A DNA stretch of 64,000 bases. It comes from Salegentibacter salegens. GTDB taxonomy: Bacteria; Bacteroidota; Bacteroidia; Flavobacteriales; Flavobacteriaceae. The DNA lies in NCBI RefSeq assembly GCF_900142975.1, contig NZ_LT670848.1:3658001-3722000 (forward strand). Reading direction: 5' to 3'. The position numbers and the translations under genes are program-made. The notes under the pieces were generated by a model that was given only the letters and a program-made list of their open reading frames with translations, made no database searches and had not been told where the DNA came from. This document shows, one piece after another, positions 1 to 64,000 of the stretch. Within the stretch, counting starts at the first letter, position 1; the number at the start of each line of letters is the position of its first letter.

Positions 1-1922
1 ACTCTTATATTCAACGGATTAGTTCGGTCTATTACCGGTTGCAACTGGTTGATTGATGGGATATCAACATCGGTATCATATCTAAAGGTTATACTTTTTG
101 ATCTTTCCACTTCATAACGAACCCTTGCCTGTAGAAAGAGGTTATTATAAGTGTTTTCAAAAGCTGCATTTTCAATGAAATTTTCATTTTCAAGACTGGT
201 GTGTAATAGTCCAAAATCTGTATTGATCCTCCAGACCTCCCCTTCATAATTTAAGCCCACGTTTGGAGTATGCCTGAGGCTGGTTACTTGAAAATCGTTA
301 CTTAACAGTTCGTTAAGCTGGTTGTAGCTTGCATCACCATTTTCGGCTTCGTAAACATATCTTTTGTTCGTGGAATGCGCATAATCCAGATCATAGGAAA
401 CATCCAGGAAAAATTGATCTGCCAGAACACTACGTTGACTTACTTCTAAAGAATAGCTGTCTTCCTTTTCATCTTCGTCTATATATTGATCCTGGACTTC
501 AACTACTTCTTCTCCGTCTTCAAAAAACAGGCTTTCAGAATAGTAAAAATTATCGTTACGTTGCCTGCTGTGATCATTAGAAAATTCAAGTTCAAAATAT
601 GCTCCTCTAGCTCCAAAACGCTTAATAAAATCTAAGTCGTTATTAAAACTCTGGCTTTCAAGATCCTCGTTGCTAAAGGTTTCAGTGTTGTTGATAAGGT
701 TACCATCTTCATCTAGAGACTCTTCGATCCGTGACCTGTTAGAATTCCCAAAATTAGCATTAAACCTGGGCCTTATGGATAACCGTGTAAGGGAATCAAA
801 TTCTATTTCAAACCTGGCATTGGCCCGATGGCTATCGTTTATTAAATTGCTTCTTTCGTCAGAATTTGAAAAATACCGGGCATTCGGCAAAATATTTTCT
901 CTTGAAACCTGGGTTCTTCTTTCGGTGTCATTTCTACCGAAGAAATAATCTCCGGTTAATCTTAATTCGTTTTCCCATTTATTTACAAAATTCAAACCAG
1001 CAGTTTCCGATTTGGTGATTCCTCCACCGCCGCCTCCAAAAACTGCTCTACCGGCACTTCGGCCCATCATCCCAAAGACTTCATCATAGCTAAAACCCGA
1101 ACTATTAATATTATTGGAACTTCCTAGTACGCTTATGCGCAGATCATCCTTAAAATAGTTAGCGATTGCACTCATTTCATAGCGTTCATCGGTACCACCA
1201 CCTGCGGTAGCCCGGGCAAAATAACCCTGATTCTTGTCTTCTTTTATAGTAATATTTACCGTTTTATTATCAGGGTCTCCAGGTTCTCCTGTAAATTCCT
1301 GAGACCTTGTCTTGGTATCGGTCACCTGGATTTTATCAATGATTTCCTTTGGAAGGTTTTTTGTAGCAATCCTGTGGTCGTTCCCGAAAAATTCTTCTCC
1401 ATTGACCATTATTCTTGAAACAGGTTTTCCATTTACAGTGATCTCGCCATCAGAATCTATTTCAACCCCCGGAAGTTTTTTCATAAGCTCCTCTAAATTG
1501 GCATTTGGTTGGGTGGTAAATGAATCGGCATTAAATTCTAGGGTATCCCTTTTTATTGAAATTGGAGCACTGGTTCCCTGTACCAGGATTTCAGCAAGGC
1601 TATTATCCTGAATCTCCAGGGTTATATTACCGAGGTCTAGACTTTTCTCAATTTCTAAACTCTGGTTGTAAGGAGCAAAACCCGCATAGGAAATTCTGAA
1701 ATTCAAAACTTCGGCTTCTGTAGTTCCAGAGAGCGAGAACTCCCCATTCTTTTCTGAAATGGTATAGGTTACCAGACTACTGTCGGCAGGTTTTTCTGCA
1801 TAGATCGTTGCCGATTCGAGTGAATTACCCTCGGTGTCAGTTATCTTACCGGTGATCTGGAATTGCTGGGAATAAATTAAGTTAATAGACAAAAGGAGAA
1901 GCAGCGTGCTAAAATATTTCAT
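1..1922 (-). CDS. Outer-membrane beta-barrel (TonB-receptor-like) protein, 3' end outside window
   Basis: The frame starts at an ATG at 1920-1922 and stays open to the left window edge, giving about 640 residues of an incomplete protein. The N-terminus (MKYFSTLLLLLSINLIYSQ) is a signal peptide. It is followed by a carboxypeptidase-regulatory-like beta-sandwich of about 80 residues and then a plug-like region with the motif NGEEFFGNDH, after which beta-barrel sequence begins. A glycine run (GGGGGG) lies in the barrel part. This layout is that of the Bacteroidota 'outer membrane beta-barrel family' proteins related to TonB-dependent receptors. The substrate cannot be told. It is divergent from the LamG/SARP gene at 2348. 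Family assignment is good; function beyond outer-membrane location is inference. Confidence 0.85.
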   Translation of the reverse strand, partial: MKYFSTLLLLLSINLIYSQQFQITGKITDTEGNSLESATIYAEKPADSSLVTYTISEKNGEFSLSGTTEAEVLNFRISYAGFAPYNQSLEIEKSLDLGNITLEIQDNSLAEILVQGTSAPISIKRDTLEFNADSFTTQPNANLEELMKKLPGVEIDSDGEITVNGKPVSRIMVNGEEFFGNDHRIATKNLPKEIIDKIQVTDTKTRSQEFTGEPGDPDNKTVNITIKEDKNQGYFARATAGGGTDERYEMSAIANYFKDDLRISVLGSSNNINSSGFSYDEVFGMMGRSAGRAVFGGGGGGITKSETAGLNFVNKWENELRLTGDYFFGRNDTERRTQVSRENILPNARYFSNSDERSNLINDSHRANARFEIEFDSLTRLSIRPRFNANFGNSNRSRIEESLDEDGNLINNTETFSNEDLESQSFNNDLDFIKRFGARGAYFELEFSNDHSRQRNDNFYYSESLFFEDGEEVVEVQDQYIDEDEKEDSYSLEVSQRSVLADQFFLDVSYDLDYAHSTNKRYVYEAENGDASYNQLNELLSNDFQVTSLRHTPNVGLNYEGEVWRINTDFGLLHTSLENENFIENAAFENTYNNLFLQARVRYEVERSKSITFRYDTDVDIPSINQLQPVIDRTNPLNIR

Positions 1923-2037
1923 GAAAAAGCTTGGCTAGGGGTGATTTAAATTAGTTATTAGAATAACTACTGTTACTTTGACTGTTTTTTTGATAAATAG
2001 TTTAAAGAATTGTTAAACTTTAATTAGAACTAATTAA

Positions 2038-2066
2038 TTGATAGCTTTTAAACCTCTATACCTTTG
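2038..2066 (+). promoter_or_regulatory. Candidate Bacteroidota-type promoter
   Basis: TTG at 2038-2040, an 18-bp spacer and TACCTTTG at 2059-2066 fit the flavobacterial pattern TTG-N17-23-TAnnTTTG. It points toward the LamG/SARP gene but would leave a leader of roughly 275 bases. The rest of the 425-bp gap (1923-2347) is AT-rich and shows no other feature I can support. Confidence 0.35.
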
Positions 2067-2347
2067 TTCATTCTTTACTAAGCGATGTTGGTAATTAAGG
2101 AAAACAGGGCTATTTGTTTTCTACTTTCAACCCTAGGGAATGTAGAAGGAATGTATCGATGATTGAATATATTGCAATCAATATAAAAACATCAAATACA
2201 CTTTGTTGAAATTTTTAAAATTAGATTTCTTCTTATTGTTTAATTGCCAAATAATTAGTGAGAAATTAATTGATAGACTAGCTAAGAACACCAAAACTCA
2301 TGCTTTTTTCACTAACTTTCTCCGACAAAAAATCTTTCTTAAAAAGT

Positions 2348-4615
2348 ATGAAGAGAATCTTCATTTTAGTTTCCATTTTATGGAGTATTTGCAGTGTAGG
2401 ACAGAACAAACCACCTGATTCTTTGTGGCTTTTAAAAGCTGGCAGCTCTAATTTATTATCTGATTTTCAAGAGGGATATAATACCTTTTATTTTGAATCT
2501 ATCTCTGAATTTGAAAGTAAAGAAGACAGTTTTAATAAACTACTAGGCACCCAGGCTCAGCTCCTTTTTTTGTATGATGGGGAGAAGGAGATAGTGGATG
2601 ATTTTTTGCAAAATTCTCGTAGAAATTCGAATTACCTTTTTAATTCCTCTAAAGAAAATCAACTTTTTGGTGTTGAAAAAAAACAACTTAATCATATTCG
2701 TTTTCTTACTGATTCTTTGTCTGAGATTACGGTTTGCGAAGAATTCAATTTAATCTCTGCTGATAGTCTAAAAAGCAAAAAAGAAATTGACTTTTTTCTT
2801 GAGGATGTGCTGTACAAAAAAGGAGTGGTCCCGGACATTATTACTTCACCTTTTATAAAAAATATAGAATATTTAAAAAAACAGTATTATAAGAAGCCGG
2901 TATATAAAATCCGAGTTACTTATAATGGGAAAGATTTACCCAAGGTGAATTGGAAGGAATTTCCGCATTTGGAAACTTGTGGAATATTGAGGACTGCTGC
3001 TTCAACTTTATCACCTCTCAAAAGAGGTTATATGTTCTCTCCTGACATCTATAATTTTACTGATAAAAACACAAAAATCACCGGACCGAAAACTTTTCGC
3101 GCTATAAGGTATAGATTGGAAGAAAAGATAAGATATTCGGTGCCTTTAGATGACGAGACTAGTAATCTGACTAATAATTCTGATAAGAGTACTCCAACGG
3201 CTATTAGCTTTAAAAAAGACCAGGATAGAGGGAAAAATGTAGCCATTTTCAATGGAACCTCCAGTTATATTGATATTAGAAGTCAACCTGAAGAAAGGTT
3301 AGAAGAAATAAGTATTAGCGCTTGGGTGAAACCTAATGAGGTAGATGGAAGTTTTAGTTTAATAGGAAAAGGTGAGGCTTTCTCTGCTAAAATTTATAAT
3401 GGAAAGCTACAATTTACTACCACCGGAATTAAAGATCATACTACCTCAAAGCCTGTTGTTAAAAAAGATGAGTGGAGTCACGTTGCCTTTGTGTATGTGC
3501 CAAATCAAAAACTCTATTTCTATGTAAATGGTAATTTAATAGAGGAGATTGCTGCTTCAGATATGGTACAGACTGATCATGCATTACTTATAGGATCAAA
3601 TTTATGGGGTCAGTATTACTCTGGGTTAATGAGCAATTTGAAAATTTGGGAAAGAGCATTAAGTGATGAAGAGATCGAAAATGTCTTTTTGGAAAGAAGT
3701 CTTGAAAATCAAGGGAGCTTCCTAATTGGTAATTGGTTGTGGTTAAGTGTTATACTTTTGGTTTTAATAATACCAGCTTTGCTTATTTATCAAAGAAATC
3801 AGAGGAGATCAAGGCATTTAAAAAAACAATCAAAAGAAAGTCCGCGCTCTGAAAAAAACGCTAATAGCCCGGCTTGTACTCTAAATCGGGAAGCGAACAG
3901 TATAAATTTATTAAATGGCTTTACGGTTTGGAATCTTAAAGGAGAAGATATTACATCAAAATTTTCTCCAAAACGAAAGGAATTATTGATTCTCATTTTA
4001 TTGTTTACCCTCAAAGAAGACGGGATAACTTCTAAAAAATTAAGTGATTTTCTTTGGCCAGGATTTCCCTCAAACAACAAAAAAAATAATCGAAGTACTC
4101 AGATAAAGGAATTAAGGAATATATTTTTTAATCAAGTAGACGCTAAAATCATCTTTAGCGATAAAAAATGGCAACTTCACAGTAAGGGAGCATTAATAGT
4201 CGATGTCTTTTTGTTAAATAATGCCTTCCCGGGTTTTTGGTCCTCTAAAAAGGAAGTATTATCAGAAATTGAAGCGTTGGATCTTGCTAGAATTGTATCA
4301 AAAGGTGCTTTATTGCCACAGTTGGAACTGGAGTGGTTAGATAATATAAAAGCGGAATATAGTTCTAGAGTTTTAGACCTGTTAAATCCTTTTCTAGAAA
4401 ATGAAACTCTTAATAGTACTGAGAAACTGGAAATTATTGAAGCAATTTTAGTAATAGATCCCCTCTTTGAAACTGCTATCAGAAAAAAAGTTACATTTTT
4501 ATTAGCAGAAAAAAAATACGGTTCTGCCAAGAAAACAGTTGAAAATTATAAAAAGCTTTACGAAAGATATTATAACGAAACGATTGATCCTGAATTTTTA
4601 CGTTTAGTTAAATAA
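2348..4615 (+). CDS. Membrane-anchored LamG-domain protein with C-terminal SARP/BTAD-like regulator region
   Basis: I place the start at ATG 2348 because it begins a signal peptide (MKRIFILVSILWSICSVGQ); the frame itself opens at 2300. The 755-residue protein has an N-terminal region of about 280 residues that I do not recognise. Next comes a LamG/concanavalin-like jelly roll (about residues 285-455, with FNGTSSYIDI, ISAWVKP and WSHVAFVY), then one transmembrane helix (about 460-480) with a basic stop-transfer. The cytoplasmic part has an OmpR-like winged-helix segment (about 520-625, including SDFLWPGFPSNNKKNNRST and IKELRNIF). The last 130 residues resemble a BTAD domain (LLPQLELEWLDNI, VIDPLFETAIRKK, ENYKKLYERYYNE). 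I infer a one-component sensor that reads a periplasmic glycan or protein and acts on DNA from the membrane. It precedes the Gfo/Idh and DUF1080 genes by 100 bp and may regulate them. Confidence 0.7.
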   Translation: MKRIFILVSILWSICSVGQNKPPDSLWLLKAGSSNLLSDFQEGYNTFYFESISEFESKEDSFNKLLGTQAQLLFLYDGEKEIVDDFLQNSRRNSNYLFNSSKENQLFGVEKKQLNHIRFLTDSLSEITVCEEFNLISADSLKSKKEIDFFLEDVLYKKGVVPDIITSPFIKNIEYLKKQYYKKPVYKIRVTYNGKDLPKVNWKEFPHLETCGILRTAASTLSPLKRGYMFSPDIYNFTDKNTKITGPKTFRAIRYRLEEKIRYSVPLDDETSNLTNNSDKSTPTAISFKKDQDRGKNVAIFNGTSSYIDIRSQPEERLEEISISAWVKPNEVDGSFSLIGKGEAFSAKIYNGKLQFTTTGIKDHTTSKPVVKKDEWSHVAFVYVPNQKLYFYVNGNLIEEIAASDMVQTDHALLIGSNLWGQYYSGLMSNLKIWERALSDEEIENVFLERSLENQGSFLIGNWLWLSVILLVLIIPALLIYQRNQRRSRHLKKQSKESPRSEKNANSPACTLNREANSINLLNGFTVWNLKGEDITSKFSPKRKELLILILLFTLKEDGITSKKLSDFLWPGFPSNNKKNNRSTQIKELRNIFFNQVDAKIIFSDKKWQLHSKGALIVDVFLLNNAFPGFWSSKKEVLSEIEALDLARIVSKGALLPQLELEWLDNIKAEYSSRVLDLLNPFLENETLNSTEKLEIIEAILVIDPLFETAIRKKVTFLLAEKKYGSAKKTVENYKKLYERYYNETIDPEFLRLVK

Positions 4616-4715
4616 AATTGAATTTTTTTCTAATTTTACCCCATTTATTACCCCAAATATTACTTCCCTTCTAATTAGATTTACGCAGTTAAAAATATAA
4701 ATCTATCAAATTACT

Positions 4716-6059
4716 ATGGAGAATAATCGACGTTCCTTTATTAAGAATTTGGGAATAGTAGGCGCTACTGCAGCCGTAATCCCCTCAAGCTTTGCGGCCG
4801 AAACAATACCGGTAAATTTACTTAACCGGAAAACTAAATTTACTGGTAATAAAATCTTAAATATCGCCTTGATAGGTGCCGGGGGAATGGGAGTTGCCGA
4901 TACTAGTACTGCTTTAAGGCACGATAATATAGAACTTGTTGCTGTTTGTGATTTATACGATGGTAGACTGGAGGAATCAAAACAGCGCTGGGGAGATAGT
5001 TTGTTTGTTACCAAAGATTACAAAGAGATTTTAAAACGCACTGATATTGATGCAGTTATTATAGGAACTCCAGATTTCTGGCATAAAAAAATGAGTATTG
5101 ACGCCTTAAATGCAGGTAAACATGTGTACTGTGAGAAACCTATGGTACATAGCGTAGAAGAAGGTAACGATATTATAAAAGCCTGGAAAAAATCGGGTAA
5201 AATTTATATGGTAGGTAGTCAGGGAATGTCTTCCCTGGGTAATGAAAAGGCTAAAGAATTATTGGCGGCAGGTGCAATAGGAACTTTAAATTATGCCGAA
5301 GGTTTCTGGGCTCGTAATTCGGCATTTGGGGCCTGGCAATATCCTATTCCAGATGATGCTTCTACCCAAACAGTAGACTGGGAGAAATATATTTCCATCA
5401 GTAAAGATCGTCCTTTTGATCCTTTACGCTTTTTTAGATGGCGTAACTATCTGGATTACGGGACAGGAATGGCGGGTGATTTATTTGTACATCTATTTTC
5501 CAGCCTGCATTTTATCACGAACTCTTATGGACCTAACAAAATTGCAGCCACCGGAGGTTTACGCCATTGGGATGATGGCCGGGAAGTTCCCGACGTACTG
5601 TTAGGAATGTTCGATTATCCCGATACTAAACAACATCCGGCTTTTAACCTTTCTCTGCGTTGTAATTTCGTAGATGGCACCAGTGGTAGTACTTTCTTAA
5701 AACTGGTAGGAAGTAAAGGATCTATGGATATAGGCTGGGATAGTCTAACCTTAAAACGCAATGCTGGTGGTGAAAGCGCTGATCCATTTTTGGCAGAAAA
5801 AGCTAAAGAAGAATCTGGAAGACCAGACCGTAAAAAATTGGTTCCGCCATTGGAGACGGTTTATAAAGCGCAAAATGGTTATAAAGGTGCGCATTACGAC
5901 CATTTTGCTAATTTCTTTGCCGCAATTCGTGAGAATGGCTCCGTAGCGCAAGATCCTGTTTTCGGATTTCGCGCGGCTGCCCCGGCTTTACTTTGTAATG
6001 AAAGTTATAAAAAGAACGGATTTATAAATTGGGATCCTGAAAAAATGAAATTAGGTTAA
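4716..6059 (+). CDS. Tat-exported Gfo/Idh/MocA family oxidoreductase
   Basis: The 447-residue protein begins with a twin-arginine signal (NRRSFIKNLGIVGAT; Arg5-Arg6), so it is expected to be exported folded with its NAD(P) cofactor. The Rossmann motif GAGGMG is at residues 54-59 and the family's catalytic lysine motif EKP at 140-142. The C-terminal half is the usual alpha/beta dimerisation and substrate domain. The family oxidises sugar hydroxyls, often at C3. Directly downstream are two DUF1080 lipoproteins, a family that includes 3-keto-disaccharide hydrolases. I infer a periplasmic oxidise-then-cleave route for a glycoside. The substrate is unknown, and GH109-like activity is an alternative for some Tat-exported relatives. 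Confidence 0.85.
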   Translation: MENNRRSFIKNLGIVGATAAVIPSSFAAETIPVNLLNRKTKFTGNKILNIALIGAGGMGVADTSTALRHDNIELVAVCDLYDGRLEESKQRWGDSLFVTKDYKEILKRTDIDAVIIGTPDFWHKKMSIDALNAGKHVYCEKPMVHSVEEGNDIIKAWKKSGKIYMVGSQGMSSLGNEKAKELLAAGAIGTLNYAEGFWARNSAFGAWQYPIPDDASTQTVDWEKYISISKDRPFDPLRFFRWRNYLDYGTGMAGDLFVHLFSSLHFITNSYGPNKIAATGGLRHWDDGREVPDVLLGMFDYPDTKQHPAFNLSLRCNFVDGTSGSTFLKLVGSKGSMDIGWDSLTLKRNAGGESADPFLAEKAKEESGRPDRKKLVPPLETVYKAQNGYKGAHYDHFANFFAAIRENGSVAQDPVFGFRAAAPALLCNESYKKNGFINWDPEKMKLG

Positions 6060-6100
6060 TCCTAAAGTTTATAATAATACTTCAACCTAAAATAGTTCAG

Positions 6101-6916
6101 ATGAAAAAAATAATGGTATACATGCTTTTGGCAGCTTCCATCATAGCGTGTAAAAATTCAGATAAAAAACAGGAAGAAATTGAAACCAATAACCAAAATC
6201 AGGAAAATACTGCCCAGACTCAACAAAAAGAGGGAGACTGGCAGTATTTATTCAACGGTAGTAGCCTTGAAGGCTGGCGAGGTTATGGCGAAGAAGAGAT
6301 GCCACCGGGTTGGGTCATAGAAGATAATGTATTAACCTATAAAACCGATCTTGGAAAAGAAGAAGATTATACCGGAGGTCGGGACATTATCTATGGTGCT
6401 GAAGAGTTTGATAATTTTGAACTTTCCCTGGAGTGGAAACTTCCGGAAGGGGGGAATAGCGGGATTTTTTACCACGTAAAAGAAGGGTATGAAAACCCAT
6501 CAAAAGTAGCTCCTGAATATCAGCTTATAGATGATGAAAATTATGAAAATATCCATGATCTTACCGGTTATAATGAGAGTCTTGGTCACACTGAAAAGCT
6601 TTCAGAATTAAAGCCATTAAACAAAACAGCTGCCGATTATGCGATGTACGCCCCAGATTCTGAAAAGAAAAAATTAAATCCGGTTGGAGAGTGGAATACT
6701 AGTAAGATTGTATATACCCCAGAGAGGGTTGAACATTGGCTTAATGGGGAAATGGTAGTGTCATTCAATCCTAAATCTGAAGACTGGCAGGAGAAAAGGG
6801 ATTCAGGTAAGTGGAAAGGTAGTCCCGATTATGCAAAGTTTAAGTCTGGTTATATCGGTTTGCAGGACCACGCCAGTCCCATCTGGTTTAGAAATATTAA
6901 AATTAAAAGATTATAA
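6101..6916 (+). CDS. DUF1080 / 3-keto-disaccharide hydrolase-like lipoprotein
   Basis: The 271-residue protein starts with a lipoprotein signal (MKKIMVYMLLAASIIACK; Cys17), followed by a Gln/Asn/Glu-rich linker. The DUF1080 domain then begins at DWQYLFNGSSLEGWRGYG and shows the typical core LEWKLPEGGNSGIFYHV and the C-terminal signature GYIGLQDHASPIWFRNIKI. The fold is a concanavalin-like beta sandwich. Some members hydrolyse 3-keto-glycosides, which fits the oxidoreductase 41 bp upstream. It carries an insertion of about 60 residues (roughly 140-195) that the next DUF1080 gene lacks, so the two probably differ in substrate or role. Confidence 0.85.
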   Translation: MKKIMVYMLLAASIIACKNSDKKQEEIETNNQNQENTAQTQQKEGDWQYLFNGSSLEGWRGYGEEEMPPGWVIEDNVLTYKTDLGKEEDYTGGRDIIYGAEEFDNFELSLEWKLPEGGNSGIFYHVKEGYENPSKVAPEYQLIDDENYENIHDLTGYNESLGHTEKLSELKPLNKTAADYAMYAPDSEKKKLNPVGEWNTSKIVYTPERVEHWLNGEMVVSFNPKSEDWQEKRDSGKWKGSPDYAKFKSGYIGLQDHASPIWFRNIKIKRL

Positions 6917-6968
6917 GTTTTACTGAAAAAATTGAGGTAAGCTTAGTTAATTATTCAAATAAATAAAA

Positions 6969-7562
6969 ATGAAAAAAATTAGTTTAATTGCAATTTTATT
7001 GAGTTTCGCATTTGTTGGTTGTCAATCAGGAAAAGATCTTTTTAACGGAGAGGATCTTGAAGGCTGGAAAATACATGGTACCGAAAAATGGTATGTCGAA
7101 GATGGATTGTTGATCTCAGAGAGTGGTCCCGATAAGGCATATGGATATCTTGCCACTAAAGAAAATTACAAGGATTTTGAATTGAATTTAGAATTTAAGC
7201 AAGAAGCGGACGGGAATAGTGGAGTATTCATAAGGTCCGAAATTGAAGGCACTAAAATAGCTGGTTGGCAGGTAGAGGTGGCACCGCCAAATCTTCATAC
7301 AGGTGGAATCTATGAATCTTATGGACGTGGATGGTTGATAAAACCAACCCCGGAAAAAGAGGATGTACTTAATTATGGAGAATGGAATAAATTAAAGATA
7401 AGAGTAAAAGATAACCAGGTAACCAGTTGGTTAAACGGCGTGGAAATGGTTGATTTTTCTGATGAGAAGATAGGAGCTGCTAATGGTAAAATTGCCTTAC
7501 AAATTCACGATGGGGGAGGAATTAAGGTGTACTGGAGAAATATTAAACTTAAACAAATTTAA
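6969..7562 (+). CDS. Short DUF1080 / 3-keto-disaccharide hydrolase-like lipoprotein
   Basis: This is a second, compact DUF1080 protein of 197 residues with a lipoprotein signal (ILLSFAFVGC; Cys18). The domain starts almost at once (GKDLFNGEDLEGWKIHG) and includes FKQEADGNSGVFIRS and the end signature GKIALQIHDGGGIKVYWRNIK. It lies 52 bp after the first DUF1080 gene and very likely belongs to the same operon, which ends at the hairpin at 7633-7667. Family membership is clear; catalytic activity is inferred from the family and from the oxidoreductase partner. Confidence 0.85.
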   Translation: MKKISLIAILLSFAFVGCQSGKDLFNGEDLEGWKIHGTEKWYVEDGLLISESGPDKAYGYLATKENYKDFELNLEFKQEADGNSGVFIRSEIEGTKIAGWQVEVAPPNLHTGGIYESYGRGWLIKPTPEKEDVLNYGEWNKLKIRVKDNQVTSWLNGVEMVDFSDEKIGAANGKIALQIHDGGGIKVYWRNIKLKQI

Positions 7563-7632
7563 GTAAGAAGAAATTAAAATTTTGGATTACAAAAATATCT
7601 ATAGTTAGTTTTTTTTCATTGATGTGTTAGTT

Positions 7633-7667
7633 GAAAAGCCGTCTTCGATTACCGGGGGCGGCTTTTC
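7633..7667 (+). terminator. Rho-independent-like terminator after the DUF1080 operon
   Basis: A 9-bp stem GAAAAGCCG / CGGCTTTTC (7633-7641 and 7659-7667) encloses a 17-base loop and is followed by GTTTT. It closes the operon 4716-7562. The rest of the gap 7563-7950 holds no gene or clear promoter that I can see. Confidence 0.7.
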
Positions 7668-7950
7668 GTTTTATAAAACGGAGCGTAAAACCCACCTATC
7701 GGAACGTGGGTGGGATGTAAGCGACTAGCCCTGATTGATATCTTTTTCTAATTAGAATGAAAATAATTGGAATTTTTTACATTTCAATTGTTGCTATATG
7801 GGAAATCTTTCATTATTTTAATTTTTTAAACTAGTAATAAGTGAGTTAAATTTTAAAAATTTCTCCCTCTGAGAATATTCTATTTCTTTTGGGTTTTTAG
7901 TTTTAACCCCGCGGTAAAAATATAGCTGTTTTTAAAAATTGTTAGATGAA

Positions 7951-8526
7951 ATGAATATGTTTAAAAAAATCAAACAATATTTAGACGAAAAAACTTCTCT
8001 TCAGGAACGCGAAATAAACTACATAGTAGAATTTTTTAGCCTGAAAAATGCTAAAAGAAATGAGATTTTAATAAATCAATCCGAGGTCTGTAATAACTTT
8101 TATTTTATAAATAAGGGTATACTGCGCATTTTTACACTTAACTCAGAAGGCTTGGAAGCTTCTCGATTTTTTGCATTCGAAGGAATGTTCTGTACGGCTT
8201 TACCAAGTTTTATTGACCAAAAACCTGCAGGCGAATATCTTCAAAGCCTTGAAAAATCCGAACTGTTGGTTTGTAAGCGTAATGATTTTTATAAACTAAT
8301 TAAGCAATTTCCTGAGATGGATCGCATATATAGGGAGATATTAGAATTGGGTTTTATTACCTCTCAAAAGAGAATTTATGGTTTCCAGGGCTTTAATGCA
8401 TTAGAAAAAGTGAAATGGACTATAGAAAACCAACCACAAATCCTGTTAAGAGTTTCTAATAAAATGGCTGCTTCGTACCTGGGAATTTCCCCTTCTACCT
8501 TAAGCAGAGCTAAAGCAAGACTTTAG
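7951..8526 (+). CDS. Crp/Fnr family transcriptional regulator
   Basis: I choose the ATG at 7951 (a second ATG lies at 7957); the open frame reaches a TTG at 7939, which is less likely. The protein has an N-terminal cyclic-nucleotide-binding-like beta barrel (RNEILINQSEVCNNFYFINKGILRIF and the following strands), a long dimerisation helix, and a C-terminal helix-turn-helix (MAASYLGISPSTLSRAKARL). No iron-sulfur cysteine cluster of the Fnr type is evident. The gene ends 6 bp before a perfect 14-bp palindrome in the promoter of the next gene, so it is the obvious candidate regulator of the HIU hydrolase/MFS/deaminase genes. The effector is unknown. Confidence 0.85.
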   Translation: MNMFKKIKQYLDEKTSLQEREINYIVEFFSLKNAKRNEILINQSEVCNNFYFINKGILRIFTLNSEGLEASRFFAFEGMFCTALPSFIDQKPAGEYLQSLEKSELLVCKRNDFYKLIKQFPEMDRIYREILELGFITSQKRIYGFQGFNALEKVKWTIENQPQILLRVSNKMAASYLGISPSTLSRAKARL

Positions 8527-8531
8527 ATTCC

Positions 8532-8545
8532 TTGACTTAAGTCAA
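8532..8545. promoter_or_regulatory. Perfect palindromic operator, Crp/Fnr type
   Basis: TTGACTTAAGTCAA is a perfect 5-4-5 dyad. It lies between the Crp/Fnr gene and the hydroxyisourate hydrolase gene. Its centre is 29 bp from the first base of the -7 element at 8568, which is the distance expected for a class II Crp/Fnr activator site near -41.5. The binding protein is inferred to be the regulator encoded at 7951-8526. Confidence 0.7.
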
Positions 8546-8567
8546 CGTTCTTAAGCATTTCTCACCC

Positions 8568-8575
8568 TATTTTTG
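8568..8575 (+). promoter_or_regulatory. -7 promoter element for the HIU hydrolase operon
   Basis: TATTTTTG matches the Bacteroidota -7 consensus TAnnTTTG. It lies 14 bp before the start codon at 8590 and exactly 22 bp after the palindrome at 8532-8545. No separate good -33 box is apparent, which fits an activator-dependent promoter. Confidence 0.6.
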
Positions 8576-8589
8576 TAAAAAAAAATATT

Positions 8590-9003
8590 ATGAAAATCAA
8601 AAAAATGCTTCTAGGATTTTGCTTGATCCTGATCACTTCACTAGGTTTTGCTCAAAATGATACACATCAGTTATCTACACATATTTTAGATATCTCTGAA
8701 GGTGCTCCGGCTGCAAATGTTTCAATTAAACTTGAAAAAAGAAATAATACGACAGAGTCCTGGGAATTTGTATCTCAAAAGGAGACAAAGGAAAATGGCC
8801 GTATTAACGATTTTCTTCCGACTGGGAAAAGTAATAATGGAATTTATAAATTCACCTTTTTTGTAAAAGAATATTATAAAGAAAAGAGTACAGAAACTTT
8901 CTATCCCTTTATAGAAGTTGTTTTTGAAATTAAAGATGAGAAACATTACCACGTACCAATCACACTTTCTGCATTTGGTTATTCCACTTATCGTGGTAGT
9001 TAA
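8590..9003 (+). CDS. Exported 5-hydroxyisourate hydrolase (transthyretin-like)
   Basis: This 137-residue protein has a signal peptide ending near GFAQ, then a complete transthyretin-like domain. The catalytic set of the family is visible: His31 in LSTHILD, Arg71 in NGRINDF, His121 in HYHVPITLS, and the C-terminal tetrapeptide YRGS. The enzyme hydrolyses 5-hydroxyisourate, the first product of urate oxidation. Cytosolic forms lack a signal peptide, so this one should act in the periplasm. No urate oxidase or OHCU decarboxylase is present in the window. It is the first gene after the palindromic promoter. Confidence 0.88.
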   Translation: MKIKKMLLGFCLILITSLGFAQNDTHQLSTHILDISEGAPAANVSIKLEKRNNTTESWEFVSQKETKENGRINDFLPTGKSNNGIYKFTFFVKEYYKEKSTETFYPFIEVVFEIKDEKHYHVPITLSAFGYSTYRGS

Positions 9004-9134
9004 CAAAATGTTCATTTTGCCTTCGCTGGGTATATCTGCAGTAGTTTACTTAATACTTTTTAATATTTACCCTACAGTAATTATATGCTTATACCTAATG
9101 CCGATAGCTATTATATTTACCTATCATAATCTCA

Positions 9135-10295
9135 ATGAAACAGCTTAGTAATTCTGTACTGTACCTTATGAGTATTTCGGCTGGTTTGGTGGTTGCGAAC
9201 TTGTATTACAATCAGCCATTGCTTCACCAAATAGCCGTTACCTTTTCTGTAAATGAGTCTACAGTAAGTAATGTCGCTCTTTCTACCCAGGTAGGTTATG
9301 CGCTTGGTTTATTGATAATTATTCCCTTAGGGGATAAAATAACCAATAAGAAGATTTTACAATTTGATTTCTTATTAATGATTCTTTCATTAATTGCTGC
9401 TGCGATGTCAAATTCCTTACTCTTACTTATTATTAGTAGTTTTTTTATAGGTTTTACATCGGCTATACCACAACTTTTTGTACCCATGGCCGCAGAGTTA
9501 TCTGATGATAAAGGACGTGGTCGTGCCATTGGAATAGTAATGAGCGGCTTGCTTATTGGTATTTTAGGAAGCCGTGTAATTAGTGGATTGGTTGGAGCGC
9601 AATTTGGTTGGAGAGTTATGTATTATGCCGCAGCGGTTTTAATGTTTGCACTTTTTGTATTGTTACAACTCAAACTCCCTAAAATAAGGCGGAATTATAA
9701 AGGGAGTTATGCAGTTTTAATGAAGTCTCTTTGGTTTTATTTTAAAACTGAATCTTCCTTAAGATTAGCCGCACTTAGAGGAGCATTGGCATTTGCAGGC
9801 TTAAGCGCTTTTTGGACTACCCTGGTTTTTCTAATGGAAGACTCTTTCGGATATGGCAGTGGGGTAACCGGTGCCTTTGGTCTCTTTGGAATATTAGGAG
9901 CCCTAGCGGCCACTGTAATAGGAAAATTGAATGATAAAATCAATAAAAACAGAATTATTTTGTTTTCTGTGATTTTAATTATTCTATCCTGGGTAGTTTT
10001 CCTGTTTTCCACAACTTCTTTAATAGGTTTAATTATTGGAATTACTCTGGTAGATCTTGGTCTACAGGCTTTACATATTACCAACCAGAATATCATATTT
10101 TCTAAGAATCCTGAAGCGCGTAACCGTGTAAACACAATTTATATGGTAAGTTTTTTTATTGGGGGAGCTTTGGGCACAACCGTGGGAGCATTTGCTTGGC
10201 AACATTACCAGTGGATAGGGGTTTCACTTACAGGATTACTTTTATCGCTTAGCCTCCTTATTGTGCATTTAGTCTATAAACGTAAAACACTTTAA
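9135..10295 (+). CDS. MFS transporter
   Basis: The protein has 386 residues and about twelve hydrophobic helices. The MFS loop 2-3 motif region is visible as GLLIIIPLGDKITNKK, and a second half repeat follows a charged central loop (LKLPKIRRNYKGS). The overall form resembles the drug:H+ antiporter/sugar-efflux-like subgroup (N-terminus SISAGLVVANLYYNQPLLHQ). It lies 131 bp after the HIU hydrolase and 9 bp before the deaminase gene, so it is probably part of the same operon. The transported compound is unknown; a purine derivative or its product would fit the neighbours. Confidence 0.85.
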   Translation: MKQLSNSVLYLMSISAGLVVANLYYNQPLLHQIAVTFSVNESTVSNVALSTQVGYALGLLIIIPLGDKITNKKILQFDFLLMILSLIAAAMSNSLLLLIISSFFIGFTSAIPQLFVPMAAELSDDKGRGRAIGIVMSGLLIGILGSRVISGLVGAQFGWRVMYYAAAVLMFALFVLLQLKLPKIRRNYKGSYAVLMKSLWFYFKTESSLRLAALRGALAFAGLSAFWTTLVFLMEDSFGYGSGVTGAFGLFGILGALAATVIGKLNDKINKNRIILFSVILIILSWVVFLFSTTSLIGLIIGITLVDLGLQALHITNQNIIFSKNPEARNRVNTIYMVSFFIGGALGTTVGAFAWQHYQWIGVSLTGLLLSLSLLIVHLVYKRKTL

Positions 10296-10304
10296 TAAGT
10301 TAAA

Positions 10305-10937
10305 ATGAAATATAGAATAATTGGAGTCTTGTTTATCGCTATGAATATTATGGGATGTAAGAGTAGTGAAAAGATGAATTTTGACACTCATTCAATTTCT
10401 TCCGGCGCTATTAATAAATTGAAAACTACAAAAAATATGGAAAATTCTAAAAGTAAATTTTCAGAAAATGACATAGAACATTTAAAGTATTGTCTTGCTT
10501 TAGCTGAAGAAGCTCTAAAAGCCGGAGATGAACCATTTGGTTCTATTTTGGTTAATGAAAATAATGAAGTAATCGCCATTGCCCGAAATAGAGTAAATGA
10601 AATTAACGCACTTTCACACCCGGAAATAGAATTAGCCAATTGGGCGGCAGTAAATCTTTCAGAAAAGGATAGAAAAAATACGACAATGTATACCAGTGGC
10701 GAACATTGCCCTATGTGTGCGGCAGCCCATGCCTGGGTAGAATTGGGAGGAATTGTTTATCTAAGTTCAGCAGCACAATTAGGAACCTGGCTGGAAGAAG
10801 TAAACGCCAAAGCGACACCTATTAATTTTATTCCTGTTGAAGAAATTATTAAAAATATTTCGGTTAAAGGCCCATTCAAAGGCGAACTTCTTCAGGGAAT
10901 TAAAGACTTACAAATAAAATATCATAACAATAATTGA
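10305..10937 (+). CDS. Lipoprotein nucleoside/guanine deaminase-like enzyme
   Basis: The protein is a cytidine-deaminase-fold enzyme with the zinc ligands in HPE (His105, catalytic Glu107) and CPMC (Cys135, Cys138), in the context YTSGEHCPMCAAAHAWVELG. The substrate side resembles guanine deaminase-like members (GDEPFGSILVN). Before the domain lies a lipoprotein-type signal (MKYRIIGVLFIAMNIMGC, Cys18) and a 30-residue linker, which would place the enzyme outside the cytoplasm. An internal ATG at 10437 could give a cytosolic form, but the signal-containing frame begins only 9 bp after the MFS stop and has good spacing. A secreted deaminase is unusual. The substrate is not determined. Confidence 0.8.
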   Translation: MKYRIIGVLFIAMNIMGCKSSEKMNFDTHSISSGAINKLKTTKNMENSKSKFSENDIEHLKYCLALAEEALKAGDEPFGSILVNENNEVIAIARNRVNEINALSHPEIELANWAAVNLSEKDRKNTTMYTSGEHCPMCAAAHAWVELGGIVYLSSAAQLGTWLEEVNAKATPINFIPVEEIIKNISVKGPFKGELLQGIKDLQIKYHNNN

Positions 10938-10938
10938 A

Positions 10939-11751
10939 ATGAAAAATATAATATTCAGTCTTGCACTTATAATCATAACTGCTGTAAGCTGTAACACTGT
11001 AAAAAAAACGAGTGAATCTACAGATGATTCTACTTCAAGTATAGCTGATAAGGAATCTATTATCCAGGAAAAATGGACGCTAATAGAACTGGAAGGTCAG
11101 AAAATAACTAACAATAATAAAAATGCTATTTATTTCACCTTAAATCCAGATGGGAATAGCATAAATGGTTTTGCCGGATGCAATACGTTTTTTGGGGATT
11201 ATAATTTAGAGGAAAATAACCGCATTCGGTTTTCTAAATTAGCTACTACGCGTATGGCCTGTCCTGAAAATATGATTGAGGAAAGCGAAATTTTGAAAGT
11301 TTTTGAGCTTGCAGATAATTATACGGTAAATGATAATTTCTTAATGCTTAATGTTGGAAGGCGAAGCCCTCTGGCTGTTTTCGAAAAATCTGTTCCAGAG
11401 GTTATAGGGAAGTATTGGAAACTTAAAACCCTGGAAGGACAGGAAATTGAAATGAGCGAAAACCAGGAGAGAGAAGCGTACTTTATTCTGGATGCTAAGG
11501 ATAATATGATTAAAGGTTTTGCAGGTTGTAATACTTTTAATGGTACATATACTTTGGAAGAAGGCAATCGTATTAATTTTTCTCAAATGGCTACTACTAT
11601 GAAAGCTTGTGCTAATGTAGCTATCAATGAATCGGAATTCTTAAAGGTTTTTGAACTGGCAGATAATTACACAATTCAGGGAGATGTCTTAAGCTTAAAT
11701 GTTGGAAGACGTGCACCCCTAGCCGTTTTTGAAGCGGTTTATTTTGATTAG
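10939..11751 (+). CDS. Lipoprotein with two META (HslJ-like) domains
   Basis: The protein has 270 residues, a lipoprotein signal (IIITAVSC; Cys18) and two tandem META domains (about 48-150 and 155-267). They are clearly internal duplicates: both contain GFAGCNTF, an LxVFELADNYT segment and NVGRR(S/A)PLAVFE. Each has a conserved cysteine pair (GFAGCN, then MAC or KAC). META-domain proteins such as HslJ are linked to envelope stress or novobiocin resistance, but the biochemical role is unknown. It starts 1 bp after the deaminase gene, so the two are co-transcribed. Confidence 0.85.
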   Translation: MKNIIFSLALIIITAVSCNTVKKTSESTDDSTSSIADKESIIQEKWTLIELEGQKITNNNKNAIYFTLNPDGNSINGFAGCNTFFGDYNLEENNRIRFSKLATTRMACPENMIEESEILKVFELADNYTVNDNFLMLNVGRRSPLAVFEKSVPEVIGKYWKLKTLEGQEIEMSENQEREAYFILDAKDNMIKGFAGCNTFNGTYTLEEGNRINFSQMATTMKACANVAINESEFLKVFELADNYTIQGDVLSLNVGRRAPLAVFEAVYFD

Positions 11752-11857
11752 ATAAAAAATATCCCCTTTGAATAAAGATCTAAATGGATGTTAGCAGGTT
11801 TTTTATCTGGAAACTTAGATCACTATAAATTTTTAAGAAACCTATAATAAAATAATT

Positions 11858-12349
11858 ATGAAGATATTTAAAAGCATATTGTGTGCCGTAATAGTATTAA
11901 TCACTTATTCTACGTCTGCGCAATATTTAAATAAATCTTTAGACTTGAACCAATCAGGAGCTTTAAAGTTAGCAGCACAAGCCGGGTTGGAAGCTCAAAA
12001 ATTGAACAAAAATGTATCCATTGCAATACTCAATTCATCAGGGACTACTTTATTATTGCTGAAGGGAGACCAGGTAGGACCTCATAATACAGAAGCTTCC
12101 AGAAAAAAAGCCTATACCTCTTTATCTACAAAAACCCCAAGTTTTGAATTAATGAGAAAAGCAGCTGAAAGTAGAGATGCTAAGAACTTAAATACAGTAG
12201 ACGAACTTTTATTATTAGGCGGGGGAGCACCTATTTGGAAAGATGGTGAACTTGTGGGAGGTATTGGTATATCTGGCGGAGGTAGCGGTGAAAATGACCA
12301 CAAAATAGCCTTGGCTGCCCTTAAAAAATTAGGGTTTGCAATAAATTAA
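11858..12349 (+). CDS. Exported GlcG/HbpS-family protein
   Basis: This 163-residue protein has a signal peptide (to about STSAQ) followed by a GlcG/HbpS-like domain. Hallmarks are the N-terminal helix, AILNSSGTTLLLLKGD, the HNTEASRKKAYTSLS segment and the glycine-rich LLLGGGAPIWKDGELVGGIG followed by a C-terminal helix. The family includes heme-binding HbpS and proteins of unknown function found beside glycolate or purine-related enzymes. It lies 106 bp after the META gene and is probably the last gene of this group. Binding of heme or another cofactor is not shown by the sequence. Confidence 0.8.
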   Translation: MKIFKSILCAVIVLITYSTSAQYLNKSLDLNQSGALKLAAQAGLEAQKLNKNVSIAILNSSGTTLLLLKGDQVGPHNTEASRKKAYTSLSTKTPSFELMRKAAESRDAKNLNTVDELLLLGGGAPIWKDGELVGGIGISGGGSGENDHKIALAALKKLGFAIN

Positions 12350-12423
12350 ATTAATTCAAGTGAAGTGGTAACGAGCTCTGACTAAAATTTTGGGGATACT
12401 GGAAAAGTAAAACTGAATCATTT

Positions 12424-12603
12424 TTAGAATCTTCTAAATCTTGTAACTAGAACGATAGAAAATACGAAGATAAGAAGCAGGAAAAGGATGGTAATCTGAT
12501 TTTCTAGCCAAATCGAATAATAGAAATTCCTGTGAAAGTATAATGATAAGGCCAATGCAAGGAGTATGCCTAGACACAGAATTTTATATGTATTTAATTG
12601 CAT
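12424..12603 (-). CDS. Small two-helix membrane protein
   Basis: A 59-residue frame runs from an ATG at 12603 to TAA at 12424. It encodes two strongly hydrophobic segments (KILCLGILLALALSLYF and ITILFLLLIFVFSIVLV) separated by a short polar, aromatic loop and ending in basic residues (TRFRRF), as expected for an inner-membrane hairpin with cytoplasmic ends. I do not recognise a family. The remaining gap 12604-12904 shows no gene. Confidence 0.55.
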   Translation of the reverse strand: MQLNTYKILCLGILLALALSLYFHRNFYYSIWLENQITILFLLLIFVFSIVLVTRFRRF

Positions 12604-12904
12604 AATAATTTCTTAAGGAGATCCTATTATGCTAAGTCCAAATCTTATACCTGTATTTAAAGTTGCTTACCAGGAATAAGATTAAATTACTGGAATATAG
12701 TTCTTTAAAGAATTTCACATCGGTTTTCAATTATTTTAAAGCGGGGTAAATAGAGCCAGTTGGAGAAAAACGTACCGGTTATATAAACAGATGAACGTTT
12801 ACTTTCATACGAATGGCATTTAAAAGAAACAAAGCCTGTATAATTATTCAATTTATCCTGCATTTTCAATTATTTGGCTGGAATTCAGGTTAATTCAGGC
12901 AAGC

Positions 12905-15610
12905 TTATTTCACAATAATCTCATCCAGAAAGATAAAACTCGACTTTCCTGCACCGGTATGCCACTCGGGTAAAGGTCCCATAGATTTTATTAAGACTTT
13001 TATATACCGTGCTTTTTCGTTTAATTTTCCAGAAGAAAAATTCTCAATAATTAAACCTTGCTTTTGAGGATCTATTTTATTTTCAGCAATGGCTACTTTC
13101 CTGAATTCTTTTGCGTCATTAGAAACATAGAACTCTACACTTGCCGGAAGCATAATCCAGGAAATTAATCGCTGGAAGAAATTGGAAGAAATTTCATTGA
13201 TTTGGGTTTTTGCTTTTAGATCTAAAACCACTTCAATATCCTGGCCGGCATATCCTTGCCATCTTCCATCACCAAAATCTTCTGAACCTTTTAATCCATC
13301 TGTAAGTCCTCGGGGACCTCCCGCAGCATATGCTGGATTGGCTGTACTCACGCGACCCTTTATTTTAGGTTTTGCGCCCAGGGCTTTATGCACATTAAAA
13401 TATTTAGCAGAGATTTCTCCTTTTTTGGTGTCTTTAAATCCCCTTGCCTTAATCTCTGCATTTTCTGTAATGCTTAGAGAACCTTCATATAGCTTGCTAT
13501 CTCTAGTGGGTTCTCCGCCATTGGTAGTATATCTAATGACAGTGTCTGGATACAGTGTACTTAGCTTAATCTCCATTTCTCCGGGTTTTATAGCTTCTCC
13601 GGCATTTATAAATACGTAAGTTTCCAGATCTAATAATTCGTGGGCAGTTTTATCATATTCATTTAGATTTTCTGTAAGCCAATACTCCCGGTTTTCAGCT
13701 TTCCACAAATTGATGTAATCTATTTTAAGTTGATGCAGCTCTTTAAATAACTCATCCCGGGTTTGTTTAATTTCTTCTTTTGATACTGCATCAGGATTCT
13801 CATGAACTTCCTGTAATTTTAGAATGAATAAATTCTTCTTTGCAGCAAAAGCAGCTCTTTTTGCTGCATTTTTTGCAACCCGGACTACTATCTTTTCCGA
13901 ATTAGCTTTTGTTATTTTTCCTTCTAATTCTCTGGCTAGTGCACTTGCCTCTTCAAGCATTAATTTATTGGCGTCTTCAACTTTTTGCACTTCTTCTTTT
14001 GGATAGAAGTCAAAAATACTTCCCCAAATAGAAGCATTAGTTATACTGCCAAAAACCGGAATATCCCTTAGCTCGCTAAATTTATTTAAGGATTCTGTGA
14101 TGCTTTCGCTATTGTTCATCTCAAAAAACAATAGGTCAATGGCCTTGTTAAAACTGCTTAATCTGCCTGCTCTCTCTTTGTTGGCCTGCGCTTCTTCCTG
14201 GCTTTTAATTGGATTCCATGCCATCTCTGCACCCCATATAATTCCGTGCCAGTTCGCATTAAATAAAGTCTCACCATCATCATCCCAGGCGGTGTTTATC
14301 ATTCCCATAGCTCCATATTCTTTTCCGTCCCTCACATAGTTGGCAATGTTTTTTACAGCAACATCTAGATTAGGATAGATTTCGCTCCAATTTCTCACCC
14401 CGGGTGCAACCATAAAGTCAAAGCCCGATTCTTTAAAAGGGATAATAGCTTGATCAAAACTATCTCTGGGATCGTAACCCCAGGAAAGAATAATAAGGTC
14501 TTTTGGCAAACGATCTATAATCTCCTGGTGGTTAACAGCAATATCGCCCCACATCATAGTCCGTTTTCCATGCTTTTTAAGAATTTCATCAAGCTTATTA
14601 ATATGCATTGCATATACGGCTTCCATTCCCAAAGAATCGACTAAATCTTTTGCTTTTCCAGATCCTAATCCATCGGTTTCATCGGCACCAATATTGAAGA
14701 AAGGATGGTCATAAGCCTGGGCTGCATCGCCAAGATACTCGTCTAAAAACTCATAGGTAGTAGGACTTCCTGGATTTAAATTCCATTTATTATCGGCAAT
14801 TTCATCGTAGAAAGGATTTTTTAAAATTTCTTCCATATGCCCAAAAGCCTGCTGGTTTCCAATAAGCACTAAATGATATTGTGCAGCAAATTCTTCCAGC
14901 TCGTTAATTTCTTCAGGAGTAAAAGAATCTAAAGGCGCGATATCGGCGAACTTCTCGTTACGAAGTGTATGTTCGGTATAAAGATTTAGAAAATTAAGTT
15001 TATACTGAGATAATTTACGAATAGCATCCTTTATAAAATCCACCGTGGGAATGGGACCACGACTTATATCGTCCATCCACCCCCGATATTCCAATTCCGG
15101 CCAATCAGTAATTTCCAGAACAGGTAAACTTTTATTTTTAGCAGTTCTTATAAGTTGTCTCAAGGTTTGCACACCATAAAACAAACCTTTTTCGGTATTG
15201 GCTATTAGTTTAATTTGGCTCTCTTCAATTTTTAGCCAATATCCCTGTTCCCCAATTTTCTGAAGTTTTTCTGAATCGGGCAGGAGTTTTCTTATTTTCG
15301 AACCGGGATTCTCTTCAATAGAATATAAAATAATAGAAGCTTTCTTGGGCGATTTAACAATTTCTGAAGCAACCGACATTTGTTCACTCAATTCATTTTT
15401 TAACTGCTTAAGAGCAAAGTCATTATTCTGTGAGCTGTTAGTCCATAGAACCTGAGCTTTTTCCAGGTTAAATTCAGCTTCCGAAGAAATTAATTCCTGA
15501 GGTTTAGGTATAATAGTAATATCCTGCGCTTGCACTTCAGGAAATATGAAACCAGCTAAAATGAGTGTTATTGCGATGCTCATTTTATTTCTTAGAATTA
15601 TTTTATTCAT
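12905..15610 (-). CDS. GH20-type beta-N-acetylhexosaminidase with C-terminal accessory domains
   Basis: I choose the ATG at 15610, which begins a signal peptide (MNKIILRNKMSIAITLILAG ending near VQAQ); the frame is open to 15676. The 901-residue protein has a GH20 N-terminal domain, then a TIM barrel with RGWMDDISRGPIP and the acid/base pair in NIGADETDG (about residue 306), and FNANWHGIIWGAEMAW late in the barrel. After a helical region come a chitobiase-type C-terminal domain (IRYTTNGGEPT) and an F5/8-like sandwich (LTDGLKGSEDFGDGRWQGY) that may bind glycan. It probably removes terminal GlcNAc or GalNAc in the periplasm or at the surface. GADE instead of the usual GGDE is a mild variant. 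Confidence 0.85.
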   Translation of the reverse strand: MNKIILRNKMSIAITLILAGFIFPEVQAQDITIIPKPQELISSEAEFNLEKAQVLWTNSSQNNDFALKQLKNELSEQMSVASEIVKSPKKASIILYSIEENPGSKIRKLLPDSEKLQKIGEQGYWLKIEESQIKLIANTEKGLFYGVQTLRQLIRTAKNKSLPVLEITDWPELEYRGWMDDISRGPIPTVDFIKDAIRKLSQYKLNFLNLYTEHTLRNEKFADIAPLDSFTPEEINELEEFAAQYHLVLIGNQQAFGHMEEILKNPFYDEIADNKWNLNPGSPTTYEFLDEYLGDAAQAYDHPFFNIGADETDGLGSGKAKDLVDSLGMEAVYAMHINKLDEILKKHGKRTMMWGDIAVNHQEIIDRLPKDLIILSWGYDPRDSFDQAIIPFKESGFDFMVAPGVRNWSEIYPNLDVAVKNIANYVRDGKEYGAMGMINTAWDDDGETLFNANWHGIIWGAEMAWNPIKSQEEAQANKERAGRLSSFNKAIDLLFFEMNNSESITESLNKFSELRDIPVFGSITNASIWGSIFDFYPKEEVQKVEDANKLMLEEASALARELEGKITKANSEKIVVRVAKNAAKRAAFAAKKNLFILKLQEVHENPDAVSKEEIKQTRDELFKELHQLKIDYINLWKAENREYWLTENLNEYDKTAHELLDLETYVFINAGEAIKPGEMEIKLSTLYPDTVIRYTTNGGEPTRDSKLYEGSLSITENAEIKARGFKDTKKGEISAKYFNVHKALGAKPKIKGRVSTANPAYAAGGPRGLTDGLKGSEDFGDGRWQGYAGQDIEVVLDLKAKTQINEISSNFFQRLISWIMLPASVEFYVSNDAKEFRKVAIAENKIDPQKQGLIIENFSSGKLNEKARYIKVLIKSMGPLPEWHTGAGKSSFIFLDEIIVK

Positions 15611-15720
15611 TATTACAGATAATATTTGAGGTTGATTTATAAGTATGTTTTTTGAGACACTATTCTTGGGACACACTCTTTAATAAATATTTTTAAATTT
15701 TTGAATCTGCACCATTTACA

Positions 15721-16515
15721 TTATTTTTCTTTAAAAACCCGTACCCAATCTACCAGCATTTCAACGGGCAAATCTTCATCTTTAATGCTGCCGACCCAGT
15801 TTCCGCCAAGTGCCTGATCTAGAATAATAAAAAATTCTTGGTTGAAAGGCCATTGCTTTGAGTCGGCATTTTCAATTTTTGGATAAGAAAATGTCTTTTT
15901 TCCATTAACAAAGAAATCTAAGCGATTAGGGTACCATTCCACGCCATATACATTAAAGGTATCTATCTTAAATGGAACGGTGGTGAAATATGGCGGATAC
16001 TCTTTTTTTTCCTGAATATCTATATAATTGGTATGCAAGGTTTGATAAACAATGGTGTCATAGTTCAGATATTCCATGATATCTATTTCCCCACTATGTG
16101 GCCAACCACCGTATTTGGGGTCTTGAGGCATCATCCAGATGGCAGGCCAGGAGCCTTTTCCTTTATCCAGTTTAGCTTTCACCTCAATTTTCCCGTATTT
16201 AAAAGAAAATTTATCGGTGGTTCTAATACAGCCTGTATTGTATTTTACGGTATCATTTTTATTGGTATTCAGAATGCCACGCAAATGTAATTTGCCATCT
16301 TTAACGAAACGTGTAGCATTTGAATCTGTGCAAAACCGTGCCCAATCTGCCGAATTTCTGGGGGCTTGAGACCATTTGTCGACATCGGGTTTACCTTCAT
16401 TCTCAAACTCATCCTGCCAAATTAGTTCCCATTTCCCATCGGGTTTTTCCTGGATATTTCCTGTACCACATGCGGCTACAAGACAGGCAAAAAATATAAC
16501 TACTATCTGTTTCAT
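15721..16515 (-). CDS. GH16-family endo-glycosidase lipoprotein
   Basis: The 264-residue protein has a lipoprotein signal (FFACLVAACG; Cys16) and a complete GH16 jelly roll. The catalytic motif is EIDIME (residues about 139-144), preceded by GSWPAIWMMP and followed by the usual closing strand VDWVRVFKEK. GH16 enzymes cut beta-1,3 or beta-1,4 bonds in laminarin, agar-type galactans, porphyran, carrageenan or keratan/poly-LacNAc. The two GH20 genes and two sulfatases beside it favour a sulfated GlcNAc-containing chain. That specificity is inference. Confidence 0.87.
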   Translation of the reverse strand: MKQIVVIFFACLVAACGTGNIQEKPDGKWELIWQDEFENEGKPDVDKWSQAPRNSADWARFCTDSNATRFVKDGKLHLRGILNTNKNDTVKYNTGCIRTTDKFSFKYGKIEVKAKLDKGKGSWPAIWMMPQDPKYGGWPHSGEIDIMEYLNYDTIVYQTLHTNYIDIQEKKEYPPYFTTVPFKIDTFNVYGVEWYPNRLDFFVNGKKTFSYPKIENADSKQWPFNQEFFIILDQALGGNWVGSIKDEDLPVEMLVDWVRVFKEK

Positions 16516-16553
16516 CTGATTTAAAAGGTTTTGAAGATATTTTTCATTTATTT

Positions 16554-18239
16554 TTAATATTCCGATTGTTCAAAAAATTCTGGGTGGAACCTAACTCCAT
16601 TAGTCTTCCATCTGGTGTAGTGCCCCATATTTAAACGCCGGGTAAATTCCGTGAAATTTTTGTCTTTGCTATTGCTCCAAACCGCTTCGCTAAAGGCCAG
16701 CATTCTGGGCAACAGCATATATTCCAGGTGTTCCACCGATGAAATAAACTCAGTCCAAATCGCAAACTGCGAGCCTAATACATATTTTGCCTCATTTGCA
16801 TTTAGTGCTTCGGGTACCGGTTTGTAATTATAAACGCGTTTTAAGGTGTTAATAGAGTAGGGGCCAGCCTGTGGTTCACCTTCTGGACCGGCCTGATAGC
16901 GATTAAAATAAAGAGGATCACTGGGACTCATAACTACATCGTGTCCAGATTTTGCAGCAGCAATTCCTCCTTTTTCTCCCTGCCAGCTCATCACCGTTGC
17001 ATTTGGCGCCAAGCCACCTTCCAGGATCTCATCCCACCCCAGGAGTTTACGGTTATTTTCCTGGAGAAAATTTTCCATGCGTTTGATAAAATAGCTTTGC
17101 AGGCCTTTCTCATTTTTTAAGTTTTCTTGTTTAATTCTTTGTTGGCAGGATTCACATTTTTCCCAATAAGACTTATCTACTTCATCGCCTCCGATGTGAA
17201 TATATTCTGAAGAAAAAATATCCATTACTTCTACCAATACATCCTGTAGAAACAGAAAAGGAGCTTCTTCCCCGGCACAGTAATTAAATGCCATATTTTC
17301 GGTGTCAGTGACATCGTTCCAAAGATTTGATCCGGGGGGATCCTGTTTTGGTTGTGCACAAGAGAATTCCGGATAAGCGGCAAGCGCTGCGGCCGAGTGA
17401 CCGGGCATTTCAATTTCGGGAATTACAGTGATGTTTCTTTTTGCTGCATATGCAACTACTTCGCGGGCTTGTTCCTGGGTGTAATACCCTCCATAGCGAT
17501 AAGGCTCTCCGCTTAAGGGTTCGGCATAGGTAGAATCTACCTTGTAAAAAACACTGCCCGGTATTTCCTCACGCCAGGCGCCAATACTGGTTAATTTTGG
17601 GTATTTTTTAATTTCCAATCGCCAGCCCTCGTTATCGGTAAGGTGCCAATGAAAAGTATTTAGTTTATAAAAAGCCATTAGGTCTAATACCTCTTTAATG
17701 GTTTCTACAGAATAAAAATGCCTACTTACATCCAGCATCATACCGCGCCAAGCAAATGCAGGTTCATCGGTTATCTCCATAGCCGGAAGTGTTATTTTTT
17801 CGTTGGTACGAATGCCTGGAAAATATTGCAGAACGCTCTGCACTCCATAAAACACTCCGGCCACAGTAGGTGCAGAAATAACAATACGGTCGGTGGATAT
17901 TTTTAATTTATAACCTTCTTCTTTTAGATCTAAATTTCTATCTATTTCCAGTTTTATCGTCTTGCCTGAAGTTCGGTTTACAGGAAGCTGAATTCCGCTT
18001 AAGCGTTTTACCTGCTTTTGAAAATAGATAGTCATTTCTTCCAGACTATCATTTTTTGATGAAAACTGAAGTGAAGTGTTTTTATCTATCTCAAAAACTC
18101 CTGAACTTTTTTTCATTTTCAAAGGTGCGGGAATAAGCTGGGCTTGAACCGTGATTGTTATCCCGAAAAGTAACAAGAGAAGCATTAGGCTATTTGAGAA
18201 AATTTTCTTTTTAATGAGAAACTTCTTATTACCATGCAT
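16554..18239 (-). CDS. GH20 beta-N-acetylhexosaminidase
   Basis: I favour the ATG at 18239, directly before a signal peptide (MHGNKKFLIKKKIFSNSLML ending near VQAQ); the frame also allows a start at 18326. The enzyme of about 561 residues has the GH20b N-terminal domain and a full catalytic barrel: AWRGMMLDVSRHFY, NTFHWHLTDNEGWR, PEIEMPGHSAA and the acid pair in HIGGDEVDK. The cysteine-bearing segment WEKCESCQQR follows the acid motif. It removes non-reducing terminal GlcNAc/GalNAc using substrate-assisted catalysis. It is one of two distinct GH20 enzymes in this locus, in the same orientation as its neighbours. Confidence 0.9.
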   Translation of the reverse strand: MHGNKKFLIKKKIFSNSLMLLLLLFGITITVQAQLIPAPLKMKKSSGVFEIDKNTSLQFSSKNDSLEEMTIYFQKQVKRLSGIQLPVNRTSGKTIKLEIDRNLDLKEEGYKLKISTDRIVISAPTVAGVFYGVQSVLQYFPGIRTNEKITLPAMEITDEPAFAWRGMMLDVSRHFYSVETIKEVLDLMAFYKLNTFHWHLTDNEGWRLEIKKYPKLTSIGAWREEIPGSVFYKVDSTYAEPLSGEPYRYGGYYTQEQAREVVAYAAKRNITVIPEIEMPGHSAAALAAYPEFSCAQPKQDPPGSNLWNDVTDTENMAFNYCAGEEAPFLFLQDVLVEVMDIFSSEYIHIGGDEVDKSYWEKCESCQQRIKQENLKNEKGLQSYFIKRMENFLQENNRKLLGWDEILEGGLAPNATVMSWQGEKGGIAAAKSGHDVVMSPSDPLYFNRYQAGPEGEPQAGPYSINTLKRVYNYKPVPEALNANEAKYVLGSQFAIWTEFISSVEHLEYMLLPRMLAFSEAVWSNSKDKNFTEFTRRLNMGHYTRWKTNGVRFHPEFFEQSEY

Positions 18240-18335
18240 TAAATTCGGGGGTAAGTTTCGCAGTATCGCTTGAAGAAACTCCGAAGATTTAGCTCCAGAG
18301 TTTCTGTTGAAATTGAATATTTGCATACTTAAAAC

Positions 18336-20021
18336 TTAAACTTTTTTATCTTCGTAAACCTTTATAAATTGCTTATCTAGTTTTTCGGAATCTTTATATT
18401 TCTTTCGGGTTTCTTCTAATTTTTTTATCATCATCTCCCTTACTTCGGCATAATCTGGATCGTAAAAAACATTGTGTAATTCTTGCGGATCGTTTTTACG
18501 GTCATAAAGTTCCCATTCATCTATATCATAGTAAAAGTGAATGATCTTATAATCTTTAGTAGCAATACCATAATGTCTTTTTACAGCATGCTCGGCAGGA
18601 TATTCATAATAATGGTAATAAACAGCATCTCTATCCCAGGCCTCTTTTTCTCCCGTTAATAATGGTAATAAACTTTTACCCTGCATTTCATCTGGAGCAT
18701 TTACACCGGCAGCATCTAAAAAGGTTTGTGCAAAATCCAGGTTTTGTACCATTTCCTCTTCGGTGATACCTGCTTTTATCTTGTTGGGCCATTTTATAAG
18801 CAAAGGAGTTCGAAAAGATTCTTCATACATAAATCGTTTATCGAACCAACCGTGCTCTCCTAAATAGAAGCCTTGATCTGAAGTATAAACCACTATTGTA
18901 TTATCAGATAAGTCATTATCATCTAAATAATCCAGAACCCGACCTACGTTTTCATCTACTGAAGCAATAGTTCCCAGGTAATCTTGCATGTAACGCTGAT
19001 ACTTCCATTTCATAAGGTCCTCATCATCCATTTCTGGATATTTTTCGGCAAACTCTTTATTAATTGGGGTGTAAACTCTATCCCAGGCAGCTTTTTGTTC
19101 CGGGTTCATTCTTTTTGTAGGATCGCCTAAGTAACGCTCCTTAATCCCCAATTTTTTAACCACGCTATCCTCTAATTTAGTATCGTTGGTAAGGATCATA
19201 TGGTCCAGAATGTTCATCTCTGCAGATTGTGCTGCTGTACTTTTACGATTTTTTGGCTGTTCAAAATTATTTTTCTGCGAAGAAAATTCGGGAGAACTTG
19301 GTTTTAAACCGTCCGGTTGAATACGGGTATAGTCATCGAAAAGGGTTTCCGGTAAAGGGAATTCTTTTTTTGTGAATTCTTTATAATGCCTTTCAGCCGG
19401 TAACCAGGCGCGGTGTGGAGCTTTGTGTAAATACATCAATAAGAATGGTTTTTCCTTATCACGTTCTTTTTCCAACCAGTTTATGGTGAGATCTGTAATT
19501 ATATCGGTAACATATCCATCTATTACGGTGTCACCGTCCTTGGTTATAAATCGAGGGTTGTAATAACTTCCCTGTCCGGGTAGGATTTTAAATTCATCAA
19601 AGCCTTTTGGGTTGTTTCCAAAGTGTAATTTTCCAAACATAGCGGTTTGGTATCCGGCATCTTGTAAGATTTGCGGAAAAGTTACATTGGTAGTATCAAA
19701 TTGACTTAGGTTGTCAATTTTTCCATTTAAATGACTGTGCTTGCCAGTTAAAATGACCGCACGGGAAGGTGCACAAATAGAATTGGTCACCGAGGCATTG
19801 TCGAAAAGAACACCTTCCTGCGCCAGCCTATCGATATTCGGGGTGTTAATTAGCTTATCACTATACGCACTTATTGCTTGATATGCGTGATCGTCAGACA
19901 TCATAAAGACAATATTAGGACGTTTTTTTTCTTCTGTATTTTTTGTCTCTTCTTCGTTTTTACAAGAAAACAAAGCTGTTGCTAAAGCTAGCGAACAAAG
20001 GAAAACTCTGTAATTGGGCAT
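18336..20021 (-). CDS. Formylglycine sulfatase lipoprotein, GlcNAc-6-sulfatase-like
   Basis: The 561-residue protein has a lipoprotein signal (LATALFSC; Cys20) and an alkaline-phosphatase-type sulfatase fold. The nucleophile motif is CAPSR (Cys83), to be converted to formylglycine, in the context NSICAPSRAVILTGKHSH. Metal ligands are visible in MSDDHAYQ and in YTSDQGFYLGEHGWFDK. The general layout (KPFLLMYLHKAPHRAWLPA) resembles family S1 enzymes acting on 6-O-sulfated GlcNAc, but the subfamily needs a tree. No sulfatase-maturing enzyme is encoded in this window. Confidence 0.85.
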   Translation of the reverse strand: MPNYRVFLCSLALATALFSCKNEEETKNTEEKKRPNIVFMMSDDHAYQAISAYSDKLINTPNIDRLAQEGVLFDNASVTNSICAPSRAVILTGKHSHLNGKIDNLSQFDTTNVTFPQILQDAGYQTAMFGKLHFGNNPKGFDEFKILPGQGSYYNPRFITKDGDTVIDGYVTDIITDLTINWLEKERDKEKPFLLMYLHKAPHRAWLPAERHYKEFTKKEFPLPETLFDDYTRIQPDGLKPSSPEFSSQKNNFEQPKNRKSTAAQSAEMNILDHMILTNDTKLEDSVVKKLGIKERYLGDPTKRMNPEQKAAWDRVYTPINKEFAEKYPEMDDEDLMKWKYQRYMQDYLGTIASVDENVGRVLDYLDDNDLSDNTIVVYTSDQGFYLGEHGWFDKRFMYEESFRTPLLIKWPNKIKAGITEEEMVQNLDFAQTFLDAAGVNAPDEMQGKSLLPLLTGEKEAWDRDAVYYHYYEYPAEHAVKRHYGIATKDYKIIHFYYDIDEWELYDRKNDPQELHNVFYDPDYAEVREMMIKKLEETRKKYKDSEKLDKQFIKVYEDKKV

Positions 20022-20042
20022 GGGATTTAATTTAGATTCTCG

Positions 20043-21599
20043 TTATTGTTTATTGGTAATATTTAGTGATTTAGAATTCCTGACTTTCTTCAACTCCTCT
20101 TTCATCTTCTTCATTTTTTCCGGCATTTTTGAAACTAGATTTTCTGTTTCTCCAGGGTCTTTTCTTAGGTTGTATAATTGTGGGTTTCCTTTAAATCCGG
20201 TTTCTATGTTAACACCCCAGGGCACCTTGGTGGGGCCGGAATGAGGTTCTATATACTTATAATCCCCCTCAACATATGATAGTACATTTCTAATGGCTTG
20301 CTGTACCAGAGACTTCCTAGCTTTTGCTTGCTCTCCTATAAGGGCTTTCCATTGGTTTTGACTATCTATAGCCTTATTTTTCGCTATATTTTGACTCGTT
20401 AAAGCCGCAAAAGATCTTAAAAAATCTACCTGGCTTATTAAGGCCGAAGATTTGCTACCCGGACTTATTTTTCCTTTCCACTTAACGATAAGAGGAATAC
20501 GGGTACCCGCTTGATAAGCACTATATTTCCCTCCTCTAAATTGGCCAAATGGATTGTGGTTTCCTAAATTTTCTTTGGCACCATCCAGATATCCATCATC
20601 TAAAACAGGACCGTTATCACTAGTAAAAATGATTAATGTATTTTCCTCCAAATTTAATTTTTCAAGTGCTTTTTCAATAGCACCTACCGTATGATCTAAC
20701 TGAACAATAACATCACCTCTGGGTCCTTTTCCAGTAACCCCTGCAAAACGTTCGTGTGGAACACGCGGTACGTGAATATCATGGGTAGATAGGAAAAGAA
20801 AAAAAGGATTGTTTTTATTCTCCTTCAGGAATTCTATAGATTTCTGTATAAGTATATCGGCAATATCTTCATCCTGCCATAGTGCTTTTTCTCCTCCGCT
20901 CATATAACCAATCCGGCTTATTCCGTTGGTGATGCTTTGGTTATGCCCGTGGGAATACATCATTTTTAATTGTTCGGGGTTTTTGTCTCCGGTAGGGTTG
21001 CCATCTAAGTTTTTTCGATAGCTTACAATTATTGGGTCTTTAGGATCGAGGTTTACTACACGGTGGTTTTCTACAAAAACCGTAGGTACCCTATCGCCCG
21101 TAGCGGGTAGGAGGTAGGCATAGTCAAAACCTATTTCCAAAGGACCCGGTTTAATATCTTTATTCCAATTAATCGGAGCCTCTTTTCCCAAGCCAAGATG
21201 CCATTTTCCTACTACCGCAGTTTTATAGCCAGCTTTTTGTAAAACTCCTGGCAAAGTAGTGCTTCCGGGTAATATAAGACTCGTAGCATCGCCTGGCGCC
21301 ACCCCTGTACCCTTCTTTCTCCAGGCATATTCCCCTGTAAGCATGGCATATCGGGAAGGCGTGCAAGTTGCTGCAGCTGCATAGGCATTGGTGAATTTTA
21401 AACCATTTTTAGCTAAGTTGTCTATATGCGGAGTAGGAATATACCCTCCATAATTGCTAATATCTCCGTATCCAAGATCATCCGCATAAATTAGTACGAT
21501 ATTGGGAGAGGTGATATTCTGGCTTTTCACTTGTAAGGGGATAAGCCCCAACGAATTAAATATTAAAAGATATATATAAGGTTTTAGATAAATTTTCAT
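20043..21599 (-). CDS. Formylglycine sulfatase, arylsulfatase/galactose-6-sulfatase-like
   Basis: This is a second S1 sulfatase of 518 residues with a cleavable signal peptide (ending near VKSQ). The active-site motif is CTPSR (Cys79) in AAATCTPSRYAMLTGEYAWR. Metal-binding residues appear in YADDLGYGD and TSDNGPV, and KWHLG lies after the active site. It is about as similar in layout to arylsulfatase A/GALNS as to any other group, so galactose- or GalNAc-sulfate is a reasonable but unproven substrate. It lies 21 bp from the other sulfatase, and the two differ strongly, so they probably remove different sulfate groups. Confidence 0.85.
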   Translation of the reverse strand: MKIYLKPYIYLLIFNSLGLIPLQVKSQNITSPNIVLIYADDLGYGDISNYGGYIPTPHIDNLAKNGLKFTNAYAAAATCTPSRYAMLTGEYAWRKKGTGVAPGDATSLILPGSTTLPGVLQKAGYKTAVVGKWHLGLGKEAPINWNKDIKPGPLEIGFDYAYLLPATGDRVPTVFVENHRVVNLDPKDPIIVSYRKNLDGNPTGDKNPEQLKMMYSHGHNQSITNGISRIGYMSGGEKALWQDEDIADILIQKSIEFLKENKNNPFFLFLSTHDIHVPRVPHERFAGVTGKGPRGDVIVQLDHTVGAIEKALEKLNLEENTLIIFTSDNGPVLDDGYLDGAKENLGNHNPFGQFRGGKYSAYQAGTRIPLIVKWKGKISPGSKSSALISQVDFLRSFAALTSQNIAKNKAIDSQNQWKALIGEQAKARKSLVQQAIRNVLSYVEGDYKYIEPHSGPTKVPWGVNIETGFKGNPQLYNLRKDPGETENLVSKMPEKMKKMKEELKKVRNSKSLNITNKQ

Positions 21600-21693
21600 C
21601 TATATAGTTTAAAAATACGTTGCAATTCTATCATTCAATTTATATAAATTTTGAGTTATATATGTTTAAGATTTTTTATAAATACTGGTAATA

Positions 21694-21726
21694 AAAAGAC
21701 AGGTTACTATTTCAAACCTGTCTTTT
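21694..21726 (-). terminator. Hairpin between susD and the sulfatase genes
   Basis: The stem AAAAGACAGGTT / AACCTGTCTTTT (12 bp) with a 9-base loop lies downstream of susD. On the minus strand it is followed by a T-rich stretch. It probably ends or reduces transcription from the susCD promoter before the sulfatase and glycosidase genes. Confidence 0.65.
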
Positions 21727-21875
21727 ATGGCTATTCAAAAAACCTTCTATTTGTTCTGAATCGTGGACAGAAGTAGGTTGCTATAATGCTTAAGCATAAG
21801 CGTATTGGCTGCCTACATCCTCCATAATCCTTTTACTAATTATTATAATCTTTTAAATCCAATCAGATAAAATAA

Positions 21876-23867
21876 TTAGAATTCAGCCCCGGTACCTGCC
21901 TGTGTAGACCATCCGGGATTTTGATAAATTATAGAGTTTGAAGGATCTGTTGACCCCTCAGGACCTGTGATAAGGAAATGTTCTGTTGCAATAGGATTTA
22001 AATAATGTGCAAAAGCCCAGGAGAATCCATCGCTTACAGGATTACCGGAACCAGTATTTATTCGATAAGGCATTAAGTAATTACTTTCTTCACTACTCGA
22101 AACATTTGGTACACCTCCCTGGCCGGGTTCTATCAACAAAGAATTTCCGTCTTCATCCTCATACCACTCCTCCATGGGGCCCCAAACTTTAAAACCTTCG
22201 ATAATATGAGGTTCACTCTTTAACTGATCCAGTGCTCTCCAGCGTTTTAGATCAAAAAGACGCATTCCTTCTGCTATTAATTCACTTCGTCTTTCCCTTC
22301 TAATATTGTATAATACTGGATCATTTAGTAATTCTCCAGCAGAATAAGCCGCAAAATCATTTTCAGCTTCTTTAGCCATATCGGTTGCAGAAACAGTTAT
22401 TTCGTAATCCGGCTCTATCCCTGCTCTAGATCTAATGGCTTCCCAATATTGCCCGGCTTTTTCATTTATACTTCCCTCCATCAAATAGGAAGCTTCAATA
22501 TAATTTAGGTAGGCTTCAGCGGCACGAAATACGATACTACCAGTTGAGCCACTATTACCTTCTACATTGCTTTCCAGGTAAGAAAATCCTTTTTTTACAG
22601 AATATCCGGTCACGTCTTTTGTTTCTTGCAAACCTATAATATCGGGTATTCCAATAAGAAGAGGACTTCCATCAGAATCGACAGCATCTGTAAGTCGTAA
22701 TTCTCCCGGGGCTTTCATAAAAAGCTGAAGTCTGTGGTCGCGATTTTCTTTAACATCTTGAAGAAAATCATCACCTGCATAACCTGAACCAGACGCATAA
22801 ATGGGCAGACCGTTATCCATCAGAAAATTGTCCACAAAACTGCGTGTGTATCCCGAGTTCCCCCCATTTTGATTAATATAGTGGTTAACGTTATGGCTTA
22901 TACCAAGGGTTGGGTCGTAGTCTCTCCATAGTAAAACTTCGTCATATGATTCTAAATTTTCGGAACCAAACATCGTAAAGTATGGATTGCCGGACGAATC
23001 ATAACCAATATCTTCACCTGGAATATTTTGTGCCAAAGAAATATTATCTGCCACCTGTGCGGATGCCTCCATGGCCTCGGTCAGGAAAAAATCAATTTCT
23101 GTATCAATGTCTATACTAAAATCACTTATAACTCCCGCACCTGGCCAATCTGGTCCTCCGGGTACAAAAGGGGTGTCTTTATGGTAAGTTAACCAACTTC
23201 CTTCATGAAGAGCGACTCTTGATTTTAATAAAAGGGCAGTGTATTTTGAAATCCTGTTTTTTCCGTTTGGCGGTACATCTTGAAGTAATTCAATAGCATG
23301 CTCAAGATCAGAAAGAACAAAACGTGCTACTTCATTTCTTGGTCTTCGCTCAGATTCTGCAATTAATTGTTCCATATCATCTTCAAGGGTATTTGTCACT
23401 ATGGGAAAATCACCTAATTCCTGAATTTTTTGAAAATACTCGTAAGCACGGAGGAAATAAGCCTCACCGATATAGTGTTCAACATATTGGGGACTACCTT
23501 CAATATCTCCTGCTTCCCACCTTGGAAGTACGGTCTCTAAAAAATAGTTTAACTGACGAATATTTCCAAAATTCCAGCTTCCACCCGACTGTGAAACCCT
23601 CCATTCACCGGGTGCCCAAATATTACTGTGACCTGATGTTGCTTGATTATCTGTATGGTTATCCATACCAAATGTTCCTATATTCCAACCGCCATGTGTT
23701 GGAAAATTATATCTTGCTATAGTATAAGCTGCAAGGTCTGCTTCTCTATTCAAATAGTCTTTCGGGGTAACATCAGATAGAGGTTCTCTATCCAGGAACT
23801 CATCGGCTTCACAACCCGCCAGAAGCATTAATGCCATATAGACAAAAATTGATTTTATTGATTTCAT
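21876..23867 (-). CDS. susD: SusD/RagB-family glycan-binding lipoprotein
   Basis: The 663-residue protein begins with a lipoprotein signal (YMALMLLAGC; Cys19) followed directly by the SusD N-terminal motif DEFLDREPLSDVTP. TPR-like helices follow (YFLRAYEYFQKIQELGDFPIV), and the C-terminal signature includes IRRERRSELIAEGMRLFDLKRW in an uninterrupted stretch. SusD proteins sit on the outer face of the outer membrane and close over the SusC transporter to deliver oligosaccharides. It lies 21 bp after susC. The symbol is generic; the glycan is inferred from the neighbouring enzymes. Confidence 0.92.
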   Translation of the reverse strand: MKSIKSIFVYMALMLLAGCEADEFLDREPLSDVTPKDYLNREADLAAYTIARYNFPTHGGWNIGTFGMDNHTDNQATSGHSNIWAPGEWRVSQSGGSWNFGNIRQLNYFLETVLPRWEAGDIEGSPQYVEHYIGEAYFLRAYEYFQKIQELGDFPIVTNTLEDDMEQLIAESERRPRNEVARFVLSDLEHAIELLQDVPPNGKNRISKYTALLLKSRVALHEGSWLTYHKDTPFVPGGPDWPGAGVISDFSIDIDTEIDFFLTEAMEASAQVADNISLAQNIPGEDIGYDSSGNPYFTMFGSENLESYDEVLLWRDYDPTLGISHNVNHYINQNGGNSGYTRSFVDNFLMDNGLPIYASGSGYAGDDFLQDVKENRDHRLQLFMKAPGELRLTDAVDSDGSPLLIGIPDIIGLQETKDVTGYSVKKGFSYLESNVEGNSGSTGSIVFRAAEAYLNYIEASYLMEGSINEKAGQYWEAIRSRAGIEPDYEITVSATDMAKEAENDFAAYSAGELLNDPVLYNIRRERRSELIAEGMRLFDLKRWRALDQLKSEPHIIEGFKVWGPMEEWYEDEDGNSLLIEPGQGGVPNVSSSEESNYLMPYRINTGSGNPVSDGFSWAFAHYLNPIATEHFLITGPEGSTDPSNSIIYQNPGWSTQAGTGAEF

Positions 23868-23888
23868 AATTACTTATTTTTTAAATTT

Positions 23889-26800
23889 TTAGAAATTGAC
23901 ATTAAGACCAACAGAAAATACCTGGGAGTAAGGATAAGTTTTTCCATCATTCCAGCCTCCCAGTCCTATAGATTCAGGATCGAAAATATCTATCATATCT
24001 GAAAAAGTAAGTAGGTTTTCACCTGAAATGTAGAATCTGACTCTGGATTTCTGGAATGCTTCAAAGGAATAACCCAGTTGGACATTTTTCACTCTTAAAT
24101 AAGAAGCATCCTGTATGTATCGTGTTTGAGTCTGTTGATTTTTCCCGCTACCGAATAATGGGCGAGGATAATAAGCATCGCGATTCACCTCTGCGATACC
24201 TGCCTGAACCATCTGGGAATCTTCATCTCTAAAGAAATCCATATGCTCATCAAATCCTGCAGATTGCCACATTCCACCGCTAGCTCCCCAGAAATAAGGC
24301 CCGTTTGGCATATAATCTCTTTTTCCAAAACCCTGTAGGAATATCCGGAAATCAAATTTTTTGTAATCACCACTTAAATCAATTCCAAACCTATAGCGTG
24401 GCGTGGAATTGCCTATTACTGATAAATCACCGGTATCTTCCAATGTTCCATTTCCGGAATTGACTTCACCATCACCGTTGAGATCAGCATACATAATATC
24501 ACCGGCTTCCCAGTTACTGCCTAGTTGGTTTTGACTGGTATTTTCTAAGTGATTCTGCATTTCTTCATCGGTTTGGGCAATACCTAGAGTGGTATACCCC
24601 CAAATCTCACCCATCATTCTACCATCGTACCAATCCGAAATACTATTAGTTGGATTAGGGTAATTAAGAACTTTCTGTTGAGAATCTGAAAAAGTTCCTC
24701 TTATACTGTAATTAAAATCTCCGATTTGATCTCTCCAATTAATTTCCGCTTCAAAACCAGTAGATTCCATATCAGCGTTATTAATTCGAGGTACTGCTGT
24801 TCCCAGAATGGCAGGTAGCTCTGGTGCGGGCCCTACCATATCCAAGGTTTTTCGATTGAAGTATTCTAAACTTAAGTTTAATCTATTTTTAAGTAAAGCT
24901 AAATCCAATCCCAGGTTCCAACTCGTTACTCTTTCCCAGGTAAGTTGAGAACTAACTAAACCCGGAGCACCCGATGTGTTCGGCCTTTCTCCATTTAACA
25001 ACCAGTTTCCATTAGCCGTACCAATTGGCATGGACTGATAGAAAGGATACCAGTTACTTGTATTCTGATTTCCCAATTCACCATATGAACCTCTTAATTT
25101 AAATAATTTTATAGCATCCAAATTCCAAAAATCTTCCTTGGCAATGTTCCATCCTGCCGATACAGAAGGAAATAAATTCCAGCGTTTATCATCTATAAAT
25201 CGAGAGGAGCCATCATATCTGGCATTTAGTTCTAATAGGTACTTTTCCTCGAAATTATAATTTAACCTACCGAAATATCCTGCCACTGCCCAGTGCTGAT
25301 ACTGTCCTTCCGTCGCTCTACTTTCATCTGTAGCCGTATTTATTGTGGGAAGGTCTGGAGTTATTAAACCACTTCTGGAAGCACCAATTGTTCTGTACTT
25401 GGTTACTTCAGAATTATAGCCGGCCATCACTTTAAAATTATGTGTGTCATTTAAATCAAAGGTGTAATCAGTATAAATGTTTGTACTATAATAATCCTCT
25501 TTGCGGTGATATTCGTAAACGGAGCTATATCCAGGGGAGTTCCATCCCACTGATACAGGAAAAGGATCACCTGCCACATCATAAGCGTAAGCTGGAAGCA
25601 CGTTGACGTGATTGTTGTTATTGGTGAGTTTATAGTTACCAATGGCATAAATATTCCACCCTTCTAAAGGAGTAATTGTAAATTGTCCCTGCATAAATAA
25701 TCTATCTGTAAGATTATCTGTGCGTCCTCCCTGTTCTAGCTGGACGATCTCTCCAGAAGCGTCTCCGAAATTTCCATTTGGATCTCTAACAGGTACGGTA
25801 GGCCATCTTCTGGCAATGTTGTGATAAAATAATCCGCTCTGCTGAGTAGCTTTATTATAATTTTTTCTAGAAAATCTTGTACTATAATTGAAGCTGATCC
25901 AATCAGTTATTTCTGTATTTAGTTTTCCTGTAAAATCATAATCATCAAAGGTATCTTCGCCATAGGCTAGTAAACCATTCTGATCCATAAACCTGGCTGA
26001 TGTGTAATATGTTGTCTTTTCAGTACCTCCGCTAAGACTTATATTATGCTCTTGTGAAAAAGAAAAATCTTTATAAAGCTCGTCAAACCAATCTGTATTT
26101 GCATTAGAACCAGTATAATATTGAAACCTGTCTCCAGTAGCATTAGGTACTGTCCCATAATCTATTTCACCGTTTTGATACTGTACTATTCTTTCTATAA
26201 CTTCCTGGGAAAAAGGAGGTGCTTGTCCAGAATTGTCGGCGGCTTCATTCCAGTATAGTGCAAAGGTATGCGAGTCCATCATATTGGGAACGTGAAGAGG
26301 CGAGGTAAAGCGGAAATTATTGCTGTAATTGATTCTCGGGGCTCCAGGTTTACCATCTTTGGTGGTAATCAGTATGACTCCAAATGCAGCTCTGGAACCA
26401 TATACTGCAGAAGCAGCTGCATCTTTTAATACAGTAATGGATTCAATTATTTGTGGGTTAATAGCATCAAGGTCTGCTTCCATACCATCTACTAAAACCA
26501 GGGGAGCTGAGTTAGACCCGGATCCAATAGTACCGGAACCCCTAATATTAAAGTTAAGACCTGAATTTAGCTCGCCTCCCAGGCCAGAAGTTTGAAAATT
26601 TAACCCAGGCACTACCCCTTGTAGCATTTGACTAACATTGGGTACAGGTCTGGATTGAAGAACTTCGGAATCAACTGTAGTAACAGCACCTGTAAGATTC
26701 GCTTTTTTCTGCGTACCATATCCAACCACTACAACTTCTTCAAGTGCCGATTCTTCTGTTTCCAGTTGTATGTTCAGCGTAGCATTTCCATCTACAGGAA

Positions 26801-27047
26801 CTTCCTTAGTAGCATAACCAATATAGGAAATACTTAGAATGGCATTAGATGGTACTTCGATACTGAACTCTCCATCGAAGTTGGTCATAGCACCGTTAGA
26901 GGTTCCCTTTTCTATAATATTAGCACTGGGTACCGGTATCCCGGATTCCATTTCGGTTACTTTTCCCGAAACGGTAATAGATTCCTGTGCTATTAAAATT
27001 GATTGACACGATAATAAGATCGTGCAAAAAGTCAAAAATCTTTTCAT
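23889..27047 (-). CDS. susC: SusC/RagA-family TonB-linked outer-membrane transporter
   Basis: The 1,052-residue protein has a signal peptide (to about LIAQ), a carboxypeptidase-D-like regulatory domain (VSGKVTEMESGIPVPSANII to about residue 95), and the SusC signature with TonB-box region LEEVVVVGYGTQKKANLTGA. A plug domain follows (VLKDAAASAVYGSRAAFGVI) and then a large beta barrel ending in aromatic VFSVGLNVNF. It imports oligosaccharides across the outer membrane with SusD. No STN domain is present, so it is not of the FecA-like signalling type. The divergent regulator at 27371 probably controls it. Confidence 0.93.
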   Translation of the reverse strand: MKRFLTFCTILLSCQSILIAQESITVSGKVTEMESGIPVPSANIIEKGTSNGAMTNFDGEFSIEVPSNAILSISYIGYATKEVPVDGNATLNIQLETEESALEEVVVVGYGTQKKANLTGAVTTVDSEVLQSRPVPNVSQMLQGVVPGLNFQTSGLGGELNSGLNFNIRGSGTIGSGSNSAPLVLVDGMEADLDAINPQIIESITVLKDAAASAVYGSRAAFGVILITTKDGKPGAPRINYSNNFRFTSPLHVPNMMDSHTFALYWNEAADNSGQAPPFSQEVIERIVQYQNGEIDYGTVPNATGDRFQYYTGSNANTDWFDELYKDFSFSQEHNISLSGGTEKTTYYTSARFMDQNGLLAYGEDTFDDYDFTGKLNTEITDWISFNYSTRFSRKNYNKATQQSGLFYHNIARRWPTVPVRDPNGNFGDASGEIVQLEQGGRTDNLTDRLFMQGQFTITPLEGWNIYAIGNYKLTNNNNHVNVLPAYAYDVAGDPFPVSVGWNSPGYSSVYEYHRKEDYYSTNIYTDYTFDLNDTHNFKVMAGYNSEVTKYRTIGASRSGLITPDLPTINTATDESRATEGQYQHWAVAGYFGRLNYNFEEKYLLELNARYDGSSRFIDDKRWNLFPSVSAGWNIAKEDFWNLDAIKLFKLRGSYGELGNQNTSNWYPFYQSMPIGTANGNWLLNGERPNTSGAPGLVSSQLTWERVTSWNLGLDLALLKNRLNLSLEYFNRKTLDMVGPAPELPAILGTAVPRINNADMESTGFEAEINWRDQIGDFNYSIRGTFSDSQQKVLNYPNPTNSISDWYDGRMMGEIWGYTTLGIAQTDEEMQNHLENTSQNQLGSNWEAGDIMYADLNGDGEVNSGNGTLEDTGDLSVIGNSTPRYRFGIDLSGDYKKFDFRIFLQGFGKRDYMPNGPYFWGASGGMWQSAGFDEHMDFFRDEDSQMVQAGIAEVNRDAYYPRPLFGSGKNQQTQTRYIQDASYLRVKNVQLGYSFEAFQKSRVRFYISGENLLTFSDMIDIFDPESIGLGGWNDGKTYPYSQVFSVGLNVNF

Positions 27048-27279
27048 CTTATAAAAATTTATTGGTATTTAGTTAGTAAAATCTCCTATTTTTCAACCTG
27101 TTGAAAATTAATTAGTAGTAAGTATTTTTTCATGCATATTGTTTATGTTAATTTTTAAGGATTAAAATTTAAGTTTTATTAAAATTGCATCTCAAAAAAG
27201 TTTCGATTTTATAAGAAACTGCAGACTATATCGTTTTCGGATTAATTATTTGTGAAGACGAATTTATAGATATGTTAAA

Positions 27280-27330
27280 TAAATTTGTATTTTGCGGGTA
27301 TACATTTGGGTTACATTAACATTACTTTTG
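27280..27330 (+). promoter_or_regulatory. Cluster of three -7-like elements before the Y_Y_Y regulator
   Basis: TAAATTTG (27280-27287), TACATTTG (27301-27308) and TACTTTTG (27323-27330) all match TAnnTTTG and point toward the regulator gene. None has an ideal TTG at 17-23 bp, so I cannot say which is used. The 323-bp gap 27048-27370 must also hold the susC promoter, which I could not locate. Confidence 0.35.
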
Positions 27331-27370
27331 AGTTAGCAAATACCTATAAATTACTCATAATCACATATAT

Positions 27371-30300
27371 ATGTTTTTATATCCATTTACAAGGCTAGGA
27401 ATTTTGTTATTTAATAGTTTCACTTCACACTTTTTTAAGAGTATTTTTTTTAAAACCATATGTATTTTTGTGTCAATAGTAACTTATGCGCAAGAACCTG
27501 TTTTGCAGTTTGAGCATTTAGATATGAGTGATGGTTTTTCTGATAACAGAATAAATCAGGTGATGCAGGATCAAAATGGAATTATTTGGGCTGCTACAAA
27601 ATTTGGTGTCAATAGGTACGACGGAGATCAGGTAAGATTGTATCCTTTAGCTAACAGCATTACTATTTACCAGTTACGGGTAAAAGGAGAAAATAATATC
27701 TTGGTTGGAACCGATAGAGGTTTATACAACTATAGTAAGGAAAAAGACCGATTTGAGCTTTATCGTCCCGTGGGTAAGAAAGCCACTGATACTATCTTTA
27801 ACCAGAAGATTTTTAGCATTTCCATTTCCAATTCTCACGATTTCTGGATTGGGGGAAGCACAGGAAAATTTTATTTTATTCAGGAAGGTAAAAAGAATTA
27901 TAGCTTTAATGCCTGCCAGTTAAACCCGAGCTTTCCCAATGCGGATATTATTTCCCTTTCAGAGGATAGGTATGGAAAGATATGGCTGGGAACAAGTAAC
28001 GGTGAAGTCTGGAGTTTTGATCCACGATCAAAAGCATTGCATCCTTTACAAGAAATAGAAAATCATAATCCCATTAGTGATATTTTAGTTGATAGTCAAA
28101 GTCAAGTATGGATAGCTACCTTAGGTAATGGCCTTTATAGATATAATTTGGAGTCTAAAGAACTAAGTCACTATACAGCTAAGGCTAAAAGAGGAGAAAG
28201 TATTAATAACAATGTAGTTCTGGGATTATATGAGGGTAATAATGAGCGGTTTTTTATAGGGACTGATGGAGGTGGGATTAATTTGTATGAGCCGGTAAAG
28301 GACAAATTCACCTATTTTAAACAGGAAGATGGTGAATGGGGATTATCGGATAATTCAATTTTTTGTTTTGGTAGGGGGATGCATAACGTAATATTTGCGG
28401 GTACCGTTCACGGTGGCATTAGCTACTTTGAGGATCGTATGAATGTATATAATGTTTCTCCACATAAATTAGCTTTTCAGACAGATAAACAAGGCTCCCG
28501 AATTCTTGAAGATTCCCAGGCTAATCTGTGGATCACAGCCGGGAGAAATGGCTTACGAAAGTATAATCCAAAAACAGGTGAGGTTGATATTTTTATTGAT
28601 GACAAAAATAACGACAAGGATCTATCGGGCGATATTATTCTTTCCATGTTGGAGGATGAAAAAGAGCGTATTTGGATAGGCTCATTAAGAAAAGGCTTGA
28701 ATATTTATGATACCAATAAACATAAATTTATAAGTTTCATAGGAAAAGAAAGTTTAGGTGGTATTTACGCTATTGAAAAAGGATCAGATGGACATATTTG
28801 GGTAGGAACTACAAATGGAATTGTAGTTTACAATGAGCAGCTTAACATTATACAACGGCTAAATACCCAAACCTGCGAAGGTCTAAGTGATAATAGAATA
28901 ACCAGCCTCTATAAGGATGCAAAAGGGGAAATCTGGGTAGGTACTGAAAATGGGCTAAATATTCTATCTGCAGAAGGTAAATGGTTAGATAGTTTTTATG
29001 CTTCTGATAAGAATGATACGAGCTTAAGTGGAAACCATATACTCTCAATTCAGGAAGGTCCGGATTTATCGGTTTATGTAGGAACCTATGGTTTTGGATT
29101 AAACAGGTATTCCCGAAGAGATAAAAAATTTGAACGAATAGGGGTGCAGAAAGGCTTATACGGAAAAATAGTCCGCGGCATTCTAATAGACCATCAAAAA
29201 AATATTTGGCTTAGTACCAACCTCGGGTTAAGCCGAATAAATAATGACACGATTAGTAATTTTGGAATACAGGATGGGATTACTCCTTTTCGTGGAGGGG
29301 AGGCGAGTTTAAGTAATTCTGGTCGTATTTATTTCGCGGGAAATGAAGGTTTATCATACTTTGAACCAGAAAGCCTACATCAGAAGATATCTCAACCACG
29401 TGTTTTTTTTACGGGTTTTAAAATAGTTGAAGAGGAAGGTTCTAGAGAAATAGAACCTTCCGGTTTTTTGGATAAGCAAGGATCGGATATTTTAAAACTC
29501 CAGGCGGATTTTAGCCTTTTCACCGTTAATTTTTCGAGTTCCAATTATTTCGATCTTGAAGACACAGAGTATTTTTATAAGTTAGAGGGCTTAAATAATG
29601 AGTGGCAAGCTTTAAACAAACTTAATTCCATAACTTTTTCCAATCTTGCTCCCGGAGCATATAATTTACATGTGACAACTAAAAAGGGTACAGAGGAACC
29701 CTCCATTCATAAAGCAAATATTGAGTTTTTGGTGTTACCTGCTTTTTGGCAACGCCGGGAAGTGCAAGTAATCTCATTATTGTTATTAGGCTTGAGTATA
29801 TTTTTTCTTACCAACTGGCGTAATAGAAATATTAAAAAACAGCGTGATGATTTTAAAAAGATTGTTGCTATTAGAACCAGGGAAGTAGAAAAAGAAAAGG
29901 ATAAGGCCTATAAAAATGAATTGGAATTATTGGAAACGGAAAGACAAAATGAGCAACTCAAGCAAAAAAGGTTGAGTGATGAATTGAAATTTAAAACTGA
30001 AGAACTTACTAATAGTACCTTGAGAACCGTTCATAAAAATAACTTACTAGTTGAAATAAAGGAAGATTTTATTGCGGAAGGAAAAAAGCATATTGAGCTT
30101 AAAAAATTTTTCGATCAAATCGTAGGAAAAATAGACGATAGTTTGGCCATCGATACCGAATGGAAACAATTCTACTCCATATTTAAACAGGTACATCCCA
30201 GTTTTATACCCAGCTTAAAAAAGGAGAACCCTTCTCTTACTGATAGGGAATTGCGTCTATGTGCACTGATTAAGTTAAATTTTCCTTCTCAACAAATTGC

Positions 30301-30418
30301 TACATTATTTGGTATTTCCCTGAACTCTATTAAAGTGGCCCGGCACAGATTAAGAAAAAAATTAAAGATAGAAGAAGGTATGTCCTTTGAAGATTTTTTT
30401 AAGCTTAAGGGGCTTTAG
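27371..30418 (+). CDS. PUL regulator: beta-propeller sensor, Y_Y_Y domain, TM, LuxR-type HTH
   Basis: The 1,015-residue protein has a signal region, then two seven-bladed propeller units built from Reg_prop repeats (for example IWAATKFGVNRYDG, IWLGTSNGEVW, IWVGTTNGIVVYN, IWVGTENGLNIL). A Y_Y_Y domain follows (about 700-785; FSSSNYFDLEDTEYFYKLEG), then a transmembrane helix (about 796-815), a coiled coil (820-895) and a C-terminal LuxR-type helix-turn-helix (LTDRELRLCALIKLNFPSQQ and ISLNSIKVARHRLRKKL). Unlike hybrid two-component regulators it has no histidine kinase or receiver domain. Signal from periplasmic oligosaccharide binding must reach the HTH directly. It is divergent from susC. Confidence 0.88.
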   Translation: MFLYPFTRLGILLFNSFTSHFFKSIFFKTICIFVSIVTYAQEPVLQFEHLDMSDGFSDNRINQVMQDQNGIIWAATKFGVNRYDGDQVRLYPLANSITIYQLRVKGENNILVGTDRGLYNYSKEKDRFELYRPVGKKATDTIFNQKIFSISISNSHDFWIGGSTGKFYFIQEGKKNYSFNACQLNPSFPNADIISLSEDRYGKIWLGTSNGEVWSFDPRSKALHPLQEIENHNPISDILVDSQSQVWIATLGNGLYRYNLESKELSHYTAKAKRGESINNNVVLGLYEGNNERFFIGTDGGGINLYEPVKDKFTYFKQEDGEWGLSDNSIFCFGRGMHNVIFAGTVHGGISYFEDRMNVYNVSPHKLAFQTDKQGSRILEDSQANLWITAGRNGLRKYNPKTGEVDIFIDDKNNDKDLSGDIILSMLEDEKERIWIGSLRKGLNIYDTNKHKFISFIGKESLGGIYAIEKGSDGHIWVGTTNGIVVYNEQLNIIQRLNTQTCEGLSDNRITSLYKDAKGEIWVGTENGLNILSAEGKWLDSFYASDKNDTSLSGNHILSIQEGPDLSVYVGTYGFGLNRYSRRDKKFERIGVQKGLYGKIVRGILIDHQKNIWLSTNLGLSRINNDTISNFGIQDGITPFRGGEASLSNSGRIYFAGNEGLSYFEPESLHQKISQPRVFFTGFKIVEEEGSREIEPSGFLDKQGSDILKLQADFSLFTVNFSSSNYFDLEDTEYFYKLEGLNNEWQALNKLNSITFSNLAPGAYNLHVTTKKGTEEPSIHKANIEFLVLPAFWQRREVQVISLLLLGLSIFFLTNWRNRNIKKQRDDFKKIVAIRTREVEKEKDKAYKNELELLETERQNEQLKQKRLSDELKFKTEELTNSTLRTVHKNNLLVEIKEDFIAEGKKHIELKKFFDQIVGKIDDSLAIDTEWKQFYSIFKQVHPSFIPSLKKENPSLTDRELRLCALIKLNFPSQQIATLFGISLNSIKVARHRLRKKLKIEEGMSFEDFFKLKGL

Positions 30419-30520
30419 CACCTCTAGCCGAATGGCGAAATGCGAAAGTCAAAATCATTGGGTAGACTGTCTATCCTGGGTTAAGAATGTTAGTAATGGA
30501 GTACGCTAATAGCACTAAAA

Positions 30521-30644
30521 TCTTAAACTTTTCAGCAGATGGGGCAGTGGTTTTGTCAATACTGTGGGAAGATATAGTAATGAGAAAGTATTAGCTGCCT
30601 ATTTAAAGAAACCTGTTACCTATAGCCAGTTTTTTAAAGAATAG
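30521..30644 (+). other. Possible gene remnant (no start codon)
   Basis: An open frame of about 40 codons from just after a TAA near 30521 to TAG at 30642-30644 reads NLKLFSRWGSGFVNTVGRYS and continues with protein-like composition, but has no start codon. I do not recognise it. It may be the tail of a decayed gene or chance. Confidence 0.2.
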
Positions 30645-30650
30645 TAGTTT

Positions 30651-30869
30651 CTAATGATTAGAATCTCCACCTGATTTTACTTCGCAAGTTCCGGTAGAAC
30701 AATTTCCTCCCGCACAGGCAAGTCCGAAAAGCCCCATAGCAGCAGGCCAGACGCCGAGAAGGATACCAATCCATTCTCCTTCAAATGCACTTTGCACAAT
30801 TACGAAGGTTCCTATTAAAAAATAGGCAGCTCTTATCCACGTCCAACCGGTAGCAATTCTTTTTAGCAT
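30651..30869 (-). CDS. Small YgaP-like membrane protein with cysteine-rich tail
   Basis: The 72-residue protein has two hydrophobic helices (ATGWTWIRAAYFLIGTFVIV and IGILLGVWPAAMGLFGLA) and then a tail with three cysteines in ACAGGNCSTGTCEV. It resembles DUF2892/YgaP-type membrane segments, which in some bacteria are fused to a rhodanese. Here it starts 1 bp after a rhodanese gene on the minus strand, so the split partners are probably co-expressed. The cysteines could accept sulfane sulfur or bind metal; this is inference. Confidence 0.65.
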   Translation of the reverse strand: MLKRIATGWTWIRAAYFLIGTFVIVQSAFEGEWIGILLGVWPAAMGLFGLACAGGNCSTGTCEVKSGGDSNH

Positions 30870-30870
30870 A

Positions 30871-31191
30871 TTAAGATGATATTTTACTGTTTAGTGCGGC
30901 CCAGCTTCCGCCGTTGTGAACATTCGAGAATCCGTTAGATTTTAATACACTTTTGGCTGAAGCACTTCTCATCCCCGAAGCGCAACAGGTAATTATTGGT
31001 TTATTTTTATCTTTTAGTTTATTAAGATTTGCAGATAGCGTTTGTAAAGGAATATTTTTTGATCCTTTAATATGACCATCCGAGAATTCTGCTTTACTTC
31101 TTACATCTACGATAATTCCACCTTCCTGAAGTAGTTCTTTATAATTGGGAGTAGGTTTTATACCTAAAAGCTCTTTAAGTTTTGAAATCAT
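30871..31191 (-). CDS. Rhodanese-like protein (single domain)
   Basis: The 106-residue protein carries one rhodanese domain: IIVDVRSKAEFSDGHIKGS, then the active-site loop CCASGMRSAS with the catalytic cysteine, and NVHNGGSW near the end. A leading segment of about 20 residues (LKELLGIKPTPNYKELLQ) precedes the domain. Such proteins move sulfane sulfur between thiosulfate, persulfides and acceptors. It lies 2 bp downstream of another rhodanese gene and 1 bp upstream of the YgaP-like gene. Confidence 0.88.
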   Translation of the reverse strand: MISKLKELLGIKPTPNYKELLQEGGIIVDVRSKAEFSDGHIKGSKNIPLQTLSANLNKLKDKNKPIITCCASGMRSASAKSVLKSNGFSNVHNGGSWAALNSKISS

Positions 31192-31193
31192 AC

Positions 31194-31478
31194 TTATGCT
31201 GTTTCTGAGGTTAAAAAATTGACTTCAAGCCACGATCCGCCATTTACACAATCAAATCCCTGCCTGCTGAGATAGTTTGCAGCCTGTCCGCTTCTATTTC
31301 CCGAGGCACAACATAGAATCAAGGGAGATTCCAATTCTTTCAATTCATCAAGTTTTAGTGGAATTTCATTTAACGGGATATTTACGGCGGTAGAAACACT
31401 TCCTCCCATAAATTCCCTAACTGTCCTTACATCAACTATAGTTCCCTTATTATGTTTAATTAAATCTTCTGTTTTCAT
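31194..31478 (-). CDS. Rhodanese-like protein (single domain)
   Basis: This is a 94-residue single-domain rhodanese. Visible parts are TIVDVRTVREFMGGSVSTAV, the active loop CCASGNRSGQA, and a closing GFDCVNGGSWLEV with an extra cysteine. It is the first gene of a three-gene unit (31478 down to 30651) and is preceded by the Crp/Fnr-like palindrome and -7 element at 31538-31581. A role in persulfide or thiosulfate handling follows from the family. Confidence 0.88.
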   Translation of the reverse strand: MKTEDLIKHNKGTIVDVRTVREFMGGSVSTAVNIPLNEIPLKLDELKELESPLILCCASGNRSGQAANYLSRQGFDCVNGGSWLEVNFLTSETA

Positions 31479-31537
31479 CTTAAAAAGTTTATTTGAAAAT
31501 CATGTTAATCTGTATTGAAGAATACAGAATTGAAAGA

Positions 31538-31581
31538 CAAAACTACTACTTAAGTCTTCTTACTACAGTCACTTTTGTTAC
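31538..31581 (-). promoter_or_regulatory. Promoter A: Crp/Fnr-like dyad plus -7 element, rhodanese unit
   Basis: On the minus strand the dyad GTAACAAAAGTGAC (31568-31581; one mismatch from a 5-4-5 palindrome) is followed by a 22-bp spacer and then TAGTTTTG, which matches TAnnTTTG (about 31538-31545). The same arrangement, with the same 22-bp spacer, occurs before the SQR/RND genes (39962-40005). The spacing places the dyad near -41.5. Confidence 0.6.
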
Positions 31582-31618
31582 ATAACCGATTAGAAAACAA
31601 GGGAAAGCAAAAAAAAAA

Positions 31619-31642
31619 CAGGATGGCATAATAACCATCCTG
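31619..31642 (-). terminator. Terminator of the DUF302 / RND transcription unit
   Basis: The stem CAGGATGG / CCATCCTG with an 8-base loop is followed on the minus strand by a long T run (the A run at 31608-31618). It lies 34 bp after the DUF302 stop codon and separates that gene from the rhodanese promoter. Confidence 0.8.
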
Positions 31643-31675
31643 AAATTAAAATTTAAGAAATTTGATGACCGAGAT

Positions 31676-32065
31676 CTAAGAAAGTCTTTCGATCACCGTT
31701 TTTAGTTTAGAGCGCACGTCTTGTGCAATATCTCCAAGTTTGTTGTTCTCTACAGCAGTCATAGAAGCCACAGGATCTACTGCAGAAACTTCAGTTTTTC
31801 CATCTTCTGTTTCCTGTACAATTACGTTGCAAGGTAGCATTGTACCAATCTTGCTTTCAGCAGAAATTGCCTGGTGGGCCATTTTCGGGTTGCAAGCTCC
31901 AAGAATTCTGTACTTTCTAAAATCTACATCGAGTTTCTTTTTGAAGGTTTCCTTTACATCTATTTCAGTAAGAATACCAAAACCTTCCTCTTTTAATTCT
32001 TTGGTCACTTTATCTATAGCCTCCTCGAATGAATCGTTTAGGATTTTTGAAAAATAATAGCTCAT
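31676..32065 (-). CDS. DUF302 domain protein
   Basis: The 129-residue protein is a full DUF302 domain: YYFSKILNDSFEEAIDKVTK, EGFGILTEIDVKETFKKKL and CNPKMAHQAISAESKIGTML with the conserved cysteine, then PCNVIVQET. No signal peptide is seen. The family has unknown function and often occurs next to sulfur-handling or metal-stress genes in Bacteroidota and Proteobacteria. It lies 183 bp downstream of the YgaP-like gene and just before a strong terminator. Confidence 0.85.
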   Translation of the reverse strand: MSYYFSKILNDSFEEAIDKVTKELKEEGFGILTEIDVKETFKKKLDVDFRKYRILGACNPKMAHQAISAESKIGTMLPCNVIVQETEDGKTEVSAVDPVASMTAVENNKLGDIAQDVRSKLKTVIERLS

Positions 32066-32248
32066 AATATAGTTTTTTTTTGATTACCCTTAAAGTTAAT
32101 TGTTTTCTAGCGTGGGAAGAAAAAGGAATTATTAATCTTATGTGAATTTCCTAAGAATTTTTTCTCCCTCGAGCTTATTTTTAGAATATAGTTCAGATCC
32201 AGTTTTAAAACTATTTTTAAGCTGAATTCCAGGAATCTTCCCGATTAT

Positions 32249-32458
32249 CTAGCACTTTTGGCCGGGTTTCACTTCATCTGTCACTCCCAGCCTTTCCAGG
32301 ATCTTATCCATAAGACACCAGTGGGTAAGAGAGGATTGAAGCAGGTTTGCGCCTACAAAAGCGGTAAACCACAACCAGTTTATATTTACATAGACGGCTA
32401 ATAGAAGGCTAACAATCACAAAGGTTCCTGCTATTCCACGTACAACTCTGTTTTTCAT
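32249..32458 (-). CDS. DUF2892 / YgaP-like inner-membrane protein
   Basis: The 69-residue protein has two hydrophobic stretches (GTFVIVSLLLAVYVNINWLW and FVGANLLQSSLTHWCLMDKI) and the family ending LERLGV, with one cysteine in the second helix and one at the C-terminus. YgaP-type segments are normally attached to a rhodanese. Here it stands alone, 17 bp after the small PII-like gene. It may take part in thiol or sulfide handling at the membrane. Confidence 0.8.
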   Translation of the reverse strand: MKNRVVRGIAGTFVIVSLLLAVYVNINWLWFTAFVGANLLQSSLTHWCLMDKILERLGVTDEVKPGQKC

Positions 32459-32475
32459 TTTAATTAATTTTAGGA

Positions 32476-32781
32476 TTAGATATAATTTTCAATGTTAACC
32501 ACTGCCACCCTTATAGGATTATTGGTTTCCAGGTTCTCATTAAATTCTGAAACTAAATCAAACAGCAGTTCGATCTTTTCATTTTCGGTAAAGGAGAAGA
32601 ACATAAGCGATTCGTTCCCGCCTTTTTCTCCCGGAAACCAGCTCACGGTAGCAATGACCGAGTTGGTGTTTTTATAACCGTCTATTTCAGTACGGCTAAA
32701 GGCTTCAATATTTGCCTTTTTAAAGATGTTGAGGATCTCTTTCTGAAATTCAGCAACACTTGTTACTATTAGTAGCTTCAT
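32476..32781 (-). CDS. Small PII/CutA-like protein of unknown function
   Basis: The 101-residue protein has a predicted ferredoxin-like alternation of strands and helices (MKLLIVTSVAEFQKEILNIF, IEAFSRTEIDGYK, then NPIRVAVVNIENYI). This is reminiscent of PII-like proteins such as those beside metal or RND efflux genes. There are no cysteines or histidines in an obvious metal site. It lies between the RND permease and the DUF2892 gene. The fold assignment is tentative and rests on pattern only. Confidence 0.5.
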   Translation of the reverse strand: MKLLIVTSVAEFQKEILNIFKKANIEAFSRTEIDGYKNTNSVIATVSWFPGEKGGNESLMFFSFTENEKIELLFDLVSEFNENLETNNPIRVAVVNIENYI

Positions 32782-32924
32782 TTTATTAGGTTTAATGTTT
32801 ATAGTTTAAAAGTTGTTGTCAGTTCTCGGTTATCAGTTATTTTCTTTTCCGCCGCAGACTGTGGGGAAGAAACTCGTAATTCTAGCCATTTACACAAACT
32901 CACAACCCACAACTGACAACTGAT

Positions 32925-35900
32925 TTACATCACCTCCTCATTCTCTCTTTTTTGCATCACATTTGTTTTCGCATCAAGGCCTTCATACTTTTTCCGCTCT
33001 ATCATATAGTACACTAACGGCACTACCAGCAGCGTAAGGATAGTTGAGACAATAGTTCCTCCCATTAGAGAGATCGCCAGCCCCTGGAAAATTGGGTCAA
33101 AGAGAATCACGAATGCTCCTATTACAACAGTTCCTGCAGTTAAAAGGATTGGAGTAGTTCGCACGGCACCAGCTTCTATCACTGCCTGTTTCAACGGAAT
33201 TCCGTCTTCTAGCCGCAGGTTCACAAAGTCGATGAGCAACACCGAGTTCCTAACCATAATTCCTGCAAGGGCAATCATCCCTATAAAAGAAGTTGCGGTA
33301 AAGAAAGCTCCCATAATCCAATGCCCCAGTACGATCCCAATAAGGGAAAGCGGGATAGCGACCATCATCACGATTGGTGCGCGATAATTCTGAAACCAGC
33401 CTACGATAAGAATATAGATTATGAAGATCACTCCTAGGAAGGCAATTCCCAAGTCTCTAAAGACCTCAAGGGTTATTTGCCATTCTCCATCCCATTTTAC
33501 GGTATAGTCATCTTCCAGCTCAGGTTGTTGCAGGTAAAGCTCGTCAAGTTCATAACCTGCAGGAAGCTCGATCTCTTTTAATTTATCTTCCATTCCAAGG
33601 ATGGCGTAGACAGGGCTCTCCAGCTCTCCGGCCATATCGGCCAGCACATAGACCACGCGTTTTTGATTCTTTCTGAAAATGCTTTTTTCCCTAACCTTTT
33701 CCTGGATCTGAACAAGATCTGCCACACTTACCATTTGCCCGGTTTGCGATACCATCTTGATCTGGGAAATATCTACCGGAGTAGATTTTTCCTGTTCTGC
33801 CAGTGCAAGGATGATCCCGACTCTTTGGGTTGCATTTTCATCATATAAATGTGCAATTGCTCTTTCTCCCAAAGCGGCATTCATTGTATGAACGATTTGC
33901 TGCGGAGCAATTCCATAGCGCATTGCTTTTTCCTTGTCGATCTCGAAATGATATTCGGTCTGGTCTGCCTCTACCATCCAATCCACATCTACCACATCTG
34001 GAGTTTGTTTCAGGATTCCCTGGATCTCATCAGCAATTTCCATTTGCTTCTCATAATCGGGTCCGTAAACTTCAGCAACAATTGTTGACATTACGGGAGG
34101 TCCCGGTGGTACTTCCACGATCTTGACATTGGCATCAAACTTTGCCGCGATCTTCTGAATATCGGGTCTTAGCAATTTCGCGATGTCATGGCTTTGTTCA
34201 CTTCTTTCGCTCTTGTCTTTCAGGTTTACCTGAATATCCGCAGTGTTACTTGCGCCTCTCAAGTCATAATGCCTCACGAGTCCGTTGAAGGTTATAGGAG
34301 CAGATGTTCCAACATAACTTTGGTAATTCACCACCTCGGGTCTTTGGGACAGGTGCTGTCCAATTTCTCTAGAGACCGTTGCAGTTCGCTCCAAAGTTGT
34401 GCCTTCAGGCATATCTATCACCACTTGGAATTCATTCTTGTTGTCAAACGGAAGCATTTTCACAGCAACCGATTTGGTGAAGAACAAGGCTACAGAGCCC
34501 AACAACAACAGCATAGTGGTACCTAGAAAGATCCAACGGGTTCTTTTGTTATTAATAAGCGGCCTTTCCAGTTTATTATAGATCTTATAGATTCTAGTGT
34601 CCTCAATTTGTTCTGCTTTTTCTTCCTCGCCTTTTTTACCAGCCTTTTCTCTTAGGAAAATTAGCCCCAGGTAAGGTGTAATGGTTAGTGCTACGAACAA
34701 TGACAGAATCATTGCAATGGAAGCTCCAATAGGCATCGGGCTCATATATGGCCCCATCAATCCGCTTACAAAGGCCATTGGCAATACCGAAGCAATTACC
34801 GTGAACGTTGCAAGAATAGTAGGGTTCCCCACTTCGTTGATGGCATAAAGGGCAGCCTGCTTGAACGGCAGCCGCTTCATCTTGAAATGCCGGTGCATAT
34901 TTTCGGCTATGATAATGGAGTCATCCACCACGATCCCTGTTACAAATACAAGAGCAAAAAGGGTAATTCTATTTAATGTGTAATCCAGTAAATAGTAACT
35001 TAGCAGCGTAAGTGCAAAGGTAACCGGGACAGAAAGGAAAACTACCAATCCCCCGCGCCAGCCCATTGCCAGCATCACTACCAGGGTAACTGCGATAATG
35101 GCTCCAATCAAATGCAGCAGCAGTTCTGCCACCTTGTGAGAAGCCGTTTCTCCATAGTTTCGGGTAACTTCTACATGTACATCATCCGGAATAAGATTTG
35201 TTTTCAGGTGTTCCACCTTGTCAATGATCACATCGGCTATTTTCATAGCATCTGCACCTTTGACCTTAGCCACCGATATGGTCACCGCAGGATATTCCGA
35301 AGAAAAATTATTTCCGGCTTCAGAACCTTTTCCGTAGCCAAAAGAAACGTATTCCTTAGGTAATTCAGGTCCTTCGATCACTTCAGCAATCTGGTACAAA
35401 TAAACCGGCTGTTGCTGCTGAGTACCAATGATAAGGGTCTCCACATCTTCAGCAGATTCCAGGAAACTTCCTGTGTTCACCAAGAATTCAGTATCATTCT
35501 GATTAAAACTTCCGGAGGAAAGCTGCTGATTGCTGGCCTGGATCATTTCAGCAACGCCGAGGAAATCCACTCCGCTGGAGGCCATTTTCTCCTTGTCCAG
35601 CACCACACGTACCTGCCTGCTACGACCACCAATCTTGTTGGTAATGGAAACATCGGGCACTTTTTCTATTTCGTGCGTAAGTTCATTGGCAATTTGCCTA
35701 AGCTGGTAATCATCATAAGTTTCACTCCATAAGGTAAGGCCCAGCACGGGAACATCATCGATGGCGCGGGTCTTCACCAGCGGCATCGTGGCGCCCTGCG
35801 GCATCTGGTCCATATGCTTCATAAGTTCATTATAAAGCTTTACATAGGAACGTTCAATATCTTCGCCCACCAGAAATTGCACGGTCACCATTCCCTGTTC

Positions 35901-36173
35901 CTTCATTGAAGTGGAATAGATATATTCTACCCCTGGAATATTGGAAACCATTTTCTCAAGCGGTTGTATCACCCGCGACTCAAGTTCTGTGGGGCTTGCA
36001 CCGGGATAACCAACAAAGATATCGGCCATTGGTACATCGATCTGGGGTTCTTCTTCCCTGGGGATCAAAAACGAACTGTACACTCCAATAACCATAAACA
36101 CGATCATTAGTAGTACCGTAAGTTTCGAATCCATAAAGCCTTTGGCAATTTTGCCTGCTAATCCTTCTTTCAT
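32925..36173 (-). CDS. RND efflux permease (AcrB/CusA-like)
   Basis: The 1,082-residue protein has the complete RND architecture: an N-terminal transmembrane helix (LTVLLMIVFMVIGVYSSFLI), PREEEPQIDVP, two large periplasmic loops, and the transmembrane motif FVTGIVVDDSIIIAENMHRH with the proton-relay aspartates. A C-terminal half repeat follows (IGMIALAGIMVRNSVLLIDF). It pumps substrates by proton exchange with the adaptor and TolC encoded just upstream. Heavy-metal or hydrophobic-compound subclass cannot be fixed by eye. The whole RND/MFP/TolC segment looks richer in G+C than its neighbours, which might point to transfer. Confidence 0.9.
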   Translation of the reverse strand: MKEGLAGKIAKGFMDSKLTVLLMIVFMVIGVYSSFLIPREEEPQIDVPMADIFVGYPGASPTELESRVIQPLEKMVSNIPGVEYIYSTSMKEQGMVTVQFLVGEDIERSYVKLYNELMKHMDQMPQGATMPLVKTRAIDDVPVLGLTLWSETYDDYQLRQIANELTHEIEKVPDVSITNKIGGRSRQVRVVLDKEKMASSGVDFLGVAEMIQASNQQLSSGSFNQNDTEFLVNTGSFLESAEDVETLIIGTQQQQPVYLYQIAEVIEGPELPKEYVSFGYGKGSEAGNNFSSEYPAVTISVAKVKGADAMKIADVIIDKVEHLKTNLIPDDVHVEVTRNYGETASHKVAELLLHLIGAIIAVTLVVMLAMGWRGGLVVFLSVPVTFALTLLSYYLLDYTLNRITLFALVFVTGIVVDDSIIIAENMHRHFKMKRLPFKQAALYAINEVGNPTILATFTVIASVLPMAFVSGLMGPYMSPMPIGASIAMILSLFVALTITPYLGLIFLREKAGKKGEEEKAEQIEDTRIYKIYNKLERPLINNKRTRWIFLGTTMLLLLGSVALFFTKSVAVKMLPFDNKNEFQVVIDMPEGTTLERTATVSREIGQHLSQRPEVVNYQSYVGTSAPITFNGLVRHYDLRGASNTADIQVNLKDKSERSEQSHDIAKLLRPDIQKIAAKFDANVKIVEVPPGPPVMSTIVAEVYGPDYEKQMEIADEIQGILKQTPDVVDVDWMVEADQTEYHFEIDKEKAMRYGIAPQQIVHTMNAALGERAIAHLYDENATQRVGIILALAEQEKSTPVDISQIKMVSQTGQMVSVADLVQIQEKVREKSIFRKNQKRVVYVLADMAGELESPVYAILGMEDKLKEIELPAGYELDELYLQQPELEDDYTVKWDGEWQITLEVFRDLGIAFLGVIFIIYILIVGWFQNYRAPIVMMVAIPLSLIGIVLGHWIMGAFFTATSFIGMIALAGIMVRNSVLLIDFVNLRLEDGIPLKQAVIEAGAVRTTPILLTAGTVVIGAFVILFDPIFQGLAISLMGGTIVSTILTLLVVPLVYYMIERKKYEGLDAKTNVMQKRENEEVM

Positions 36174-36199
36174 TTCGTAGTAGTTTTATTGCTGAAGAC

Positions 36200-37276
36200 T
36201 TATCGAATTTCGAGCCTGGCCCCGTTAAATAATTTTCCTTCGGCGGAAGAGATATAGGACTCCCCGGCATTAAGGCCTGAAAGTACTTCCACCTCATCAC
36301 CTATAGTTCTTCCCAGTCGCAACCATCTTAAAATGGCAGTATTTTGCTGGCTTGGCGTATATATTCCGTGAAGATCCCCACGTGTTACAAGTGCTGAAGC
36401 AGGAATTAGAACAACTTCCCGGTTTTCTCCGGCTGTAGTAGGAAACTGAACACTGGCATACATCCCCGAATAGATCGAAGCATCAGTCTCGTCCAATGCT
36501 ACTTTTACAACATACTGCCCACCTGAATTCCTGGCGGAAGTGCTTATTTCTGAAACCATTCCTTTCAAAGTCTCTCCGGAAGATTTAACCAGGACATCCA
36601 CTTCTGTCCCCTGCTTAACTGAGGCTATTTCAGATTCCGGAACACTTGCCCTTACTTCAAATTTTCCCGGAACTTCCAGGTTTAGCAACGGCATCCCGGG
36701 ATTCGCCATATCGCCAACTTCCACATTTTTTGCTGTAACCACCCCACTAAATGGAGCGACAATATTGGAATAAGCGAATTGTGCGTTGATCTCGTTCTTT
36801 TGCTGCCTGGCGGCTTCAAGCCTGGCCTTGGCCATTTCGTACCTGGCGGTGATATCATCCATCTCCTTTTGGGAAGCGCTGTTATCTTCAAACAATGAAT
36901 TGTATCGCTCATAATCTTTCTCTGCATTATTAAAAGCCGCTGTGGCTTCAGTGATACCCGCATTTACCTGCGCCCGCTTTGCCTGCAGGTCGGCATTATT
37001 GATCTCAATAAGCAGCTGACCTTTTCTCACCTTATCTCCAACACTTGCATTAACACCGGTGACATAGCCCATATTTCGGGTGCTTAAAGTGGCATTTTCA
37101 GCGGCTTCTATTTTTCCGCTAAAAGTGAGGAAGGATTGATCAGATTTTGAAGGAGTTTCAACGGTAACCAACACCGCCGGACTATTTTCTGCAATATTTT
37201 TTTCTGAAGAGTCCCCACAACTAAAAAGTAGGGTCGTTGCTCCCAAAAGGCTCAGGATATATAATTTGGTTTTCAT
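36200..37276 (-). CDS. RND periplasmic adaptor (membrane-fusion) lipoprotein
   Basis: The 358-residue protein has a lipoprotein signal (LGATTLLFSC; Cys20), a split biotinyl-lipoyl domain (GYVTGVNASVGDKVRKGQLL and IVAPFSGVVTAKNVEVGD), an alpha-helical hairpin (about 100-160), and beta-barrel and membrane-proximal domains. It links the inner-membrane RND pump with the TolC channel. It lies 26 bp upstream of the permease gene and 9 bp downstream of the tolC-like gene. Confidence 0.9.
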   Translation of the reverse strand: MKTKLYILSLLGATTLLFSCGDSSEKNIAENSPAVLVTVETPSKSDQSFLTFSGKIEAAENATLSTRNMGYVTGVNASVGDKVRKGQLLIEINNADLQAKRAQVNAGITEATAAFNNAEKDYERYNSLFEDNSASQKEMDDITARYEMAKARLEAARQQKNEINAQFAYSNIVAPFSGVVTAKNVEVGDMANPGMPLLNLEVPGKFEVRASVPESEIASVKQGTEVDVLVKSSGETLKGMVSEISTSARNSGGQYVVKVALDETDASIYSGMYASVQFPTTAGENREVVLIPASALVTRGDLHGIYTPSQQNTAILRWLRLGRTIGDEVEVLSGLNAGESYISSAEGKLFNGARLEIR

Positions 37277-37285
37277 ATTGACTGT

Positions 37286-38593
37286 TTATTTAATTAAAAA
37301 ATCGAGTTGTGCCTGGGCATAATTGTACTCAAATATGGTTTGTGCATATTCCAGCTGTTTCTGGGAAAATTGTGCTTCGGCCGTAAGCAGGTCACTGGTT
37401 TTCTCAAGCCCCTGCTCAAACCTGTTGGAGCGTATGCGCAAAGATTCTTCGGCTTGTTCCAGTGCAAGACGGGTAAGGTTTAGCTTATTTTCGGCATCCT
37501 TTACTGCCCGGCCTGCCCTGTTTCGTTCCATCTCACTTTTGGACACATAGGAATCATATTCCAGCCTGGCTTTTTCATAAGTTGCCTTGCTTTTTTGAAG
37601 CTTTCCGAAGCGCTTGTAACCTTCAAAAACATCCCACTTCATCTGGATTCCCGCGAGATATCCGCTGGCATCGCCGGCAAAGATCTCGTCATCATATAGT
37701 TCATAGCTTCCAAAGGCATTTAGGCGGGGCAGGAAAGACATCTTATCTGCCTGCAGCATTTCGCCGTAAGCCTCTGTAGCCAGTTCCATCGCCCGAATAT
37801 CTGCCCTGTCTTTAGAAACAGTCTCCATATTTTCCTGAACAGGAATTGAAACCTCCAAAGGATCTGTAGGCTCAAAAATGATATTTACAGGTTCGTTTAT
37901 GAGATATGCCAGATAATCAGATGCATTGATCACGTTGCTCTTTGCATACTGCAGCTGACTATTGACTTCAGAAACCCTTATTTCCACCGAAAGCACATCA
38001 GATCGTTGGAGGTATCCCTGCTTATAACTGTCATTCGCCAGTTTCTGGTTGGCGAGCGCTGCCTTTTGGGCGCTTTCCAATACAGTTACAGCCTGGTACG
38101 CGAGTTGCAGCTGCATATAAGCTTTCTCCACCTCCAGAATCATATGATCTATGGTTCGATCTGTTTGTAAAGCAGTAGCATCCATCTTCTTTTTAGCCGC
38201 TTTTCGCTGGTAGATCCCGTCTAAATTGATAAGCGGTTGCTCGACTTCAATTTTGGTGGCAAAGTTGTTGATCCTTTCGGGGTTGTTTAAAAGGTTTGGA
38301 TTAAAATCTTCCTGAGTGACTATTCCCTGGTTCAGTTTAGAGCCAAAAGCCATCAAAGGATTGGTAGTGGTCATCCCGGTATGGGATACGGCCACATTTG
38401 GCAAAAAGATGGAATTTGTTTGCCGGTAATCTCCCCGGGCTTCGAGGAATTCTTGTTGCGAAATCTTGATCTCCCTGTTATTTTCCTTTACCAGCTGTAC
38501 GGCTTCGTTTCGGGATATTGGCTTCGTTTCCTGGGCCTGTGACCACAGTCCCGGAAGTAAAGCCAGCATCATAACTATATATATGTTCTTCAT
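37286..38593 (-). CDS. TolC-family outer-membrane efflux protein
   Basis: The 435-residue protein has a signal peptide (to about WSQAQ) and two outer-membrane-efflux repeats with long heptad-like helices (ISRNEAVQLVKENNREIKIS; EKAYMQLQLAYQAVTVLESA). It forms the outer channel of the RND system. It lies 20 bp after the SQR-like gene in the same operon, which is unusual and suggests that the flavoprotein and the pump respond to one signal. Confidence 0.9.
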   Translation of the reverse strand: MKNIYIVMMLALLPGLWSQAQETKPISRNEAVQLVKENNREIKISQQEFLEARGDYRQTNSIFLPNVAVSHTGMTTTNPLMAFGSKLNQGIVTQEDFNPNLLNNPERINNFATKIEVEQPLINLDGIYQRKAAKKKMDATALQTDRTIDHMILEVEKAYMQLQLAYQAVTVLESAQKAALANQKLANDSYKQGYLQRSDVLSVEIRVSEVNSQLQYAKSNVINASDYLAYLINEPVNIIFEPTDPLEVSIPVQENMETVSKDRADIRAMELATEAYGEMLQADKMSFLPRLNAFGSYELYDDEIFAGDASGYLAGIQMKWDVFEGYKRFGKLQKSKATYEKARLEYDSYVSKSEMERNRAGRAVKDAENKLNLTRLALEQAEESLRIRSNRFEQGLEKTSDLLTAEAQFSQKQLEYAQTIFEYNYAQAQLDFLIK

Positions 38594-38613
38594 CGTTTGT
38601 CTATTATTTCTGA

Positions 38614-39765
38614 TTAAAAGTTTTTGAAGAACCAGAATTTTTCATCCCACCATTTGGAGAAATGTCCCCACTGGGCGGGAGTTTTCATTTTTACATCATT
38701 CTTCCCGGTAGCTGAAAATCTTCCGCCGGTTTCACTGGCTTTTCCTTCACCCGATTCGATAAAGTATTTTCCTTCGGGTATGAAAGTTTGATCAGGTTTT
38801 TGATTGGCTAATTTTCTGCTAATATTGTGAGCTACAACGGCGCCCTGTTGTCTAGCAAAAACTCCGATCTTTGGTAGCACTGATCCGGTTTCAGTCGTAA
38901 CGTGGGTGATGTCGCCAATGGCATAAACATTTACAAATTTGGTTTCCAGGGTTTTGTTATCCACATCTACCCAATTGGAATTTCCGGCTAAATCGCTCTT
39001 TTTAATCACCTCGGGTAGCTGGTGCATTGGAGTATAGGCCAGGAGATCAAAAGCATATGTTTTTCCGTTGCTGAATTCCAGTGAACTTCCTGAAACAGCT
39101 TTCAGCTCGTGGTTTGGATAATATTTGATCCCTTTCTTTTCCAGCAGTTCTCTTAGTTCCTGGGAAGCTTCAGCGCTAGCGAATTCCATTGGGCCGGCTT
39201 CAGGCGTATAAAGGGAAACAGTAGTGTTTTTAGGGAGGTTGTTCTTCCTTGCGAAATCTTCTATAAGCATAGCTGCTTCATAAGGCGCCGCCGGACTTTT
39301 GAACGGAAGGGAAGAAACTAAAATAGCAATTTCACCACCCTCGAACTTTTTTAATTCAGCATAAAAATCCTGAGCTCCTTTTAGGGTAAAGAAATTGAAG
39401 CCAAATTGATCAAGGTTATAAACATCTGCCTGTTCCACGCCCAGGGAAACCACCATATGATCTCCCTTATACTGCTTTCCTTTTACGGTTACAGCAATAT
39501 TTTTTGGATCTATGTTTTCTATTTCTCCTTTAATAACTTCCAATCCTGAAGCGTCCAACTTATCGGTACGCTCTGTGATCTCTTCCTGTTTGCTTTTTCC
39601 AACCATCACCCAGGGGAGTGAAGGGGAATACACGTTGGTTTCTTCTTTTTCGAAAACCAGGATCTTTACCAGGTTGATATCTTCTTCGTTGCCGCTGTGT
39701 CTGCTCAGTTCCCTGGCGGTTACAATTCCTCCTTGTCCGGCTCCTAATACTAAGATGGTTTTCAT
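38614..39765 (-). CDS. SQR-like FAD oxidoreductase without any cysteine
   Basis: The 383-residue protein has the two-dinucleotide-fold layout of sulfide:quinone oxidoreductase. The FAD motif is VLGAGQGGIVTARELSR, a second motif is VNVYAIGDITHV, and the C-terminus is amphipathic and aromatic (HFSKWWDEKFWFFKNF), as in membrane-associated SQR. The segment FKSPAAPYEAA corresponds to the family's CPPAPYE motif, with serine in place of cysteine. The protein contains no cysteine at all, so it cannot use the usual disulfide/persulfide chemistry. It may oxidise another electron donor. It overlaps the upstream small frame by 4 bp (ATGA). Confidence 0.8.
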   Translation of the reverse strand: MKTILVLGAGQGGIVTARELSRHSGNEEDINLVKILVFEKEETNVYSPSLPWVMVGKSKQEEITERTDKLDASGLEVIKGEIENIDPKNIAVTVKGKQYKGDHMVVSLGVEQADVYNLDQFGFNFFTLKGAQDFYAELKKFEGGEIAILVSSLPFKSPAAPYEAAMLIEDFARKNNLPKNTTVSLYTPEAGPMEFASAEASQELRELLEKKGIKYYPNHELKAVSGSSLEFSNGKTYAFDLLAYTPMHQLPEVIKKSDLAGNSNWVDVDNKTLETKFVNVYAIGDITHVTTETGSVLPKIGVFARQQGAVVAHNISRKLANQKPDQTFIPEGKYFIESGEGKASETGGRFSATGKNDVKMKTPAQWGHFSKWWDEKFWFFKNF

Positions 39766-39905
39766 AATTGATTATTTTTAAAATTGATATTATGAATGCT
39801 TATGGCTATAGGTTTAGGTGGGGCTTTTGGATGCACCTTAGAAATCCAGGTTTTTGGAAATTCTATCAAGATTTCTCTTAAGTAGTGTAGTAGATTGTTC
39901 ATCAT
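39762..39905 (-). CDS. Small leader protein overlapping the SQR-like gene
   Basis: A 47-residue frame from ATG 39905 to TGA 39762-39764 shares ATGA with the start of the SQR-like gene, which is typical of translational coupling. The protein (start MMNNLLHYLREILIEFPKTW) is basic and amphipathic with a proline-rich middle (HPKAPPKPIAI). I recognise no family. It directly follows the promoter at 39962-40005, which supports its being translated. Confidence 0.5.
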   Translation of the reverse strand: MMNNLLHYLREILIEFPKTWISKVHPKAPPKPIAISIHNINFKNNQL

Positions 39906-39961
39906 TGAATATTTATATTGTTTAGGTTAATACTCAAACAATTTTATTTCTAATTAGATGA

Positions 39962-40005
39962 CAAAATTAGGTGGTGGATTACCTGTGGGAAGCAACTTTT
40001 GTTAC
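39962..40005 (-). promoter_or_regulatory. Promoter B: Crp/Fnr-like dyad plus -7 element, SQR/RND operon
   Basis: On the minus strand GTAACAAAAGTTGC (39992-40005; one mismatch from a palindrome) is followed by a 22-bp spacer and TAATTTTG (39962-39969). Sequence and spacing match promoter A at 31538-31581. Beyond it, 40006-40296 is AT-rich intergenic DNA before the peptidase gene with nothing else I can support. Confidence 0.6.
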
Positions 40006-40296
40006 ATACAGCCCTGGTTGGCAAGGGGTATACTGGAATATTTTTTAGTGTCCTATGAGGAAAATCAGGTTTTTTGAAATCTGTTGAGACATTTCATTTT
40101 TTAGTAAGAAAATACTTACAGAAAAAAATATTTTCAACCTCCATAATCCTTGCAATGCATAGGATTTAAACTAAAAAATCTATAAAATTGAAATAATGAT
40201 ATTATCAGATTATTACGATAAAAGTTTGGAAATTGTCGATAAAGTGATAGATTAGACGAATCTATTAACCTTTTATTAATCAAACATTTTATTTTT

Positions 40297-41547
40297 ATGA
40301 ATTTAAAAAACTTTAAATCAATCGCGGTAACTGCCATGGCTGCCGCTTTTTTTGTTTCATGTTCTCAGGACGAAACCAGGGAACAACCAATGGATGAAGA
40401 ATTGGTAGCTCCTTCTTCTGCAGATATTATTGAAGGCCAGTATATCGTGGTTTTTAACAAAGATATTACCGGAAATGCTTCTTCTAAATACCCGCAAAGT
40501 TATACCAAAGCCCAGGAGGAAGTAGCGAATACTACCAAAAGAGTTTTATCTGAAACTAATATTCCCGAAACAGAACTTTTAGCTGTTTACAGTAAAACAA
40601 TTAATGGTGCAGCGCTTAAACTTACCCTGAAACAGGTGGAAGCTTTAAGAGGTAAAAAAGAAATTGCTTTTATCGAAGAAGATAGAATTGTGCAATTTGC
40701 GCCGCCTTGTGGAACGCCAAACGGCGGGCCTTGTGATGGAGATCCGGGTGATGGGGACGATGGGGGAGGAGACTCTTCCCAGGATGTACCTTACGGGATT
40801 ACGCGGGTGAATGGTGTAACTTCTTACACTGGTTCTAACGTTGCGTGGGTGATTGATAGCGGAATAGACACAGATCATCCAGATCTTAATGTGGACGCTT
40901 CAAGAGGATTCAATGCATTTACCTCTGGAAGAGATGGAAAATCTACCGATGATGGAAATGGTCATGGAACACACGTTGCCGGAACTATCGCAGCTTTAAA
41001 TAATGATTTTGGCGTTGTTGGTGTAGCACCGGGAGCCTCAGTTATTCCTGTAAAAGTTTTGGATAGTCGTGGTAGTGGTTCTTACTCTGGCGTAATCGCT
41101 GGTGTAGATCACGTTGCTGCTTACGGAAGTGCTGGCGATGTTGCCAATATGAGTCTTGGTGGTCCAACTTCAGATGCTTTGGATAACGCCGTGCTTTCAG
41201 CTTCAGAAAACGGAATTATTTTCGCTCTTGCAGCCGGAAATGAAAGTTCTGACGCTAATACAAGTTCTCCTGCGAGAGTAAACGGAGCAAATATTGTAAC
41301 GATTTCTGCAATGGATTCTAACGATAATTGGGCTTCTTTCTCTAACTACGGAAATCCGCCGGTAGATTATGCTGCTCCTGGAGTTGCGGTTAATTCTACC
41401 TGGAAAGACGGTGGTTATAATTCAATAAGTGGTACTTCTATGGCTTCACCACACGCAGCCGGAGTTTTATTACTAGGAAACGCCAATACAGACGGAACTG
41501 TAAACGGAGATCCAGATGGAACTGCAGATGCGATTATTGTACACTAA
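40297..41547 (+). CDS. Subtilisin-like (S8) serine peptidase lipoprotein
   Basis: The 416-residue protein has a lipoprotein signal (FFVSC; Cys22), an inhibitor_I9-type propeptide (GQYIVVFNKDITGN to EEDRIVQF), and a Gly/Asp-rich linker. The S8 domain follows with catalytic Asp187 (VIDSGIDTDHPD), His223 (GHGTHVAGT), oxyanion Asn315 (AAGNES) and Ser381 (GTSMASPHAAGV). The domain ends soon after the serine, and there is no sorting or adhesion domain. It is expected at the cell envelope or released. It is monocistronic, with a terminator at 41571-41596. Confidence 0.92.
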   Translation: MNLKNFKSIAVTAMAAAFFVSCSQDETREQPMDEELVAPSSADIIEGQYIVVFNKDITGNASSKYPQSYTKAQEEVANTTKRVLSETNIPETELLAVYSKTINGAALKLTLKQVEALRGKKEIAFIEEDRIVQFAPPCGTPNGGPCDGDPGDGDDGGGDSSQDVPYGITRVNGVTSYTGSNVAWVIDSGIDTDHPDLNVDASRGFNAFTSGRDGKSTDDGNGHGTHVAGTIAALNNDFGVVGVAPGASVIPVKVLDSRGSGSYSGVIAGVDHVAAYGSAGDVANMSLGGPTSDALDNAVLSASENGIIFALAAGNESSDANTSSPARVNGANIVTISAMDSNDNWASFSNYGNPPVDYAAPGVAVNSTWKDGGYNSISGTSMASPHAAGVLLLGNANTDGTVNGDPDGTADAIIVH

Positions 41548-41570
41548 AAAATAGCTTAAATTTTATACTG

Positions 41571-41596
41571 AAAAGCACCGCTCTGGCGGTGCTTTT
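41571..41596. terminator. Terminator after the S8 peptidase
   Basis: The 11-bp stem AAAAGCACCGC / GCGGTGCTTTT with a 4-base loop is followed by T residues on the plus strand. Its 3' end abuts the stop codon of the minus-strand gene, so it may serve both convergent genes. Confidence 0.85.
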
Positions 41597-43086
41597 TTAT
41601 TTAGTTAATGCTTTTATGATTCGTTGTTCATTGATTAGAACATCCCGGAATAATACATGGGGAAATTGATTGTATGAAGAGACTTTAAAAGCCTCGTAGA
41701 TTTTAAGCAGGGAAGCGGCAGTAATCAAAGATAAATTTAGTTCTACGTTCATTTCTGAGTCTGTAATAAAATCATCACTAAATTCTGGAGCTAGTAGAAG
41801 AATTTTAATAACCCTTCTGTCCATTTTTTCAACTCTCGATTTATATGCTTTTAATTGTCTGGAGACAGTACTAAATTTATTATAACCTTTCTCTTTTCTG
41901 GTTTTACATTCTACAATAATTACATCTCCGTTTTCCAAATGCAAAAGAATGTCCATTATATCTTTATTTGAATTAAGAGATTTCTTTAATTCTTCATCAA
42001 CATTGAATCCTAGATCTTGAAATATTTTTCTGGTTAATTCCTCAAATTTTAGTCCCAGTTCACTTTCTTTCGTGGTAATTCCATTTTCTTTGAGCGCGTT
42101 TAAATCACGGTAAGCCACCTTTTCATAATTTTCTAGAAAAAGATTTTCGGCATCTTTGTAATGTTCCAAAATATTAAGAATGTTATTACCTCGTTGCTTA
42201 ATATCGTTTTCTAAAATAAACTTTTTTAGATCTTCTTTTTCTATCAAATCGAGGATATCCCGTGGTTTAATATTATAATTTATAAGGAATTCACCTTTTA
42301 GAACAAACTCGTCTTGGAGTTCGAACTGCTCTTTTATTTGTTTGTTTAATTTGGGAAGTGAATTATTGAGTTCGTCCATCATCTTTTCAAATCCGTCCAG
42401 GGCAATATTTATATTGTCATCCCGCTCAATACTTTCGAAATAATCAACAAGGCTTTCAATTTTTTCATCTATGGTACTACCTCTTAAGTTTTGAATATCT
42501 AAACCTTTTTCAACAAGATCATTTAGAGATTTCTTTCGCTCTGTTAGTGTGGTTCCCTTTTTATGAATATCCTCTGCTAATAAATGTTTAAATGAAATGC
42601 CTTCCTTAATTATCAAGTCAATTTTATTACTAAGACTTTCTTTGGTTTGAATACCGTGATTTCTTGCAATTTGATTAATTACCGGTTCACGTAAAATACG
42701 TAAAGTTCTTCTCAAATATTTATCTGCCACTTCTTTACCCCGTAATTTCCGAAGCAATCTAACCATTTCATCAGCTATATAAATCGTATTTTCCTTTTTG
42801 GAAAAAAATATTACACCTATGTTTTTAAGGTTATTTATAACTTCGAGAATTTCCAATTTTTTGATAGGAATAATCGAATAATTAATAAGCTTTACTTCTT
42901 CCTGAGATAATTGTAATTCTTTTGAAAGGGTTAATATAATAGAGAGTTCATCGGAAGTTACTTTTGCATCCCTATTGTTAGCAATATCATTTTGATAAGC
43001 TGTGTGTAAACATTTTTTGTAGATACGATAATCTCTTTTTCTTTCCTCTGAAAATTCAGATTTGGGATTGCTTATTTCATTTTCTA
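41597..43086 (-). pseudogene. C-terminal part of an IS-interrupted PD-(D/E)XK-type gene
   Basis: The frame is open from the IS junction at 43086 to TAG/TAA at 41597, but the only early start would be a TTG at 42856; there is no ATG start at the junction side. Removing the IS joins it in frame to 44136-44498 to give a 614-residue protein. This part holds helical repeat-like segments (HGIQTKESLSNKIDLIIKEG; ENGITTKESELGLKFEEL) and then a restriction-endonuclease-like core with Asp in NKDIMDILLHL and the motif VECKTRK (Glu-x-Lys). The fold suggests a nuclease that acts on DNA or RNA. As it stands the gene is broken. Confidence 0.8.
43079..43086 (+). repeat. Left 8-bp target-site duplication of the IS1595-like element
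   Basis: ATTTTCTA directly before the left end of the IS. The same 8 bp follow the right end at 44136-44143. Confidence 0.85.
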
Positions 43087-44135
43087 AGCTTTGTTCTAAG
43101 ATGAATATGTCTTATATTTGTGTAAAACTATATAGATATGATACCTTCAGATTTCAGGGATTTTTTCGTTAATAGTCCAGCGACTGTTCAACAAGAGATA
43201 GTGGCTTCGTTGCTATCATTGTCTTTGCAAGAAAGTGAAGTAAAGGACAGCAACGAGGCAAAAGCAGTTACCTGTCCTCATTGCTCAGAAAAGCGTGTTC
43301 GTGCCAATGGCAAGCTCAAAGGCGTTCAACGCTATGTTTGCAATGGCTGTAAGAAGAATTTCAGTGAGACCACAGGTAAGTTTTGGTATAATATAAAAAA
43401 GAAAGAGAAGTTAAATCGGTATTTATACTGTTTGTTGTCGGGCTACAGTATCAGGAAAAGTGCAGAAGAGACGGAGATATCAATTCAAACGTCCTTTGAT
43501 TGGAGACATAAATTGCTCACGTCATTTTCCAGTGTTTCGGTAGAAGAGTTTCAGGGCATAGTCGAAAGCGATGACCTGTTCTTTGCCTACTCAGAAAAAG
43601 GAGGACGTCATTTAGGTAGAAAACCGAAAATGCGAGGAGAAAAAGCAAGCAAAGCAGGCATAAGTGATGAAAAAGTAGCTGTAGTGGCAACTTGTGATAG
43701 ATCTGGAAACAAAGACTTTAAAGTGGCCACAAGAGGTCGTATCAGTAAAGAGGATCTGAATAGAATACTTAAAGGGAAACTTGATAAAGCTGACGTACTC
43801 TGCAGCGACAGCCATAGAAGTTATGGTGCTTTTGCAAAAGCCAACACAATTGCCCATAAAAAGTTCAACACCTCAAAGGGACAGCGAACCGTAGATAAGG
43901 TGTACCATGTCCAGAATGTAAACAATATGGATATGAGATTGAGAAAGTTCATGGATTCTTTCAATGGGGTAGCTACAAAATACTTACAGAATTACTTGAA
44001 TTGGTTCTTGGTACTTGAAAAAATCAAGAACTCAACCAGTAAAATGGCAACAGTTACAGCCATTGCCTTTGCTTCAAATAGCGCATGGTACGAGTACAAA
44101 CAACAACTATTCAATATGCTAATTAGAACTTAGCC
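43087..44135 (+). mobile_element. IS1595-family insertion sequence, 1,049 bp
   Basis: The element is bounded by an 8-bp direct repeat and by imperfect terminal inverted repeats of about 22 bp (43087-43108 and 44114-44135; 15 of 22 match; right end reads GGCTAAGTTCTAA inward). One intact transposase gene fills it, and its stop codon lies in the right inverted repeat. The 8-bp duplication and GGCT-type end are typical of the family. It is inserted into the PD-(D/E)XK-type gene. Confidence 0.88.
43138..44133 (+). CDS. IS1595-family transposase (ISXO2-like)
   Basis: The 331-residue protein has an N-terminal zinc ribbon (CPHCSEKRVRANG and YVCNGCKKNF), a helix-turn-helix-like segment (GYSIRKSAEETEISIQTSFD) and the ISXO2-like catalytic domain. 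Likely catalytic residues are in VESDDLFF and LCSDSHRSY, and the third position is Asn in HVQNVNNMDMRLRKF. The gene is complete, so the element could still be active. Confidence 0.9.
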   Translation: MIPSDFRDFFVNSPATVQQEIVASLLSLSLQESEVKDSNEAKAVTCPHCSEKRVRANGKLKGVQRYVCNGCKKNFSETTGKFWYNIKKKEKLNRYLYCLLSGYSIRKSAEETEISIQTSFDWRHKLLTSFSSVSVEEFQGIVESDDLFFAYSEKGGRHLGRKPKMRGEKASKAGISDEKVAVVATCDRSGNKDFKVATRGRISKEDLNRILKGKLDKADVLCSDSHRSYGAFAKANTIAHKKFNTSKGQRTVDKVYHVQNVNNMDMRLRKFMDSFNGVATKYLQNYLNWFLVLEKIKNSTSKMATVTAIAFASNSAWYEYKQQLFNMLIRT

Positions 44136-44143
44136 ATTTTCTA
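44136..44143 (+). repeat. Right 8-bp target-site duplication of the IS1595-like element
   Basis: ATTTTCTA directly after the right end of the IS, identical to 43079-43086. Confidence 0.85.
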
Positions 44144-44498
44144 CTATCTTTATTTTTCCTTTAATCGTTTTGATTTCTTTCTCATATAACCTGGAAAACC
44201 AGTCCTGTTTCATAATACAATTACCATCTCTTATAATTATATCGATCAATATATCAAGTTGGGAAGATGTTTCCTGAAATTCACATTTTAGATGATTATA
44301 GAACTCCTGATGAATTAATGAGAATACTCTGGTAATGTTTTCACTATCTGCTGATTTTAAACCTTTATCAGCCGAACTTAAGATCTTTTCAATTTCTCGT
44401 GAGTTTTTTGGTTGATCTGAAATTATATTGTCTACTACTTTAATAAAGGAATTCTTCTCAATTGACCCGAGACGGTCTAATATCTTCTCTAATTTCAT
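44136..44498 (-). pseudogene. N-terminal part of the IS-interrupted PD-(D/E)XK-type gene
   Basis: The frame starts at ATG 44498 (MKLEKILDRLGSIEKNSF) and runs for 121 native codons to the insertion point. In the present DNA it reads one glycine from the IS and stops at 44130. The 121 codons join exactly in frame to the codons from 43078 downward. The fragment is helical and charged, without a recognisable domain. The 284 bp upstream (44499-44782) hold no gene that I can see. Confidence 0.8.
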
Positions 44499-44782
44499 AA
44501 AGGTTGGTTTAATGATAGATATGCGGCCTTAATTTAACCAGGAAAGTGTAGTAGGGTAAGTCTTTATTTCTAGTTAAGCCTTTCTAAATATATAAATAAT
44601 TTGGGAATAAGCTTTTCTCGTTAAAATTAGCGCTTCTTATTTCTGTACAGTTATCTTATATAAAAATGTAGAAATACTATTTAGGCTATAATTTACAATC
44701 TCCTATTGCACATATCCAGAGAGAAAGATTTAGAGGCTTTATTGAAATAGTAACTCAAGAAATTATTTAAAAATGAAGTCTG

Positions 44783-45277
44783 TTAATTAAATTCGGCGCA
44801 ATCTTCTGATGGTTGATAAACGCCTGCTCCCTGTTGGTAAACTAAGGTGGCGCCTAAATGTCCTACATACATAAGATAACCGGAGCCTATTGATAATGTG
44901 ACGATACAGAGAATAGATAATAAATTTTTCTTTTGGGTAAGCAATCGAATTCTTGAAAATTTTAATAGATCAAGAAGGAGGGAGCCAGTAAAAAGCCACG
45001 CGGTCACATACGCCAGGTTTTGATGTTGTTTAAGAACGGTGGGATCACAAATTTTTCGTGAGACAATTCCATCGGCAAGATTACCGGTATAAATTGCAAT
45101 CCAAACTCCTATCGTGCCTAATAAAAGTAGTATAGTTCCTCCTTGTTTCCAGACTTCTTTTGCCGAGCCCAGTGCTATTAACTTAAACAAAAAAGCAACT
45201 AATAAAATGGCGATAGGAAAATGAACGGACAGAGGATGAAAAACCTCTGTCCGCCAAAAATCAGGTAACTGATTCAT
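44783..45277 (-). CDS. DUF2231 membrane protein
   Basis: The 164-residue protein has four hydrophobic helices. The DUF2231 hallmark HPLSVHFPIAILLVAFL is in helix 1, and QHQNLAYVTAW and YLMYVGHLGATLVY contain the other conserved histidines. The spaced histidines suggest heme binding, as proposed for similar membrane proteins. It starts 1 bp after the upstream lipoprotein gene, so both are probably in one unit. Confidence 0.82.
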   Translation of the reverse strand: MNQLPDFWRTEVFHPLSVHFPIAILLVAFLFKLIALGSAKEVWKQGGTILLLLGTIGVWIAIYTGNLADGIVSRKICDPTVLKQHQNLAYVTAWLFTGSLLLDLLKFSRIRLLTQKKNLLSILCIVTLSIGSGYLMYVGHLGATLVYQQGAGVYQPSEDCAEFN

Positions 45278-45278
45278 T

Positions 45279-45596
45279 TTATTCCATAATTTTTACAGAA
45301 ATAGGATCTAAACGTTTTCCTACTTTTTCTACTTCTACTTCAACTTTTTGACCTTCTTTCAATTCTGAAAAATCTACGGTGCTTCCATTTCGGGTTAACT
45401 CGGTAGTTTCCTTGAAATACAGCTCTAAAGTCTTGTTATCGTCTGTTTTTACGTAAATCTCATCTTTAGAAGCTTCAACCTCTTCTATTGTTCCCTGGTA
45501 AGTTCCAGATTCTACAGTATCAGTACTCTCTCCACAGGAAACCATAAAAAGAAAAATACCTAAAAAAGCAACTGATTTTAAAGTTTTAGTGATCAT
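45279..45596 (-). CDS. Small lipoprotein with OB-like beta barrel
   Basis: The 105-residue protein has a lipoprotein signal (LGIFLFMVSC; Cys21) and then about 75 residues of alternating strands (YQGTIEEVEASKDEIYVKTD; LKEGQKVEVEVEKVG) that resemble a small OB-like or DUF5666-like barrel. Function is unknown. It forms a pair with the DUF2231 gene. A perfect 12-bp palindrome TACAAATTTGTA lies at 45634-45645, 38 bp upstream of its start. Confidence 0.65.
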   Translation of the reverse strand: MITKTLKSVAFLGIFLFMVSCGESTDTVESGTYQGTIEEVEASKDEIYVKTDDNKTLELYFKETTELTRNGSTVDFSELKEGQKVEVEVEKVGKRLDPISVKIME

Positions 45597-45714
45597 AATT
45601 TTAATTTTAGAGTTATTTATATATGAGCTAACTTACAAATTTGTAGTCTTAAATGCTTAAAAGAGATACTTAATTTTACAATATCAGTTTTTCATTCAAA
45701 AATATGAAGAATTT

Positions 45715-47091
45715 CTATTGTGCTGCATTGCTACCAAGGGCTTGTAAGTATTCTGCCTGGGTTTTTAAATATTTAACCTGAAGATCTAATTGCTCCAGCC
45801 TGGCTTCAATAAACCTGGTTTCGCGGGTATTTATTAAAAAGATTGAACTTTCTCCAAAATTGAATTTACGCACTTCGGCCTGAAGTAAAGCATTAGAATC
45901 AACAACCATTTGTTCCGTCATTTCAATTTGCTCTAAAAAGGCCTGAAGTTGTTGCTCTATGGCATTAATTTTCGCTTGTAACTGGTTGTCTTTTAGATTA
46001 AGCTCAAGTTTGGCGTCCTGTAACTCATATTCGGCAATCTTAAGATCACCCCGTTCCCTTCTTAGGAATAGTGGCATAGAAAATTTTACACCCGCCTTGT
46101 AAGAACTTGCATTAAAGGTTTCAAAATTATCGGGTTCTTCTGAAAGGAAATTATACTCCAAATCTACCTTTGGTAATAGCTGATTTATGCGATAACGTTT
46201 TTCTATTTGGAGCGCTTCTATTTTTCGCCTGTAAAATTCCAATTGCGGGTGAGTGTCTAAATTCGCTTCGGGAATTTCAGAAATTAAAGTACGGAATACT
46301 TCGTCGGTACTTACGGGTGTTACTTGTTCTTGCAAAATAAGGGGCTGATCCTGGTTCCATAAATACGTAGAAAGCTCCAATCTTTTTTTCCTGAGTTCTA
46401 CCAATGCCTGGTTAGCCTGCAATCTTCGTTTTTGAATATTAAGGCTTGCTTCTACGGTGTCTATGCCTGCAACCTCACCTATTTGGGCGCCACGCCTAAT
46501 TCCGCGATAGCGCTGGTTTGCATTTGCCAGAAAATCCTCAAAAATTTGTAATTTCTGGTGTGCTCTTACCCATTCAAAATACACAAAAGAGGCATCAAGA
46601 AGAATATCATTTATTATTAATTGTTGTTCGGCCCTGCTTTGCTGCCGGTATGCCTGCGCTTTACGTAAACCGGCCATTCGGGAATTAATCCAAAGTCCTT
46701 CTCCCAAAGATAAAATGACCCCGGCCTGAAACAGTCCGGCATCTGGCACCTTGTTCTGCGGATTAACATAAGCGCCCTGGCTTTGTTGAAATCCGCCTTT
46801 TAATTTTAATCCGTACCACATAGGTACCTGTAGTTGGGCATCAAGAAGGTCGTAATATTCGGTGCCTTTATATTCTTTTTCCTTATAATCTACTTCAAAC
46901 CGGGGATCGAAGGCGCCTCTTGCCGATTGTACTTCGGCGTCGCCTATATTTCTAACCAATCCGGCCTGGCTAACTACAGGGTGTTCGCTTATTACGATAT
47001 CTAAAAATTCGGTATAACTCAGGCTGTCTGTTTGGCCAAAAGCCGAAGAACAAATAAAGAATAGAATAGTAAAATAGTGTACTAAGCGCAT
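45715..47091 (-). CDS. TolC-family outer-membrane protein of an ABC export operon
   Basis: The 458-residue protein has a signal peptide (ending near AFGQ) and the long helical repeats of the outer-membrane efflux family (SYTEFLDIVISEHPVVSQAG; KLQAKINAIEQQLQ-type heptads). It starts 8 bp after the HlyD-like gene and follows the ABC gene, so these three make a tripartite type I-like exporter. No exported substrate gene with a double-glycine leader is evident next to it. Confidence 0.85.
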   Translation of the reverse strand: MRLVHYFTILFFICSSAFGQTDSLSYTEFLDIVISEHPVVSQAGLVRNIGDAEVQSARGAFDPRFEVDYKEKEYKGTEYYDLLDAQLQVPMWYGLKLKGGFQQSQGAYVNPQNKVPDAGLFQAGVILSLGEGLWINSRMAGLRKAQAYRQQSRAEQQLIINDILLDASFVYFEWVRAHQKLQIFEDFLANANQRYRGIRRGAQIGEVAGIDTVEASLNIQKRRLQANQALVELRKKRLELSTYLWNQDQPLILQEQVTPVSTDEVFRTLISEIPEANLDTHPQLEFYRRKIEALQIEKRYRINQLLPKVDLEYNFLSEEPDNFETFNASSYKAGVKFSMPLFLRRERGDLKIAEYELQDAKLELNLKDNQLQAKINAIEQQLQAFLEQIEMTEQMVVDSNALLQAEVRKFNFGESSIFLINTRETRFIEARLEQLDLQVKYLKTQAEYLQALGSNAAQ

Positions 47092-47099
47092 TTATTTGC

Positions 47100-48473
47100 C
47101 TACTTTTTATTATTACTTTTTGCAGCTTGATTGTTAGAATTATCATCCGTTCCCGGTTCATAATAATTAGGTGGGAAACCGTTTAAATTTCGCCATAGCT
47201 CGTACCAAATTGGAACATTTTCCAGAAGGGCGATAGTTTGCGCCCCGCTACCAATACCTATTTGCTCCGGCCATGGATTATCTTCAGGATCGGGGGCGAG
47301 GAGTACCCGGTATTTGCCATTTTTTGAAATATAATTTTCCACCGCTACTACTTCAGCACCGTAGGTACCATAAGAAAGGTTGGGCCAGCCGCTAAAAATA
47401 ATTGAAGGCCAACCATCAAATTGAATGCGAACATCTTCCCCCACGTGAATTAATGGCAAATCTAATGGCCTAACATAAGTTTCTACCGCCATTTGATAGT
47501 TGGAAGGCATAATACCTACTAATTGTTCTCCCTGGGAGAAAGTTTCGCCCAAACCGGCGCGCAAAGCTTTATTTACATACCCATCCTGAGGTGCCAGAAT
47601 ATAATATAAACTGCTGCGCTGTTCGTAATTTGAAAGCTGAATTTGAAGTTTATCAACTTCAGCGCGGGTACCAAATTGATTGCTTTGGGTGGTAAAAATT
47701 TCCTGCCGGGTTTTAGAAATTTTATCGGCATATTCGGCTCCAATTCGGTTTATTTCAATTTCAGCATTTATTACTTCATTTCGGCTTGATAAAAGTTGAT
47801 TTTCCTGTGCGATTAATTGGGCCTGTGCTTCCTGTAATCTTAAGCGCCTCGCTTCTAAATCGGTTAGCGATTTTAAACCTTCTTCCTGCAAGGTTTGCAT
47901 ACGTTCAAATTGCGTTCTGGCAATTTCAACTTCTGTTTTTGCTGCTTCCAGTTTAATACTGTCACTACGAACTTTTAAACCTGCCTGGGCCAGTTTATTG
48001 GTAGCCTGGCTTCGCTTTAATTCCCGTTCTTCTTGCTGTGCTTCTAATTGCTGCCTAAGGGCATTAATCTTTTCGTCATAGGAGTTGGCCGACTGGTTTT
48101 TTGCATCTATTTGACTGGAAGTTCTATTGATTAATAAGGGATCAAAATAATCGCTGCTTACTTCTGAAATCCTTAAAATAGTATCTCCTCTATTTACAAA
48201 ATCACCTTCATTAATATACCATTGTTCAATTTTCCCGGGAATTGGAGATTGTATGGTTTGCGGCCGGTGCTCGGGACTAAGGGTGGTTACATTTCCGCTG
48301 GATCTTATATTTTGCGTCCAGGGTAGAAAGAGAATAATTATAAATAATAAGAACATGCCAATAAGTACCTTATTGAATATGGTGTAGTGTTTTCTATTAA
48401 AAACGAATTTTCCCGACCTGGATCCGGTAATATCTATACGCTCGTTTAATTTTTCTTCAGAAATATTCAGCAT
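47100..48473 (-). CDS. HlyD-family secretion adaptor
   Basis: The 457-residue protein has one N-terminal transmembrane helix (FNKVLIGMFLLFIIILFLPW), a lipoyl half-motif (IPGKIEQWYINEGDFVNRGD), about 180 residues of coiled coil and a second lipoyl half (ILAPQDGYVNKALRAGLGE), then a barrel domain. It links the ABC protein and TolC. It lies 2 bp after the ABC gene. The C-terminus is Asn/Lys-rich and low in complexity. Confidence 0.87.
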   Translation of the reverse strand: MLNISEEKLNERIDITGSRSGKFVFNRKHYTIFNKVLIGMFLLFIIILFLPWTQNIRSSGNVTTLSPEHRPQTIQSPIPGKIEQWYINEGDFVNRGDTILRISEVSSDYFDPLLINRTSSQIDAKNQSANSYDEKINALRQQLEAQQEERELKRSQATNKLAQAGLKVRSDSIKLEAAKTEVEIARTQFERMQTLQEEGLKSLTDLEARRLRLQEAQAQLIAQENQLLSSRNEVINAEIEINRIGAEYADKISKTRQEIFTTQSNQFGTRAEVDKLQIQLSNYEQRSSLYYILAPQDGYVNKALRAGLGETFSQGEQLVGIMPSNYQMAVETYVRPLDLPLIHVGEDVRIQFDGWPSIIFSGWPNLSYGTYGAEVVAVENYISKNGKYRVLLAPDPEDNPWPEQIGIGSGAQTIALLENVPIWYELWRNLNGFPPNYYEPGTDDNSNNQAAKSNNKK

Positions 48474-48475
48474 AT

Positions 48476-50143
48476 CTACACGGATTTAACGATTTTACCA
48501 TCCTGCAATTCCAGGCGCTCATTACAAATATCTTTCCATAAATCGTCGTTACTGGCCACTATTATGCTCCATTTATGCTGCGGATCGGTTAAAAATTTTA
48601 ATATCCTTTTCTTTTCCTGAGGTTCAAACTTTGTAAAAGGTTCTTTTAAAATGAGTATGGCCGGTTTTTTTACAATCGCCCTGGCCAGGATTATTCTTTG
48701 CGAAATAAGCGTAGACAGGTATCTTCCTTCAGGATGAATTTGAGCGTAGATGCCGTTGTTTTGCTCTTTTACAAAATCTTTTAATCCAGCATGTTCTAAT
48801 GCCCAATCTATATCCTGATCTGAGATAGATTCATCTCCAAAAGTTATATTTTCCCAAAGGCTACCTTCAAAAGGGATTTCGTCGGGTAATAAAGTGCCGA
48901 GATATTGCCTGTATTCATTTAAAACCAAAGTATGCCGGGCAAGATCGTTTACATAAATTTTTCCTTTTGTAGGGCTAAAAATTCCGGAAACTAATTTTAA
49001 TAGGCTGGTCCTGCCATTACCTGCCGGCCCTGTAATTAACAGGGATTCCCCGGGCTTAAGTGTAAAATTGATTCCATTTAAAACTGAATAGCCATCGGGC
49101 TCAAATGCCACATCTTTAAACTCGAGTTTAATACCATTGGTAGGGTTTACAGCATTTTGATTTTCGGAAGCTTCTAAGGGTTTATCTACAACCTGCCCCA
49201 GTTTTTCAAGAGAGGTAAGGGTATCGTAAATATCTTCAAGGCCACGTATCATTTTCTCTACTGAAGAAATAATCAATAAAATAATGATCTCGGCGGCTAC
49301 AAATTGTCCAATATTCATTTGTTGATTTAAAACCAACATCCCTCCAATAGCTAAAAGTCCACCGGCCACAAGAACTTTAAAAACAATAAGTTTGATGTAT
49401 TGAATTTTAAGAATCCCAAAATGCTCTTCCCGTTCTCTAAGGTATTTTTCGGTGAGTTTGTCATTTTTATCCAGCGCCAGCCTGCTACGTCCAGAAATTT
49501 TAAAACTGTTCAAATTTCGGGCAACTTCCTGAATCCAGTGAGCAACCAGGTATTTATTTTTAGATTCATCTAAGCTGGTTTTTAAACCTTTTTCAGCAGT
49601 AAATTTAAAAACTATATAAAGTAATAACACCAATAATAATCCATATAGAATGAAGAATGGATGATAAAGGGAGAGTAAAATAACCCCAAAAACAACCTGA
49701 ACTGTGGCCGCGGGGAGATCCAGTAAAATTTTACTTACTCCTTTTTGCACTTTTAAGGTATCAAAGAATCGGTTTGCTAATTCCGGCGGATAGATATTTT
49801 GTAAAGCTTCACTTTTAATTTTTGGAAAACGATATGAAAACTCAAAACTGGAACGGGTAAATATTTTTTGTTGAATGTTTTCTACCAGTCTAAGTTGTAG
49901 TAATTCAAAAACCCCAACCAAACCTACTGCGAGAGTTACTAAAATCACTAAAATAACCCAGCTGGTACTAACTTTTCCTCCCTGAATTAAATTTACAATG
50001 GCCTGGATGCCCAGGGGTACTGCTAAATTTATTAAACCGGCGAAAAGTGCATAAAATAGAATATGACTTACATCGCGCTTATCTAATTTAAGTAAATTCC
50101 AAAGTCTTTTTACCGAAGTACCAGGTTTAGTTTTGCTCATCAA
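48476..50143 (-). CDS. ABC exporter with degenerate ATPase motifs
   Basis: The 555-residue protein has a six-helix ABC membrane domain (about 1-310) and a nucleotide-binding domain (about 335-555) and lacks an N-terminal C39 peptidase. Key motifs are altered. Walker A is GPAGNGRTS (Lys to Arg, about residue 377). The LSGGQ signature region reads YLSTLISQR. Walker B is ILILKEPF (Asp to Lys). The H-loop histidine is missing in VASNDDLW. The catalytic glutamate of Walker B is kept. The frame is intact and the overlap with hlyD is normal, so this is not recent decay. ATP hydrolysis is doubtful; it may work with another ATPase or as a structural export partner. Confidence 0.85.
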   Translation of the reverse strand: MMSKTKPGTSVKRLWNLLKLDKRDVSHILFYALFAGLINLAVPLGIQAIVNLIQGGKVSTSWVILVILVTLAVGLVGVFELLQLRLVENIQQKIFTRSSFEFSYRFPKIKSEALQNIYPPELANRFFDTLKVQKGVSKILLDLPAATVQVVFGVILLSLYHPFFILYGLLLVLLLYIVFKFTAEKGLKTSLDESKNKYLVAHWIQEVARNLNSFKISGRSRLALDKNDKLTEKYLREREEHFGILKIQYIKLIVFKVLVAGGLLAIGGMLVLNQQMNIGQFVAAEIIILLIISSVEKMIRGLEDIYDTLTSLEKLGQVVDKPLEASENQNAVNPTNGIKLEFKDVAFEPDGYSVLNGINFTLKPGESLLITGPAGNGRTSLLKLVSGIFSPTKGKIYVNDLARHTLVLNEYRQYLGTLLPDEIPFEGSLWENITFGDESISDQDIDWALEHAGLKDFVKEQNNGIYAQIHPEGRYLSTLISQRIILARAIVKKPAILILKEPFTKFEPQEKKRILKFLTDPQHKWSIIVASNDDLWKDICNERLELQDGKIVKSV

Positions 50144-50327
50144 TTAATACTATAGCAGTTTAAAAAGTGATTTTCCATAATATGCAAAAATAATTTTCAA
50201 AAGAATTTTTCGTCAGGGTTTAATCAAATTTTAACGCTTGTTTTGCTATAATTTCTGTTCAGTAAGCCTGATTAATTGTATGAAATCTGAATGCAAATTT
50301 ATTTGTTCTAATAAGAATGGTAAAGAA

Positions 50328-51611
50328 CTATTTCTCGTTTTTTCTATTTATACTCACCTTAAGGCCTTCTTTTTTACCTGCTCTTTTAATAAATAGTTCT
50401 CCGGGGGTTTGATTTCCTTTTATTTTTAATTCAAATTCTGAACGTGGAGCTAAAATAAACGGGAGACTTCTCTTATTTATTATACTAAAGTTATCGCTAA
50501 TGGTTATCCCGGTGATTACAATTGCCTGGTTGCCTCCTTTATGAGAAATTCGCACACTTTTAGTTTCTTCTTTTGAAAAATTAAGATTGCCTTCTGATGC
50601 TTTTAACTCGCCCGCCAGGATAGCATTGGTGCTAAAATTAAGGGAATTGTCTTTCGAAAAAACTTCAAAAGAATTAAGCTCGGGACCACCACCGCGATTT
50701 CCACTGCCTGCACCAATAATAATTTGTTTATTTATGGTGATTGCCTGGGTACCGTGCCTACCTGTTTTTAATGGGGGCAGGCTGTCCCATTTTCCTTTTG
50801 CAAAATCAAAAATTTCAGCTTCATTATGTGCAGCTTCCTGGGCATCGCTTTCACCTCCCAGAATTACAGGATTATTGTCTAAAAGTCCAATTGCCGTGCC
50901 GCCCCTTGGCGTAGGAATTTCAGCAATAGTTTTCCATTTTTCCGCATTAAAATCATAAATATCTGTGGGTTTAACCGTACCTGCAAATCCGTTGCCTTCA
51001 ATACTTCCCGATTTTCTTCCGCCGGCAACAAAAAGTATATCCCCGGTTATTGCGGCCTGAAAGTGGTCTCGTTCATTTGGCGAATTTGGAAGTTTTTTCC
51101 ATTTATTATTATAAACATCAAATTCATCAAACCAGTTTACCCAACCTGAGGTATGCCCATTGGTAATTCCGTTTATCAAATAAATCTTTTTATCTTTTAC
51201 CGCAACCCCGGCAGCACCACGTCTTCTATCTGCAGGAATTTCTGGGCCTTTAATCCATAGATCTTCCAGTGGATCGTAAATATAGATATTCGGGATAGGG
51301 TCTTCATCTGGCCAGCCACCGGTAAAAGCGCCTAGAATATAAACAAGTCCGTCCAGGCTAACTGCCTGGGTATGGTGAATTTCCAGGGGAGGTTGCGCAC
51401 CTTTTTTCCATATTTGGTTTTCGGTGTCGTATATATCTATTGGTTTATTTCCACGACCCCCAATTAAAATAAATCGCTTTCCTGCCTGTACAAAGGCATT
51501 CTCGTGGCGTTCTTTTGCTTTTTCATTTGCGGGAAGTTTCTTCCAGGATTGAGAATTAAGACTAATTACAGAAAAACAAAAAATGCTAATTAAAAGGTAT
51601 TTTTTCATCAT
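50328..51611 (-). CDS. Secreted Kelch-repeat protein
   Basis: The 427-residue protein has a signal peptide (ending near SLNSQ) and six or more Kelch repeats forming a beta propeller (for example AFVQAGKRFILIGGRGNKPI, VYILGAFTGGW, ITGDILFVAGGRKSGS, VILGGESD). A C-terminal beta-sandwich of about 100 residues follows (KSVRISHKGGNQAIVITGIT). There is no catalytic Cys-Tyr pattern of galactose oxidase that I can identify. It is divergent from the flavodoxin-like gene at 51737. Role unknown, probably carbohydrate or protein binding outside the cell. Confidence 0.8.
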   Translation of the reverse strand: MMKKYLLISIFCFSVISLNSQSWKKLPANEKAKERHENAFVQAGKRFILIGGRGNKPIDIYDTENQIWKKGAQPPLEIHHTQAVSLDGLVYILGAFTGGWPDEDPIPNIYIYDPLEDLWIKGPEIPADRRRGAAGVAVKDKKIYLINGITNGHTSGWVNWFDEFDVYNNKWKKLPNSPNERDHFQAAITGDILFVAGGRKSGSIEGNGFAGTVKPTDIYDFNAEKWKTIAEIPTPRGGTAIGLLDNNPVILGGESDAQEAAHNEAEIFDFAKGKWDSLPPLKTGRHGTQAITINKQIIIGAGSGNRGGGPELNSFEVFSKDNSLNFSTNAILAGELKASEGNLNFSKEETKSVRISHKGGNQAIVITGITISDNFSIINKRSLPFILAPRSEFELKIKGNQTPGELFIKRAGKKEGLKVSINRKNEK

Positions 51612-51640
51612 TATATAAAATAATTTACTATAAATATAGA

Positions 51641-51656
51641 GTTTCTAACAAGAAAC
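51641..51656. promoter_or_regulatory. Inverted repeat in the divergent Kelch/flavodoxin promoter region
   Basis: GTTTCTAACAAGAAAC has 6-bp arms and a 4-bp centre. It lies 30 bp upstream of the Kelch gene and 81 bp upstream of the flavodoxin-fold gene. This is a plausible operator for a dimeric regulator, with no direct support. Confidence 0.35.
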
Positions 51657-51736
51657 TAAGGTAGGTTTAACCAAGCCTTAACTGCTTTAGGTTTCTCTTT
51701 TTAATAAGTTGCAGGGTAAACCATAAAATCTAAATT

Positions 51737-52387
51737 ATGAAACTGAAAGCTTTATTTTTGAATTGTACCCTTAAAAAATCTCCTAAAACTTCTAATACTG
51801 AGGCCTTTATTGAAGAAGCTGAAAAGGTTTTTAATGACCTTGATGTTTCTACCGAAATTGTTCGTGTAGTAGATCATGATGTGAAATTTGGAGTTACCTC
51901 TGATGAAGAAAATGGAGATGAATGGCCTAAAATTTTGAAGAAGGTTAAGGCTGCCGATATTTTAATTCTTGCCACCCCAATTTGGCGCGGAGACCGGGGT
52001 GCTGTTGCCAAAATGGTTGCCGAACGTTTTGACGGAATTATGGAAGAGGGAAGCGAAGAAAACGGCCAATTCCCAACCTATAATAAAGTGGCTGGGGTAA
52101 TGGTAGATGGTAATGAAGACGGTGCTAAAAAAGCGATCTCCAGTATGGTTTTTGACCTCTCGGAACACGGATTTAGCGTTCCGGTTAACGGATTTTGCTA
52201 TTACGTTGGGGAAGCCGGCCCTGGGCCAAGTTATATTGAAGCCGAAGGGAATAAACACGAATTCACCAATAATATGATGTTGCTCATGGCGCACAACCTG
52301 GTGCATTTAGCCAAAACTTTAAAAGAAAATCCGTATCCTACTAATGTGAAAAAACTGGAAGAGAAAGCTAAGGAAATGAGTAAGTAG
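51737..52387 (+). CDS. Flavodoxin-fold NAD(P)H-dependent oxidoreductase
   Basis: The 216-residue protein has the FMN-reductase pattern: strand 1 and the phosphate loop in FLNCTLKKSPKTSNTEAFIE, ILATPIWRGDRGAVAKMVAE in the second FMN loop, and VAGVMVDGNEDGAKKAISSM in the third. The cell location is cytosolic. It probably reduces quinones, flavins or nitro compounds with NAD(P)H; the substrate is unknown. It is a single gene ending at the hairpin 52411-52428. Confidence 0.8.
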   Translation: MKLKALFLNCTLKKSPKTSNTEAFIEEAEKVFNDLDVSTEIVRVVDHDVKFGVTSDEENGDEWPKILKKVKAADILILATPIWRGDRGAVAKMVAERFDGIMEEGSEENGQFPTYNKVAGVMVDGNEDGAKKAISSMVFDLSEHGFSVPVNGFCYYVGEAGPGPSYIEAEGNKHEFTNNMMLLMAHNLVHLAKTLKENPYPTNVKKLEEKAKEMSK

Positions 52388-52410
52388 GAAACGGTTTGGA
52401 CATTTTATAG

Positions 52411-52428
52411 AAAGCTCTTAAGGGCTTT
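52411..52428 (+). terminator. Terminator after the flavodoxin-fold gene
   Basis: A 7-bp stem (AAAGCTC / GGGCTTT, one G-U pair) with loop TTAA is followed by TTTT. It also lies next to the stop codon of the minus-strand small gene. Confidence 0.6.
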
Positions 52429-52429
52429 T

Positions 52430-52582
52430 TTAATCTAAAGAATTCCTGGTTACCCAGGACTTCCAACCAATAATAGCCATTTGTACTTTGCTGGCTTTTC
52501 TTAGGTCCAGTTCTTTTTCGGTATAATTGGGAAGGACTTTTTTGTTGAGTTTAGATAGCGCTTTAAAGAATTTCTTTTTCAT
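52430..52582 (-). CDS. Small basic protein, 50 residues
   Basis: The frame runs from ATG 52582 to TAA 52430. The product (start MKKKFFKALSKLNKKVLPNY, end WKSWVTRNSLD) is strongly basic at its N-terminus and resembles short conserved proteins I associate with flavobacterial genomes, though I cannot name a family. Protein-like composition and a terminator at its 3' side support it. Confidence 0.55.
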   Translation of the reverse strand: MKKKFFKALSKLNKKVLPNYTEKELDLRKASKVQMAIIGWKSWVTRNSLD

Positions 52583-52717
52583 AGTTGGTTGGTTTACTCG
52601 ATAATCGAGATTTAAGTGCCCGAAGGCCCGACTCGAAAAAAAAAGATCATTTTATATCACTCGTGAGTTTTCTTCGAGGTCGTTTCCTTCAAAGATATTG
52701 AAAATCAGTCAAAAGAA

Positions 52718-52742
52718 AAAGGCAGGTGATGAGCCTGCCTTT
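52718..52742 (-). terminator. Terminator of the BlaI/BlaR1-like unit
   Basis: The 9-bp stem AAAGGCAGG / CCTGCCTTT with a 7-base loop is followed on the minus strand by a T-rich run. It lies 27 bp after the stop codon of the BlaR1-like gene. Confidence 0.8.
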
Positions 52743-52769
52743 AAATTCAAATTAAAATAAAAAACGAAA

Positions 52770-54782
52770 TTATTCTTCGGTGTCTTTTTCTTTCCTGGTA
52801 GTAACTTCTATAGCTCCATAATTAGCTTCTTCGCCATATTTTTCTATGGCAACTTTGCCTTTCAGGACATTTACTTTTTCAATATTCTTAGGGGCAAGTT
52901 CTTTTAACGTGGCTCCATTTTTCTTTTTACCATCAATTATGACTACCGGGCCAATTTTTTCTTCATCATTAATGTAAAAACTGGTTGTTTCGCCAGGTTC
53001 TTTATTCCACTGGAAAGCATTGATGTCTTCTCCTGTGCGAAAGCTGATTTCCTTTCCATACATAATTTCATTAGCGGTTTTCTTCTTAAAACTTTGAATT
53101 CCAACAGAATGTGCTTCTATTTTAATTACTTTTTTTTCAGATTCCTTTTTAGATTCATCCAAAATTTTAGTAGTAATAATTACCGCGCCGTTTTTGGCTT
53201 CTTCGCCATACAGGGAAATTGCGCTTTCGCCTTTAAGCACGTTAACGCTTTTAATTAGATTTTTATCGATTAGCTCAATAATTTCCTTTTTGCTTTTTTC
53301 GCCATTTAAGATATAAAGTGGATTACCCGGGATTTCTTGAGGGTTTTTAGAAGTTTTTGTAGTGATAAGTATTACTCCATTTTCACCTTTTTTCCCAGCT
53401 TCATTTATTGCTTTTTCTCCTTTAAGTACCTGCATTTCGGCTATTTCATCTGGGTTTAATCTCTCTGCATCTTCCATAGAGACTATTTTTCCATCAATTT
53501 TATAAACTAAATCTTCAGGAAGTTTCTTATTTTCTATAGATTCAACTTCGCGTTCCACTAATTGTGAGTTAGTGGGTTCGTCTAATTTTTTATTACTAAT
53601 TGAAATAAAAGCGATTTTTCCGTTTTCGTGAAATTTGGCGCCGATTTTAAACGGTAGCATGTTCCCATCTTTATCAGTTTCTGACTGGAATTTCCGGGTA
53701 TCTCCTGTTTTTAAAGTATAGGTAATATGAATATTTTTTAGCTTATTAGCTGAATACCTGAGGTCACGCCACTCAAGTTTCACCAATTTTTCAGCGAAAG
53801 CATCTTGATATTTATCAAGATCTGCTTCTGAAGTGTTTTCTGAAAAATGGGCTTCTAAAACTTTTTGATCTTCTTCAGAATTTATAGTGAAGGTCTTATT
53901 GTTTTCCGAAGGATTTATACTGGCCTGTGTCTTTACATTAAAAGCGAGCATAAAGGCCAAAATCAAAGGGAAAACAAGGCTTATTTTCCATAGTCCAGAA
54001 TTTTGATTTGATTTTTTATTCAGCATAAGAATTCGTTTTTTGATGAATGATTGATAAAAATGATTGGTAAGCGCAGGTTGTAAGTTTGCAATAGAAACCT
54101 TTACCAGGGCTTGCTGATACGATTTTTTTGCTCCTGAAAGCGCCACCGTCTCCCTGTCGGCTATATATTCTAAATTTTGCTCCACGCTTTTTTTATACAA
54201 CCAGCTCAAGGGGTTAAACCAGAGTAGGGCAGTGGTGAGGTTGGCGATTAATATATCTACAGAATGCCATTGGGCCGCGTGTATTTTTTCGTGCTGCAAG
54301 ATCATTTTTAGATCCTTTTCTGAATGTGCCGCAGGATTGTAAACGATATATTTGAAAAATGAAAACGGACTTATCGTAGCATCGGTTTTTATGAATTTAA
54401 CGTCTTCAGTTTTATAAATTGTACGCTGTTGCATGAGTTTAAAAATTTGGCGTAGTTGAAGCATAATTCTGATTAAGAAGAACGCTGCAACGAGAGAATA
54501 AACAATGCCCAGTACTTCCCAGATTCCAAAAGTTGCTGCTAGATCTTCTGAAGAAACATTGGTGCTTACCGGAATTTCGTTCAACGAAAAATTGTTGGAT
54601 TTAACAATTACTTTCCGCGTAAAATAAACTGCAGGTAAAACCGCCGATGCCAGAATGCCGCCCAATAAAAACCTGCGGTTTACCTGGAAGCTGGTTTCGT
54701 TTTTCAACAAAAAAGTATAAGCCAGGTAAAAAATAGTAAGTATTCCCGCACTTTTAAAAAGGTAAATTAATAATGCTTCCAT
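52770..54782 (-). CDS. BlaR1-like M56 metallopeptidase with three TonB-plug-like repeats
   Basis: The 670-residue protein has an N-terminal M56 membrane domain with four hydrophobic helices and the zinc motif HEKIH (164-168). A further helix (about 268-285) leads into a periplasmic part. That part contains three repeats that look like the plug segment of SusC proteins: VLKGEKAINEAGKKGENGVI, VLKGESAISLYGEEAKNGAV and VLKGKVAIEKYGEEANYGAI, each followed by an (I/E)(T/V)T(T/R)K-like end. It overlaps functionally with the BlaI gene 3 bp upstream. It probably senses envelope signals and cleaves BlaI. The role of the repeats is unknown. Confidence 0.85.
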   Translation of the reverse strand: MEALLIYLFKSAGILTIFYLAYTFLLKNETSFQVNRRFLLGGILASAVLPAVYFTRKVIVKSNNFSLNEIPVSTNVSSEDLAATFGIWEVLGIVYSLVAAFFLIRIMLQLRQIFKLMQQRTIYKTEDVKFIKTDATISPFSFFKYIVYNPAAHSEKDLKMILQHEKIHAAQWHSVDILIANLTTALLWFNPLSWLYKKSVEQNLEYIADRETVALSGAKKSYQQALVKVSIANLQPALTNHFYQSFIKKRILMLNKKSNQNSGLWKISLVFPLILAFMLAFNVKTQASINPSENNKTFTINSEEDQKVLEAHFSENTSEADLDKYQDAFAEKLVKLEWRDLRYSANKLKNIHITYTLKTGDTRKFQSETDKDGNMLPFKIGAKFHENGKIAFISISNKKLDEPTNSQLVEREVESIENKKLPEDLVYKIDGKIVSMEDAERLNPDEIAEMQVLKGEKAINEAGKKGENGVILITTKTSKNPQEIPGNPLYILNGEKSKKEIIELIDKNLIKSVNVLKGESAISLYGEEAKNGAVIITTKILDESKKESEKKVIKIEAHSVGIQSFKKKTANEIMYGKEISFRTGEDINAFQWNKEPGETTSFYINDEEKIGPVVIIDGKKKNGATLKELAPKNIEKVNVLKGKVAIEKYGEEANYGAIEVTTRKEKDTEE

Positions 54783-54785
54783 AAG

Positions 54786-55157
54786 TTAATCCTTTTTCTC
54801 CTTTTCTATAATCTCGAGAATTTCGCGAAGTTCATCGGCGCTAATTTTTTCTTCTTTAGCAAAAAAGGACACCATACTCTTATAAGAATTATCAAAAAAA
54901 CGTTTTGAAGTTAAACTCATAATATGTTTTCTATACTCTTCTTTGGAGATCGCAGGATAGTATTGATGTGTGTTCCCATAGGCAGTGTGAGAAACAAAAC
55001 CTTTGTCTTCCAAATGTCTTACAATCGTAGAAACCGTATTGTAATGCAATTTCTTGTCCTGGATGTGAGGGAGGATTTCTTTTACAAAAGCTTTCTCCAG
55101 TTGCCAGAGAATACGCATTACTTCTTCTTCTTTATTAGTTAATCTTTTCATCTTCAT
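54786..55157 (-). CDS. BlaI/MecI-family repressor
   Basis: The 123-residue protein has the winged-helix pattern of the family: LTNKEEEVMRILWQLEKAFV, YNTVSTIVRHLEDKGFVSHT, and a C-terminal dimerisation helix with FAKEEKISADELREILEIIE. It represses its own operon until cleaved by the BlaR1-like partner encoded next to it. A -7-like element TATATTTG lies at 55172-55179 on the minus strand. Confidence 0.92.
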   Translation of the reverse strand: MKMKRLTNKEEEVMRILWQLEKAFVKEILPHIQDKKLHYNTVSTIVRHLEDKGFVSHTAYGNTHQYYPAISKEEYRKHIMSLTSKRFFDNSYKSMVSFFAKEEKISADELREILEIIEKEKKD

Positions 55158-55282
55158 TTGTTTGGTTATTTCAAATATAACGTAATAAATAGTTTGTGCA
55201 CTAATTTAATAGTTTCTTTTTGATTTATGATGCTTTTAAGTCTGGCTAACATGATTATTTTATCTTCGCAAAAAATTTTTAG

Positions 55283-56230
55283 ATGAGTATTGTTTTTATT
55301 CTTATTGGTCTTGTTTTGCTTGTTGTAGGGGGGGAATTCCTGGTTAGGGCTTCTGTTGCCTTATCTTTTAAACTAAATGTCTCCCGAATGGTGATTGGGT
55401 TAACAGTAGTTTCTTTCGCTACTTCGGCCCCCGAACTTTTAGTAAGCTTGCAGGCTGCCTTAAGTGGATTTTCTGATATTGCCTTAGGAAACGTAATAGG
55501 ATCTAATATTGCTAATTTAGGTCTTGTGCTGGGAATTACCGCTATAATCTCATCTATAGCAGTAGATAGGGAGTTTTACCGGTTTAACTGGCCGGCAATG
55601 ATGCTTTTTTCTATTGTGCTTTATTCTTTTTTAAGTACCGGCGGAAATATCTCGCGTTTAGAAGGCCTTATCTTATTTTTAGCACTTATTCTCTTTTTAT
55701 TTTTATTGATAAGACGATCTCGAAGAAAAACTGAAATAGCAGTAGAAGGTATAGATGATTCTTTAAAAGATACTTCCAATTTTAAAATGATTATCTGGTT
55801 AATTATCGGTGGTGTGGCGCTTTGGGGAGGCTCAGAACTTCTGGTAGATGGTGCGGTAGATCTTGCTACCAGGCTGGGGGTGAGTGAAAGGGTGATTTCG
55901 GTTACAATGATCGCAATAGGAACCAGTGTTCCAGAACTCGCAGCTTCAGTTATCGCAGCTTTGAAAAAAGAAAAAGCGCTTTCCCTGGGAAATCTTATAG
56001 GGTCTAATATTTTTAATATCGGCTCGGTTTTAGGAATTACAGCGATGATTCAACCTATTTATCTTCAGTCAGATCAGCTCCTTACCAACGACATTTTCTG
56101 GATGATTGGCATTGCATTTGCCATTGCTCCGCTAGCTTTTCTTCCAAAAAGATTTCTTTTCAGCAGGTATAAAGGTGTGATTTTATTCGTGAGCTACGTA
56201 ATTTTTACGGGTTTTGCATTTTTGGGTTAA
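55283..56230 (+). CDS. Calcium/sodium antiporter (CaCA family, YrbG-like)
   Basis: The 315-residue protein has about ten transmembrane helices and the two alpha repeats of the CaCA family: SFATSAPELLVS with GNVIGSNIANLGLVLG, and AIGTSVPELAAS with GNLIGSNIFNIGSVLG. The glutamates in the SAPE/SVPE motifs bind cation. It exchanges Na+ or H+ for Ca2+ at the inner membrane. It is divergent from blaI. Confidence 0.93.
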   Translation: MSIVFILIGLVLLVVGGEFLVRASVALSFKLNVSRMVIGLTVVSFATSAPELLVSLQAALSGFSDIALGNVIGSNIANLGLVLGITAIISSIAVDREFYRFNWPAMMLFSIVLYSFLSTGGNISRLEGLILFLALILFLFLLIRRSRRKTEIAVEGIDDSLKDTSNFKMIIWLIIGGVALWGGSELLVDGAVDLATRLGVSERVISVTMIAIGTSVPELAASVIAALKKEKALSLGNLIGSNIFNIGSVLGITAMIQPIYLQSDQLLTNDIFWMIGIAFAIAPLAFLPKRFLFSRYKGVILFVSYVIFTGFAFLG

Positions 56231-56283
56231 TTTTAAGGGGGTGTTTTAAGGAAAACATAAAAATTTAAATCAGGGTGTAGTTG

Positions 56284-56317
56284 TTTGGTGGGGTGTGTGT
56301 AAAAATACATACATTTG
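56284..56317 (+). promoter_or_regulatory. Promoter of the glutamine synthetase gene
   Basis: TTTG (56284-56287), a 22-bp spacer and TACATTTG (56310-56317) match the flavobacterial consensus, and the start codon follows 35 bp later. Confidence 0.65.
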
Positions 56318-56352
56318 GTAGCTGAAATTGAAAATTATCAAACAACACCAAT

Positions 56353-58539
56353 ATGTCAACTTTACGATTTGAAGCTTTAAAAGAAACTTTTAACCGCAAG
56401 CCGGTTAAGATAAAAGAGCCGGCCAGAAGGTCTGAGCTTTTTGGAACAAATGTGTTTAACGAAGCCTCCATGAAGCAATACCTTACCAAGGAAGCTTACG
56501 AGAATGTGATGGAAGCTATAAAAACAGGTAAGAAAATTGACCGTAGAGTGTCAGATCATATTTCTACCGGAATGAAAGAATGGGCCATTGCAAAAGGGGC
56601 AACCCACTATACCCACTGGTTTCAGCCTTTAACCGGAGCAACCGCAGAAAAACATGATGCTTTTTTTGAAACTCAAAGTGATGGTACTGCAATAGAGAAA
56701 TTTGGTGGTGGTGCTTTGGTGCAACAGGAACCAGATGCCTCAAGTTTCCCGAGTGGAGGAATTAGAAATACTTTTGAAGCCCGTGGTTATACTGCCTGGG
56801 ATCCTACTTCTCCTGCTTTTCTTTGGGGAACAACCCTTTGTATTCCTACTATTTTTGTTTCTTATACCGGTGAAGCTTTAGATTATAAAACTCCGCTTTT
56901 AAGAGCATTACAAGCTGTAGATCAGGCTGCAACTTCGGTAGCTAAATATTTTGATAAAAATGTTTCAAAAGTAACGGCAACCTTAGGATGGGAGCAGGAA
57001 TATTTTCTTATCGATTCTGCTTTAGCGGCAACCCGTCCCGATCTTACTTTGGCGGGCCGTACTTTGCTGGGACATTCGCCGGCAAAAGGACAGCAATTAG
57101 ACGATCATTATTTTGGTTCAATCCCTTCAAGGGTATTGGCTTATATGCGTGATCTGGAAATTGAGTGTATGAAACTCGGTATTCCGGTAAAAACGCGTCA
57201 CAACGAGGTAGCGCCAAACCAATTTGAGCTTGCACCTATTTTTGAAGAAGGAAACCTTGCCGTAGACCATAATTCATTGATTATGGATATTATGAGCAAG
57301 ATTGCCGAAAAACATCACTTTAAAGTAATATTGCACGAGAAACCATTCGCCGGAATTAACGGGAGTGGGAAACACAATAACTGGTCTTTGGCAACAGATA
57401 CCGGAACTAATTTATTAGCACCTGGTTCTACACCCATGAAGAACCTTCAGTTTTTAACTTTCTTTATTAATATTATAAAAGCCGTTCACGATAACGAAGA
57501 ATTGTTAAGAGCATCAATAGCCAGTGCTTCCAACGATCATAGGTTGGGAGCAGATGAAGCACCACCGGCAATAATTTCAGCATTTATTGGTTCTCAATTA
57601 ACCGAGGTGTTGGATGAATTGGAAAAAGTTACCGACGGCAAGCTTTCGCCTCAGGAAAAAACCGACTTAAAACTAAACGTAGTTGGTAAAATCCCTGAAA
57701 TATTATTGGATAATACCGATCGTAACCGTACTTCATCTTTCGCATTTACCGGCAATAAATTCGAATTTAGGGCCGTAGGTTCCACCGCTAACTGCGGAAA
57801 TCCTATGACGGTTCTAAATGCTATTATGGCTAAGCAACTTAACGACTTTAAAGCTGAAGTTGACGAGTTGATTAAAGGGAAGAAGATGAAGAAGGATGAT
57901 GCCATCTTTAACGTTCTTAGAGAATACATCAAGAAATCCAAGAAAATCCGTTTTGAAGGAGATGGATATGGCGAAGCCTGGGAAAAAGAGGCCAAGAAAC
58001 GTGGTCTAAGTAATAACAGAACCACGCCACAGGCATTAAAAGCTTTGACTTCTAAGAAAACCATCGCGCTTTATAAAGAATTAAATGTGATGAACGAAAT
58101 AGAATTAGAAGCCCGTCACGAAATAGCGCTGGAAGATTACGCAATGCGTATTCAAATTGAAGGTAGGATACTTGGGGATATTGCAAGAAATCATATAATA
58201 CCTACGGCAGTGCGTTATCAAAATATCCTTATTGAAAATGTGGAAGGTTTAAAGCATATTTACAATGAAGATTTTAAAAAGCATTCTGAAGAACAACTGG
58301 ATATTATTGAATCTATTTCTGCCCATATCGCAAAGATTAATTCTGGGGTAAAACAAATGATTGAAGCTAGAAAAGTTGCCAATAAACTTGATGATATTGA
58401 GAAAAAGGCCTTTGCTTACTGCGATGATGTGAAACCTTATTTTGATGATATTAGATACCATTGCGATAAACTGGAACTGCTTGTAGATGATGAGCTTTGG
58501 CCATTAACCAAATACAGGGAATTGCTTTTTACCAGATAA
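56353..58539 (+). CDS. glnN: Glutamine synthetase type III
   Basis: The 728-residue protein has the length and motifs of GSIII. These include GATAEKHDAFFE, GWEQEYFLID (metal-binding Glu residues), the HNEVAPNQFELAPIFEE block, NGSGKHNNWSLATDTG, and ENVEGLKHIYNEDF plus the helical C-terminal extension of the type III family. It makes glutamine from glutamate and ammonia with ATP. It has its own promoter and a strong terminator, so it is a single-gene unit. Confidence 0.95.
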   Translation: MSTLRFEALKETFNRKPVKIKEPARRSELFGTNVFNEASMKQYLTKEAYENVMEAIKTGKKIDRRVSDHISTGMKEWAIAKGATHYTHWFQPLTGATAEKHDAFFETQSDGTAIEKFGGGALVQQEPDASSFPSGGIRNTFEARGYTAWDPTSPAFLWGTTLCIPTIFVSYTGEALDYKTPLLRALQAVDQAATSVAKYFDKNVSKVTATLGWEQEYFLIDSALAATRPDLTLAGRTLLGHSPAKGQQLDDHYFGSIPSRVLAYMRDLEIECMKLGIPVKTRHNEVAPNQFELAPIFEEGNLAVDHNSLIMDIMSKIAEKHHFKVILHEKPFAGINGSGKHNNWSLATDTGTNLLAPGSTPMKNLQFLTFFINIIKAVHDNEELLRASIASASNDHRLGADEAPPAIISAFIGSQLTEVLDELEKVTDGKLSPQEKTDLKLNVVGKIPEILLDNTDRNRTSSFAFTGNKFEFRAVGSTANCGNPMTVLNAIMAKQLNDFKAEVDELIKGKKMKKDDAIFNVLREYIKKSKKIRFEGDGYGEAWEKEAKKRGLSNNRTTPQALKALTSKKTIALYKELNVMNEIELEARHEIALEDYAMRIQIEGRILGDIARNHIIPTAVRYQNILIENVEGLKHIYNEDFKKHSEEQLDIIESISAHIAKINSGVKQMIEARKVANKLDDIEKKAFAYCDDVKPYFDDIRYHCDKLELLVDDELWPLTKYRELLFTR

Positions 58540-58561
58540 TTTTCTGAAGTAATAGAATAAT

Positions 58562-58590
58562 AAAACCACGTGCGTAAAGCACGTGGTTTT
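58562..58590 (+). terminator. Terminator after glnN
   Basis: The 12-bp stem AAAACCACGTGC / GCACGTGGTTTT with a 5-base loop is followed by TT and G then TTTT. Confidence 0.9.
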
Positions 58591-59432
58591 TTGTTTTAGA
58601 ACTAATTTAGAAGAGTTTTAAAGACCGGCTACTCAGCTAAAATTGTCTGGTATCTCCATAATTTAAAACATTACTTGGGAGCGTCTTCCTGATTTTAGAA
58701 CATTTCCGCATTTTTTGAGCTAGTATATGCTGAAAAATACTTCTATAAGAGACAAAATTTATAAGTTATTTCCTACATTTTGTATTTTCAACTGATTTTC
58801 AAGAAGAGATTTCTTTAAATTTAATTTTAAGACAAGGAGATGTATATAAGTAAATGATTATCAATGTTTTATGTCTACTTTTTCGTTTCTGAAAATTGAA
58901 TTGTTTATCCTAAACAAATTTTATAGGAAATTTCACACGATACCGATTAATTCAACTTCTTAAAGATTTGAAAACAATTTAGAGGTCTCTTTCCTTTTTA
59001 ATAGAACTTCAAAGTTTTTAGAATTCAAAATTTCATAAACCCTCTGAAAACTAGAAGTTTAAAAGGTATGTGATTTCAAAATATTTTAAACAGAAAAACA
59101 ATAGGAAAATTCCTACTATTTCGAAATCATTCATAAGGGTTTTCCTGTATAATACTTTCATTGTGTCAAACTTCCCTTCTTGTCAAAAAATGTGACTCTT
59201 CATCGAAAAGTATAATTTTGTCCTAAAATCCATCCTATATTAGCATCAGAATTTAACACCCCCCTAAACCTTCCCCAAGGTTGCGTCAAATTCTATCTCC
59301 CTATATATTTTGCCCCCAAAACTGTTGTATTTCTATAATATGAATTTATTATAGATATGAAGGAGAAACGTTTTGCCCCAAAGTGAAATTGTAAATTTTT
59401 AATCTGAATATTTTTAACCTTAATTTTTTATT
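58591..59432. other. Long AT-rich non-coding region before the curli genes
   Basis: About 840 bp without a supported gene. The -7-like TAATTTTG at 59213-59220 points toward csgA but lacks a well-spaced TTG. Two related dyads, TTTTGCCCCCAAAA (59308-59321) and TTTTGCCCCAAAG (59371-59383), lie in the last 130 bp. The size suggests a controlled promoter or a long leader. Confidence 0.4.
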
Positions 59433-60218
59433 ATGAAAAAAGTGATTTTTTGCGCAGGAGCGCTAATGTTTGGGGCAGTTGCATTTGCTCAAAGTAATTC
59501 AAGTCTTGTTGGTCAATCTGGCAATCATAACCAATCTGATGTAGATCAACAGGGATTATCTAACCTGTCTTTTGTTTCTCAATCTGGAGATCATAACTCT
59601 GCTGATGTAGATCAAAAAGCGGAGTATAATGAAGCTTTTGTTATTCAAACCGGAAGTCATAACTCTGCTATAACAGGCCAGAATGATGATGGTCTACAAG
59701 GACCAGCGGCGAATTTTGCTATGCAATATCAAAGTGGTAACCACAATGAGGCTGTAATTTCTCAAGACTCTCCATATACAAATGGTGCAGGAAGCGGAAC
59801 TGTGAATGGTGTGGCTATGCAAATACAATCTGGAAACGGCAACGACGCTAGTATCGAGCAATTAAACAGCAACCATATTTCTGTTCAAATGCAGTCTGGT
59901 GATAATAACTCTGCTGACGATTTTCAAACTGGTGCAAGTCATGAATCTTATACCGTTCAATCAGGGAATCACAATGAGAGTGATGTTTACCAAAACGGAT
60001 GGGGAAGTAACTCATACGTAATGCAAACAGGAGATCACAACACTAGTGATGTAGAACAAAAAGGAGATCGCCATATGTCATGGTCTATGCAATCTGGAAA
60101 TCATAATGCCAGCACTGTTACACAAAACGGTAGCCAGCATATGAGTTTGGTTAACCAGAGTGGCAACCATAACTCTTCAATGGTTAATCAGGGGAACCTA
60201 GTTCCATCAGCAAATTAA
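59433..60218 (+). CDS. csgA: CsgA-like major curlin with ten repeats
   Basis: The 261-residue protein has a signal peptide (GAVAFAQ) and ten curlin repeats of the form Sx5QxGxxNx(S/A)x3Q (for example SSLVGQSGNHNQSDVDQ and HMSLVNQSGNHNSSMVNQ). Repeats 4 and 5 carry extra loops of 6-10 residues. E. coli CsgA has five repeats, so this subunit is twice as long. It is exported through CsgG and polymerises into extracellular amyloid. The next gene is a second curlin, and the terminator at 60232 probably lowers its expression relative to this one. Confidence 0.92.
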   Translation: MKKVIFCAGALMFGAVAFAQSNSSLVGQSGNHNQSDVDQQGLSNLSFVSQSGDHNSADVDQKAEYNEAFVIQTGSHNSAITGQNDDGLQGPAANFAMQYQSGNHNEAVISQDSPYTNGAGSGTVNGVAMQIQSGNGNDASIEQLNSNHISVQMQSGDNNSADDFQTGASHESYTVQSGNHNESDVYQNGWGSNSYVMQTGDHNTSDVEQKGDRHMSWSMQSGNHNASTVTQNGSQHMSLVNQSGNHNSSMVNQGNLVPSAN

Positions 60219-60231
60219 TTAATAAATAAAA

Positions 60232-60266
60232 AATAACCCGGATGTATTTTAGGCATCCGGGTTATT
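60232..60266 (+). terminator. Hairpin between csgA and csgB-like genes
   Basis: The 13-bp perfect stem AATAACCCGGATG / CATCCGGGTTATT with a 9-base loop is followed by TTTATTT. Since the downstream genes have no other visible promoter, it probably acts as a partial terminator that sets high csgA and lower csgB/E/F/G expression. Confidence 0.8.
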
Positions 60267-60286
60267 TTTATTTAAAAATTCATCTT

Positions 60287-60772
60287 ATGAGAAGTATTGG
60301 TTTTAGCATTTTTTTATTGCTGCTTTGTTTTAATTTCCAGTTAATTGCTCAAGATAATTTAACTCATAATCGAATTCAAAATCAGGTTGTAGTAAATCTT
60401 CTGGCTAGTGTACAAAAGGAGAATAAACAGGTAAATAATGAAGTCTTCATAAATCAAATTGGGGATAGAAACCAGGTATATACTTCGGTAAGAGCCCAGG
60501 AGAATAAATCTGTTTACATTCAAAATGGAAATTTTAATAATATTTATTCTAATGTTAGTGCCAAAACCTTTGCGTCTTCTATTGTACAAAATGGAGACAG
60601 GCATAAGGCTTTCAATTTTGTGAACAGTCCTGGAGAAGAAATAAGTTTAGAGCTTAATCAGCAAGGGAATAACCATCATTTTGAACAATTTGGTTCTAAT
60701 TCAATTGGAAATAATCTGAAATTTCAAATGAATGGTGATTCACGCTCTTTAATTGTAAGAAATTTTAAATGA
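60287..60772 (+). CDS. csgB: CsgB-like minor curlin / nucleator
   Basis: I choose ATG 60287, which begins a signal peptide (MRSIGFSIFLLLLCFNFQLI); an in-frame ATG at 60242 lies inside the terminator hairpin. The 161-residue protein has four degenerate curlin repeats (VFINQIGDRNQVYTSV, VYIQNGNFNNIYSNV, SIVQNGDRHKAFNFV, LELNQQGNNHHFEQFG) and a basic end (RSLIVRNFK). Like E. coli CsgB it probably nucleates CsgA fibres at the surface. It overlaps the next gene by ATGA. Confidence 0.8.
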   Translation: MRSIGFSIFLLLLCFNFQLIAQDNLTHNRIQNQVVVNLLASVQKENKQVNNEVFINQIGDRNQVYTSVRAQENKSVYIQNGNFNNIYSNVSAKTFASSIVQNGDRHKAFNFVNSPGEEISLELNQQGNNHHFEQFGSNSIGNNLKFQMNGDSRSLIVRNFK

Positions 60773-61530
60773 TCTCATTGAGAAAAATAATATCTGGACC
60801 ATTGAATTTACTGGTTCTTATATTTTTAATTTCAGTTTCAGCTGAAGCTCAAAATTTTAATTCAGAAGTAGAAGCTTCTATTAAAACCAATGATAATAAA
60901 GATAACCTCCTGGAAATTACAGGAATTTCTAAAAATTTAACCGAGGCTACATATAGTTTACACTACGAGTTATCGGTAATAACTTCTTCTGGAAATAATA
61001 ATTCCTCAAAAAATTCTCAAACGGGCAGGTTTACTTTAGAGCCTTTTGAAACCCGAGAACTTTCTTCAACTACAGTTTCAATAAACCCAAAGCAACGAAC
61101 CATTCTTCTTTTAATGATTTATAATGAAGATGATGAGGTTATGGGAACCAAAAGAATTGTATTTGAAGAGAAAACAGAGAAGAAAGAAGAAAAACAACTC
61201 TCTTATGAAAATACAAATGAAGGAATTGAATTAACCAGCATGGTTATTCAAAGAACAAAAACGAAACCCGGAAAAGATTTCTATGACTTTTTTTATCAGC
61301 AATACAGTTTAAACCCTGTAAAAGGTAATAAAATGATAGAAATAGAAGAAATGATAAGTTTTGGTCGAACTACTAAAATAATGGTAAAGGTAAATGATAG
61401 AGTGATCTATGAGTTTTTTGCAAGACCAAAATTAGACTATTTAAAAGAACAGGCTGTAACAGCCTTACAACAGGTGAATAGGTATATGGAATACCTAAAA
61501 AACCGAAGCGAAAAGATTTCACAATATTAA
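60769..61530 (+). CDS. csgE: CsgE with N-terminal CsgH-like domain
   Basis: The 253-residue protein is about twice the length of CsgE. After a signal peptide (SAEAQ) comes an Ig-like region of about 100 residues (TYSLHYELSVITSSGNNNSS, then GRFTLEPFETRELSSTTVSI) that resembles CsgH, an amyloid inhibitor. A charged linker follows (EEKTEKKEEKQ), then a CsgE domain (IQRTKTKPGKDFYDFFYQQY, EEMISFGRTTKIMVKVN, EQAVTALQQVNRYMEYL). CsgE gates the CsgG pore and selects curlins. The CsgH assignment is inference by pattern. Confidence 0.8.
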   Translation: MISLRKIISGPLNLLVLIFLISVSAEAQNFNSEVEASIKTNDNKDNLLEITGISKNLTEATYSLHYELSVITSSGNNNSSKNSQTGRFTLEPFETRELSSTTVSINPKQRTILLLMIYNEDDEVMGTKRIVFEEKTEKKEEKQLSYENTNEGIELTSMVIQRTKTKPGKDFYDFFYQQYSLNPVKGNKMIEIEEMISFGRTTKIMVKVNDRVIYEFFARPKLDYLKEQAVTALQQVNRYMEYLKNRSEKISQY

Positions 61531-61549
61531 CTTTTTAATCCCCCCGATT

Positions 61550-61924
61550 ATGAAAAGATTAGTTTTAATTCTATTAATTTTTTGGTGCCTTCCAATCTCT
61601 GCTCAGGAGTTGGTTTATACACCAAAAAATCCAGCATTTGGTGGTGACACTTTTAACTACCAGTGGCTTTTAAGCAGTGCGCAGTCACAAAACTCATTTG
61701 AAGATCCTGATGCATCACGCCAGGAACTTTCTGAAATGGAACAATTTACCCAAAGTTTAAATTCACAGTTACTGGGCCAGGTAGGTCGGCAGTTATTTAC
61801 TCAGGAATTTGGCGAAGCAGGTTTAGAGGAAGGTAAATATACTTTTGGCAGTTTGGCTATAGATATTTATCCCTCCAACGAAGGACTGGTGATCAATATT
61901 CTTGATACCAATACGAGGGTGTAA
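61550..61924 (+). CDS. csgF: CsgF-like protein, C-terminus replaced by IS256 insertion
   Basis: The 124-residue product has a signal peptide (LPISAQ) and the CsgF pattern: the N-terminal ELVYTPKNPAFGGDTFNYQW, which inserts in the CsgG pore, then helix and strands (QLLGQVGRQLF, GSLAIDIYPSNEGLVINILD). The last residues RV and the stop TAA (61922-61924) come from the IS. Removing the IS and one 8-bp repeat restores TGEQTQIIVPQ and a stop at 63319, giving 132 residues. The lost strand is the end of the CsgF body that reaches the curlin, so function may be reduced. Confidence 0.85.
   Translation: MKRLVLILLIFWCLPISAQELVYTPKNPAFGGDTFNYQWLLSSAQSQNSFEDPDASRQELSEMEQFTQSLNSQLLGQVGRQLFTQEFGEAGLEEGKYTFGSLAIDIYPSNEGLVINILDTNTRV
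61907..61914 (+). repeat. Left 8-bp target-site duplication of the IS256-like element
   Basis: ACCAATAC, codons Thr-Asn-Thr of csgF, repeated after the IS at 63278-63285. Confidence 0.88.
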
Positions 61925-61976
61925 TCTCAAGTCTGTCTAGACTTTGAAAATTAAATTAAAATTTTTAGACTAGATT

Positions 61977-63215
61977 ATGACACAAGAAGAGATTAAGGAA
62001 TTAAAGGAAAAAGCATTAAAACAATTTTTATCAGGAGAATCCCTAACCGGCAAAAACGGCGCTTTTGCTCCAATGCTTAGGGAGTTTATGGAAGAGGCCC
62101 TGGAAGCAGAAATGTCTTCGCACCTTTCCGATGAAGAAAAAGGCTCAAAAGCAGGTAATAAGCGTAATGGCAAAGGCAAAAAGACCCTAAAGAGCAGCCA
62201 AGGGGACGTCACCATTAACACGCCCCAGGATCGTAACAGTACCTTTGAGCCGGAGATCGTAGCGAAACGCCAGCGTATCCTGGCCGATAATTTAGAAAAG
62301 CAGATTATAGGCATGTACGGGATGGGCAATAGCCTGCGGGATATCTCAGCTCATATAGAGGAAATGTATGATTCCAAGATATCCACACACGTTCTAAGTG
62401 ATATTACGGACCGGGTGATTCCCAAGGTTAAGGAATGGCAGGATCGCCCCTTGGAGCCGGTATATTGCATCCTATGGCTCGACGCGATGCACTTCAAGGT
62501 ACGCGAAGAAGGCAAAGTAAAGCACAAGGCCTTGTATAATATTTTAGGAATAAATAAAGCTGGAAGAAAGGAAGTGCTGGGTATGTATATCTCGGAAAGT
62601 GAAGGGGCCAATTTTTGGCTTCAGGTGCTGACCCAATTAAACAACCGTGGCTTAAAAGATATTCTGATTGCCTGTACGGATAATCTTACGGGCTTTAGTG
62701 AAGCCATTCATTCTGTTTATCCCAAGACTGATATTCAGCTATGTATTGTCCACCAGATCCGCAATAGTATGAAGTATGTGGCCAGTAAGGATCAAAAAGA
62801 TTTTATGAAAGACCTTAAACTGGTGTACAAGGCTGACACCAAAGACCAGGCTGAATCGGCTTTACTGGATCTGGAAGAAAAATGGGGCAAAAGATATCCC
62901 ATAGTGATCCGTTCCTGGAATGATAACTGGGACCGATTGAGTGCTTATTTTGAATATACCGCACCCATTAGAAAACTCATATACACCACAAATGCCGTAG
63001 AGGCTTTTCACCGGCAGGTAAGAAAAGTAACCAAGACCAAAGGCGCTTTTACCAATGATATGGCACTATTGAAGCTGGTTTACCTAGCTACCAGAAGAAT
63101 TGAAAAGAAATGGAACGCCCCACTGCAGAACTGGGGTTTGGTAGTTCAACAATTAGCTATTAAATTTGAAGGTCGGCTAGAGTTGGACTTAGCCACCAAT
63201 GAAACGAAAAACTAA
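61977..63215 (+). CDS. IS256-family transposase
   Basis: The 412-residue protein is a full mutator-type transposase: an N-terminal region with FMEEALEAEMSSHL, LPLNNRGL-like spacing replaced by TQLNNRGLKDILIACTDNL, and catalytic residues in ILWLDAMHFKV (Asp), ACTDNLTGF (Asp) and TTNAVEAFHRQVR (Glu). Nothing is truncated, so the element may be active. Confidence 0.93.
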   Translation: MTQEEIKELKEKALKQFLSGESLTGKNGAFAPMLREFMEEALEAEMSSHLSDEEKGSKAGNKRNGKGKKTLKSSQGDVTINTPQDRNSTFEPEIVAKRQRILADNLEKQIIGMYGMGNSLRDISAHIEEMYDSKISTHVLSDITDRVIPKVKEWQDRPLEPVYCILWLDAMHFKVREEGKVKHKALYNILGINKAGRKEVLGMYISESEGANFWLQVLTQLNNRGLKDILIACTDNLTGFSEAIHSVYPKTDIQLCIVHQIRNSMKYVASKDQKDFMKDLKLVYKADTKDQAESALLDLEEKWGKRYPIVIRSWNDNWDRLSAYFEYTAPIRKLIYTTNAVEAFHRQVRKVTKTKGAFTNDMALLKLVYLATRRIEKKWNAPLQNWGLVVQQLAIKFEGRLELDLATNETKN

Positions 63216-63219
63216 AATT

Positions 63220-63251
63220 TTCTTCTCCCGGGGGTACCCCCGGGAGAAGAA
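63220..63251. repeat. 32-bp perfect palindrome at the IS256 right end
   Basis: The 32 bases read the same on both strands, centred on GTAC at 63234-63237, with a GC-rich core (CCCGGGGG / CCCCCGGG). It lies 4 bp after the transposase stop and just before the right inverted repeat. It can form a strong hairpin in RNA, though no T run follows, so it is a possible block to transcription from either side. Confidence 0.75.
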
Positions 63252-63277
63252 GCAGACAGAGTTGAGCTAACACTCCC

Positions 63278-63285
63278 ACCAATAC
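63278..63285 (+). repeat. Right 8-bp target-site duplication of the IS256-like element
   Basis: ACCAATAC, identical to 61907-61914. The displaced codons that once ended csgF run on from here to TAA at 63317-63319. Confidence 0.88.
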
Positions 63286-63330
63286 CGGCGAACAAACCCA
63301 AATTATAGTTCCACAATAAACTTCCTATTT

Positions 63331-64000
63331 ATGAAATTTTTTAAATACTCCATATTAATGGGGATAGTGGCGCTATTTTGGTCCTGCGGATCCTATTTTA
63401 ACCAGCCTGTAGATTATCAGGATGCCAAAATAGGAGAGAGTACCAATGCTACAACCGCCCTTAAAAATCTCCCTTTACCCGAAGAACCGGTGGTAGTAGG
63501 AGTTTATAATTTTAGAGATTTAACCGGCCAGTACAAACCCTCAGAAATGGGAAGTACCTTTAGCACGGCGGTAACCCAGGGAGCGACTTCTATTCTTATT
63601 AAAGCCCTGGAAGATTCAAAATGGTTTACTACAATAGAAAGAGAGAACATAGGAAACCTGTTAAACGAGAGAAACATAATTCGCTCTACCCGCCAGGAAT
63701 ACAGGGCTAATGCTAATACAAATGAGCCACAACTTCCCCCGTTGCTTTACGCAGGAATTATTCTTGAAGGAGGAATTGTTTCTTACGACACCAATATTAT
63801 TACTGGCGGTTTAGGTGCCAGGTATTTTGGCGTTGGCGGTTCTACTCAGTACAGGCAAGATCGGGTTACTATTTATTTAAGAGCTGTTTCTACTTCCAGC
63901 GGAAGAATTTTAAAGAATGTTTATATTTCTAAAACTATACTTTCCCAGGCTATAGATGCCAGTTTGTTTAAATACGTAAGTTTTCAGCGTTTAATGGAGG
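63331..64000 (+). CDS. csgG: CsgG curli secretion lipoprotein, 3' end outside window
   Basis: The frame starts at ATG 63331 and remains open at the window edge (223 codons). It has a lipoprotein signal (GIVALFWSC; Cys18) and the CsgG core: VVVGVYNFRDLTGQYKP, WFTTIERENIGNLLNERNII, LLYAGIILEGGIVSYD and YRQDRVTIYLRAVSTSSGRI. It forms the nonameric outer-membrane pore for curlins. The start is 11 bp after the ancestral csgF stop, so the genes were adjacent before the IS came in. Transcription must now pass or start within the IS. Confidence 0.93.
   Translation, partial: MKFFKYSILMGIVALFWSCGSYFNQPVDYQDAKIGESTNATTALKNLPLPEEPVVVGVYNFRDLTGQYKPSEMGSTFSTAVTQGATSILIKALEDSKWFTTIERENIGNLLNERNIIRSTRQEYRANANTNEPQLPPLLYAGIILEGGIVSYDTNIITGGLGARYFGVGGSTQYRQDRVTIYLRAVSTSSGRILKNVYISKTILSQAIDASLFKYVSFQRLME

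Follow-up and report, generated by a model that had tools for sequence, protein, structure and literature searches.

Cysteine-based control of sulfide-oxidation genes has been described for SqrR/BigR of the ArsR family and for FisR (accessible part of PMC9774590), and we propose control of the same kind here. A gene set similar to ours is found in the cst operon of Staphylococcus aureus, which holds tauE, the sulfurtransferase cstA, the persulfide dioxygenase-sulfurtransferase cstB and sqr (accessible part of PMC5480029). In promoter layout a close system is NtcA, a cyanobacterial member of the Crp/Fnr superfamily that binds GTAN8TAC at -41.5 (PMC3898017, as far as its text was available), the GTA..TAC half-sites and the centre being as in this study. 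In the available portion of the review PMC9774590, the term “fnr” has no occurrence and “crp” has two, both in the reference list. Among the open-licence literature matches listed, no title or abstract dealt with a Crp/Fnr sulfide regulon in Bacteroidetes, although a search of this kind may miss the slash spelling “Crp/Fnr”.

To our knowledge, little is known about the operators of Bacteroidota transcription factors. The window, that is, the whole 64,000-nucleotide stretch of the genome of the marine bacterium Salegentibacter salegens that was analysed (3658001-3722000), contains two dyads that we consider, with high confidence, to be class II activator operators of one Flavobacteriaceae sulfide/persulfide regulon, bound by a tauE-linked Crp/Fnr protein, with reactive sulfur as the likeliest signal. 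A Crp/Fnr activator of sulfide/persulfide handling is our best reading of the sequences, and it possibly senses through cysteines.

Dyad and spacing at the window promoters

The first-pass annotation had claimed the same dyad, A4 centre and 22-bp spacing at the promoters of the rhodanese and SQR units (Table 1), and direct reading together with a window scan confirmed this, as in both of them GTAAC-AAAA-GTnRC is followed, after exactly 22 bp, by TAnnTTTG. When both strands were scanned for dyads with up to two mismatches to GTAAC-N4-GTTAC and an exact TAnnTTTG at exactly 22 bp, these two promoters were the sole places found, while 60 block-shuffled windows gave none with the stricter one-mismatch dyad and TAnnTTTG at 22. 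Taken alone, GTAACNNNNGTNRC occurs three times in the window (0.42 expected; three were reached in 3 of 100 shuffles), and its third occurrence was rejected as an operator since it lies within a coding frame.

In Flavobacterium psychrophilum, TAnnTTTG covers -12 to -5 (accessible part of PMC9723704), and with the gap of 22 this places the dyad centre at -41.5, so that both promoters are predicted to have the activator site of a class II activator-dependent promoter. The GTAN8TAC pattern is present as well, as GTAACNNNNGTTAC contains GTA-N8-TAC with its centre computed in the same way.

Table 1. Positions of the genes, promoter elements and candidate regulator discussed in the text.
Feature	Position	Strand	Remarks
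Short Crp/Fnr-type protein	7939..8526	plus	PF00027; different regulator type
TTGAC-TTAA-GTCAA dyad	8532..8545	plus	22 bp, then TATTTTTG at 8568-8575
Small protein, 72 aa, after rhodanese B	30651..30869	minus	no Pfam match
Rhodanese-domain protein B, 106 aa	30871..31191	minus	PF00581
Rhodanese-domain protein A, 94 aa	31194..31478	minus	PF00581
Rhodanese-promoter -7 element TAGTTTTG	31545-31538	minus	22 bp after dyad GTAACAAAAGTGAC
Rhodanese-promoter operator dyad GTAACAAAAGTGAC	31581-31568	minus	predicted centre -41.5; read in sequence and window scan
Terminator-like hairpin and T-run	31609..31640	minus	between DUF302 gene and rhodanese promoter; read by eye, no tool score
DUF302 protein	31676..32065	minus	PF03625; last gene ahead of the hairpin
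YgaP-like transmembrane protein	32249..32458	minus	PF11127
Small protein, 101 aa	32476..32781	minus	no Pfam match; chance dyad 32753-32766 (third GTAACNNNNGTNRC) at its start
RND efflux permease	32925..36173	minus	below family cut-offs; in 6/9 relatives
RND periplasmic adaptor	36200..37276	minus	TIGR01730, 212.2 bits (cut-off 94.9 exceeded)
TolC-type outer-membrane protein	37286..38593	minus	below family cut-offs
SQR-like flavoprotein, 383 aa	38614..39765	minus	PF07992; best NCBIfam model SQR_III_seleno, 176.8 bits, under its 525 cut-off
SQR-promoter -7 element TAATTTTG	39969-39962	minus	22 bp after dyad GTAACAAAAGTTGC
SQR-promoter operator dyad GTAACAAAAGTTGC	40005-39992	minus	predicted centre -41.5; read in sequence and window scan
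Crp/Fnr protein, 210 aa (candidate regulator)	C1:2123712-2124341		adjoins tauE; 1.5 Mb from the window

A site at 8532 had been likened to these two. Its 22-bp geometry is indeed the same, but the dyad is not, as 4 of 10 half-site bases differ; for this reason, and since only 4 of the 100 family genomes have a match (E 1e-30) to the neighbouring Crp/Fnr protein, it was rejected as a third site of the regulon. Loci of three relatives of that protein (L231-L233) contain no TTGAC-type dyad.

Target genes and conservation

At least six promoters of the S. salegens genome have the dyad with a -7 box at 22, namely those of the rhodanese unit, the SQR-RND unit, a fatty-acid hydroxylase with MBL-rhodanese, a YeeE pair, TauE and an acetolactate-decarboxylase-like gene. 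The genome-wide scan for such sites that had been proposed along with the claim found a -7 box (up to one mismatch) at 22 in 5 of 17 dyad places, all five intergenic and facing genes, and the tauE site, also at 22, is the sixth. Four of the five are sulfur-linked; the acetolactate-decarboxylase-like target is, by annotation, not.

On its own, the dyad shows no genome-wide enrichment: GTAACWWWWGTTAC with up to one mismatch has 17 places vs. 23 for the reversed pattern, and GTAACAAAAGTTAC gives 1 forward and 3 reverse matches vs. 4 and 2 for the control at up to one mismatch, and 406 and 429 vs. 529 and 516 at up to three. Across 100 family genomes, dyad counts do not separate those with the regulator from those without it, the ratio being similar in the 76 with a strong match (161 vs. 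98 control) and the 16 without (15 vs. 9), with 3 vs. 8 in the 8 weak-match genomes. The dyad therefore owes its significance to the link with TAnnTTTG at 22 and to conservation, and to these only.

The link is nearly exclusive. In 42 sources (390,837 bp, where L093 and L079 overlap and one S. salegens place is thus counted twice), an exact TAnnTTTG followed 31 of 98 perfect-dyad orientations at gap 22 and 3 at any of the remaining gaps between 0 and 60; each of eight control dyads was present 0-2 times. As for conservation, the dyad stands at gap 22 of the SQR promoter in 8 of 9 relatives (up to two dyad mismatches and one in the -7 box allowed) and of the rhodanese promoter in 6 of 7 relatives having that unit; L086 has the rhodanese dyad, but only TTAAATTG (gap 21, two mismatches) at the -7 position. 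In the SQR operators, the half-site nearer to the promoter is degenerate (GTTGC/GTAGC/GTAAC), and the dyad is absent in Gillisia (L090) and at the SQR paralog of S. salegens.

The rhodanese and SQR/RND units would be co-regulated, judging from their promoters. The first-pass annotation had one regulon joining sulfur transfer and efflux; a sulfur-centred regulon stands, but membership of efflux was too strong a claim. Three relatives (L085, L086 and L089) keep the SQR dyad but have no TolC-MFP-RND block after SQR, so the efflux genes look like lineage-specific passengers of this promoter. MBL-rhodanese, YeeE, TauE and rhodanese are the companions that recur in the regulon.

The candidate regulator and its signal

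One previously unstudied regulator probably activates all of these promoters. That a single Crp/Fnr-type protein encoded elsewhere serves both window promoters had been predicted, and the 210-aa protein next to tauE very probably does so. It would bind GTAAC-N4-GTTAC centred at -41.5 and help sigma-A RNA polymerase to use a promoter that has the TAnnTTTG box only, and SQR (with the passenger RND genes), the rhodanese pair, the MBL-rhodanese operon, the YeeE transporters and TauE would be switched on. The protein has an N-terminal cNMP-binding-type domain (PF00027, 38.8 bits, cut-off 27.5) and a C-terminal Crp-type helix-turn-helix (PF13545, 32.9 bits, cut-off 27), and its structure model (pLDDT 76.5, pTM 0.54, least sure at residues 77-86, the cysteine segment, and 132-144) shows a Crp fold, with 3dv8 (Foldseek E 6.4e-14), NtcA and CRP among the top matches, at a TM of only ~0.5. 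It stays below the cut-offs of the equivalog models for CRP (cAMP; NF008732, 50.7 bits vs. 266) and NtcA (TIGR03697, 42.2 bits vs. 244.95).

The likeliest signal is reactive sulfur, which would be read by C77, C83 and C84, conserved in 58/58, 57/58 and 54/58 sequences, respectively; at least two conserved cysteines are what we looked for in a thiol-based persulfide sensor, the function of CstR, SqrR and FisR. The three fall in the region that forms the effector pocket in CRP. O2, NO and small molecules are common signals of Crp/Fnr proteins, and the same regulator and operators could respond to O2, NO or another redox or small-molecule signal, with the sulfur genes as part of the response; we regard this as the less likely reading. 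Some public names of the regulator's relatives are “anaerobic regulatory protein”, and the acetolactate-decarboxylase-like gene is among the targets. However, the conserved targets are mostly of sulfide, persulfide and thiosulfate type, and whereas N-terminal cysteines are the [4Fe-4S] ligands of FNR, the regulator has no such ligands, its first cysteine being residue 77. S. aureus CstR, in turn, responds to HNO besides sulfide (accessible part of PMC5480029), which again favours the broader signal.

CstR, SqrR and BigR are repressors (accessible part of PMC9774590), and the regulator could likewise be one, its site overlapping the upstream promoter contact region and blocking polymerase until persulfide removes it. 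A site centred exactly at -41.5, together with a TAnnTTTG box, is, however, the layout of a class II activator, as for NtcA, which makes repression improbable, and we infer activation.

We also infer direct binding; what the sequences show is an association of the gene with the sites. Matches to the protein occur in 84 of the 100 family genomes, and in the best-scoring matches, i.e., the closest relatives (the best 30 of the 84 regulator-bearing genomes, and the best 30 per target), the dyad and -7 box (gap 21-23, up to one mismatch in each) follow the regulator gene by no more than 250 bp in 22/30 family loci and lie upstream of MBL-rhodanese in 14/30 and of YeeE in 19/30; S. salegens MBL-rhodanese is scored as a miss here, since its dyad is located upstream of the preceding gene. 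In loci further out in the phylum, the site follows the regulator gene in only 6/28, and seven control half-sites gave 0-2 each. The genome encodes nine cNMP-domain proteins, and one of them (L080) also has a helix of R-x4-R type, GSTRAVVNR, so another Crp/Fnr protein might bind these operators. This is very improbable: among the eight cNMP genes examined in 8-10 kb stretches, only the tauE-linked one (L079) has a dyad with an adjacent -7 box (L076 and L082 each have a single 1-mismatch dyad but no box), the ninth, which lies in the window, is accompanied by the TTGAC site, and the association recurs across the family. A regulator adjoining the window genes was rejected as the binder of the two sites. 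That the window promoters, 8 kb apart on one strand, are alike through recent duplication or chance is practically excluded, since the layout also precedes other genes and occurs in other genera and the spacers are unrelated, having diverged between relatives while the SQR and rhodanese dyads stayed conserved.

Recognition helix and relation to known systems

The recognition helix of the regulator, SRVVISR, aligns with TRVTVTR of NtcA. Near V183 relatives GTAAC ranks first of 1024 half-sites (23/30 family loci and 12/18 far loci, not independent, as five of the latter, L198, L200, L201, L202 and L204, come from one genus). It is present in 1 of 22 loci of E183 relatives, several of which share a genus too, and the contrast is confounded, 15-16 of 19 loci from the E-type search having no TauE, YeeE or PDO nearby. 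Loci L214, L220, L222 and L225 (repeated places) and L221, L223 and L224 (helix unread) were dropped before counting. In the E183 loci, exact 5-4-5 dyads were of GTGAT (3/22) and GTGAC (2/22), and TGTGA (up to one mismatch) was found in 9/22 vs. 1/18 far and 6/30 family V183 loci, although its rank there is only 12 among the 1024 words, after mostly A/T-rich ones, and 8/22 loci have the control TTGAC; a GTGAC/GTGAT-type E183 operator is therefore only suggested. To hypothesize, a Bacteroidota Crp/Fnr lineage may have turned the cyclic-nucleotide pocket into a persulfide cysteine sensor (C77-x5-C83-C84) and become the class II activator of a sulfide-oxidation regulon, with a V183 to E183 change moving the operator from GTAAC to CRP-like GTGAC/GTGAT in other lineages; we offer this tentatively, with somewhat less than even confidence.

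Among solved structures, the closest in both sequence and fold is 3dv8, a Crp/Fnr protein of Eubacterium rectale described as a “putative transcriptional regulator” with no function given, which over the aligned part has conserved cysteines corresponding to C77 and C83 but has R-E in the helix, not R-V. NtcA, the second-best PDB relative, does share R-V at the aligned positions, which we take to be those contacting the operator in CRP; it differs in serving nitrogen control with 2-oxoglutarate (PMC3898017, accessible part), compared with the sulfur targets and cysteine cluster found here. HcpR of Porphyromonas gingivalis (9day), a bacterium of the same phylum as the host, has the Crp/Fnr fold too (rank 35 among the fold matches) and is absent from the regulator's 32 sequence matches at E 0.01.

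The regulator, its likely operator, the promoter geometry and the target set are given here together, for a protein strongly matched in 76 of the 100 genomes sampled from an abundant family, and two questions can now be tested, flavobacterial sulfide sensing and persulfide sensing by a Crp/Fnr protein. With the exact 22-bp rule, promoters can be predicted in a simple way, and marine flavobacteria might gain a sulfide-responsive genetic part. CstR belongs to the CsoR-like repressors, unlike the Crp/Fnr protein with scattered class II promoters proposed here, and SqrR/BigR and FisR belong to protein families unrelated to the regulator; if our reading is true, a Crp/Fnr activator would do in Flavobacteriaceae what these proteins do elsewhere.

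The two window promoters and their genes

The first-pass annotation had placed two promoters with the same dyad (GTAAC-N4-GTTAC-like) and identical spacing before the rhodanese and SQR units, and both their positions and a gap of 22 bp between the dyad and the -7 box (TAnnTTTG) were borne out. When the window was scanned for dyads that differ from GTAAC-N4-GTTAC at up to two bases and are followed by an exact TAnnTTTG at 22, no place beyond these two promoters was found, and 60 shuffled windows (1-mismatch dyad level, TAnnTTTG at 22) gave 0 places.

Features of the rhodanese and SQR promoters and units in the window
Feature	Position	Strand	Basis
Rhodanese promoter dyad GTAACAAAAGTGAC	31581-31568	minus	read in sequence
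Rhodanese promoter -7 box TAGTTTTG	31545-31538	minus	read in sequence
SQR promoter dyad GTAACAAAAGTTGC	40005-39992	minus	read in sequence
SQR promoter -7 box TAATTTTG	39969-39962	minus	read in sequence
Rhodanese unit: two rhodanese-domain proteins, then small protein		minus	
SQR unit: SQR-like flavoprotein, TolC, RND adaptor, RND permease, 101-aa protein, YgaP-like membrane protein, DUF302		minus	

Perfect dyads from 42 sources gave 98 orientations; 31 of these have an exact TAnnTTTG at gap 22, and 3 have one at any other gap from 0 to 60. Transcription-start mapping in Flavobacterium psychrophilum puts TAnnTTTG at -12 to -5 (PMC9723704, excerpt), so that with a gap of 22 the dyad would span -48 to -35, its centre at -41.5 being the class II position.

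A hairpin with a T-run, read by eye and unscored, separates the DUF302 gene from the rhodanese promoter, which suggests that the DUF302 and rhodanese genes are separate transcription units. The name SQR is provisional, because the flavoprotein matches PF07992 and reaches 176.8 bits with the SQR model, far below its cut-off of 525. This SQR type is rare: in the family sample (100 genomes including our own), the best match besides the two own copies is 28% identical. The second own copy (C1:1933011-1934159) belongs to another SQR-TolC-MFP-RND set (L074, C1:1922000-1938000; SQR 60% and RND 83% identical), which adjoins multicopper oxidase and DUF302-like genes and at which no dyad was found, a point against the proposed regulon. 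A 46-codon open frame (39768-39905, minus) lies between the SQR promoter and SQR, and comparable small frames, again read by eye, precede SQR in the fetched loci L083, L084 and L091.

The SQR gene was found in nine named relatives, and rhodanese promoters were compared in six Salegentibacter and one Salinimicrobium; up to two mismatches were allowed in the dyad and one in TAnnTTTG, at gap 22. The dyad with its box is kept in 8/9 SQR promoters and in 6/7 rhodanese promoters, the exception among the latter being L086, whose dyad is retained with an unrecognisable -7 box. In anchored alignments the spacers are unrelated and the dyads nearly invariant, a pattern that favours selection on the site over a recent copying of promoters; the upstream half GTAAC is invariant and the promoter-proximal half variable at both promoters. 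Before the Gillisia SQR (L090) there is no dyad at gap 22 from TAnnTTTG, and an ArsR-family gene (L090 9681-9998; PF01022, 41.6 bits) lies immediately upstream, so the SQR unit seems to change regulators.

Of the proposed union of sulfur transfer and efflux in one regulon, the sulfur part is supported, but the efflux part is overstated: the RND block is missing behind SQR in L085, L086 and L089 while the SQR dyad remains, and the efflux genes therefore look like a lineage-specific passenger of the SQR promoter.

The candidate regulator and its specificity

One Crp/Fnr-type regulator, encoded elsewhere, had been predicted. Nine cNMP-domain genes were found in the own genome; among the eight examined in 8-10 kb stretches, a dyad with a -7 box adjoins only C1:2123712-2124341 (L079 4710-5342), two others having a lone 1-mismatch dyad nearby. 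A dyad-linked gene thus exists outside the window, and its site association recurs in the family; direct regulation of the window promoters is predicted from sequence. The ninth gene (window 7939-8526) adjoins a TTGAC site.

The protein has 210 aa, with PF00027 and PF13545 above cut-offs. Of 100 family genomes, 84 contain a match to it at E 1e-30, and in 76 of them the best match is <1e-60; of 198 phylum genomes, 63 contain one at 1e-40. Among the best-scoring matches, whose loci were fetched (30 family, 28 phylum), TauE, MBL-rhodanese or YeeE is near the regulator in 22/30 and 15/28, and a dyad with box lies behind its gene in 22/30 and 6/28, respectively. Dyad and box stand upstream of MBL-rhodanese in 14/30 loci and of YeeE in 19/30; seven other half-sites, used as controls, gave 0-2 each.

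When every exact 5-4-5 half-site (1024 in all) was counted in an unbiased way, GTAAC ranked first near relatives with V183 in the recognition helix (12/18 distant loci, 23/30 family loci; next word 5 in both). At E183 loci it occurs in 1/22, the top word being GTGAT (3), followed by several with 2 including GTGAC, in a comparison where same-genus loci recur, one control word also rose and sulfur genes were not seen near most E-type loci. These words, in small numbers, agree with a CRP-like specificity.

Across 58 aligned homologs, C77 is present in 58, C83 in 57 and C84 in 54. Since the own protein has no cysteine ahead of C77, an FNR-type cluster is unlikely. The structure model forms C77-C84 as a helix between two sensory-domain strands (pLDDT <50 there), at the position of the phosphate-binding cassette in CRP. 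Two of the cysteines are also present in 3dv8, the closest solved relative. Conservation, modelled place and the 3dv8 cysteines make persulfide sensing a reasonable guess.

The site at 8532 had been given the same geometry, and its 22 bp do agree, although its half-sites (TTGAC-TTAA-GTCAA) differ at 4/10 bases. Within window 7939-8545 this dyad lies directly past the stop of a rare short Crp/Fnr gene, and is followed by 22 bp, TATTTTTG and a transthyretin-like gene; it may represent a second type of Crp/Fnr class II operator.

Members of the predicted regulon

Perfect GTAACAAAAGTTAC occurs in the own genome at one place (C1:2108237-2108250, minus), and with one mismatch at three, two of which are the window sites. 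In the whole-genome scan that the first-pass annotation had proposed, any A/T centre and one mismatch gave 17 dyad places, and 5 of these, all intergenic and gene-directed, have TAnnTTTG (up to one mismatch) at exactly 22. They precede a YeeE pair, a fatty-acid-hydroxylase-like gene with MBL-rhodanese (persulfide-dioxygenase-like from domains alone, the best specific models being under their cut-offs), rhodanese, SQR and an acetolactate-decarboxylase-like gene, which by name is not sulfur-linked and counts against a purely sulfur regulon. Before this last gene (L239 1542-2252, near C1:2113300) the -7 box at 22 is exact. The crp/fnr gene and tauE have a sixth promoter between them, with a CCTT-centred dyad and gap 22; one more dyad, which precedes a DUF6503 gene and has its box at 21, is not claimed as a member.

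Two counts tell against the proposal. In the own genome, backward controls are at least as frequent as the dyad taken by itself. Genome-wide dyads against control numbered 161 vs 98 in 76 family genomes with the regulator, 15 vs 9 in 16 without it, a similar excess, and 3 vs 8 in eight weak cases.

In Salinimicrobium (L085), eight dyads with a -7 box (up to one mismatch) at 22-23 stand before MBL-rhodanese, YeeE-YeeE-MFS, SQR, rhodanese, an HMA protein together with a thioredoxin-like protein, TauE and two unknown genes in divergent orientation, TauE and YeeE being named from 72-79% identity to own-genome proteins. The last two dyads face outward in one divergent promoter region (14190-14254), and the unknown genes on either side are possibly new regulon members.

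Comparison with known systems

The open-licence literature search found no description of this regulon, and the excerpted text of a 2022 reactive-sulfur review lists the sensors CstR, SqrR, BigR and FisR and no Crp/Fnr member (PMC9774590). The predicted system is a class II regulon of the Crp/Fnr kind whose target set is new and whose mode of sensing may be new as well. The regulator helix SRVVISR aligns with TRVTVTR of NtcA, and promoters activated by NtcA share the -41.5 geometry, with GTAN8TAC as operator (PMC3898017, excerpt). The gene set itself mirrors the cst operon of S. aureus (tauE, cstA, cstB and sqr), which is controlled by CstR (PMC5480029, excerpt).
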